From Occallatibacter sp. (GTDB lineage: Bacteria > Acidobacteriota > Terriglobia > Terriglobales > Acidobacteriaceae), in assembly GCA_031296165.1 (NCBI GenBank), contig JARLGF010000109.1, positions 1 to 35,919 on the forward strand: a stretch of DNA of 35,919 bases. The letters are read 5' to 3'. Shown here in pieces: positions 1-35,919 of this stretch. A model generated the notes under the pieces. That model was not told where the DNA came from. It ran no database searches and was given only the letters and a program-made list of their open reading frames with translations. A program made the translations under genes and the position numbers. The number at the start of each line of letters is the position of its first letter. Within the stretch, counting starts at the first letter, position 1.

Positions 1-825
1 CGCTTCAAGACCGGCGACCGCGTGATTGTGTACCACATCTCCGGCTGCGGGGTGTGCAACGATTGCCGCCGCGGCTACATGATCTCCTGCACCAGCGAGA
101 AATATCGCCGCGCCTACGGATGGCAGCGCGACGGCAGCATGGCCGAGTACATGATCGCGGAAGAAAAGGATCTCATCGCTCTTCCCGACGCGCTCTCCTT
201 TGCCGATGGCGCGCAGGTTGCCTGCGGCTTTGGCACTGTGTACGAAGGCCTGGAAAAAATCGGCATCGACGGCAATCACGCCGTGCTCATCACCGGCCTG
301 GGACCTGTCGGCCTGGCCACCGGCGCGCTCTGCCGCAAACTCGGCGCCAACAAGATCATCGGCATCGACGTGGTCCAAGAGCGCATGAAGATCGCCATCG
401 ATCTCGGCATCTGCGATGCGGTTCTGGCTTCAGGACCGGACAATGTGGCACAGGTGAAAGCGCTGACTGGCGGCTTCGGCGTGGAGCGCGCGGTGGACTG
501 CTCGGCCAACGCCGCAGCCCGTGCTACCGCCGTTCGCGCCGCGCGCAAGTGGGGCAAGTTCGTCTTCCTCGGCGAAGGCGGCTCGGTCGAGCTCAATCCC
601 TCGCCGGACATGATTCACGATCAGAAAACCGTGTACGGATCGTGGGTTACTTCCACCTGGCTGATGGAGGAACTGGTGGAGCGGCTGGTGCGCTGGAACC
701 TGCATCCGGCCGACATCATCACCCACAGATTCCCCCTGGACCGCGCTGCCGATGCCTATGCGCTGATGGCCTCAGGCAAGTGCGGCAAGGTTGCCGTCTG
801 CGCGGACGAAGAACTGACCGCCTGA
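1..825 (+). CDS. Zinc-dependent alcohol dehydrogenase, 5' partial
   Basis: This is the C-terminal part (274 residues visible) of a medium-chain zinc-dependent alcohol/polyol dehydrogenase; the reading frame is open through base 1, so the true start lies outside the window. Visible residues 16, 19, 22 and 30 are the four cysteines (C-x2-C-x2-C-x7-C) that bind the structural zinc in this family. A Rossmann motif GLGPVGLATG follows and marks NAD(P) binding. The catalytic-zinc Cys near the N terminus is missing because of the cut. The gene ends 18 bp before a FucU-like gene and 0.6 kb before an alpha-L-fucosidase, so oxidation of a sugar or sugar alcohol such as L-fucose is a reasonable inference. 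The exact substrate cannot be read from the sequence. Confidence 0.9.
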   Translation, partial: RFKTGDRVIVYHISGCGVCNDCRRGYMISCTSEKYRRAYGWQRDGSMAEYMIAEEKDLIALPDALSFADGAQVACGFGTVYEGLEKIGIDGNHAVLITGLGPVGLATGALCRKLGANKIIGIDVVQERMKIAIDLGICDAVLASGPDNVAQVKALTGGFGVERAVDCSANAAARATAVRAARKWGKFVFLGEGGSVELNPSPDMIHDQKTVYGSWVTSTWLMEELVERLVRWNLHPADIITHRFPLDRAADAYALMASGKCGKVAVCADEELTA

Positions 826-843
826 ACAACAAAGGAGACTTGC

Positions 844-1347
844 ATGAACCCCACCGATACACCACCCGAATGGGAGCGCCAGTTCCGCAACCTTCTGCCG
901 CTCTACGGCCATCGCAACTGGATCGTCGTGGCCGACGCTGCCTATCCCGCGCAATCGAAGCCCGGCATCGACACCGTTGTCGCCAATGACGAGCAGATTC
1001 CCGTGGTCCGGACCGTCCTTGACGCCATCGCCGCCACGCCGCACGTTCGCGCTCGTATCTACGCGGACCGCGAGCTGGCTTTCGTCGCCGAGAACGACGC
1101 ACCCGGCGTCGCCGACTACCGCCGCGAGCTTGCCGAGGTTCTTGCCGGCCATGCCATTGAAACTCTGCCGCACGAAGAGATCATTCACAAGCTTGACCAG
1201 TCCGCCGAGCTCTTCCGCATTCTGATTCTCAAGACGGACATGACCATTCCGTACACCTCCGTTTTTTTTGAGCTCGACTGCGGCTACTGGAACGCCGAAG
1301 CGGAGCAGCGACTGCGCCAAGCGATATTGGCGGCGGATTCCCGATAG
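844..1347 (+). CDS. RbsD/FucU-like sugar mutarotase family protein
   Basis: This 167-residue cytoplasmic protein resembles the RbsD/FucU family, which interconverts anomers of ribose or fucose. The N-terminal stretch LYGHRNWIVVADAAYPAQ matches the family pattern in which a GH...I..D...P segment carries the catalytic His (H23 here) and an Asp (D31). The C terminus (TDMTIPYTSVFFELDCGYW) differs from E. coli FucU, so this is a divergent branch. An AAAGGAG Shine-Dalgarno lies 7 bp before the ATG. It sits between a sugar-type dehydrogenase and a GH29 fucosidase, which supports a fucose mutarotase role by inference. The alternative is a FucU-like protein of unknown substrate. Confidence 0.68.
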   Translation: MNPTDTPPEWERQFRNLLPLYGHRNWIVVADAAYPAQSKPGIDTVVANDEQIPVVRTVLDAIAATPHVRARIYADRELAFVAENDAPGVADYRRELAEVLAGHAIETLPHEEIIHKLDQSAELFRILILKTDMTIPYTSVFFELDCGYWNAEAEQRLRQAILAADSR

Positions 1348-1419
1348 ATCTGGCAACCCAGGACTTCAGGCAGGGATGGACGCAGCCCTGCTACCCAACG
1401 CGAAAGGAAACACTCGGCA

Positions 1420-2961
1420 ATGGCATTGAACAGGCGCGAATTGCTTAAGTCGATGGGCGGTGCATGTTCCGCCCTTGCTCTCTCCCGATTCACAACGGCA
1501 CGGGCCGCGGCTCAGGGCAACAACTTCATCGGCACGCGGTCGTCGCTGCAGGGCTATCGCATTCCCGACTGGTTCCGCGACGCCAAGTTCGGCATCTGGT
1601 CGCACTGGGGACCGCAGTCGGCCGTCGAAGACGGAGACTGGTACGCGCGCAACATGTACATCCAGGGTTCGGAGCAATACCGCTACCACGTGGAGCACTA
1701 CGGGCATCCCTCCAAGGTCGGCTACAAGGATCTGGTCAACGATTGGAAAGCCGCCAAGTGGGACCCCGATCACCTGATGAGCCTCTACAAAAAAGCCGGC
1801 GCAAAATACTTCTTCTCGATGGGCGTGCACCACGACAACTTCGACCTGTGGGACTCAAAGTACACGCGCTGGAACGCGGTTAACATGGGGCCGAAACGGG
1901 ATGTGGTCGGCACCTGGGCCAAGGCTGCGCGCGCGCAGGGTTTGCGCTTCGGCGTCAGCGAGCATCTGTGGATCAGTTACAAGTGGTTTGCCGTCAGCCA
2001 CGGCGCAGACAAGACCGGCCCCATGGCCGGCGTTCCGTATGACGGCACGGATCCCAAGTTTGAAGACCTGTACCACGATGCCGATTGCGCACGGCTCGTG
2101 GACCGATTCGAATGGAACGACAATGACATTCCCGAATCGTGGAAGCGGCATTATCTTGACCGCATGACCGACCTCATCGACAAGTACCAGCCCGACCTAC
2201 TCTACACCGACGGTCATCTGCCCTTCGAGGACACCGGACTCAAGATGGTGGCGCACTTGTACAACGTGAGCGCGAAGGTGCACGGCGGCCAGACCGAAGC
2301 GGTCTACACCAGCAAGGAGGGCACGGACTGCGCCATCGGCACTTGCCTGCTCGATCATGAGCGCGGCGTCTCCGACCTGATTGCAAAGAATCCATGGCAG
2401 ACCGATACCTGCATCGGCCAGTGGCATTACAAGCGCGGACAGAAGTACAAGAGCGCCAAGAAAGTCATCGACCTGCTCACCGACATCGTCAGCAAGAACG
2501 GCAATCTGCTGCTCAACTTCCCGCTGCCCAACTCCGGCGAGCTGGACTTTGAGGAGATGGAGGTGCTGGAAGGCATCACTGCGTGGATGCAGGTGAACAG
2601 CGAAGGCATCTATGCTTCGCGTCCCTGGAAGATTTACGGCGAAGGCCCCTCCACCAAGGTCAAAATCGAAACCGGCAACTTCAACGAAGACAAGCAGAGC
2701 GACCTCACCGCCGAAGATGTGCGTTTCACCGTGAAGGGCGGCACTCTCTACGCCTTTGTGATGGGCCAGCCCGAGAAGGAAGCCGTTGTTCAGGCTCTCG
2801 GCCTTGCCAGCGCGCAGGCTCCGGGCAAAATTCTCAAGGTGGAAGTGTTGGGCTACAAGGGCGCGCTCGACTGGAAGCAGGACGACGGCGCATTGCGGGT
2901 GAAGATGCCCGCGGAGAAAATCTCCGACATCGGCATCACGCTGAAGGTGCAACTGGCATAG
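1420..2961 (+). CDS. GH29 alpha-L-fucosidase, TAT-exported
   Basis: This 513-residue protein is a glycoside hydrolase family 29 enzyme, which removes terminal alpha-L-fucose from glycans by a retaining mechanism. The N terminus carries a twin-arginine signal (NRRELLKSMGG, then an Ala-rich segment), so it is probably exported folded to the periplasm. GH29 landmarks include WFRDAKFGIWSHWG near residue 50, FFSMGVHHDNFDLWDS near 135, and YTDGHLP, where D264 is the predicted nucleophile (family motif W/Y-x-D-G). The C-terminal ~100 residues look like the small beta-sandwich that usually follows the barrel. The length is normal for the family. It follows the mutarotase gene by 72 bp and precedes an exported FAD oxidoreductase, and probably belongs to the same catabolic operon. 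Confidence 0.92.
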   Translation: MALNRRELLKSMGGACSALALSRFTTARAAAQGNNFIGTRSSLQGYRIPDWFRDAKFGIWSHWGPQSAVEDGDWYARNMYIQGSEQYRYHVEHYGHPSKVGYKDLVNDWKAAKWDPDHLMSLYKKAGAKYFFSMGVHHDNFDLWDSKYTRWNAVNMGPKRDVVGTWAKAARAQGLRFGVSEHLWISYKWFAVSHGADKTGPMAGVPYDGTDPKFEDLYHDADCARLVDRFEWNDNDIPESWKRHYLDRMTDLIDKYQPDLLYTDGHLPFEDTGLKMVAHLYNVSAKVHGGQTEAVYTSKEGTDCAIGTCLLDHERGVSDLIAKNPWQTDTCIGQWHYKRGQKYKSAKKVIDLLTDIVSKNGNLLLNFPLPNSGELDFEEMEVLEGITAWMQVNSEGIYASRPWKIYGEGPSTKVKIETGNFNEDKQSDLTAEDVRFTVKGGTLYAFVMGQPEKEAVVQALGLASAQAPGKILKVEVLGYKGALDWKQDDGALRVKMPAEKISDIGITLKVQLA

Positions 2962-3018
2962 ATCTTGCTGAGCCGGATTGCGCAGCCGACTGCGATGCCG
3001 CGAGGAGTGAATCGGAAC

Positions 3019-4728
3019 ATGATAAGGAAACGTATCCAAGCCGCGCTGCTCGCGCTGGCAGGAGCGATCTGCCTGTCTGCCCAGCCTGTGGCAGCGGCGA
3101 GCAAGCCTGCACTGCGTATCGACGCAGACGTAGTGGTTTACGGAGGAACGCCCGCGGGACTGGCGGCGGCAACCGCGATTGCTCGCGGACACCGTTCCGT
3201 TGTTGTCATTGAGCCGACCATGTCCATTGGCGGGATGATTACCGGCGGGATTGCATGCACCGACACGGGAACCCCGCAATTTGTGGGCGGAATTGCCAGG
3301 GAGTTCTTTGACGAAGTTGCATCGGTGGAGCGGCGCTCGGAATACCGTGAGCCGGCCAGCATACGGTTTCACGGCAGCAACCTTGCCTGGACGCAGCCGC
3401 GCGTGTGGGATCTGGAGCCGAAGATTGCGCGCCAGGTATTTGAAGCATGGATGCGCAAGGAAAAGATCGAAGTCATTTTGAAAAGACAGATTCTCTCTGT
3501 CTCGAAAACGGGGCCGCACATACGTTCCATTCTCCTGGCAAACGGTCTGGTTGTTTCGGGGCGGATCTTTATCGATGCCAGCTATGAAGGCGACTTGATG
3601 GCGAAGGCGCATGTGTCTTCGACCTTCGGACGGGAGAGCGGCCAGCAATACGGGGAGAGCCTGGCAGGCGTGCGTCCGCCGCATTTCGCGCGCGATTATA
3701 CTGAAGCGGAATTCGCCAGCCCAACTCAGGATTACATGCATCATGGACAGTTCAGCGCGAACCTGCCGGCGCGCGACCGGCAAGGCAGGCTGCTGTGGGG
3801 AGTCGAAGCGGGGCCGCTGGGAGCGCCGGGCTCCGGCGACGACCGGTTGCAGGCTTACTGCTACAGGCTGATTGCCACGTAGCGTGCGGACCTGAAAATG
3901 GCGTGGCCCAAGCCATTGCATTACGATGCTTCGCACTACGAGCTTTTGCTCGAGTACATCCAGGCCCATCCCGCCATGACCTTCACGCGGCTTGTGCATC
4001 TGGCGCCCTTGCCGAACGGCAAGTGGGACTTGAACGCAAGCGGTCCATTTTCCATCGACCTGATTGGGGGGAACAAGAAGTATCCTGCAGAGACCTATGC
4101 GGAGCGCGACCGGGCGTTGGCGTCGCACAAGGAGTATGAGCAGGGGTTCTTGTGGTTCTTGGCGCACGATCCGCGCGTGCCGCAGCCCTTGCGCGACGAG
4201 GCCGGCAGTTGGGGAATGGCAAAAGACGAGTGGCAGGACAGCGGGCATTGGCCGGCGCAGATTTATATAAGGGAAAGCCGCCGCATGATCGGCGCGTATG
4301 TGATGACGCAGAAAGACATTCTCGAGGACAAAACCAAGCCGGACTCGATCGGACTGGGATCGTTTGTGCTGGATTCACATTGGGTGCGCAGGTTTGAAGA
4401 CCAGGAGGGATTCGCGAAAGTGGAAGGGAACCTCGACGAGTCAATCGACTTGTCGAAGCATCCATATGAAATTCCCTACAGGGCCATTGTTCCCAAGCCT
4501 GGGGAGGCAGAGAACCTGCTGGTACCGGTATGTCTTTCCGCGAGCCATGTGGCTATGTGCACCATTCGCATGGAGCCCGTGTACATGATTCTCGGCGAAG
4601 CAGCGGGACAAGCCGCGCTGCTGGCATTGCAAGCAAAAACTCCGGTACAGCAAATCGATACGCGTGCGCTCATGCAAGCGCTCACCGCGCATGGCGGCGT
4701 ATTGAGCGCGAATCGGCAGATTCGCTAG
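3019..4728 (+). pseudogene. Exported FAD-dependent oxidoreductase, split by in-frame TAG
   Basis: One continuous frame encodes an FAD-dependent oxidoreductase (FAD_oxidored family, often found with polysaccharide-degradation genes), but it is cut by a TAG at 3880-3882 (codon 288). No frame change occurs: the part before ends ..QAYCYRLIAT and the part after resumes RADLKMAWPKP, which together read like the conserved middle of the family. I chose ATG 3019 because a GAGGAG motif lies just upstream and a clear signal peptide follows. Near residue 40 is the dinucleotide-binding motif VVYGGTPAGLAAA, and the C terminus has the family-typical MEPVYMILGEAAGQAA. An ATG at 3898 could restart translation but has no obvious ribosome site. 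It is probably a recent nonsense mutation or a base-call error; suppression is possible but unsupported. Confidence 0.85.
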
Positions 4729-4838
4729 AACATTTTCGGAATACATCTAGACTTTTTGAGAGCCATAACAGGTGTCTTTTTCTTAAGGAAAAGACACTTA
4801 AGCGCATGGCTTCGATCTACACCCATTCCGAAAATGTT
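4729..4838. repeat. Nested palindromic element, copy 1
   Basis: A 110-bp element begins directly after the stop codon of the broken oxidoreductase gene. The outer inverted repeat is AACATTTTCGGAAT (4729-4742) with its perfect complement at 4825-4838. Inside is a perfect 9-bp hairpin, GTGTCTTTT (4772-4780) and AAAAGACAC (4789-4797), with loop TCTTAAGG. The architecture and length match the elements at 14880 and 34281, although the outer arm sequence here is largely different. The T-rich inner stem could also act as a terminator. Confidence 0.85.
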
Positions 4839-5106
4839 ATAGAACCCGCTCTGAACTTCGTGCGCGAGACAGCAGGCGAATCAGCAAGCAAAGAGACTGG
4901 GAAGGCCTAATATCACGCCGCAATTGTGGCATGAACCCTGCTCTTGCCGGTCACTGGATATTCATGGCAGTTTCCGCCATGACAGCCCAGATCTGGTCCT
5001 CTCCGCCGTTGTGCTTCTTATTGCTCAGACTCGGATCGTCCGCGCCGCTACAGTTGGAAACGTCGGAGCAGGCTGATAGCGGCCCCGGCGATGGTGAGGA
5101 GAATCC
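4839..5106. other. Intergenic region, no gene seen
   Basis: Together with the palindromic element before it, this forms a 378-bp stretch without a convincing gene. Short open frames here have no ribosome site and overlap the real downstream gene in another frame. The only clear signal is a strong Shine-Dalgarno, GAGGAG, 6 bp before the ATG at 5107. Confidence 0.5.
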
Positions 5107-5505
5107 ATGCGCGGAATCAAGTTCCTTGTGTTATCGATTGCTGTTTCCGGAGCGCTCTTTGCGGCAGCCATGCCCAAAGCAGCAGCCCAGATCAGCATCA
5201 ACATCGGAGTCGCTCCCAATTGTCCCTACGGATACTACGACTACGCCCCTTATAACTGCGTTCCCGACGGCTACTACGGCTCGGAGTGGTTCAACGGCGG
5301 CGCTTTCATTGGCGTTGGCCCGTGGTTTCATGGCTCCAACAACTTCCACGGCAGGGTCGATAACAGCTACGATCCGCAGCACGGCTACAACGGCGCCATG
5401 CCCAGGGTAGGCGACAGGCCCGCTGCGCAGCGCAGGCCCCCGGAGCAGTTCAAGGGCAATGAAGATCGCGATGGACGCGGCCACAAAGCGGAAAATAAGC
5501 GCTAG
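5107..5505 (+). CDS. Small secreted aromatic/Gly-rich protein of unknown function
   Basis: This 132-residue protein has a typical Sec signal peptide (charged MRGIK, hydrophobic core, AAAQ cleavage region near residue 28). The mature part is rich in Tyr, Gly, Asn and Pro, with a motif NCPYGYYDYAPYNC containing two cysteines that could form a disulfide, followed by repeated GYYG/GPWFHG turns and a charged C-terminal tail. I recall similar short exported proteins, all uncharacterised, from other acidobacteria and proteobacteria. A strong GAGGAG ribosome site supports the start. No neighbour suggests a function, and the gene is probably transcribed alone, ending at the hairpin at 5542-5585. Extracytoplasmic location is well supported; the role is unknown. 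Confidence 0.75.
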   Translation: MRGIKFLVLSIAVSGALFAAAMPKAAAQISINIGVAPNCPYGYYDYAPYNCVPDGYYGSEWFNGGAFIGVGPWFHGSNNFHGRVDNSYDPQHGYNGAMPRVGDRPAAQRRPPEQFKGNEDRDGRGHKAENKR

Positions 5506-5541
5506 AGCATTACGTCCCAGGCGTTTCGCATGAAAAACGAA

Positions 5542-5585
5542 AACGGGCAAGTTCCTCATGCAATGGCGTGAAGAACTTGCCCGTT
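5542..5585. terminator. Bidirectional hairpin between convergent genes
   Basis: A perfect 13-bp stem, AACGGGCAAGTTC (5542-5554) and GAACTTGCCCGTT (5573-5585), is extended inward by further pairs TCATGC/GCGTGA (one G-T). It lies between the end of the small secreted-protein gene on the plus strand and the end of the ATP-grasp gene on the minus strand, so it can serve both. A-rich sequence on the left and T-containing sequence on the right give weak U-tracts for each direction. Confidence 0.75.
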
Positions 5586-5615
5586 CTTGCTTCTGCCTGT
5601 ATGACGCGTCCGGTT

Positions 5616-6806
<1,191 letters not shown>

Positions 6807-6945
6807 AGCTCCTTGACCTCCAGAGGTACAGAGCAGCCTTTGCAAGCCAGTGTACCGCACCCCCATGCGCTTGCCATTGGACGGCAGAGATATGCAGTTG
6901 GCCATGCAGGTACGTTCTGCGTCCACACGAATGCAGACGCAGCCA

Positions 6946-6975
6946 CGCGCGTCCTTCTGGAGGGAAGGACGCGCG
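6946..6975 (-). terminator. Strong hairpin downstream of bfr
   Basis: A perfect 12-bp GC-rich stem, CGCGCGTCCTTC (6946-6957) and GAAGGACGCGCG (6964-6975), has a 6-nt loop. It lies 63 bp past the stop codon of the minus-strand bacterioferritin gene and before the next minus-strand gene. No good T-run follows on the minus strand, so it may be a factor-assisted terminator or an mRNA 3' stabiliser. Confidence 0.55.
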
Positions 6976-7038
6976 AGAAATCAACGGTCAAAGGTCTGGG
7001 CCAGGACTCAGGAATTCGAGAGCGCGGCGGCTCCAGCT

Positions 7039-7512
7039 TTACTCGTCTTCGCTGGTCTGCATGGTCAGGTACCGTTCGTAGCCAAGCTCCGCGATCTGGT
7101 GAAGCTGCGCTTCAAGCCAATCCACGTGTTCTTCCTCGTCCGTGAGCAGGGTGACAAACAGATCGCGCGAGCCGTTGTCTTTCTCCTCGGTCGCGATCTT
7201 CACGCTCTCGTTGTACATGGCCACGGCTTCGATCTCGAGTTTCAGATCGGCCGCAATCATGTTCTTGACGTTGCCACCGATGGAAAGGGCGAGCGGCTCC
7301 ATGCTGGGCGTGCCGTCAAGAAACAAAATGCGCTCCATCAGCCGCTCGGCGTGCTTCATCTCGCCAATGGATTGCTTTTTGATGTACTTGGCAAGTCGAT
7401 CGTATCCCCAGTTCTCGCACATTTCAGCGTGAACAAAGTACTGGTTGATGGCGGTGAGCTCCTCGCGAAGCGCACGATTCAATTGCTCGATGACCTTCGG
7501 TTTACCCTTCAT
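7039..7512 (-). CDS. bfr: Bacterioferritin
   Basis: This 157-residue protein is a bacterioferritin, the heme-containing 24-subunit iron store that oxidises Fe(II) at a di-iron ferroxidase site in the cytoplasm. All expected ligands are visible in the usual places: E18 (REELTAINQY), E51 and H54 (GEMKHAE), the glutamate in KLEIEAVAMYN, and the E...H pair in DEEEHVDWLE. M52, the bridging heme ligand, is present, so a true heme-binding Bfr rather than a simple ferritin is likely. I use the ATG at 7512, where the conserved MKGKPKVIEQLN begins; an upstream in-frame ATG would add a non-conserved leader. It is divergent from hcp with a 198-bp shared upstream region. Confidence 0.96.
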   Translation of the reverse strand: MKGKPKVIEQLNRALREELTAINQYFVHAEMCENWGYDRLAKYIKKQSIGEMKHAERLMERILFLDGTPSMEPLALSIGGNVKNMIAADLKLEIEAVAMYNESVKIATEEKDNGSRDLFVTLLTDEEEHVDWLEAQLHQIAELGYERYLTMQTSEDE

Positions 7513-7628
7513 GGCGCAGATTGTTGCACAAGCATAAACACGCACGCAAGAGCGTAGTGAGGATAACCTCACCAGGCTCCCGCGCCGCATCCCGCTGCCG
7601 AGCCGTCCACTAAAAAATCTTTCCCAGT

Positions 7629-7638
7629 GACTTAAGTC
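7629..7638. promoter_or_regulatory. Candidate operator between bfr and hcp
   Basis: A perfect 10-bp palindrome GACTTAAGTC lies in the divergent bfr/hcp upstream region, inside the longer near-palindrome GTGACTTAAGTCGC. The TGAC-N4-GTCR spacing resembles half-sites used by CRP/FNR-family regulators; from memory, HcpR of this family controls hcp genes in other bacteria. The position, 73 bp upstream of the hcp start, suits an activator or repressor site. This is a suggestion from pattern only. Confidence 0.35.
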
Positions 7639-7710
7639 GCAGTGCTCGTGCCGGACCCCGGCTTACTCTTTCCTCATTCCAGTTCTATTCATCCCGGAGG
7701 GGACACCGTC

Positions 7711-9369
7711 ATGTTTTGCTATCAGTGCGAACAAACCTCGCAAGGCCAGGGATGCCAGGTAATCGGCGTCTGCGGCAAGGACGAAAACACCGCAACGCTG
7801 CAGGACCTGCTCATCCACGCGCTCAAGGGCGTGAGCCAGTACGCGCATCGCGCCGGCCAGTTAGGCGCGTCCGATCCGGAGATCGACGCTTTTGTCATCG
7901 AGTCGATTTTTGCCACGCTCACCAACGTCAACTTCGATGAGGACCGCGTGGCCGAGCTGGTGTACGAGGCCGCCCAGGTCCGCGACAGGGCGCGGGCGCT
8001 CTACACCGCTGCCGCAGTCAATGCAGGTGTTGCAGCCCTGCCGCTCTCCGGTCCCGCCGCGTGGCAGCCTGCCGCCACGCGCGAAGCTCTGCTGGCACAG
8101 GGACGCGAGCAACTGATTCCCGCCTCGTATCTGACCGGCAACCTGGTCAACAACGACAACAAGGAGATCAAGAATCTTGAAGAGCTGGTGGTTTACGGTC
8201 TGAAGGGCGTTGCCGCGTATGCGTATCACGCAATGATGCTGGGCTCCAGCGCTCCGGCTGCGTACGCAACCGTCTATGAGATTCTTTCCGCTCTCACCGA
8301 GCCGCACACTGCCGAAGAACTGCTGGGACTGGCGCTCAAGGTGGGCGAACTCAATTACGCCGTCATTGAACAGCTCGACCACGCACACACTGAGACCTTC
8401 GGCGCGCCCACTCCGGCTGCCGTGCGCCTGCACCCGCTCAAGGGCAAGGCCATTCTGGTTTCTGGCCACGACCTGCACGACCTGTATCAACTGCTGCTGC
8501 AGACCGATGGCCTGGGCATCAACATCTACACCCATGGCGAGATGCTGCCCGCGCACGGCTATCCCAAGCTCAAGGCCTTCAAGCATCTTGCCGGCAACTA
8601 CGGCGGCGCATGGATTGACCAAGCTCAAGACTTCGACGCCTTCCCGGGCTCGATTCTGATGACGTCCAATTGCATTCAGCAGCCGAAGCCGAGTTACACC
8701 AAGCGCCTGTTTACCGCGGGCGCTGTCGCCTGGCCCGGCGTGGAGCACATTGCCGGCACGGACTTTGCTCCGGTGATTGCGGCAGCGCTGGCCGCGCCCG
8801 GATTTGCCGAGGACGGCCCGGCCGACTCCATCACCACCGGCTTTGGGCACAACGCCGTTCTCAGTGTGGCAGGCACCGTCATCGATGCCGTCAAGACTGG
8901 CGCGCTGCGGCGCTTCTTCCTCATCGGCGGATGCGACGGCGCGCGCTCCGGCCGCAGCTACTATACCGAGCTGGCCGAACAGGTTCCGCAGGATTGCATC
9001 ATCCTTACCCTGGCCTGCGGCAAGTACCGCTTCAACAAGCAGGACTTTGGCACGCTGGGCGGCCTGCCCCGCCTGCTGGACCTGGGCCAGTGCAACGACG
9101 CGTACTCCGCGTTGAAGATTGCGCAGGCGCTGGCCGCGGCCTTCGAGTGCGGCGTCAACGATCTGCCGCTCTCGCTGGTGCTGAGTTGGTACGAGCAGAA
9201 GGCGGTGGCCATTCTGCTCACCTTGCTGTGGATGGGAGTGCGCAACATCCGCATCGGACCCACGCTGCCCGCGTTTCTATCGCCCGCGGTGCTGAAGCTG
9301 CTCAACGAAAACTACAACCTGATGCCCATCACCACGCCGGAGGCCGATCTGGCGGCCATGCTCGGCTAG
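7711..9369 (+). CDS. hcp: Hybrid cluster protein (hydroxylamine reductase / NO reductase)
   Basis: This 552-residue protein is a hybrid cluster protein, which reduces NO or hydroxylamine in the cytoplasm under nitrosative stress. The N terminus MFCYQCEQT has C3, C6, C15 and C21, spaced C-x2-C-x8-C-x5-C, the pattern of class I enzymes carrying a [4Fe-4S] cluster (the E. coli class II spacing is different). Hybrid-cluster ligands are visible in order: His in SGHDLHDL, Glu in THGEMLPAHG, Cys in TSNCIQQP, Cys in IGGCDGARSGRSYY, Cys in LACGKYRFNKQDFG, and Glu in SWYEQKA. The ATG at 7711 follows a GGAGGGG ribosome site. No hcr reductase gene follows, so the electron donor is encoded elsewhere. It ends at a strong terminator. 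Confidence 0.97.
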   Translation: MFCYQCEQTSQGQGCQVIGVCGKDENTATLQDLLIHALKGVSQYAHRAGQLGASDPEIDAFVIESIFATLTNVNFDEDRVAELVYEAAQVRDRARALYTAAAVNAGVAALPLSGPAAWQPAATREALLAQGREQLIPASYLTGNLVNNDNKEIKNLEELVVYGLKGVAAYAYHAMMLGSSAPAAYATVYEILSALTEPHTAEELLGLALKVGELNYAVIEQLDHAHTETFGAPTPAAVRLHPLKGKAILVSGHDLHDLYQLLLQTDGLGINIYTHGEMLPAHGYPKLKAFKHLAGNYGGAWIDQAQDFDAFPGSILMTSNCIQQPKPSYTKRLFTAGAVAWPGVEHIAGTDFAPVIAAALAAPGFAEDGPADSITTGFGHNAVLSVAGTVIDAVKTGALRRFFLIGGCDGARSGRSYYTELAEQVPQDCIILTLACGKYRFNKQDFGTLGGLPRLLDLGQCNDAYSALKIAQALAAAFECGVNDLPLSLVLSWYEQKAVAILLTLLWMGVRNIRIGPTLPAFLSPAVLKLLNENYNLMPITTPEADLAAMLG

Positions 9370-9394
9370 TAATCTAACTACCTAATCAACCGGC

Positions 9395-9433
9395 AAACAG
9401 GCGAGTTAGTCATTCAGACTAACTCGCCTGTTT
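9395..9433 (+). terminator. Rho-independent terminator after hcp
   Basis: A perfect 17-bp stem, AAACAGGCGAGTTAGTC (9395-9411) and its complement (9417-9433), encloses the 5-nt loop ATTCA. The right arm ends in TTT, and the hairpin lies 26 bp after the hcp stop codon. The A-rich left and T-rich right ends are typical of an intrinsic terminator. Confidence 0.9.
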
Positions 9434-9763
9434 CATTCCCGATGCAAATATTACGGCCCTGGCCGTCGATGCAAGCGTTTTATGAGGCCGATTCCTGCCG
9501 GTGAGCAATACAAGGCATATTGTTTGTCCGCGCCGAATGAGACTATCCTGTATACAGGAACTGCCGCTGTGAGCAGAAGTGATCTGGCTCCGGCGCTGCT
9601 CCTACCCAGGGCAGTTGAGGCGGACATACACGGCCTGCCCTGTCTGCTTCAGAGCGCCGCTCGTGCGCCGCTGAAGAAATTCCGCCAAGCCGGAAGGGAC
9701 GCGTCTGTAACCTTGTACGGCAACTTGCAGATGAAACGTCCCGCCTTTAATCGGGAGATATCT
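9434..9763. other. Intergenic region with one long palindrome
   Basis: No convincing gene lies between the hcp terminator and the small ORF at 9764. An open frame runs upstream of 9764, but its candidate starts lack ribosome sites. The only distinct signal is the perfect 14-bp palindrome TCCTGTATACAGGA at 9546-9559. Confidence 0.5.
9546..9559. promoter_or_regulatory. Perfect 14-bp palindrome, candidate operator
   Basis: TCCTGTATACAGGA is a perfect dyad in an otherwise empty intergenic stretch. The core GTATAC is the kind of centre used by some GntR-family repressors, and CTG..CAG also recalls LexA boxes, though the spacing is too short for the E. coli type. No regulator gene is adjacent. The call rests on symmetry alone. 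Confidence 0.3.
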
Positions 9764-9955
9764 ATGGAAACCGCCAAATCCGACACCGCCATTTCAAACG
9801 ATGTGTTGCATCTTGGAAGCCAGAGCAAGCTTTCTCCGGAAGAAATCGCCAAGGCCCTCGCACATCACAACCGGCATCATGGAGGGAACGCAGTGCAAGC
9901 CGCCGCGGCCAATACTGGAGCCGGCAAAAAGAATAAAGCCTCGAAATCGAAATAG
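9764..9955 (+). CDS. Small hypothetical protein, 63 residues
   Basis: This short frame starts at an ATG preceded by GGGAG at about 9 bp and encodes METAKSDTAISNDV..., followed by a predicted helix SPEEIAKALAHHNRHHGG and an Ala/Lys/Ser-rich basic tail. It has no signal peptide or membrane segment. The His cluster (HHNRHH) and basic end could bind nucleic acid or metal, but that is speculation. A longer version starting at 9731 is possible. I do not recognise a family, and the gene may not be real; ribosome-site spacing and the hairpin just downstream are its main support. Confidence 0.45.
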   Translation: METAKSDTAISNDVLHLGSQSKLSPEEIAKALAHHNRHHGGNAVQAAAANTGAGKKNKASKSK

Positions 9956-9978
9956 ATCGGCCTGCCGTATTTGGTAAC

Positions 9979-10018
9979 TCGGATGTCATTGCCGAGCATC
10001 CTGAGCGATGACATCCGA
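9979..10018. terminator. Hairpin between convergent genes
   Basis: An 11-bp perfect stem, TCGGATGTCAT (9979-9989) and ATGACATCCGA (10008-10018), has an 18-nt loop. It lies between the plus-strand small ORF and the minus-strand DinB-like gene that end toward each other. It lacks T-runs. The loop text GAGCATCCTGAGCG resembles a dispersed intergenic repeat I recall from many genomes, so it may be a repeat remnant. Confidence 0.5.
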
Positions 10019-10041
10019 TGCCTCAGCCCGCGCACTGAGGT

Positions 10042-10533
10042 TCAACCGGCCGTAGAGGCCGCCAGCTTCTGCAACTGCCCCAGGTGGTTCAGGTCGTGGC
10101 CGGCCATGGTCTCCAAAATAGTGCTGAAGGTCATGGCGCCCCGCTCAGGGTGTGTCACGCGCCGGTTGAAAGCCTCCGGCAGGGCGCCGCGAATCAGAAG
10201 CAGGTTCCAGGCCCGCAGCGCGGAAAACACTTCCAGCGCCTGGGCGATGGAAATGCCGCTGTAGTTCATGGCCCACTTTTCCTGGTCGAAAGGCTGGATG
10301 GTGGGCGCATTCTCAGCCAGCGTCTGCCGCAGCCGGAACGCGAAAACCAGCTCACAGTCGGCCAGGTGACACACAATCTCCGCCGCGCTCCATTTTCCGG
10401 GAGCCGGCGGCGTCGAGGTCCTGTCCGCACCTATTGCTGCAATCAGCAAGCCCAGTTGCGCCGCAGTCGCTGCCAGAATCTCCTGCACCGGCCGCCCGGT
10501 CAGAAAGTGCTCATAAGGATTAAGTGCGCTCAT
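10042..10533 (-). CDS. DinB-like four-helix metal-binding protein
   Basis: This 163-residue protein belongs to the DinB/YfiT superfamily of four-helix bundles, several of which are metal-dependent thiol transferases or stress-induced proteins of unknown activity. Typical features are KWSAAEIVCHLADCE, with the first metal-ligand His at residue 56, and AGHDLNHLGQLQKL near the C terminus, with H146 and H150 as the other two ligands. The histidine triad is therefore intact and metal binding is plausible. A GGAGG site precedes the ATG at 10533. It lies 66 bp downstream of a minus-strand esterase gene and may be co-transcribed with it. The substrate is unknown. Confidence 0.85.
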   Translation of the reverse strand: MSALNPYEHFLTGRPVQEILAATAAQLGLLIAAIGADRTSTPPAPGKWSAAEIVCHLADCELVFAFRLRQTLAENAPTIQPFDQEKWAMNYSGISIAQALEVFSALRAWNLLLIRGALPEAFNRRVTHPERGAMTFSTILETMAGHDLNHLGQLQKLAASTAG

Positions 10534-10599
10534 AACGGCATCCTCCTTGCCGATCAGATTATCTTCATTGATTCATTTTCTATCGGAATTCCCTGTTCT

Positions 10600-11310
10600 T
10601 CAAAGATATTCCCGCACCATCCGCTCCCACGTGGGCCAGCCGTGCGAGTTCGGCGCGTCCCACACGTACAGCTTGTGCGGAATCCCTCGCTCGCTCATGA
10701 TCCGGTCCAGAGCCTGGTTCTGGCCCAGGCACTGATCGTCCCAGCCGGTGGCCAGCACGTAGGTGTTGCGGCGGAAACGATCCAGGTACCATGGGTCGCT
10801 CAGGTTGGGCAGGTAGTGTGTGGGCAGGTTGAAGTAGCAGTCCTGGTCGTAGTAGCCATGCAGAAAATTTGTCAGGTCAAAAGCGCCTGACAGCGACAGC
10901 ATTCCGGTAAAAATGTCGGGATGGCGCAGGGCGATGTTGGCCGCGTGATAGCCGCCGAAGCTGCATCCCAGCGCAACCAGCCGCGGATCGCGGTTCTTTG
11001 TCCGGACGAGCGGCGTTACCTCGCCGAGCACGTACTCCTCATACTGCAATTGGCGCGCAATGCGTTTGCGCGGCGGCACGTTCCTGTTGTACCAGCTCTC
11101 CATGTCCACCGAGTCCACACAGAAGAGCTGCACCTGGCCGGCGTCGATTTTGCCGGAGAGAGCGGCAACCATGCCCCGGTCTTCAAACTCGAAGAAGCGT
11201 CCGCCTGAGGTGGGGAAAACCACCACGGGCAGGCCCGCATGGCCAAAGACCAGCAGCTCCATCTCGCGGCCCAGGCGGCTGGAACGATCCCTGTGATACT
11301 CGCGAACCAT
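10600..11310 (-). CDS. Alpha/beta-hydrolase, esterase-D-like
   Basis: This 236-residue cytoplasmic protein is an alpha/beta hydrolase of the putative-esterase group (esterase D/enterochelin-esterase fold). The nucleophile elbow GCSFGGYHAAN places the catalytic serine at S117. The acid is probably D191 or D192 in ATGWDDQC, and the base is H223 in APNSHGWPTW. Early text such as VVVFPTSGGRFFEFEDRGM is typical of small stand-alone members that hydrolyse short acyl esters. There is no signal peptide. It is the first gene of a probable two-gene minus-strand unit with the DinB-like gene. The natural substrate cannot be told from sequence. Confidence 0.87.
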   Translation of the reverse strand: MVREYHRDRSSRLGREMELLVFGHAGLPVVVFPTSGGRFFEFEDRGMVAALSGKIDAGQVQLFCVDSVDMESWYNRNVPPRKRIARQLQYEEYVLGEVTPLVRTKNRDPRLVALGCSFGGYHAANIALRHPDIFTGMLSLSGAFDLTNFLHGYYDQDCYFNLPTHYLPNLSDPWYLDRFRRNTYVLATGWDDQCLGQNQALDRIMSERGIPHKLYVWDAPNSHGWPTWERMVREYL

Positions 11311-11687
11311 GCTTGTACCGCTCCGTGATCGGCTACCTCAAAGCATAATCCGCCCTGAAGGCCAGCAGGGCGCAGCGCGTCCGCCCGATATTGCGCTTTC
11401 TCGTCCGGGCGGGGTTGTCAATCCGCTAAAATTTAGATAGATGAAGGTCTTCCGGCAGCCGAACAGCCTCTAAACTTGCCCCGAACCCCCTTTTCAGCGA
11501 TACTTAGGTGTTGTGTCTTGCGCGGCTGGGCACTCTTGTCCGGCCCTTTTATTGGTGGGGCGAGCTTGAACCGGAAAGCCGCCGGCCGGAAAACCCGCTT
11601 AAGATCGGGGTACCTGCGGACAGATCTTCGTCCGTGGGGTGATAAGACAGCAACAGAGCACTGGATTTTGAAAGGAACCGTATAGCC
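11311..11687. other. Upstream region of the rpsP cluster
   Basis: This 377-bp stretch separates the divergent esterase and rpsP genes and holds no convincing gene. It contains a 7-bp hairpin, CGCCCTG/CAGGGCG (11351-11372), and an AT-rich island GCTAAAATTTAGATAG near 11425-11440 preceded by TTGTCA (11415), the most promoter-like spot seen, although the spacing is not ideal. The long distance from there to rpsP leaves about 250 nt of possible leader, which could hold ribosomal-protein leader structure. I could not fold it reliably. Confidence 0.45.
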
Positions 11688-11954
11688 GTGGTGATGATTC
11701 GTCTGGCGCGCTTTGGCGCCCGCAAGCAGCCCTACTACCGTATCGTGGCCATCGAGAAGGACCGCGCCCGCAATGGCCGCTCCATCGAGGTCGTCGGCAC
11801 CTACAACCCCCGCACCAACCCCGCCACCGTGGACCTGAAGCACGAGCGCATCGCCTACTGGCGCAGCGTGGGCGCACAGTTCTCCCCCAGGGTTGAAAAG
11901 CTGGTGGCCGCGCATCCGGCGCCGGTTCCCGCTGCGGAGCCTGCAGCCGCCTAA
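11688..11954 (+). CDS. rpsP: 30S ribosomal protein bS16
   Basis: This 88-residue protein is bS16, a small-subunit protein needed for 30S assembly. The N terminus MVMIRLARFGARKQPYYRIV and the segment DGRS-like NGRSIEVVGTYNPRTNP are diagnostic, as is IAYWRSVGAQFSPRVEKLV. A GTG start at 11688 fits the family's MVMIRLAR start and an AAAGGA site 11 bp upstream; the alternative ATG at 11694 is farther away. The short C-terminal extension is Pro/Ala-rich. It opens the conserved translation cluster that continues with khpA and rimM. Confidence 0.97.
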   Translation: MVMIRLARFGARKQPYYRIVAIEKDRARNGRSIEVVGTYNPRTNPATVDLKHERIAYWRSVGAQFSPRVEKLVAAHPAPVPAAEPAAA

Positions 11955-11976
11955 CCTTTTTCCTCTTCCAGGGCGC

Positions 11977-12013
11977 AGTGTGCGCAGGCCTAACCGCCGG
12001 CGCGCACACTTTT
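11977..12013 (+). terminator. Hairpin with short T-run between rpsP and khpA
   Basis: AGTGTGCGC (11977-11985) and GCGCACACT (12002-12010) form a 9-bp stem ending in TTTT. It lies in the 144-bp gap between two genes that normally share an operon, so it could be a partial terminator adjusting khpA-rimM levels relative to the ribosomal protein. Confidence 0.55.
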
Positions 12014-12098
12014 GCTGACGGCGATGGGTGTGTGCTGATACTATTCGCGCACAGATTCCTTTTGCTAATTTCTGGACGCATCCGGTCAGAGGACGTGT

Positions 12099-12377
12099 AT
12101 GACCCAAAACGAAATGGTCACATCAATCTCCGTAGCAGAGCTGGTCCGCGAGATTGCCCAGGCCCTGGTGGATGAACCAACGGCCGTCGATGTGCAATCC
12201 GTGAGCCGCGAAGACAACACGGTTCTCAAGCTCAAGGTTGCACCGCAGGACGTGGGCAAGGTGATCGGCAAACAGGGGCGCACCGCGCGCTCCGTGCGCA
12301 CCATTCTGGGCGCCGTCAGCATGAAGCTGCACCACCGCTACACGCTCGACATCCTGGAAGAAGACGACGAACTCTAG
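12099..12377 (+). CDS. khpA: KH-domain RNA-binding protein KhpA
   Basis: This 92-residue protein is a single-KH-domain RNA binder of the KhpA (YlqC) family, which in other bacteria pairs with KhpB/Jag and affects sRNA function and cell shape. The GxxG loop is clear in DVGKVIGKQGRTARSVRTIL, the segment that grips single-stranded RNA. The N-terminal half (VAELVREIAQALVDEP) matches the family. The C-terminal end is acidic (EEDDEL). The position between rpsP and rimM is the usual one for khpA across Gram-positives, acidobacteria and others. It is followed by rimM after 42 bp. Confidence 0.93.
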   Translation: MTQNEMVTSISVAELVREIAQALVDEPTAVDVQSVSREDNTVLKLKVAPQDVGKVIGKQGRTARSVRTILGAVSMKLHHRYTLDILEEDDEL

Positions 12378-12419
12378 GATGCCTGCCGCCCATGCGTCCG
12401 GTGCACCCCGGAGACGGCA

Positions 12420-13061
12420 ATGACCGCGCCGGAACAGGCTGGGCAAGCCACGCAAACGGGGCAAACCGCGCCATCTCAACAAGCAGCGCAGCCGGAATCA
12501 TGGGTCTGGCTGGCCCGTATCCGCCGTCCCCAAGGCCGCAAAGGCGAAGTCTTCGCCGACATCCTCACCGATTTCCCTGAAAAATTTGCCGACCGCCGAC
12601 AGCTCTGCCTGCTGGCAGGCGACACACCGGGCGCAGCCCCTCGCCCTGCCGCCGTTCCACGCGAAGTCGAACTCATCGCCCACTGGCTGCACAAGGGCGG
12701 CATTGTCCTGCATTTTTCCGGAATCGACTCCATTACCGCCGCCGAAACGCTCGCCGGCCTGATCGTGGCCATTCCCAGCACGCAGCGGGCCGCGCTTGCC
12801 GAAGACGAGGTTTACATCGCCGACCTGATCGGCTGCACGCTGGTGGATGTGGCCGGCACCGAGCCCGCGCTCATCGGAGAGATTGAAGAAGTGGACCGCG
12901 CGGCCGGCCCGGTCGCCCTGCTTGTGGTGAAGGGAGCGGCTGGAGAAATCCTGATCCCCTTTGCCAAGAGCTATTTGCGCCGCATTGACCTGGCCGCCAA
13001 GCGGGTGGAAATGGCCCTGCCTGAAGGCCTCGTCGACCTGAACGCGCCGGGAAAAGCGTAG
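12420..13061 (+). CDS. rimM: Ribosome maturation factor RimM
   Basis: This 213-residue protein is RimM, which binds uS19 and helps mature the head of the 30S subunit. The N-terminal RimM domain starts at about residue 27 (WVWLARIRRPQGRKGEVFADILTD cut at its core: GRKGEV), and the C-terminal PRC-barrel contains YIADLIGCTLVD and ILIPFAKSYLRRID, the family's hallmark ending. The first ~25 residues are a Gln/Ala/Thr-rich extension that is not part of the domain. It lies between khpA and, normally, trmD; here two reverse-strand genes are inserted before trmD. Confidence 0.94.
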   Translation: MTAPEQAGQATQTGQTAPSQQAAQPESWVWLARIRRPQGRKGEVFADILTDFPEKFADRRQLCLLAGDTPGAAPRPAAVPREVELIAHWLHKGGIVLHFSGIDSITAAETLAGLIVAIPSTQRAALAEDEVYIADLIGCTLVDVAGTEPALIGEIEEVDRAAGPVALLVVKGAAGEILIPFAKSYLRRIDLAAKRVEMALPEGLVDLNAPGKA

Positions 13062-13075
13062 ACCCCAAAACCCCC

Positions 13076-13672
13076 TTATTGAAAGGCCAGCGGCTTCCAT
13101 GCGCCGTCCTGTTTCATCGCCAGTTGCAGCGGCCGCGGCGGGCCTTGCGGCGGCACCGTCACCTCAATCCAAAGCTCCTGGCCCGGCTGCAGGCGCGAAG
13201 GATCGGTGGCATGTTCCGCAATATAGAAATCGACCGGGGCAGCCAGGCGCAGGTTCTGGCAGGACGTGCCCGGCACACCCTCGACCATCACCCCTGAAGG
13301 CCGGCTGTCGGAGTCGGGAATCCGGATCGCCTCCAGCTTGTTGTTCACCACCTTGAGCTGCGCGGGAAACCGGACAACTTGCGGCGCATGAATCGAATAC
13401 AGCGTTCCCACCGGCACGCCTTCCAGATTCCTTGGCATGGCGGCTTCCCTGGCGGAGGGAAGCGTGCTTTGGCAGCCGTCCACGGTCAATTGCAGGCTCA
13501 GGTAGCGGCCGCGCATGAGCATTTCCGGGTCGTACGCCGAGGCCCGGGTCCAAACCCGCGGGCAGGCCAGGCGCTGGTAAAGGTATTTGGCAGCGATGGA
13601 CGAGACCAGCGCCAACTGAATCACCAGCAGGGCAACGGAAGCTCCGGAGAGTGTGATTCTGGCGAGCTTCAT
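13076..13672 (-). CDS. GDYXXLXY-family membrane-anchored protein
   Basis: This 198-residue protein has one N-terminal membrane helix (residues ~7-28) and an exported domain that matches the GDYXXLXY family, named after a motif seen here in variant form as GRYLSLQL (residues 55-62). The function of the family is unknown, but members are commonly encoded next to DUF2157 membrane proteins, exactly as here. The ATG at 13672 overlaps the stop codon of the upstream DUF2157 gene (ATGA), implying translational coupling and probably a two-protein envelope complex. Two cysteines (in ACPRVW and TSCQNL) might form a disulfide. It is convergent with rimM, leaving 14 bp between stops. Confidence 0.78.
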   Translation of the reverse strand: MKLARITLSGASVALLVIQLALVSSIAAKYLYQRLACPRVWTRASAYDPEMLMRGRYLSLQLTVDGCQSTLPSAREAAMPRNLEGVPVGTLYSIHAPQVVRFPAQLKVVNNKLEAIRIPDSDSRPSGVMVEGVPGTSCQNLRLAAPVDFYIAEHATDPSRLQPGQELWIEVTVPPQGPPRPLQLAMKQDGAWKPLAFQ

Positions 13673-14871
13673 TGGGCCTCCTTGGGGGCGAGAGCTGCGG
13701 AATCCATGCGGACCATCAAACGGCGGCGGGCTTTTTCCAGGGCCCATCCGCCGGCCAGGAAGAGAACGCCCAGCACGATCAGGCCCAGGGAGCGGCCCAG
13801 CTTGTCGAAAATGTCACTGAAGTAAAACCAGCTGACGGCGATGGCAAAACCCACAATGCCCAGGTTGACCAGTGCGTGGCTGGCCTGGCGCACGCCCCAC
13901 CAGATGAGGAAGACGGTGAAGGCCGCCACCAGCGCGTGGGCCAGCAGATTAGGCACGACGTAGGTAAAGGAGTTGTGGATGGCGCCGTAGTCTAAGTGCT
14001 GCGTGCGGAGGCTGACGCACCAGGGCAGCACAATGGAAAGGGCAATCGCGACAACAACAGGCAACTGGCTCTTGCGCCACCGGAAAAGCGAAAACATCAG
14101 AGGCAACGCGGCAATATCGATCCATCCCCAGACGCGGAGATGGAAGGGCAGAAACGTCTGACTCGCCGACCAGGAGCGCCAGCTTTCCAGCGTCATGGCG
14201 ATCCCGATGAGCGCGGCAATGGCTGCTACTGCGAACAGGACGCCTTGCGCAATGCGGTGTTTGGAGCCGAGAAAAATCGTCAGATAAAGTACCGCCCAGG
14301 CAATCAGGAACCGGCCCAGGTAGACGCCGGCGCCGATGTGGCCCTGCGCGGCGAAAGAAAACTCGCAGACGATCCAGGCCGGGAACAGCAGCAGCGTCAG
14401 AATCTCCTGCGCCTCGTCGCGCAGCAGAATCCATCCGGCCAGCGCGGCAAAGGCCCAGAGCAGGATGGCAGCCGGCCAGTGCTCCTGAATGTTGAAGATC
14501 TGGCCCACCAGCCCGATGGCCGCGCCGGTGGAGATGGTTCCCACGGCGTGCAGCGCGGTGGAGAGCCCGTGAAAGCGCGGCCGCGCGCAGGCTCCCGCCA
14601 GGTGAAACACCGTCACCATGGCAAGAACCAGGGCATAGCGCCAGCCGGGGCCGAACCGCTCCCAATGGGCCGAGACAAACAGCACCACGCCGCAGGCCAG
14701 CAAAATGGCCCCCAGAATGAGCGCGACCTTGCCCTGCCAGCCCATGCGTGCCCCCGCTGGGCCGGCAGGGCCGGTCTGTTGCGACTCGTAGGCGCGGATG
14801 CGTTCGGCAGCTTCCGCATCCAGGACGCCGGCCGATTGCCAGCGGTTTAGCAGAGGTTCCAAGTCAGCCAT
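13669..14871 (-). CDS. DUF2157 polytopic membrane protein
   Basis: This 400-residue protein begins with a soluble segment (MADLEPLLNRWQSAGVLDAEAAERIRAYE) typical of DUF2157, followed by about ten hydrophobic helices (for example VALILGAILLACGVVLFVSA). I chose the ATG at 14871 because the DUF2157 domain starts there; the frame is open farther upstream but runs into a palindromic repeat. It is an inner-membrane protein of unknown function. It is coupled by an ATGA overlap to the GDYXXLXY gene and divergent from trmD, with the nested palindrome at 14880-14989 between them. Confidence 0.85.
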   Translation of the reverse strand: MADLEPLLNRWQSAGVLDAEAAERIRAYESQQTGPAGPAGARMGWQGKVALILGAILLACGVVLFVSAHWERFGPGWRYALVLAMVTVFHLAGACARPRFHGLSTALHAVGTISTGAAIGLVGQIFNIQEHWPAAILLWAFAALAGWILLRDEAQEILTLLLFPAWIVCEFSFAAQGHIGAGVYLGRFLIAWAVLYLTIFLGSKHRIAQGVLFAVAAIAALIGIAMTLESWRSWSASQTFLPFHLRVWGWIDIAALPLMFSLFRWRKSQLPVVVAIALSIVLPWCVSLRTQHLDYGAIHNSFTYVVPNLLAHALVAAFTVFLIWWGVRQASHALVNLGIVGFAIAVSWFYFSDIFDKLGRSLGLIVLGVLFLAGGWALEKARRRLMVRMDSAALAPKEAQ

Positions 14872-14879
14872 GGCAGTAG

Positions 14880-14989
14880 AGCAGTTCTCCAGTTTCTGTA
14901 GCATGACCAGCCTGGTAGAAGGTGGCTTTTTCTTAAGGAAAAAGCCACTACACGGCATGGTTTCACCCTAATGCAACTGGAGAACTGCT
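14880..14989. repeat. Nested palindromic element, copy 2
   Basis: This 110-bp element occupies most of the divergent DUF2157/trmD upstream region. Its outer arms are AGCAGTTCTCCAGTT (14880-14894) and the perfect complement at 14975-14989. The inner hairpin is GTGGCTTTTT (14922-14931) and AAAAAGCCAC (14939-14948) with loop CTTAAGG. Its left end lies 9 bp from the DUF2157 start codon, so it must be transcribed in, or overlap, that gene's leader. Confidence 0.9.
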
Positions 14990-15057
14990 ATTGGCTGACA
15001 TTAAAGCACATCCCGCGGCGCCTCATACGGAAACCTGTGCCGTTATCATCAGTGTGT

Positions 15058-15972
15058 ATGCAATTCGACATTGTCACTATCTTTCCCGGCTTTTTTACCA
15101 GCTTCTTTGAGAACGGCATTCTGCGCCGGGCTCTGGCCGAGGGACTGGTGACCGTAGACGTGCACGACCTGCGCGCGTTTACCCACGACCGCCACCGCAC
15201 CGTGGACGACCGCCCGTTTGGCGGCGGCGAGGGCATGGTGCTGAAACCCGCGCCCCTGGCCGAGGCCCTGGCCTCGCTGGGCATTGCGCCCAAAGCCGAG
15301 CGTCTGAATCAGGGCACGACTTCAGCCGTGCCGCAAGAGCTTCAAGAAGAAGGAGGGGCTTTAGCCCCTGAGGGAATGCCCGCCGGCAATCCTGCGCCTT
15401 CGCCCCGGGACCGCGTCATACTTCTCTCCGCGCAGGGCAGGCCGTTTACCCAGGCCATGGCGCGGGAACTGGCGGCTATGGACCGCGTGGTGCTGCTCTG
15501 CGGCCGCTATGAGGGCGTGGACGAGCGCATCAACGAGATCTACTGCGACTTTGAACTATCCATCGGCGACTACGTGCTGAGCGGAGGCGAACTGGCCGCC
15601 GCCGTGGTGGTGGATGCCGTCATGCGCCTCCTGCCCGGCGTGCTGGGCAACGAGGCGTCCAGCGAGTTTGAAAGCTTTGGCGTGGCCGATGCGGAGATCG
15701 ACACCGACGTGGTGGGCGTTCCCCGCTCGCAGTACGGAGCCGGAGGCCTGCTGGACTACCCCCATTACACCCGGCCCGCGGAGTTTGCCGGCGCCCGCGT
15801 CCCGGAGACTCTGCTCAACGGCGACCACCACGGGATTCGCCTCTGGCGCCGCGAGCAGCAGTTGCGCAAGACCCTGGCCAACCGCCCGGACCTGCTGGAA
15901 CATGCAGCCCTGAGCAAAGAGGACCGCAAGCTGCTGGACGCGATCAGGCAGGAAACGGAAAACAGGGAATAG
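15058..15972 (+). CDS. trmD: tRNA (guanine-N1)-methyltransferase with internal insertion
   Basis: This 304-residue protein is TrmD, which methylates G37 of tRNAs using S-adenosylmethionine to prevent frameshifting. Conserved parts are MQFDIVTIFPGFF, DDRPFGGGEGMV, the knot motifs LLCGRYEGVDERI and SIGDYVLSGGELAA, and YPHYTRP. It is longer than the usual ~240-260 residues. Residues ~84-117 form an inserted Gln/Glu/Pro-rich loop whose DNA holds two perfect hairpins, and a second longer loop follows ESFG (about 207-228). At the position of the catalytic Asp (D169 in E. coli, motif EDSF) the protein shows FESF (E205). The ATG at 15058 is set by the conserved N terminus. Confidence 0.94.
   Translation: MQFDIVTIFPGFFTSFFENGILRRALAEGLVTVDVHDLRAFTHDRHRTVDDRPFGGGEGMVLKPAPLAEALASLGIAPKAERLNQGTTSAVPQELQEEGGALAPEGMPAGNPAPSPRDRVILLSAQGRPFTQAMARELAAMDRVVLLCGRYEGVDERINEIYCDFELSIGDYVLSGGELAAAVVVDAVMRLLPGVLGNEASSEFESFGVADAEIDTDVVGVPRSQYGAGGLLDYPHYTRPAEFAGARVPETLLNGDHHGIRLWRREQQLRKTLANRPDLLEHAALSKEDRKLLDAIRQETENRE
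15313..15369. repeat. Two-hairpin repeat embedded in trmD
   Basis: GGCACG (15313-15318) pairs with CGTGCC (15327-15332), and AGGGGCT (15354-15360) pairs perfectly with AGCCCCT (15363-15369) around a 2-nt loop. The two hairpins are 21 bp apart. This layout resembles a dispersed intergenic repeat I recall from acidobacterial genomes, but here it is translated in frame as part of the extra loop of TrmD. Confidence 0.65.
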
Positions 15973-16003
15973 GGACAAAGGGACTAAGGGACTAAGGGAC
16001 TGG
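15972..16003. repeat. 8-bp tandem repeat, four units
   Basis: Four head-to-tail octamers GGGACAAA, GGGACTAA, GGGACTAA and GGGACTGG start at the last base of the trmD stop codon. They fill part of the gap before the convergent DinB-like gene. They could be a simple-sequence expansion prone to slippage. Confidence 0.75.
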
Positions 16004-16070
16004 GGAATTGTGCTCCCCTGCCCTTGTCTCGTCTTTTGCGGAAAGGCAGGGAAACAGTCGAGCGGCATCT

Positions 16071-16538
16071 TTAAAACGGCTTCACCGGGGCTGGCTGATC
16101 CGCGCTCACCTGGCCCGCCGCGATAGCAGCTACATAAAAATTCTCACCGCGCGTGGGGCTGCCGGCCAGCCGGCGCAGCATGGCAAGCTGGCCCACATGC
16201 GTCAGCGCGTCAGCCACCGGCCCTTGCAGCAATCTCTCAACCGGAGCCTCAACCGGCTGGCCGGAGGCCAGAAATGCGTCAAACGCCCCCAGCGAGGCGA
16301 AAAAACGCTTTTGCGCCTCAGGCCAGGGCAGCGGCTGGGAGTTCTGCCAGCGTGGATTTCCGGCAGCCATGCTGAGCGACCAGTCGAACAGGTCGCCCAT
16401 GTGGGCCAGGATTTGCGCGGGTTGGCGGCCCGCACCATCAAAAGCCGCAAAGTTCTCAGGCGCGTTTTCCAGGGCACGGGCGGCACGGTAAGCCAGAGCG
16501 GCCAGCGTATGACGCAGCAGTTCGCGTTTCTCGTCCAT
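16071..16538 (-). CDS. DinB-like protein
   Basis: This 155-residue protein is a second member of the DinB/YfiT-like four-helix family in the window. It shows PAQILAHMGDLFDWSLS (first His ligand near residue 46) and ADALTHVGQLAMLRRLAGSP near residue 115, matching the two histidine-bearing helices; the usual third His, four residues from the second, is replaced, so the metal site may be incomplete. There is no signal peptide. It lies on the minus strand between trmD and a secreted-protein gene, interrupting the plus-strand translation cluster. Its function is unknown. Confidence 0.75.
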   Translation of the reverse strand: MDEKRELLRHTLAALAYRAARALENAPENFAAFDGAGRQPAQILAHMGDLFDWSLSMAAGNPRWQNSQPLPWPEAQKRFFASLGAFDAFLASGQPVEAPVERLLQGPVADALTHVGQLAMLRRLAGSPTRGENFYVAAIAAGQVSADQPAPVKPF

Positions 16539-16718
16539 ATGGGAAAACTATAGCGCAAGCCGCAGGCCAGACTCCTTGAGCCCGAAACCCGTCAACGCCA
16601 AAAGAGAGCAATCCTGAGCAATTGAGAACATTCCGGCGGCTGAATTCTCCGGTACCGTTGTCTTGTCTCAGCAGCACCACATTGAGATAGCTTTTTGCAG
16701 CACAGGAGATAGAAAACG

Positions 16719-17345
16719 ATGATTCTCAATCGGCTTGCAGTACCGGCACTTGCTCTCTTACTCGGCACCACGGGCCTGGGCACGGCCAGGGCATCCGGCG
16801 TGCCCCAGGGACCCCCTGGGGGATATGGTCAGGATCACGGCGGCTGGGATGCGCCTCCGCAGGAATTGCAGGAGATCCAGCGCCGCGGCTTCCACGATGG
16901 CATCGAAAGCGCGCGCATGGATATCGGCAACCACCGCCGCCCCGACGTGAACAACCGCAACGAGTACCGCCATCCGCATGTTCCGCGCGACCAGCGGGAA
17001 GCGTACCGGGATGGCTTTCGCCGCGGCTATGAGCAGGGCGTGTCTCACCTTATGGGCGGACCTCAGGGGCAGCCGGGCCGGCCTGAACAGCGAATGGGCC
17101 CGCCGGATCACGGCCCCGATATGGGCCCTGGGATGGGCAGCGAAATCCAGCGCCGCGGCTTTCAGGATGGCATGGAAGGCGCACGCAGGGACCTGGACAA
17201 TCACCGCCGTCCGGACGTGAACAACCGCGATGAATACCGTAATCCGCATGTTCCGCGCGAGCTGCAGGACGAGTACCGTGAAGCCTTCAGGCATGGCTAT
17301 GAACGTGCCATGGCTCAACAGATGGGTGGGCCTGGCCCCCGCTGA
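16719..17345 (+). CDS. Secreted protein with two 64-residue internal repeats
   Basis: This 208-residue protein has a signal peptide (hydrophobic residues 5-25, ARAS cleavage region) and two copies of a ~64-residue unit at 51-114 and 141-204. Each unit runs EIQRRGF-DG-E-AR-D--NHRRPDVNNR, then EYR-PHVPR, and ends with a helix EYR--FR-GYE-----MGG. The copies are joined by a Gly/Pro/Met-rich linker. The units are rich in Arg, His and Asp and predicted helical. An AGGAG site lies upstream of the ATG. I do not recognise a characterised family. It stands alone between a DinB-like gene and rplS. Binding of an anionic or metal ligand outside the inner membrane is possible but unproven. Confidence 0.75.
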   Translation: MILNRLAVPALALLLGTTGLGTARASGVPQGPPGGYGQDHGGWDAPPQELQEIQRRGFHDGIESARMDIGNHRRPDVNNRNEYRHPHVPRDQREAYRDGFRRGYEQGVSHLMGGPQGQPGRPEQRMGPPDHGPDMGPGMGSEIQRRGFQDGMEGARRDLDNHRRPDVNNRDEYRNPHVPRELQDEYREAFRHGYERAMAQQMGGPGPR

Positions 17346-17576
17346 GACGGCCCTGGGACTGCTGAAAGATGGACGGCCCAGCCCGTGCCGGGACTGGTTT
17401 GAGGGCCGGGCTCGCCCATCTCTCAAACTTAAAATGCGGAGCCTCCCAGATGTAACGGCAGGTCCGTTTATCCCGTGCGCCCGGCGTGAATTGGCCGTTG
17501 AGCCGCACCGGAATTAGGCACACAAACGCGTTCTCTGCTAAACTTGAAGTTCTGAGTTCAACAGCAGGAAGAGACT

Positions 17577-17948
17577 ATGTCCATTCATCCCGTAATGCAG
17601 CGTTTGGCTGACAAGCTCAAGCGCACAGATCTACCCGCGTTCGTGCCAGGCGACCAGATTCGCGTCCAAGTCAAGATCAAGGAAGGCGATAAGGAACGCT
17701 TGCAGGCGTTTGAAGGTCTGGTTATCGCCATTAACCGCGGCCCCCAGGGCACGTTTACCGTGCGCAAGATGAGCTTTGGCCAGGGTGTCGAGCGTATTTT
17801 TCCCTTCAACTCGAAGGTCATCGACAAGATCGAGAAGATCCGCAGCTACAAGGTTCGCCGCGCCAAGCTGTTCTACATTCGCGGACTGCGCGGCAAGGCC
17901 GCCCGTCTGAAGGAAGTGGACCGCGTAACCGGCAAGGTCAGGGCATAA
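17577..17948 (+). CDS. rplS: 50S ribosomal protein bL19
   Basis: This 123-residue protein is bL19, located at the 30S-50S interface. Diagnostic segments are [48 protein letters not shown] and [29 protein letters not shown] site precedes the ATG. It normally follows trmD directly; here it is 1.6 kb downstream, behind two unrelated genes, so it probably has its own promoter. The gap before it contains CTGCTAAACTTGAAG, similar to the AT-rich island upstream of rpsP. It ends at a strong terminator. Confidence 0.97.
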
Positions 17949-17977
17949 GAACCCGGCCAAACCAGCTCCAATCGAGC

Positions 17978-18004
17978 CCCCAGCCTACACGGCTGGGGGT
18001 TTTA
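17978..18004 (+). terminator. Rho-independent terminator after rplS
   Basis: CCCCCAGCC (17978-17986) and GGCTGGGGG (17992-18000) form a perfect 9-bp GC-rich stem with loop TACAC, followed immediately by TTTT. It lies 29 bp after the rplS stop codon and just before rnhB, so rnhB must be transcribed by readthrough or from a close promoter. Confidence 0.92.
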
Positions 18005-18021
18005 CTTTCTATACTGAATAC

Positions 18022-18693
18022 ATGGCTCAATCCCTGGTCTCCCGTTCCACAAGCAAGAAACCGCATACGGAAACGCTGATCTGCGGCTGGACGCTGGAAG
18101 AGGCTGCGCGCAAGCGAGGTGCGCTGCGGATTGCCGGGCTGGACGAGGTGGGCCGCGGGCCGCTCTTCGGTCCGGTGGTGGCAGCGGCGGTGATCCTGGC
18201 CCAGGGATGCCGGATCGACGGGCTGAACGACTCAAAAAAGCTCTCGGAAAAGAAGCGCAACGAACTTGTGCCGGAGATTCGCGCGAATGCCGTGGCCTGG
18301 GCCATTGCGGCGGTGGATGCGGAAACCATCGACCGCATCAACATCCGCCAGGCCTCGCTGCTGGCCATGCGCCGCGCCGTCGAGCAGCTTGCGCTCAGTC
18401 CCGACTTCCTGCTCATCGACGGCCGCGACTCCATCGACTGGGATTGCCCGCAGCAGGCCGTGATTCACGGCGACGCCACCAGCCTCTCCATCGCCGCCGC
18501 CTCGGTGCTGGCCAAGGTCCATCGCGACCGGCTGCTGGTGGAGCTGGACCGCGAGTTTCCCGGCTACGGCCTGGCGCAGCACAAGGGCTACCCCTGCCCC
18601 GCGCACCTTGAGGCTCTCCAGTTGCTCGGCCCCACGCCGCTGCACCGCAAGAGTTTTCATCCGGTGACGCAGGCCATGCTGGAATTCGAATAA
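18022..18693 (+). CDS. rnhB: Ribonuclease HII
   Basis: This 223-residue enzyme is RNase HII, which cuts the RNA strand of RNA-DNA hybrids and removes single ribonucleotides from DNA. All four carboxylates of the active site are visible: D41 and E42 in GLDEVGRGPL, D133 in LLIDGRD, and D151 in HGDATSLSIAAASVLAK. The GRG ribonucleotide-sensing motif is present. The segment YGLAQHKGYP near the C terminus is also diagnostic. The position after rplS is the usual one. It converges with msrQ, with only 2 bp between the stop codons. Confidence 0.96.
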   Translation: MAQSLVSRSTSKKPHTETLICGWTLEEAARKRGALRIAGLDEVGRGPLFGPVVAAAVILAQGCRIDGLNDSKKLSEKKRNELVPEIRANAVAWAIAAVDAETIDRINIRQASLLAMRRAVEQLALSPDFLLIDGRDSIDWDCPQQAVIHGDATSLSIAAASVLAKVHRDRLLVELDREFPGYGLAQHKGYPCPAHLEALQLLGPTPLHRKSFHPVTQAMLEFE

Positions 18694-18695
18694 TT

Positions 18696-19313
18696 TCAGG
18701 CCGCAACAGGGCGCAATTTCCGCCGCTGATTCCAGGCCAGCACGGGCCGAGCCGCGAGCAGCACCACCAGTACAACGGTGAAAGGCACAGGCGAGAGCAC
18801 GCCCGGCTTCACCTTCCACCAGTAGTGAATCACTGCGCCGACGGCCGCCAGGTACACCAGCTTGTGCAGAAGGTTCCAGCGCCTGCCGCCCAGCTTGCGG
18901 ATGGCCCAGTTTGTGGATGTGGCCGCCAGCGGCAAGAGCAGCAGCCACGCAGCTACGCCGATGGTGATGAAGCGCCGCTTGGCGATGTCCGCTAGCATCG
19001 CGTGCACATCGAATCCCGAATAAAGCGCGACATACGTCAGCAGATGCAGCGTGGCATAAAAAAAGACGAACAGCCCCAGAAGCCGACGGAATTTGATGAG
19101 CCAGCTCAGACGCGGCGAGAGCCGCCGCAGCGGCGTAATGGCCAGCGAAATCAAAAGCAGCCACAGCGCGCAGAGCCCCGTGTCCGAGGCGATGGCGCCG
19201 GCGGGGTCCGGTCCCAGTTGGTTGGTAGCAACGCCAGTCACAATCACACCCAGCGGCCACAGGCACGCCAGCCAGACAAGCGTCTTGAGCGGAATGAGGA
19301 TCGATCGTTTCAT
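18696..19313 (-). CDS. msrQ: MsrQ heme-containing membrane subunit of methionine sulfoxide reductase
   Basis: This 205-residue inner-membrane protein matches MsrQ (formerly YedZ), a b-type cytochrome of the ferric-reductase-like family that passes quinol or flavin electrons to periplasmic MsrP. It has about six hydrophobic helices, including the family segments ITPLRRL, RRLLGLFVFFYATLHLLTY (His heme ligand) and RWNLLHKLVYLAAVGAVIHYWW (two more His). The partner gene msrP lies upstream on the same strand. They are normally adjacent, but here a 190-bp inverted repeat separates them. Confidence 0.94.
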   Translation of the reverse strand: MKRSILIPLKTLVWLACLWPLGVIVTGVATNQLGPDPAGAIASDTGLCALWLLLISLAITPLRRLSPRLSWLIKFRRLLGLFVFFYATLHLLTYVALYSGFDVHAMLADIAKRRFITIGVAAWLLLLPLAATSTNWAIRKLGGRRWNLLHKLVYLAAVGAVIHYWWKVKPGVLSPVPFTVVLVVLLAARPVLAWNQRRKLRPVAA

Positions 19314-19317
19314 AAGG

Positions 19318-19503
19318 CAGTGGTCAGTGAACAGTGGTCAGTGGACAGTTAGTTGTCTGTTGTTAGTAGACAGTGGTCAGTGGTCAGTCAATAGCAGTCT
19401 GTCAACAAACCTCAGCGAGCAATTCTTTCTAATTGCAAAACCGCAGTTCCTGCCGGCAATCAAAACTGACCACTGTCCACTGTCCACTGTTCACTGACCA
19501 CTG
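19318..19503. repeat. Inverted repeat filling the msrP-msrQ gap
   Basis: Twenty-base arms at 19318-19337 and 19484-19503 are perfect reverse complements, built from short overlapping units such as CAGTGGTCAGTG and CAGTGGACAGT. Further degenerate units occur between 19337 and 19390 and at 19466-19483. The right arm ends at the base next to the msrP stop codon, and the left arm begins 4 bp before the msrQ start on the minus strand. It could form a long hairpin in the shared transcript. Confidence 0.85.
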
Positions 19504-20487
19504 TTAGTGGTTCCAGCGCAGGTCCATGCCCTTGTAGAGCGAGGCTACCTGATCGCCATAGCCGTTGAATAGCAGCGTTGTCCGCCGTTGCGCGTAGAAA
19601 GGCAGACCGAGCCGCCGTTCGGTCCTCTGGCTCCAGGCAGGATTGTCCACGTTAGGGTTCACGTTGGAATAAAAGCCATACATGCTGGGCGCCATCGTGT
19701 TCCAGGTGGTGCGCGGCATGTCGCTCACAAAGCGCACCTCGACAATCGACTTGGCGGACTTGTAGCCGTACTTCCACGGCACCACAATCCGCACCGGAGC
19801 ACCGTTCTGGTTGGGCAGCACCTCGCCATACAGGCCAAACGTCAGCAGCGTCAGCGGGTTCATGGCTTCGTCCATGCGCAGGCCCTCATTGTAGGGCCAA
19901 TAGATCGACGTCTGGTTCGACCACTTCTCCACTTTCCGGTCGTAGTAGGAGACAAACTGTACGTATTTGGCTGAGGGCAGCGGCTCACACTGGTTGATGA
20001 ACTCCGACAGCGAATAGCCCACCCAGGGGATGACCATGCTCCAGCCCTCCACGCAGCGATGGCGGTAGATGCGGTCTTCCAGCGGCCTCAGCTTGAGTAG
20101 CGCATCGATGTCAAAGGTCTTCGGCTGCTTCACCTTGCCCGTCACGGCGACAGTCCAGGGCCGTGTCGGCAGCACTCCGGCGTTCTTCGCGGGCTGGTCC
20201 TTGGGCACGCCAAACTCGTAGAAGTTGTTGAAGGTGGTGATGTCCTGGTAGCTGGTGAGTTGCTCGCCGGTGGTGGTCAGCGGGCTCTGCACGGTCTGCA
20301 GTCTGGTTCCGGCCTGCACGCGCGTGCGGGGCGCAAAGACATCGGCCAGCTGCTCCGCTCCCAGGGCGGCAGCGCCCGCGGTCACCACGCCGGAGACGGC
20401 TCCGCGCAGAAAGCGGCGGCGGTTCAGGTACTGCTCTTTCGGCGTAATGGCGGAAGAGGGAAAATCGGACGGCTTGCCGATGAGCAT
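19504..20487 (-). CDS. msrP: MsrP molybdoenzyme subunit of periplasmic methionine sulfoxide reductase
   Basis: This 327-residue protein is MsrP (YedY), a molybdopterin enzyme that reduces methionine sulfoxide in periplasmic proteins. A twin-arginine signal (NRRRFLRGAVSG) directs folded export. The molybdenum-ligand cysteine is C145 in IYRHRCVEGWSMVIPWVG, the family hallmark. Further landmarks are YWPYNEGLRMDEAMNPLTLL and VPWKYGYKSAKSIV. I chose the ATG at 20487, which has a GAGG site, over an upstream ATG at 20556 whose leader looks non-conserved. The membrane partner msrQ follows on the same strand. Confidence 0.95.
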   Translation of the reverse strand: MLIGKPSDFPSSAITPKEQYLNRRRFLRGAVSGVVTAGAAALGAEQLADVFAPRTRVQAGTRLQTVQSPLTTTGEQLTSYQDITTFNNFYEFGVPKDQPAKNAGVLPTRPWTVAVTGKVKQPKTFDIDALLKLRPLEDRIYRHRCVEGWSMVIPWVGYSLSEFINQCEPLPSAKYVQFVSYYDRKVEKWSNQTSIYWPYNEGLRMDEAMNPLTLLTFGLYGEVLPNQNGAPVRIVVPWKYGYKSAKSIVEVRFVSDMPRTTWNTMAPSMYGFYSNVNPNVDNPAWSQRTERRLGLPFYAQRRTTLLFNGYGDQVASLYKGMDLRWNH

Positions 20488-20630
20488 CCAGTGACCTCGC
20501 ACGGGGAAGTGTCGATCGCTTTCATTAGACACGACGGGGTGCCCATGAGTTAACAAGATTCGTCAGAATGGCTTGAAATCAAGACAGGGCGCCCCCCCTG
20601 GTCTCGTTTTGAGACTTGGGATCGGCGATT

Positions 20631-22070
20631 TCAGTTTCCTTCCGCTTCTCCCACACCGTTCCGCGCAAACGGCCACTGCGCCAGCCGCCGGGCGCGGAAC
20701 AGGTAGATCAGCGTACCTGACACCGCAATCCCCACGGCCACCATCAGCCCGCCCAGCGCGTGCACGCGGTACACAAGCAGGAAGATGAATCCGGCAACGG
20801 CAACCAGCGGCGGCAGCGGGTAGAGCGGCATTTTGAAGGGCCGCGCCAGCTCGGGCCTTTGGATTCTGAGCAGAATCACCCCCACATGTTGCAGGAAAAA
20901 CTGCAGCAGGATGCGGGTAACCACGAGCATGGTAATCACCTGCGCCAGCGTGAAGAAACAGAACCCCGTGGCCACCACGCCCAGCGCCACCAGCGACCGG
21001 TGGGGAATGCCGTGCTTGGGATGGACAGCGGCCAGGTAGTGGAAGTAGTTGCCGTCCCTCGCCGCCGCGTAAGGCACGCGGGAGTAGCCCAGCAGCAGCG
21101 AAAACACCGAGGCAAACGCGGTCCAGATAATCAGCGCGGCCATGGTGTATCCGGCCCACTGGCCAAAGGCTGAATGCGCAATGTCGGCCACCAGCCGCAG
21201 CCGGACCATGGCGCTCTCCGCGGTGTGGGCCGCGGCATCGCGCAACGAGGGCAGCGCGGCCAGGTTCATCGCGATATAAAAAGAGGAAACAAACAGCACG
21301 GAGAGCAGAATGGCGCGCGGAATGGTTTTCTCCGGCCGCCGCACCTCGCTGCCCAGGAAGCAGATGTTGTAGTAGCCCCAGTAGTCGTACGTGGTGATGA
21401 GCGTGGCCTGCGCCAGCCCGCCCATGGCCACAGCCAGCGGCAGCGCGGGCGAAACCGGCATGTGCCAGCCGCCGGTGGCCGCCGCATGAGTAAAGCCGGA
21501 AACAATCACGCCGGCAATGGCCGTGAGCACGCCGGCAAACAGCACCCAGGCCAGCCGCGTTACCGAGCTCAGGTTGCGGTAAAGCAGCGCCGTCACCAGC
21601 AGGCAGGCGCCGGCGGCGGCAAAGTTTGCGTAGTGCAGCGCCGGCCACGCAGCGAAAGGCGCACCATCCAGGCCGGGCCAGAAAACGCCCAGAAAACTCG
21701 ACAGCCCGATGCAGCCGGAAGCGATGGAGAGCGGCGCAGAAAAGCTCAACTGCCACACGTAGAGAAAGCTCAGCCAGTTACCGGCGCGGTCGGGGCCGTA
21801 GATTTCGCGCAAAAACGCGTACGAGCCACCGGCACGGGGAAACTCCGCGCCCAGCTCGGCCCACACCAGGCCATCGGCCACGGCAATCACCGCGCCCAGA
21901 ACCCACGCCCACACGGAGAGTTTATAGCCCGCAGCGGCAATCACCAGCGGCAAAGTAATGAACGGACCGACCCCGATCATCTCCAGCATGTTGAAGAGGA
22001 CGGCGGAGCGGAGGCCGATGCGGCGCTCGAGAGAACCGGTGCTTGCGGAAATGGAAGGGGTCAAAGTCAT
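20631..22070 (-). CDS. APC-superfamily amino acid/amine permease
   Basis: This 479-residue inner-membrane protein is a permease of the amino acid-polyamine-organocation (APC) superfamily with about twelve hydrophobic helices. The first helix carries FNMLEMIGVGPFITLPLV, matching the glycine-rich unwound segment that binds substrate in this family, and helix 3 is preceded by AELGAEFPRAGGSYAFLREIYGP, the typical intracellular loop. EVRRPEKTIPRAI between helices 6 and 8 is also characteristic. The start at 22070 gives a short N terminus, as expected. It is divergent from the PIG-L-like gene with only 40 bp between starts, so their promoters must overlap. The substrate is not predictable. Confidence 0.9.
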   Translation of the reverse strand: MTLTPSISASTGSLERRIGLRSAVLFNMLEMIGVGPFITLPLVIAAAGYKLSVWAWVLGAVIAVADGLVWAELGAEFPRAGGSYAFLREIYGPDRAGNWLSFLYVWQLSFSAPLSIASGCIGLSSFLGVFWPGLDGAPFAAWPALHYANFAAAGACLLVTALLYRNLSSVTRLAWVLFAGVLTAIAGVIVSGFTHAAATGGWHMPVSPALPLAVAMGGLAQATLITTYDYWGYYNICFLGSEVRRPEKTIPRAILLSVLFVSSFYIAMNLAALPSLRDAAAHTAESAMVRLRLVADIAHSAFGQWAGYTMAALIIWTAFASVFSLLLGYSRVPYAAARDGNYFHYLAAVHPKHGIPHRSLVALGVVATGFCFFTLAQVITMLVVTRILLQFFLQHVGVILLRIQRPELARPFKMPLYPLPPLVAVAGFIFLLVYRVHALGGLMVAVGIAVSGTLIYLFRARRLAQWPFARNGVGEAEGN

Positions 22071-22110
22071 GGAGCTAATGCGCTCCCCGGATTGTACACT
22101 GACGACATCT

Positions 22111-24963
22111 ATGGTTCTCACCGGGAAACCTCTATCTTCCGCAGCGGGTGCGCTCCTGGCCGCCCTGCTTCTGGCGTGTGCGCCTTCCGCCTGCCTGCTT
22201 GCGCAGCAACCTGTTCCCGCGGTTGAGCCTGCGCCGCTTCCCGCGGCCGAGCCCAGTGCGATTGCCCTTCCCCTGCCCGAAGACCGCGGCCAGGCTGCGC
22301 TCGTGCAGTCGCTACGCCGGTTGCGGACCACGGCCAGCGTGATGATGATCGTGGCTCACCCCGACGACGAAGACGGTGCGCTGCTGACCTACCTGTCTCG
22401 CGGCCTGGGTGTGCGTGCCACGCTGCTGACCCTTACCCGCGGCGAGGGCGGCCAGAACGCCATGTCTGCCGTCAGCAACGGCGCGCTGGGCGTGATGCGC
22501 ACCAACGAACTGCTCAAGGCCGGCGAGTATTACGGCGCCAAACAACTGTGGGGCACCGAGGTGGACTTCGGCTTCTCAAAAACCCAGGAGGAGTCCTTTG
22601 CCCGCTGGGGTCACGAGCGCGTGCTCTACGACGCCGTGCTGGCCGTGCGCCGCGTGAGGCCCCAGGTGATTGTCGCCACATTTATGGGCGGGGTTTCAGA
22701 CGGCCACGGTCAGCATCAGGTCTCCGGCGAAATTGCCCAGGAAGTCTTCAAGGCAGCCGGCGATCCGAAGATGTTTCCCGATCAGTTGAAGGACGGATTG
22801 CAACCCTGGCAACCGCTGGCAGTGTACTCCCGTGCACCCTTTGCGCAGGTCACCAGCAAGGGAATCTTCGACTACGCCACCGGCAAATGGGCTCCGGCCC
22901 GATTTCACAATTACGTCACCGGCGAGTGGACAACGGGCGTTCCCACGCCGGACGTGACCATTCCGGTGGGAACATGGGACGCGGTGCTGGGCCGCAGCTA
23001 CGTGCAGATTGCGCGCGAAGGCTGGGGCGAGCAGAAATCGCAATACGGCGGGGCCAGCCCGGCGCTGAGCGGGCCAGCCGAGTCAAGCTATCACCTGTGG
23101 GCCGTCGCGCCCGCAGCAGCGGCCGGCGGTGCCGATGACGTCAGCCTTTACCACAACCGCAAGGTCAACATCGACACCAGCCTTGAAGGGCTGACTCATC
23201 TGGTGCAAGGCACTCCTCCGGCGTGGCTCTCCGAAGGCCTGCGTCAGATCGATGCGGGTCTCAAGCAGTACGAAGCCAATTGCCAGAATCAGAACGGCGT
23301 CGCCGCTGCGCACAAGCTGGCACCGGTCTACCGGCAGACCCTTGCTCTCTACGCAAAGATTGAAGACAGCCATCTGGACGCGCAGGCCAAGGCAGGTCTC
23401 AAGCTGGAGCTGGCAGCAAAGATTGAGCAGTTTCAGTCAGCGCTGAAGGATTTGCTGGGCCTGGATATGGCGGCCTTCACCACCAGAAGCAACGATCAGG
23501 GCGGCGGCTTGTCGCGCGGCGGCTCTGCGGACGAGACCCCAAGCAGCGTGAGTCCCGGCGAGAGCTTCCGCGTGCGCGTGCACACCGCGCAGGCCACGGC
23601 AGGCACGCAACTGAGCAAGGTTTGGCTGGAGAGCCACAGCGGCGCTCCATGGAAGATCGAAAGCACAGACGCAGGCGCGACCGCCGCTCCTGCAATCGAC
23701 CGCATCTTCCGTGTGCAGGCGGCAGAGGACGCAGAGCCCACGCAGCCCTTCTTCACCCGGCCCTCCACCGAGCAGCCCTACTACGACATATCGCACCCCG
23801 CGCTGCGCCTGCACTCCTTCGCGCCGTATCCGCTGGCTGCGTGGGCGGAGTTTACCTTTGACGGCCTTCCCATCCGCGTGGGCCAGGTGGTTCAGACCCT
23901 GCAACGCGTTCTTGGGCCAGGCGGCATTTACCAGCCATTGCTGGTCACGCCGGCCATCGGCGTACGCATGGAGCCGGAGGCGCAGATTCTGCCGCTCGAC
24001 GGCTCGGCTCTGCCGGTGCGGGTTACGGTCCATGCGCAGGCGGCAGCCGAAGGCACGGTGGACCTGAAACTGCCTGCAGGCTGGCGTTCCAATCCCGTTG
24101 AAGCGCCGTTCCATCTGAAGAGCGCTGGCGACTCCGAGCCGATCCTCTTCTCCGTAACCCCAGCCGCAACAAAAGCCGGCGCCTATACCATCCAGGCCGC
24201 GGCGCACTCCGGCGGGCGCGCGTACCAGGCCGGCTGGCAGAGCATCGGCTACCCCGGCCTGCGCCCCTACAACCTGTACCAACCCGCCGAGTTGCGCACC
24301 CGCAAGGTGGATGTGAAGCTGGCGCCGGGGCTGCGCGTGGGCTACATCATGGGCACCGGCGACCTGGTTCCGCAGGCCATTGAGGCGTTGGGCATTACGC
24401 CGCACCTGCTCAACGCAACTGAGTTGGCCACCGGTGACCTATCCGCGTGGAACGTCCTGGTAATCGGCATCCGCGCCTACTCCTCGCGCCCCGAGCTTAT
24501 GTTGGTCCAGCCGAGACTTCAGCAGTTTGTCGAGCGCGGCGGAACGCTCGTGGTTCAGTACCAGAGCGCCGACTTCCCTGCCCCGCTCCCCCTCTCCATG
24601 GCACGCACTCCGGAACGCGTCGTGGATGAGCAGGCGCCCGTCAAGCTGCTCGACACCGCCAATCCTCTGCTCGCGTGGCCGAACGCCCTCACCAGCGCCG
24701 ACTTCGACGGCTGGGTAGACGAACGCGGCCACTCCTTCCTGGATACCTGGGACCCCGGTTACGCGGCGCTCACTGAGACCGCCGACGCCGGCCAGGACCC
24801 GCAGCGCGGCGGCTTGCTGGTAACTCATCCCGGCAAAGGCACTTATATCTATGTTGCCTATGCGCTCTATCGCCAGCTTCCCGAGTTAGTTCCAGGATCT
24901 TATCGCATTCTGGCCAATCTACTTAGCGCCGGAAAAAGCCAAACAGCCGGAGGCATTCGATAA
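22111..24963 (+). CDS. Large exported PIG-L (LmbE-like) deacetylase-family protein
   Basis: This 950-residue protein starts with a hydrophobic signal (ALLAALLLAC; C23 could be a lipobox cysteine). Residues ~75-280 form a PIG-L/LmbE domain, a zinc-dependent N-acetyl-sugar deacetylase fold: VAHPDDED has H83, D85 and D86, and HGQHQVSGEIAQEVF supplies the later histidine. The middle region looks beta-sandwich-like. The last ~230 residues (GYIMGTGDLVPQAIEALGI..., VLVIGIRAYSSRPELM, FVERGGTLVVQYQS) resemble a class I glutamine-amidotransferase-like or ThuA-like domain without an evident Cys nucleophile. Deacetylation of an extracellular or cell-wall amino sugar is a plausible inference. It shares a 40-bp divergent promoter region with the permease. 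Confidence 0.86.
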   Translation: MVLTGKPLSSAAGALLAALLLACAPSACLLAQQPVPAVEPAPLPAAEPSAIALPLPEDRGQAALVQSLRRLRTTASVMMIVAHPDDEDGALLTYLSRGLGVRATLLTLTRGEGGQNAMSAVSNGALGVMRTNELLKAGEYYGAKQLWGTEVDFGFSKTQEESFARWGHERVLYDAVLAVRRVRPQVIVATFMGGVSDGHGQHQVSGEIAQEVFKAAGDPKMFPDQLKDGLQPWQPLAVYSRAPFAQVTSKGIFDYATGKWAPARFHNYVTGEWTTGVPTPDVTIPVGTWDAVLGRSYVQIAREGWGEQKSQYGGASPALSGPAESSYHLWAVAPAAAAGGADDVSLYHNRKVNIDTSLEGLTHLVQGTPPAWLSEGLRQIDAGLKQYEANCQNQNGVAAAHKLAPVYRQTLALYAKIEDSHLDAQAKAGLKLELAAKIEQFQSALKDLLGLDMAAFTTRSNDQGGGLSRGGSADETPSSVSPGESFRVRVHTAQATAGTQLSKVWLESHSGAPWKIESTDAGATAAPAIDRIFRVQAAEDAEPTQPFFTRPSTEQPYYDISHPALRLHSFAPYPLAAWAEFTFDGLPIRVGQVVQTLQRVLGPGGIYQPLLVTPAIGVRMEPEAQILPLDGSALPVRVTVHAQAAAEGTVDLKLPAGWRSNPVEAPFHLKSAGDSEPILFSVTPAATKAGAYTIQAAAHSGGRAYQAGWQSIGYPGLRPYNLYQPAELRTRKVDVKLAPGLRVGYIMGTGDLVPQAIEALGITPHLLNATELATGDLSAWNVLVIGIRAYSSRPELMLVQPRLQQFVERGGTLVVQYQSADFPAPLPLSMARTPERVVDEQAPVKLLDTANPLLAWPNALTSADFDGWVDERGHSFLDTWDPGYAALTETADAGQDPQRGGLLVTHPGKGTYIYVAYALYRQLPELVPGSYRILANLLSAGKSQTAGGIR

Positions 24964-25314
24964 CAAGTACCGCATTCACGAGTCCCTGCAAGGACAATGT
25001 ATTACTCCAGATCGCAGCGGCGCTTCTGTTAAAGATATGTAAATTTATGCCGCGCACGCGCCTTTGTAACATAGCCTATAACTCTGTTAAAACTGCATGA
25101 ATTCGTCATATATTCATCAAACTCTGCGAGTCTGAGAGACGAAAGCAACCAGGGAATGCATCGCAAAAAGAATGTCTTCCTGACTTTCATGGTTTTCCTG
25201 CATGCCCATAGGAGTACGAATTGGCTTCCTTTTCATATTGCTGGGCATGCGGAAATCCGGTGCGTTCGCAACACCAGCGAGCGTAACTACGACTCAACTT
25301 GATTCGAGAGGAAT
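24964..25314. other. Long AT-richer leader region upstream of the porin gene
   Basis: No gene is seen in these 351 bp. The sequence is AT-richer than its surroundings around 25030-25130. TTGTAA (25064) with TAAAAC 18 bp later is a weak promoter candidate. Farther down, GCATGCCCA (25200-25208) and TGGGCATGC (25242-25250) form a 9-bp inverted repeat, which would be in the 5' leader of the porin mRNA. A clear AGAGGAAT ribosome site precedes the ATG at 25315. Confidence 0.5.
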
Positions 25315-27135
25315 ATGAGAGGCCCAATGAATTTCAGACTCAAAACATATGCCGCGGCACTGCTGGCAGTCAGCCTAATTACTTCTTACGTCTACGCCAG
25401 CGATCCGGCGGCAGCGGGGAAGAAGCATGTTGCAACCAGGAAAGCCGCGGCGCCCCCGAAACCTGACGTGCAGGAACAGATCCAGGCGCTCCGCCAGGAA
25501 CTGCAGGGCCAGATCGACAGCCTCAAAAACAGCCTGGCCGACAAGGATGCGCAGTTGAAGCAGGCGCAGCAGGCGGCAGCCGATGCCCGTGCCGCAGCGG
25601 CCAGTGCGGAAGCAGCGGCCACATCGCAGCAGCAGGCGGTTACTGAGAACACCGCCGCCGTCACCACCCTGCAGTCCAGCGTGACTGACCTGAAGGCCAA
25701 CAACGTCTCGCTGGCCACCACGGTCTCCGACGAAACATCCGCCATCAAGAAGGCCGTCTCCAGCCCCGACGTTCTCCACTACAAGGGCATCACGCTCTCG
25801 CCCGCCGGCAGTTTCCTGGCGGCGGAAACCGTGTGGCGCAGCGGAGCTACCTCCGGCGACGTCAACACTCCCTTCACGGGCATTCCCCTGCAGAACTCGG
25901 AAGCCTATAACCTCAGCGAGTTCCAAGGTTCCGGCCGTCAGTCCCGCCTCGCCCTCAAGGCCGTCGGCAAGCTCGACAACGTGACCTTGACCGGCTACTA
26001 CGAGGCGGACTGGCTCAGCTCCGGCACCACCTCCAACAACAACCAGTCCAACAGCTACACCATGCGCCAGCGCCAGCTCTGGGCTGACGCCAAGTTCACC
26101 AACGGCTGGGATGTCTCCGGCGGCCAGGGCTGGTCACTCGCCACGGAAACCACTGCGGGCCTCACCCGCGGCACTGAAATTCTGCCGTCCAGCATCGACG
26201 CGCAGTACGAAGCCGGCTTCGCCTGGGCCCGCCAGTACAGCTTCCGCGTCAGCAAGAACATCGGCAAGCAGATCTTCATCGGCGCCTCGGCTGAGAACGC
26301 CGAGACCCTCAACCCTGCCGGCCAGAACCTGCCCACCAACCTGCTCATCGGTTCCGGCGGCACCGGCGGCGGCCTTTACAACACCAGCGCCAACTACTCC
26401 TTTAACCTTGCGCCCGACATGGTCGCCAAGATCGCTGTCGAGCCCGGCTGGGGACACTGGGAGCTGTTCGGCGTCAGCCGCTTCTTCCGCGACCGCATCT
26501 ATCCCACCGGCGCCACGCCCTATAACAACACCGTGGTCGGCGGCGGCGTCGGCGGCGGCTTCCGCGGCCCGCTCTTCGACAAGAAGGTCACCATCGGCCT
26601 CAAGGGGCTCTACGGGGAAGGCGTTGGACGCTACGGTTCCTCCACCATCGCCGACGTTACCATCCGTCCCAACGGAACGCTCTCACCCCTTCACGGCTTT
26701 TCCGCCCTCAGCACCGTCGAACTCAATCCCACGCCGCGCCTGAACATCTACTTCAACTACGGCGGCGACTACATCGGCCGCGACTGGACGCTCAACGCCT
26801 CAAACAAACAGGTCGGTTTCGGTACCCGTACCGCGGATATGTCGGGCTGCGGCATCGAGCCTGCCTCCACTTCCGCCAACCCCTCCGCCGACCCGACCAC
26901 TCCCGGCAACTCCGTCAACGCCTGCGCCGGCAACAACAAGGACGTACAGGAAGCCACCGTCGGCTACTGGTTCAACTTCTACAACGGACCCAAGGGACGT
27001 CTCCGCCAGGGCTTCCAGTACAGCCGCATGGAACGCGACCTCTGGTCCGGCAACGGCGGCACTTTGAATCCAGGCGGCGGCGCACATGGCGTCGACAACA
27101 TGGTCTTTACCTCGTTCCGCTACTACCTGCCCTAA
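25315..27135 (+). CDS. Outer-membrane porin-like beta-barrel with N-terminal coiled coil
   Basis: This 606-residue protein has a signal peptide (residues 1-28), a long coiled-coil segment at about 48-145 (QEQIQALRQELQGQIDSLKN, then Ala/Gln/Asp heptads), and a C-terminal domain of alternating amphipathic beta-strands ending in aromatic-rich FTSFRYYLP, as expected for an outer-membrane barrel. The organisation recalls trimeric porins in which a periplasmic coiled coil contacts peptidoglycan. Two cysteines (SGCG and NACAG) in one loop may pair. The first ATG is chosen because AGAGG lies 4 bp before it. A strong terminator follows, so it is probably a single-gene, highly expressed unit. The transported solute is unknown. 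Confidence 0.85.
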   Translation: MRGPMNFRLKTYAAALLAVSLITSYVYASDPAAAGKKHVATRKAAAPPKPDVQEQIQALRQELQGQIDSLKNSLADKDAQLKQAQQAAADARAAAASAEAAATSQQQAVTENTAAVTTLQSSVTDLKANNVSLATTVSDETSAIKKAVSSPDVLHYKGITLSPAGSFLAAETVWRSGATSGDVNTPFTGIPLQNSEAYNLSEFQGSGRQSRLALKAVGKLDNVTLTGYYEADWLSSGTTSNNNQSNSYTMRQRQLWADAKFTNGWDVSGGQGWSLATETTAGLTRGTEILPSSIDAQYEAGFAWARQYSFRVSKNIGKQIFIGASAENAETLNPAGQNLPTNLLIGSGGTGGGLYNTSANYSFNLAPDMVAKIAVEPGWGHWELFGVSRFFRDRIYPTGATPYNNTVVGGGVGGGFRGPLFDKKVTIGLKGLYGEGVGRYGSSTIADVTIRPNGTLSPLHGFSALSTVELNPTPRLNIYFNYGGDYIGRDWTLNASNKQVGFGTRTADMSGCGIEPASTSANPSADPTTPGNSVNACAGNNKDVQEATVGYWFNFYNGPKGRLRQGFQYSRMERDLWSGNGGTLNPGGGAHGVDNMVFTSFRYYLP

Positions 27136-27167
27136 ATCCCGGGCCTTCGCGTCCGGCTATAAAATCA

Positions 27168-27200
27168 GGGCAGCCCGCACATCGGGCTGCCCTTTCTTTT
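27168..27200 (+). terminator. Rho-independent terminator after the porin gene
   Basis: GGGCAGCCCG (27168-27177) and CGGGCTGCCC (27183-27192) form a perfect 10-bp stem with loop CACAT, followed by TTTCTTTT. It lies 32 bp after the porin stop codon. Confidence 0.93.
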
Positions 27201-27265
27201 CTCTGTTGTTTCCGCCTGATCGGCCGCGGCCCGCGCCGGCATTCCCGCCCTTCTGCAGTCCACTC

Positions 27266-27901
27266 CTACTTTGAAAAGAACCTCGGCCGGCTCAGGTCAT
27301 ACGACACGCCAACCGTAATACCCTGAGGTTTCAGCGGACGGGCAAACTTGGTTCCCGTATTGTAGAAATCGGGCCAACGCTGGTACTCATAGTCGCCACG
27401 CACCCAGAAACTCCGAATGACGCGGTATTCCAACCCGCCGCCCACGCCGATGATGGTACGGCTCTGGTTGAAGCGATACTCCGGTGTCGTCTGCGTTCCG
27501 TAGTCGGTGTTGCCTAACCCGGCAAGAAACTTTCCGTACGGGCGGAATTTCTCGTAGTGACGCCAGGAATAAATCGCCCCGCCCATCAGCGTATCCTCGC
27601 GCAGGTTCGCTGGTTGCGACGACGAGCGGTGATAGTTGATGTCCCGGCCCTCCACTTCGAGGCCCAGTCCGTACAAGCGCTTTGGAACCCAGTGCGGTAC
27701 ATAGTCAATCCACACCGTCCCGCCCAACATGCGGCCCTGGCCGTAATCGGGGTAATCGGGATCGAAAATGGAAACACCGCCGCCCACGGTAATGGGCAGC
27801 ACTCCCTGCCTGGCGGCCGGAACCGTTTGGGAAAATACAGGAAAGGCCGCGGTCGTAAACAGAGTTGCAAGGATAATCCTGAGGATCGGCTTCAAGCGCA
27901 T
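27266..27901 (-). CDS. Outer-membrane beta-barrel protein (OmpA-barrel-like)
   Basis: This 211-residue protein has a signal peptide (MRLKPILRIILATLFTTAAFPVFSQ cut near residue 25) and a small beta-barrel of about eight strands. Typical strand patterns include ITVGGGVSIFDPDY, RPYGKFLAGLGNTDYG, TIIGVGGGLEYRVIRSFWVRGDYEYQ and PQGITVGVSYDL, the alternation and GxGxxY turns seen in OmpA/OprF-like barrels. There is no C-terminal peptidoglycan-binding domain. It converges with the porin gene. The function is unknown; roles in adhesion or small-solute passage are equally possible. Confidence 0.83.
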   Translation of the reverse strand: MRLKPILRIILATLFTTAAFPVFSQTVPAARQGVLPITVGGGVSIFDPDYPDYGQGRMLGGTVWIDYVPHWVPKRLYGLGLEVEGRDINYHRSSSQPANLREDTLMGGAIYSWRHYEKFRPYGKFLAGLGNTDYGTQTTPEYRFNQSRTIIGVGGGLEYRVIRSFWVRGDYEYQRWPDFYNTGTKFARPLKPQGITVGVSYDLSRPRFFSK

Positions 27902-28084
27902 GGAATCTCCTTCTAAATTGCAGGATACAGTCCCCGAGGCAATATCCCTTGCGGGAAAGTTTACATGGGCTCTTCAAAATTTCAAGGTAACAGTGCAGCA
28001 GACCGCGCTGGCTATTTGATAGATCATACGGGACGATCTCCTCAATGTTTAGTACCAGAAAGAACACTCCACCCGCATCGTTCA

Positions 28085-28693
28085 CTAATACAGCAACTCG
28101 CCCGCCTCATCTCCGATGGCGGCAATCAGCGAGCGAAGTAGTGCAATCCGCGGTTCTGCCAAGCGCCGTGCACTCCTTAGACGCAGCTTTCCGGGCAAAG
28201 TGCTTACAGCCCGCTCCAAAACCGGCAGCACCGATGAGAACGTGGGATAGCGCGTATCCCGGCCCACCTTTACCACGGAGCGCAAAGCGCCCACTGCGCC
28301 CAACTGCTCCAGTATGTCGGCGTCCCGCAGCAGAACCGCCTCCGTCCCCTGCGGCTCGTCCTGGGGCTGATGCGTCCGGATAGCCTCGGCCACTCCATCC
28401 AGCTTATCGGCTGGAAATCCCCAGCCCGTGAGCAGTTCCCGGGTCCGCGCAATGGTATAGGGAACGTGATCCCACCGCGCCAGCTCCGCCGGGTCGCTGG
28501 GACGGTGGCCCAGAAACACTCCCAGGTCATGCATCCAGGCCGCGGCAAAGAGAATGTCGTCGTCGTACTCCATTCCCTGGCCAATTCGAACCGCCAAGGC
28601 ATACAGGCGCGGCTGGTGGCCGAACTTGTCCACGGGCAGCGCCTCGGCGCGAATGTACGCCGTCACCGATTCCCGCCACGCGGACGCCGTCAC
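28085..28693 (-). CDS. HD-domain metal-dependent phosphohydrolase-like protein
   Basis: This 202-residue cytoplasmic protein has the HD-domain ligand set: H26 (KFGHQPRLYALAV), H55-D56 (AAWMHDLGVFLG) and a later Asp in LLRDADILEQLG (D124/D126). Small stand-alone HD proteins hydrolyse phosphoester bonds in nucleotides or other metabolites. Its ATG overlaps the stop codon of manA by 4 bp (ATGA), so it is translated in step with mannose-6-phosphate isomerase; a role in sugar-phosphate or nucleotide-sugar housekeeping is suggested only by this coupling. It is the last gene of the unit. Confidence 0.85.
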   Translation of the reverse strand: MTASAWRESVTAYIRAEALPVDKFGHQPRLYALAVRIGQGMEYDDDILFAAAWMHDLGVFLGHRPSDPAELARWDHVPYTIARTRELLTGWGFPADKLDGVAEAIRTHQPQDEPQGTEAVLLRDADILEQLGAVGALRSVVKVGRDTRYPTFSSVLPVLERAVSTLPGKLRLRSARRLAEPRIALLRSLIAAIGDEAGELLY

Positions 28694-29682
28694 CGGGTTG
28701 TTCCCGGCCAGTTGGGGGTAATGCGAATCAGGTCCAGGCCGCCCAGGTCCTCGACTGTAAAAGCCGGCGAGGAAGCCGGAATGGCCACAATGCCTCGCTG
28801 CGGCAGGTCGACCGGCTCAAAACCCTGCCCGGCAATGCGTCCCGCGCCGGCGGCAGCAAACAGAAAGGCCAGCCCCGGAGCAGTCTGGTCCGCGCTCAGA
28901 AGGCTGGCGCTGGTCCGCGTGCCATCCATCGTCAGCCGCTCCACGCGGAAGTATTCCACATCGATCAGAACCGTGCGATCGCCCAGCACCTTGGGCTGCA
29001 CCTTGCCAGCGCGCGTCTTCAGCTTTGTCGCTTCAATCGACTTTTCAATGTGCAGCTCGCGCGGCCGTCCGTAGTCGTACATGCGATAGGTCAGATCGCA
29101 ATTCTGCTGCGTCTCCATCAGAATTGGTCCCGGCCAGATGGCATGCACCGTGCCCGCGTCCACAAAAATCATGTCGCCCGCGTCTACATGCACCACGTTC
29201 AGGCTCTCTTCCAGCGTGCCGTCGTGAATCTCCCGCTCCACTTGCTCGGTCGTCACGCCCGGCTTCAGTCCCAGCGCCACATTTGCTTCGGGCTCAGCCG
29301 CCAGCGCGTACCAGCACTCGGTCTTGCCGCGGGGATCGCCGTACTTCTGCGCCATGGCATCGTCGGGATGCACCTGCACACTGAGTTTTTGCTGGGCAAA
29401 CAGCACCTTGATCAGCAAGGGCGAATCCGGCGAAGGGGCGCCCGAGCCCAGCAACGCGGTGTGCGCTTCGCTGAAGATGGCGGCCAGCGTCTTGCCGGCA
29501 AACGGGCCGGTTGCGGCCAGACACATATCGCCGGTGAGCCAGACTTCGCCAATCAGCGGCTCTCCCTCTTTCACCACGCAGTCAAACCAGGGACGAAGAT
29601 CCTTGTAGCCCCATACCCTGGGATCGAAATGCGGCGCAATGCGAAACGGCGCCAACTGCGAAGTTTGCCCTGTAGTAGCCAT
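28690..29682 (-). CDS. manA: Mannose-6-phosphate isomerase, class I
   Basis: This 330-residue cupin enzyme interconverts mannose 6-phosphate and fructose 6-phosphate, feeding GDP-mannose (and GDP-fucose) synthesis or mannose use. Zinc ligands are visible: Q103 and H105 in KLSVQVHPDD, E122 in GKTECWYAL, and H180 in VDAGTVHAI. ALGLKPGV and YRMYDYGR are further family marks. The length fits the short bacterial form (~320 residues). It is divergent from the UDP-glucose dehydrogenase gene (246 bp between starts) and coupled to the HD-domain gene downstream. Confidence 0.94.
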   Translation of the reverse strand: MATTGQTSQLAPFRIAPHFDPRVWGYKDLRPWFDCVVKEGEPLIGEVWLTGDMCLAATGPFAGKTLAAIFSEAHTALLGSGAPSPDSPLLIKVLFAQQKLSVQVHPDDAMAQKYGDPRGKTECWYALAAEPEANVALGLKPGVTTEQVEREIHDGTLEESLNVVHVDAGDMIFVDAGTVHAIWPGPILMETQQNCDLTYRMYDYGRPRELHIEKSIEATKLKTRAGKVQPKVLGDRTVLIDVEYFRVERLTMDGTRTSASLLSADQTAPGLAFLFAAAGAGRIAGQGFEPVDLPQRGIVAIPASSPAFTVEDLGGLDLIRITPNWPGTTR

Positions 29683-29928
29683 GTGAGTTATCCCTGTCCT
29701 TCAAAAAAATAAGCCGCTTGACCCTGTTCGACTTAGTAGCCGGAAGTCGAGTGGCTCCATCTTCACTTTATCAGACAGGCAGATCGCCGCCGCCGCCCGT
29801 CTGGCCCTTTCCAGCAGCGTTTCACGCCTCTGCGCAGACACTGTGGACGTAACAAAAACGGCTCTCCACCAATAAATTCCTACGCCTTTAACATCCCTCT
29901 GCTACACCCGGGGTGACAATCGCAACAG

Positions 29929-31347
29929 ATGACAAACCCAGTTTCCATCTGCGTGATCGGGTCCGGCTATGTGGGTCTTGTGGCGGCAGCCTGCTTTGCC
30001 GAGATGGGCCATTCCGTCCTCTGCGTGGATAAGGACGAAGAACGGGTGAGAACCCTGCGCGCGGGCGGCGTGCCCATCTTTGAGCGCCACCTGCCCGAAC
30101 TGCTGGCCATGCATCTCGACCGCGGCGTCCAGTTCACCTCCGATCTCACCGCCGCAGTCGAACAGAGCGAGGCCATCTTCATCGCCGTGGGCACGCCGCA
30201 GGGCGACAGCGGAGCCGCCGATCTCTCCTCGGTCGAGGACGTTGTCTCGTCAATCGCACGCGCCCTTCACGGCTACAAGGTCATCGTGGAAAAAAGCACG
30301 GTGCCGGTCTACACCAACGACTGGATTCGCCGCGTGCTGGCCCGCCACGGCGTCGATCCCCGCAGCTTCGACGTGGTTTCCAATCCAGAATTTCTGCGCG
30401 AGGGCACTGCCGTTGCCGACTTTCTCCATCCCGACCGCATCGTCGTCGGCACGGCAAGCGAGCGCGCGGCCCATCTGCTGCGCCGCATCTATCAGCCGCT
30501 CACAGGAGGCAGCTACTACGCCCGCCCCGACGCCCTGCCGGGCCGCTGCAGCGCCGCGCATCCGGCCCGCCTGCTGCTCACCTCGGCGGAGAGCGCGGAA
30601 ATCATCAAGCACGCCTCCAACGCCTTTCTGGCCATGAAAATTTCCTTCATCAACGCGGTTGCGAATCTAGCCGAGGCCGTTGACGCCGACATCGAAGACA
30701 TCGCCGCAGGCATGGGCATGGACCACCGCATCGGGCCTGATTTTTTGCGCGCCGGCCTGGGCTATGGCGGCTCCTGTTTTCCTAAAGATGTGGCCGCTTT
30801 CCAGTGGGTTGCGAAAAAACGCGGCGTGGACTTCCAGCTCCTCGCGGAGATTCGCAAAATCAACGAAGCCCAGAAGGATGTCTTCTTCAACAAGGTGCTC
30901 TCGGAGCTGTGGACCCTCCGCGGCAAGCGCCTTGCCGTCCTCGGCCTCGCCTACAAAGGCGATACCGACGACATTCGCGAGTCTCCCGCCATCGCGATTG
31001 TGAAAAAGCTGCTGGAAGCCGGCGCCGCCATCGCGGCATACGATCCGGCAGCCATGGAGCGCGCCAAAACCGCGCTGCCGCCCTCGCCGCAGCTCCGCTA
31101 CGCCGCCAGCCTTTACGAAGCAGCACGCGAGGCCGATGCGGTGCTCATCCTTACCGACTGGCGGGAGTTTGCCGCAATCGATCTGGAACGGCTCAGCCGC
31201 GCCGTCCGCTTCCCAATCGTCATCGACGGCCGCAACCTCTACAAGACCGCAGAGATGGAGCGCCAGGGTTTCACCTATGTGAGCGTAGGCCGCCCGGCAA
31301 TCTACCCCGTGCCGCAATCCTCGGCCCAGGCCATGCTGGCCTCGTGA
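29929..31347 (+). CDS. ugd: UDP-glucose 6-dehydrogenase
   Basis: This 472-residue enzyme oxidises UDP-glucose to UDP-glucuronate with NAD. The N-terminal Rossmann motif is ICVIGSGYVGLVAAACFAEMGH. Active-site landmarks are FLREGTAVADF (E158 region), ESAEIIKHASNAFLAMKISFIN (K227) and GYGGSCFPKD with the catalytic cysteine C283. The C-terminal UDP-binding domain contains LGLAYKGDTDDIRESPAI. Between residues 195 and 217 lies an extra loop (DALPGRCSAAHPA) absent from E. coli Ugd. The next gene, 61 bp downstream, encodes the enzyme that decarboxylates its product, so the two form one pathway unit. Confidence 0.95.
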   Translation: MTNPVSICVIGSGYVGLVAAACFAEMGHSVLCVDKDEERVRTLRAGGVPIFERHLPELLAMHLDRGVQFTSDLTAAVEQSEAIFIAVGTPQGDSGAADLSSVEDVVSSIARALHGYKVIVEKSTVPVYTNDWIRRVLARHGVDPRSFDVVSNPEFLREGTAVADFLHPDRIVVGTASERAAHLLRRIYQPLTGGSYYARPDALPGRCSAAHPARLLLTSAESAEIIKHASNAFLAMKISFINAVANLAEAVDADIEDIAAGMGMDHRIGPDFLRAGLGYGGSCFPKDVAAFQWVAKKRGVDFQLLAEIRKINEAQKDVFFNKVLSELWTLRGKRLAVLGLAYKGDTDDIRESPAIAIVKKLLEAGAAIAAYDPAAMERAKTALPPSPQLRYAASLYEAAREADAVLILTDWREFAAIDLERLSRAVRFPIVIDGRNLYKTAEMERQGFTYVSVGRPAIYPVPQSSAQAMLAS

Positions 31348-31408
31348 CCCGATCCCTGCCATCTCCGGCTTCCCCGCCCCATGCCCCGCGGAACGGGCTC
31401 ATTTGACT

Positions 31409-32347
31409 ATGCGCGTACTCATCACCGGCGCTGCCGGTTTCCTCGGCTCTCATCTCACGGACCGCCTGCTCGACGAGGGCTGCTCCGTCCACGGCATTGA
31501 CAACTTCTCCACCGGCGACCCGGCCAACCTGGCCAACCTGGCCTGCAACCCGCGCTTCACCTTCAAGGAGTGGGATGTCTGCCAGTCCTTCGATCCCGGT
31601 CGCGTGGATTACGTCTTCAACCTCGCCTCGCCGGCCAGCCCGCCCGAGTACCTGCGCCTGCCCATTGAAACCCTGCGCGTCGGCTCCATCGGCACTGAAA
31701 ACGCCCTCGAAATCGCTGCCCGTTACAACGCCGGTTTTCTCCACGCCTCCACTTCGGAGTGCTACGGCGATCCGCTGGAGCATCCGCAGACCGAGGACTA
31801 CTGGGGCCATGTGAATCCCGTCGGACCCCGCTCGGTCTACGACGAGGCCAAGCGCTACGCGGAAGCACTGGTCATGGCCTACCACCGCACACGCAGCGTC
31901 AACACCCACCTGGCCCGCATCTTCAACACCTACGGCCCGCGACTCCACCCCAGCGACGGACGCGTGATTCCCAACTTCCTCATGCAGGCCCTGCGCGGCG
32001 AACCCCTCAGCATCTATGGCGACGGCAGCCAGACCCGCAGCTTCTGTTACGTTGACGACCTCATCACCGGCCTGCTGCTGCTGGCGCGCTCCGCAGAACA
32101 CCTGCCCGTGAACCTCGGCAATCCCAACGAATTCACCATCCTGGAGTGCGCGCAGGAGGTCCTCCACATCACCGGCTCCAGCAGTCAGCTCTGCTTTGAA
32201 TCCCTGCCTGAGGACGACCCCACGCGCCGCTGTCCCGACATCGCCAAAGCCCGAGCCCTGCTCGGATGGGAGCCGCACATCCAGCTCAGCGACGGCCTGG
32301 CAAGATCGCTGGATTACTACAGAAGAAAAATCGAAGCCCGCGTCTGA
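31409..32347 (+). CDS. uxs: UDP-glucuronate decarboxylase (UDP-xylose synthase)
   Basis: This 312-residue short-chain dehydrogenase/reductase converts UDP-glucuronate to UDP-xylose. It shows the NAD motif ITGAAGFLGSHL at the N terminus, the TSECYG segment, and the signature NPVGPRSVYDEAKRYAE with catalytic Y144 and K148; the YDEAKR form is typical of UXS rather than of glucose 4-epimerase. The C-terminal RRCPDIAKARALLGWEPHI is also typical. I prefer ATG 31409 to TTG 31403 because the Rossmann strand starts there. With ugd it supplies xylose donors for an exopolysaccharide or lipopolysaccharide, although no glycosyltransferase is in the window. Confidence 0.93.
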   Translation: MRVLITGAAGFLGSHLTDRLLDEGCSVHGIDNFSTGDPANLANLACNPRFTFKEWDVCQSFDPGRVDYVFNLASPASPPEYLRLPIETLRVGSIGTENALEIAARYNAGFLHASTSECYGDPLEHPQTEDYWGHVNPVGPRSVYDEAKRYAEALVMAYHRTRSVNTHLARIFNTYGPRLHPSDGRVIPNFLMQALRGEPLSIYGDGSQTRSFCYVDDLITGLLLLARSAEHLPVNLGNPNEFTILECAQEVLHITGSSSQLCFESLPEDDPTRRCPDIAKARALLGWEPHIQLSDGLARSLDYYRRKIEARV

Positions 32348-32400
32348 GCCGGCAATCCAGACAAGGCTGAGCGGGCCGCAAATGCTAATCTTTCCTCATC

Positions 32401-33681
32401 ATGCAGCGCTCTCTTGTTCGGCTCGTTGTAAGCCTCGCGGTTCTCTTCGTTGCATTGCCCCTGATGGCGCAAAAACTTCTTCCCAAATCCATTCAATTTG
32501 TGGGTGCACCGGAGTATTCCAGCCAGGATTTATTAGCCGCTGCGGGACTCAAGCCGGGTGAAGCGCTCACCTCTGCGGAAATGGCCGAACACGCCCAGCG
32601 GCTCATCGACTCCGGCCTCTTTGACAACCTGACCTACAAGTTCGACGGGCAGAATCTCGTCTTTCAGCTCACGCCTTCCACTCAGCTCTTTCCCATTGTC
32701 CTGGAAAATCTGCCGCTGACCCCAGGCAAGGATCTGGATGAAAAGCTGCACTCCCTGTTCCCGCTTTATTACGGCAAGGTTCCCGCCGACGGCCCGCTGC
32801 TGGAAGGGGTGCGCAAAACTCTGGAACAGATGCTTGCCGCCCAGGGCCTGGAAACCACCGTCAAGGCCGTGCCCTTCACCGATCCGGTGCAGCAAAAAAT
32901 CACCGCGATGGAGTTCTCCATCCTCATCCCTTCCGTCGTGCTGGGCGCAGTCCGCCTCGATGCCGCCTCGCCCGCCCCCCCCATTGAGGTCCAGGACATT
33001 CTGTCCAGGCTCTCCGGCGCGGCCTACGACCGCCAGGGAAGCCCCAACCAGATTGAAACCGGCCTGCTCAACTACTACCATGACCGCGGCTTTCTGGATT
33101 GCGCGGTGCACGCCACGCCGCAGGCCGCCATTGCCGCCTCAGAGCACGCCATTCTGATTCCCTTCCAGGTCTCCGTTGTTCCCGGAGCGCAATACCGGCT
33201 CGCGGGCATCCAGCTTGCTCCCGGCCTCGCCATCTCCCAGGCCGACTTCGACCGCCAGTCCGGCCTGCATCCCGGAGACATCGCCGACGGAATCCGCATT
33301 CGCAACAGCCTGCAAATCATCCTCCGCCAATACCACGACAAGGGATTGATGAAGGCCGCTCCGCAACTCACGCCCGCCTATGACCGCGCCCATGCAACGG
33401 TCAGCTACACGGTCAGCGTCAACCCCGGACCGGTCTACACCATGGGCAAACTGGCCATTGAGCACGTCGCCGGCGACCTGCGCGGAGCCATCCTCGCCTC
33501 GTGGAAGATGCCTGAAGGCGCAGTCTTCAACGAGAGCGCGATCATGGAGTATTTTGCGGACCGCAAGCTGAGTTCCGATCTCAAGCGCACCTTCGCCACC
33601 GTCAACGTCCGCTACATCCTGCACCTGGACGACGCAACAAAAACCGTAGGCGTGGAGCTGATCCTGGAAAACAAGCATTGA
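32401..33681 (+). CDS. Periplasmic POTRA-repeat protein without a barrel
   Basis: This 426-residue exported protein has a signal peptide (MQRSLVRLVVSLAVLFVALPLMAQ) followed by several POTRA-like units, the beta-alpha-alpha-beta-beta repeats found before the barrel of BamA/TamA proteins. Recognisable pieces are IQFVGAPEYSSQDLLAAAGLKPGEALTSAE, then AQRLIDSGLFDNLTYKF, and later QYRLAGIQLAPGLAISQADF, LQIILRQYHDKGLMKA and VYTMGKLAIEHVAG. No beta-barrel follows; the protein ends at VELILENKH. It starts 53 bp after uxs and ends 7 bp before the YetF-like gene. A role in outer-membrane assembly or export is possible by analogy. Confidence 0.8.
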   Translation: MQRSLVRLVVSLAVLFVALPLMAQKLLPKSIQFVGAPEYSSQDLLAAAGLKPGEALTSAEMAEHAQRLIDSGLFDNLTYKFDGQNLVFQLTPSTQLFPIVLENLPLTPGKDLDEKLHSLFPLYYGKVPADGPLLEGVRKTLEQMLAAQGLETTVKAVPFTDPVQQKITAMEFSILIPSVVLGAVRLDAASPAPPIEVQDILSRLSGAAYDRQGSPNQIETGLLNYYHDRGFLDCAVHATPQAAIAASEHAILIPFQVSVVPGAQYRLAGIQLAPGLAISQADFDRQSGLHPGDIADGIRIRNSLQIILRQYHDKGLMKAAPQLTPAYDRAHATVSYTVSVNPGPVYTMGKLAIEHVAGDLRGAILASWKMPEGAVFNESAIMEYFADRKLSSDLKRTFATVNVRYILHLDDATKTVGVELILENKH

Positions 33682-33688
33682 TCACGTT

Positions 33689-34282
33689 ATGCTCGTCTCC
33701 ATGCTGCATTCACTCGTTTTCAGCCACATGTTTCAAATGCCGCTTCCCATCCTGGAGAAGCTGGCTCGCCCGGTCATCGTTTACCTGGTGCTGGTGGTTC
33801 TGCTGCGCATCTTCGGCAAGCGCGAACTGGCGCAGCTCAACCCCTTTGACCTGGTGGTGCTGCTCTCGCTCTCAAACACCGTGCAGAACGCCATCATCGG
33901 CGACGACAACTCGGTCACCGGAGGCATCATCGGAGCCTTCGGCCTGCTGGCCATCAACTGGCTGGTAGTCCGTGTGCTTTTCCGCTCCAGGAAGCTCACC
34001 CGCGTTTTGGAAGGCAGAACCACCATCCTGGTCCGCAATGGCCAGATCGATGAGCGCGCCCTGAGCCGCGAGTCGCTCACCCGCGAGGAACTGCTCGACG
34101 TCATTCATCGCCAGGGCTTTGAGGACTTCCGCCAGGTGCACCGCTGCGAACTGGAGCCCAACGGCACGTTCTACGTGGAGGCATTCGACCCCTCCGCCGC
34201 CGACAGGCATCACGCAGAACTGCTGGCCCGGCTCGATGCCTTGACACGCGAAGTGGCTGCCTTGCGGGCAGAGCCCATATAG
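33689..34282 (+). CDS. YetF/DUF421-family membrane protein
   Basis: This 197-residue protein matches the YetF (DUF421) family: three N-terminal hydrophobic helices with the signature LRIFGKRELAQLNPFDLVVLLSLSNTVQNAIIGDD, then a cytoplasmic or peripheral YetF domain containing TTILVRNGQIDERALSRESLTREELLDVIHRQGFEDF. The family is widespread but lacks an agreed biochemical function. The start is 7 bp after the POTRA gene stop, suggesting co-transcription. A palindromic element begins inside its stop codon. Confidence 0.92.
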   Translation: MLVSMLHSLVFSHMFQMPLPILEKLARPVIVYLVLVVLLRIFGKRELAQLNPFDLVVLLSLSNTVQNAIIGDDNSVTGGIIGAFGLLAINWLVVRVLFRSRKLTRVLEGRTTILVRNGQIDERALSRESLTREELLDVIHRQGFEDFRQVHRCELEPNGTFYVEAFDPSAADRHHAELLARLDALTREVAALRAEPI

Positions 34283-34391
34283 CGGTTCTCCAGTTGCTCC
34301 CGGGGGAAGCGGTTGCTGCTCAGTGGCCTTTTCCTCAAGAAAAGGCCACCTTCTACGTGGCCGGTTACGCTACGTAAACTGGAGAACCGCT
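34281..34391. repeat. Nested palindromic element, copy 3
   Basis: Outer arms AGCGGTTCTCCAGTT (34281-34295) and AACTGGAGAACCGCT (34377-34391) are perfect complements. The inner hairpin is GTGGCCTTTT (34323-34332) and AAAAGGCCAC (34340-34349) with loop CCTCAAG. The first two bases overlap the TAG of the YetF-like gene, and the element ends 7 bp before the end of the convergent vapC-type gene. It could serve as a two-way terminator. Confidence 0.9.
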
Positions 34392-34398
34392 CCAAATG

Positions 34399-34803
34399 TC
34401 AGTTGCGAATCAACTCCACCGGCACATCCAGCTTGAACTGGACCCAAATCCGATCGGCAGTCCAGGCCGTCGCATGATTGGCCTTGGCAAGCGCAAGGCA
34501 GGCCCGGTCTCCCAGTGAGAGCGCTTGACTGACGCGTGCGTAGCCGGCCGCAAGCTCAGCAGCTTCCTTATCAAATGGAACCAATTCAATGCCGGCAAGC
34601 ACCGCCGTCAAATCTTCCGCTGTCACTGCCCGGTTGTCCCTCTGCATCCGCGTCAGAATTTCACACCAGTTCACCGAACTGATGGCAACCTGCACATCTG
34701 CCCCAGGTTCAAGAGCATCGAGGAGCGTTTCCACCCGCTCTCCGCCCGGCTCACCCTGAATCATCGCCAAAACCGCTGCGGAATCGAGAACAATCCTAAT
34801 CAC
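34399..34803 (-). CDS. vapC: PIN-domain toxin, VapC type
   Basis: This 134-residue protein is a PIN-domain ribonuclease of the type II toxin group. The acidic active-site residues are D7 (IVLDSAAVLA), E48 (NWCEILTRM), D99 (LSLGDRACLALA) and D117 (TADRIW). Such toxins cut tRNA or rRNA when the partner antitoxin is lost. Its start overlaps the end of the antitoxin gene by 8 bp, the usual arrangement for translational coupling. The designation VapC is by domain and context. Confidence 0.92.
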   Translation of the reverse strand: MIRIVLDSAAVLAMIQGEPGGERVETLLDALEPGADVQVAISSVNWCEILTRMQRDNRAVTAEDLTAVLAGIELVPFDKEAAELAAGYARVSQALSLGDRACLALAKANHATAWTADRIWVQFKLDVPVELIRN

Positions 34804-35041
34804 GTGCGGCTTCCTCGCGCTTCTCCACCAGGAACTCGTCCAGGATTCCGTCGAGGCTCCCGCGCTGCTTGATAATCCCCGCGCGAATGTTGGCCAGGGC
34901 CATCTTTCGGCTCAGAATCCTGATTGAACCCTGATCGCTGCTCACGGTCAAACGGTCTCCAGCCTTGAGGCCCAACTCTTTTCGAATTGCCGCAGGGAGC
35001 ACGATTCTGCCACTTTCGCCCAACGTTACCGTCTCAACCAT
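34796..35041 (-). CDS. vapB: AbrB/MazE-type antitoxin of the PIN toxin
   Basis: This 81-residue protein begins with a swapped-hairpin AbrB DNA-binding domain: MVETVTLGESGRIVLPAAIRKELGLKAGDRLTV cut at its core GRIVLPAAIRKEL. The remaining residues (about 48-81) form a charged helix that would bind and block the toxin. Start 35041 is chosen because the domain starts there, although the frame is open for 16 more codons upstream. Such proteins usually repress their own operon by binding a palindrome; an AT-rich stretch with TATG...CATA symmetry lies at about 35055-35071 just upstream. Confidence 0.9.
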   Translation of the reverse strand: MVETVTLGESGRIVLPAAIRKELGLKAGDRLTVSSDQGSIRILSRKMALANIRAGIIKQRGSLDGILDEFLVEKREEAARD

Positions 35042-35274
35042 AATCTGCCACCTATATGAAAGTATGGCATATTTTATAAAAGCTGGCACAAAAGATAGCG
35101 CAGTCCATGCCGGGTACCCAGGTCTCGATTCTGAAACTCGGGAAACGACGAATCACGCCTCAGTTTTGCACTCGATGCTGAAAACCGGCGCTTGATAAAA
35201 GCAAACGTCGTCCTTACAACCAGCCAGCAAGGCGACGAAGTCGCGCCCGCCCGTGCGGCAAGCACCGGCAAGCA

Positions 35275-35919
35275 CTACTCCCACTCGATCGTGCCCGGCG
35301 GCTTCGAGGTAATGTCGTAAACCACGCGGTTGATGCCGCGCACCTCGTTCACAATGCGGCTGCTGATGCGCTTCAGCACCTCGTAGGGCAGCGGCGTCCA
35401 GTCGGCGGTCATGCCGTCTTCGGAATGCACGGCCCGCACCGCCGCCGTGTACGCGTAGGTCCGCTGGTCGCCCATCACGCCCACGCTCATCACCGGAAGC
35501 AGCACGGCAAAACTTTGCCAGATTTGCGAGTACAGCCCAGCCGCCTTGATCTCGGCAACCACGATCTCATCGGCGTCCTGCAGCAGGGCCACGCGCTCCG
35601 GCGTCACCTCGCCCAGAATGCGCACAGCCAGTCCCGGCCCCGGAAACGGCTGCCGCCCCAGAACATCTTCCGGCATCTGCAAGTCGCGGCCAATGCGCCG
35701 CACCTCGTCCTTGAACAGGTCGCGCAGCGGCTCAATCAGTTTGAGCTTCATGCCCAGTGGCAGCCCGCCCACATTGTGGTGGCTCTTGATGGTCTGGCTC
35801 GGCCCCTTCACGCTGGAGGACTCGATCACGTCGGGGTAAAGCGTGCCCTGCACCAGCCAATCCACGCCGCCGGTTTCCTTGGCAATGCGCGTGGCCTCGT
35901 CGTCGAAAACGGCAATGAA
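35275..35919 (-). CDS. guaA: GMP synthase (glutamine-hydrolysing), 5' partial
   Basis: The C-terminal 214 residues of GuaA are present; the frame runs off the right end, so the N-terminal amidotransferase and ATP-pyrophosphatase core lie outside. GuaA makes GMP from XMP, glutamine and ATP. Visible hallmarks are [24 protein letters not shown], the dimerisation/XMP-binding region [14 protein letters not shown], and the C-terminal [18 protein letters not shown], which binds XMP phosphate and is nearly invariant. The 233 bp between its end and the antitoxin gene hold no other gene. Confidence 0.97.

Follow-up and report, generated by a model that had tools for sequence, protein, structure and literature searches.

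Mobile palindromes that are defined by their fold include the double-hairpin elements of mitochondria. The Rickettsia palindromic elements are likewise described as mobile palindromes defined by their fold, and the excerpted source (PMC2229807) notes them for their insertion in genes. According to excerpts of two reports (PMC2229807, PMC10969869), the Correia/NEMIS, ERIC and RUP elements are mostly intergenic, non-coding sequences of 100–200 bp with terminal inverted repeats, TA ends and a long stem-loop; NEMIS occurs in forms of ~107 and ~155 bp, and RUP shares a TA target with IS630-Spn1 (PMC2229807). The repeats of the REP/REPIN-RAYT systems, and those of TIRYT and Class 3 Y1 genes reported from Acidobacteria, are dispersed palindromes as well (parts of PMC3733652; PMC6006769). 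We describe here a family from the Acidobacteriaceae that is probably one of non-autonomous transposable elements (MITEs) of the Correia/ERIC/RUP kind and that has the TA target of RUP. Compared by description with those parts of the literature, it differs from Correia/NEMIS, ERIC and RUP in belonging to another phylum, in displaying many outer-arm sequences per genome with pairing kept, in its conserved inner hairpin loop and in that no insertion sequence partner with matching ends was found. It avoids gene interiors and duplicates TA, contrary to what the excerpts relate of the Rickettsia elements, whose hosts also differ; relative to the REP/RAYT and TIRYT repeats as they are presented there, it is longer, duplicates TA and does not flank Y1 genes in 19 loci.

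The window, the whole stretch of 35,919 nucleotides analyzed here, is contig 40 of an Occallatibacter genome assembly of 2.78 Mb (161 contigs, 65.5% complete). An earlier note had reported three nested palindromes in it, at 4729–4838, 14880–14989 and 34281–34391, and their sequences are as claimed. The arms of the outer inverted repeats are perfect and measure 14 bp in copy 1 (4729–4742 and 4825–4838, inverted repeat I6), 15 bp in copy 2 (14880–14894 and 14975–14989, I7) and 15 bp in copy 3 (34281–34295 and 34377–34391, I16). The inner hairpins have the announced GTG...CAC stems and loops containing CTTAAG, CTTAAG and CTCAAG, respectively; they lie at 4772–4797 (I21), 14922–14948 (10-bp stem, 7-nt loop) and 34323–34349 (GTGGCCTTTT/AAAAGGCCAC). 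A covariance model delimits the full-length elements at 4726–4841 (minus strand, 92.7 bits, from TA to TA), 14877–14992 (minus strand, 100.8 bits) and 34278–34394 (plus strand, 94.9 bits, the right-hand TA now reading CA), the strand being assigned from the CCTYAAG loop; these are slightly longer than the palindromes because a TA or TA remnant stands at each end. No fourth copy in the window reached E 1 in this search. Folding z-scores of the three copies on the two strands range from −6.3 to −9.4, and in each case none of 200 shuffles was equally stable. With GC contents of 0.37, 0.46 and 0.56 against 0.59–0.64 in their surroundings, the elements are AT-richer than their host and not outright AT-rich. 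Copy 2 is located between a DUF2157 gene and trmD, five bases from the DUF2157 start codon, and copy 3 comes after a YetF-like ORF whose stop falls within the element. At 19318–19503, the window also carries CAGTGGTCAGTG-type repeats arrayed in either orientation, which result in long imperfect inverted repeats; at 9395–9433, directly after a long ORF (7642–9369), lies a terminator-like hairpin with 17 perfect bp and a loop of 5 nt.

An alignment of 45 non-redundant copies reveals common ends reading TA-N-AGC ... GCTC-TA, an outer stem of 16 pairs, a middle helix, a 10-bp inner stem and a CCTYAAG loop; as in MITEs, the length is below 200 bp and the ends are inverted repeats. The outer arms vary widely across sub-families (e.g. 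ATTTTCGGAAT, ATTTTCGATTC, GGTTCTCCAATT, AAAATCAGAGTT, GGAACCAGAGTA), and the stem changes had been proposed to compensate each other. This proposal holds in both sets of copies analyzed, where pairing is maintained by two-sided changes far beyond the shuffled and slid controls. In the outer stem of the 45 copies, 96.1% of cells are paired and 12 of the 16 pairs display two-sided changes, a single pair being AU, CG and GC in 15, 15 and 14 sequences; at positions 14–17, the letters are nearly free, yet 91–100% of sequences are paired there. The arms described as unpaired-looking are so only in part, since the middle helix (columns 25–29 with 95–99) pairs in 68.8% of cells and has two-sided changes in four of its five pairs. 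Over the whole structure, 22 of 34 pairs have such changes and 89.7% of cells are paired, against 76.9% after shuffling and 40–48% after sliding. The count of further pair types is not above that of shuffles (333 of 500 reached it with the 45 copies), because this measure preserves the column make-up. The 45-copy set goes back to at least 105 stretches retrieved with an exact pattern for the inner hairpin, so that the constancy of its inner stem is partly built in. A second set of 21 copies was found by the model in four other genomes (G007, G139, G094 and G130). Its outer stem is 89.0% paired against 64.6% in shuffles, and 13 of 17 outer pairs show two-sided changes, a number reached by 22 of 500 shuffles. 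Inner stems do vary in this set (GTGGATTTTT, GGGGCATTTT, GTGGCCTTTT, GTGGCGTTTT, GCCGTTTTT, GTCGTTTTC); the stem is short in two to four of the most divergent copies, and in L184 the longest computed stem is not the inner hairpin.

The earlier note had also suggested the spread of a non-autonomous element and a comparison of orthologous positions, which yielded empty sites. Copy 2 is absent from all 12 relatives that can be aligned over the junction. In eight of these 12, exactly two bases, TT, stand between the joined flanks, from which it follows that the element added about 114 bp; as the end dinucleotides of copy 2 are TA and TT, duplication of TA is compatible with this site and not proved there. 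A clean empty site in two close MAGs with flanks 96–97% identical (L076, GTT-TA-CCGTGTCGCC; L068, ATT-TA-[155 bp]-TA-GCGCGTCGCC) shows, in this one case, that TA is duplicated on insertion. Both the duplication and the absence from orthologous sites speak for the proposed spread. Neighboring elements may abut over one shared TA (L073 4294, L102 1200), and 91 of 118 insertion sites conform to YTAR, compared with 754 of 7167 nearby background TAs. An empty site for copy 1 (4726) was sought in 14 genomes, in none of which the upstream gene is collinear. For L093, L003 and L116, alignment to relatives hints at absence, with too little clarity at base level to be used.

The palindromes are not due to chance. 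The inner-hairpin pattern has 50 plus-strand and 53 minus-strand matches in the genome, most of them counted on both strands because the pattern is near-palindromic, against 5 and 5 for a reversed control; an outer-arm pattern found 82 sites in a related genome and a control pattern none. A covariance model search of the genome and its relatives, as advised in that note, brought further copies to light: in the genome itself, 115 matches over both strands correspond to 77 distinct places, the element measuring ~116 bp. Within a phylum sample of 149 genomes scored with strict filters, the element occurs in five of the 15 that belong to the same family, this one included, and in none of the 134 outside it. 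Fourteen genomes chosen within the genus were searched at E 1e-6: 11 yielded between 1 and 127 matches with both strands counted, whereas three near-complete ones (G153, G156, G157) yielded none; the family is thus patchy and its amplification differs by lineage. Dispersal and a copy number that varies among relatives are again as in MITEs. Core-pattern matches comprise at least 105 stretches, and among the matches listed, 78 of 80 are labelled Acidobacteria, Acidobacteriales, Acidobacteriaceae, Granulicella or Terracidiphilus, the other two belonging to one MAG labelled Rhodoferax. The elements in contigs of that MAG (L063 and L110, JARLJI01 records) may represent mis-binned Acidobacteria contigs or a transfer. 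Together with 59 genomes of the genus, the core-pattern matches point to Acidobacteriaceae as the host family; in viral contigs, this pattern had no match.

Of the elements, 11 of 117 lie within predicted genes, as opposed to 1419 of 1956 random positions, and a cruder classification of restored sites places 25 of 118 in coding sequence. Restored sites fall exactly at a stop codon in 24 of 118 cases. Considering non-coding sites only, stop codons account for 24 of 93, compared with 59 of 435 in the non-coding YTAR background (odds ratio 2.2; one-sided p 0.004, without correction and from related, hence not independent, sites). Counted more loosely, 44 of 278 element ends terminate an open frame of 100 codons or more by their own first three bases; joining the flanks would give an immediate stop in 34 of these 44. 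Genes were called for all these counts with a simple method based on ORFs and GC position. Copy 1 closes its upstream FAD oxidoreductase-like ORF (3898–4728, Pfam PF12831) in this stop-rebuilding manner: the TAG at 4726–4728 on the plus strand is formed by the end of the element, and in the site minus the element (locus L001) TAG would be read at once. Since the ends read TA-G or TA-A, an insertion into the TA of a TAG or TAA codon would rebuild the stop; the end of the element can thus restore the stop codon at its insertion site, and stop codons would therefore constitute a harmless landing place.

Near absence from genes and many copies directly after stop codons would also be expected of a structured RNA or mRNA element, such as a processing site, a stabilizer or a terminator, kept by the host at each site for gene regulation, and the strong fold on both strands and the covariation agree with it. 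We nevertheless consider such an element improbable: copies are absent at orthologous sites in relatives and TA is duplicated, the stems are nearly self-complementary on both strands, no T-run lies downstream of the hairpin in the three window copies, and Rfam at gathering score had no match in the window. Recent changes bear on the same question. Between close copies, differences affect 68 of 2660 outer-stem positions (2.6%) and 352 of 5015 arm positions (7.0%), in clusters limited to copies whose ends score as paired. This lower stem rate favors an RNA element and points away from simple decay, but the filter for paired ends weakens both arguments. Among the 57 outer-pair changes, 11 are two-sided, with pairing retained throughout; the other 46 are one-sided and disrupt the pair in 31 cases. 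The one-sided majority tells against an RNA element maintained at each site and fits a scheme that it suggests, in which settled copies decay after insertion and the fold is kept only in lineages still moving. The selection on a folded RNA or cruciform that the note had evoked has support in that pairing is kept by two-sided changes, and is not implied for every copy. Four pairs of orthologous copies differ at 6, 2, 4 and 1 positions, too few to decide on selection on single copies; L071 and L281 have three outer-stem differences, all one-sided.

Three elements (L013, L136 and L140) are chimeric, with left and right halves of different outer-arm sub-families and an outer stem that no longer pairs in full. 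Template-switch correction is known for imperfect palindromes, and two-sided changes could arise without selection if one arm were copied from the other; the chimeric copies do attest exchange within the element. This explanation appears unlikely to us, given that position 3 of the two ends is still different in most copies, that arms and a one-base bulge remain imperfect next to the supposedly corrected stretch, and that recent changes in close copies are mostly one-sided.

No autonomous element with matching ends was found in the sequences and transposase families searched (Y1, IS630 and PF13586), which counts against the MITE interpretation. Facing ends 200–4000 bp apart were sought in 151 sequences (873 kb), and six pairs emerged. 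Those of L064, L149 and L135 (2474–2781 and 2758–3268) were rejected as ends of two separate elements or neighbors, for L135 from the coordinates alone. At L005 (780–1567), the partner of a lone end is an ordinary element, and most of the interval is taken up by a 283-aa ORF. The pair of L096 (4102–4374) was discarded as a single element split by an unrelated ~0.27-kb repeat, which has the ends GGGCCTGTT...AACAGGCCC and lies at a CTAG-like site. Whole-genome end patterns, covering two outer-arm types only, gave in G007 (best 81 of 82 sites considered) 25 facing pairs under 6 kb, of which 23 are 113–120 bp apart and two join separate elements; in G152, nine pairs measure 116 bp and one, that of L096, 385 bp, and in G158, 13 measure 115–116 bp and one 155 bp. 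G174, G161 and G198 were read by eye. IS630 also prefers CTAG. However, no matching end pair flanks the IS630 gene (PF13358) in eight loci from eight genomes, and IS630 genes are present in four of eight element-bearing genomes and missing from the other four, two of them 99% complete; an IS630-derived MITE, by analogy with RUP and IS630-Spn1, was rejected on these grounds. PF13586 transposases occur in five of ten element-bearing genomes, not all, and none of the eight loci has matching flanks.

The Y1 (HUH) transposases deserve separate consideration. A REP/REPIN-type repeat moved by a RAYT or TIRYT enzyme acting on folded single-stranded DNA would be expected to have hairpins changing in step, Y1 genes occur in all eight genomes examined, and in Acidobacteria, unusual repeats flanking TIRYTs and hairpins of an atypical kind flanking Class 3 Y1 genes have been reported (PMC3733652; PMC6006769). 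Of 19 Y1 loci, none has the element on both sides; one holds it beside the gene and not around it, and in several the gene is flanked by other repeats. Moreover, TA is duplicated at the empty site, and we know of no TA duplication by Y1 enzymes. We therefore judge this origin very improbable.

A further hairpin of ~40 bp (CCGGGGTCCCC...GGCGACAGGTCTTCGTCGC...TGGGGTGG) replaces the inner loop in copies of 152–168 bp belonging to several outer-arm sub-families (L307–L309, L311–L320, L135 3633–3787 and L068 773–931). The REP-like hairpin (GGGGTCCCC...GACAGGTCTTCGTC...GGGGTGG) is also found solitary in L065, L081, L125, L218 and L304, in L218 apparently within the loop of another palindrome, and thus looks like an independent REP-type repeat entering hairpin loops. 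Variation beside it in the long copies (AAGTAAAAG, AAGAAAAAG, AAGGAAAAG) hints at more than one entry. In L252 (G152), one copy at about 1828–1846 comes directly after a Y1 transposase match, whose gene may be its partner. A repeat that targets loops would be of interest by itself.

Returning to the MITE interpretation, a DDE-type transposase that works in trans is favored by the inverted ends, the duplication of TA and the preference for YTAR. This candidate enzyme would recognize the ends of the short non-coding element, AGC followed by a loose R-N-W-W-Y-Y pattern, and would insert it into TA, including that of TAG or TAA stop codons, the TA-G or TA-A end then restoring the stop. The fold would be needed, or at least favored, in moving copies, so that the three stems (outer, middle and inner) evolve together even as single copies decay. 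That the fold may be needed for movement is suggested by positions 14–17, free in sequence and still paired. Its conservation under sequence change is unusual and the reason for it is conjecture. The many arm sequences per genome count against a MITE served by one transposase with a fixed binding site, which does not predict them. As a more speculative variant, to which we give rather little credence, the fold itself would be the recognized unit: the element, which duplicates TA, would move in folded form, as a cruciform or a single strand, with only AGC ends, fold and CTYAAG loop fixed and stem letters free.

TA-ended palindromic MITEs are already known; what we regard as new is that these elements have preserved their pairing, and not their sequence, across a bacterial family, and we found no description of it in Acidobacteria in the open-licence literature. 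Targeting TA, scarce within genes, with an end that rebuilds stop codons would be a strategy suited to a gene-dense, GC-rich genome. Conserved sequence is the usual criterion by which small mobile palindromes are defined; here, pairing is kept over whole genera as stem letters turn over. The covariance model would allow annotation of the element in Acidobacteria genomes, and the family provides natural material for the question of whether a transposase can read shape and not sequence. If this were true, it would constitute a structure-read transposon whose shape is kept across a bacterial family and whose ends are tuned for harmless landing at stop codons.
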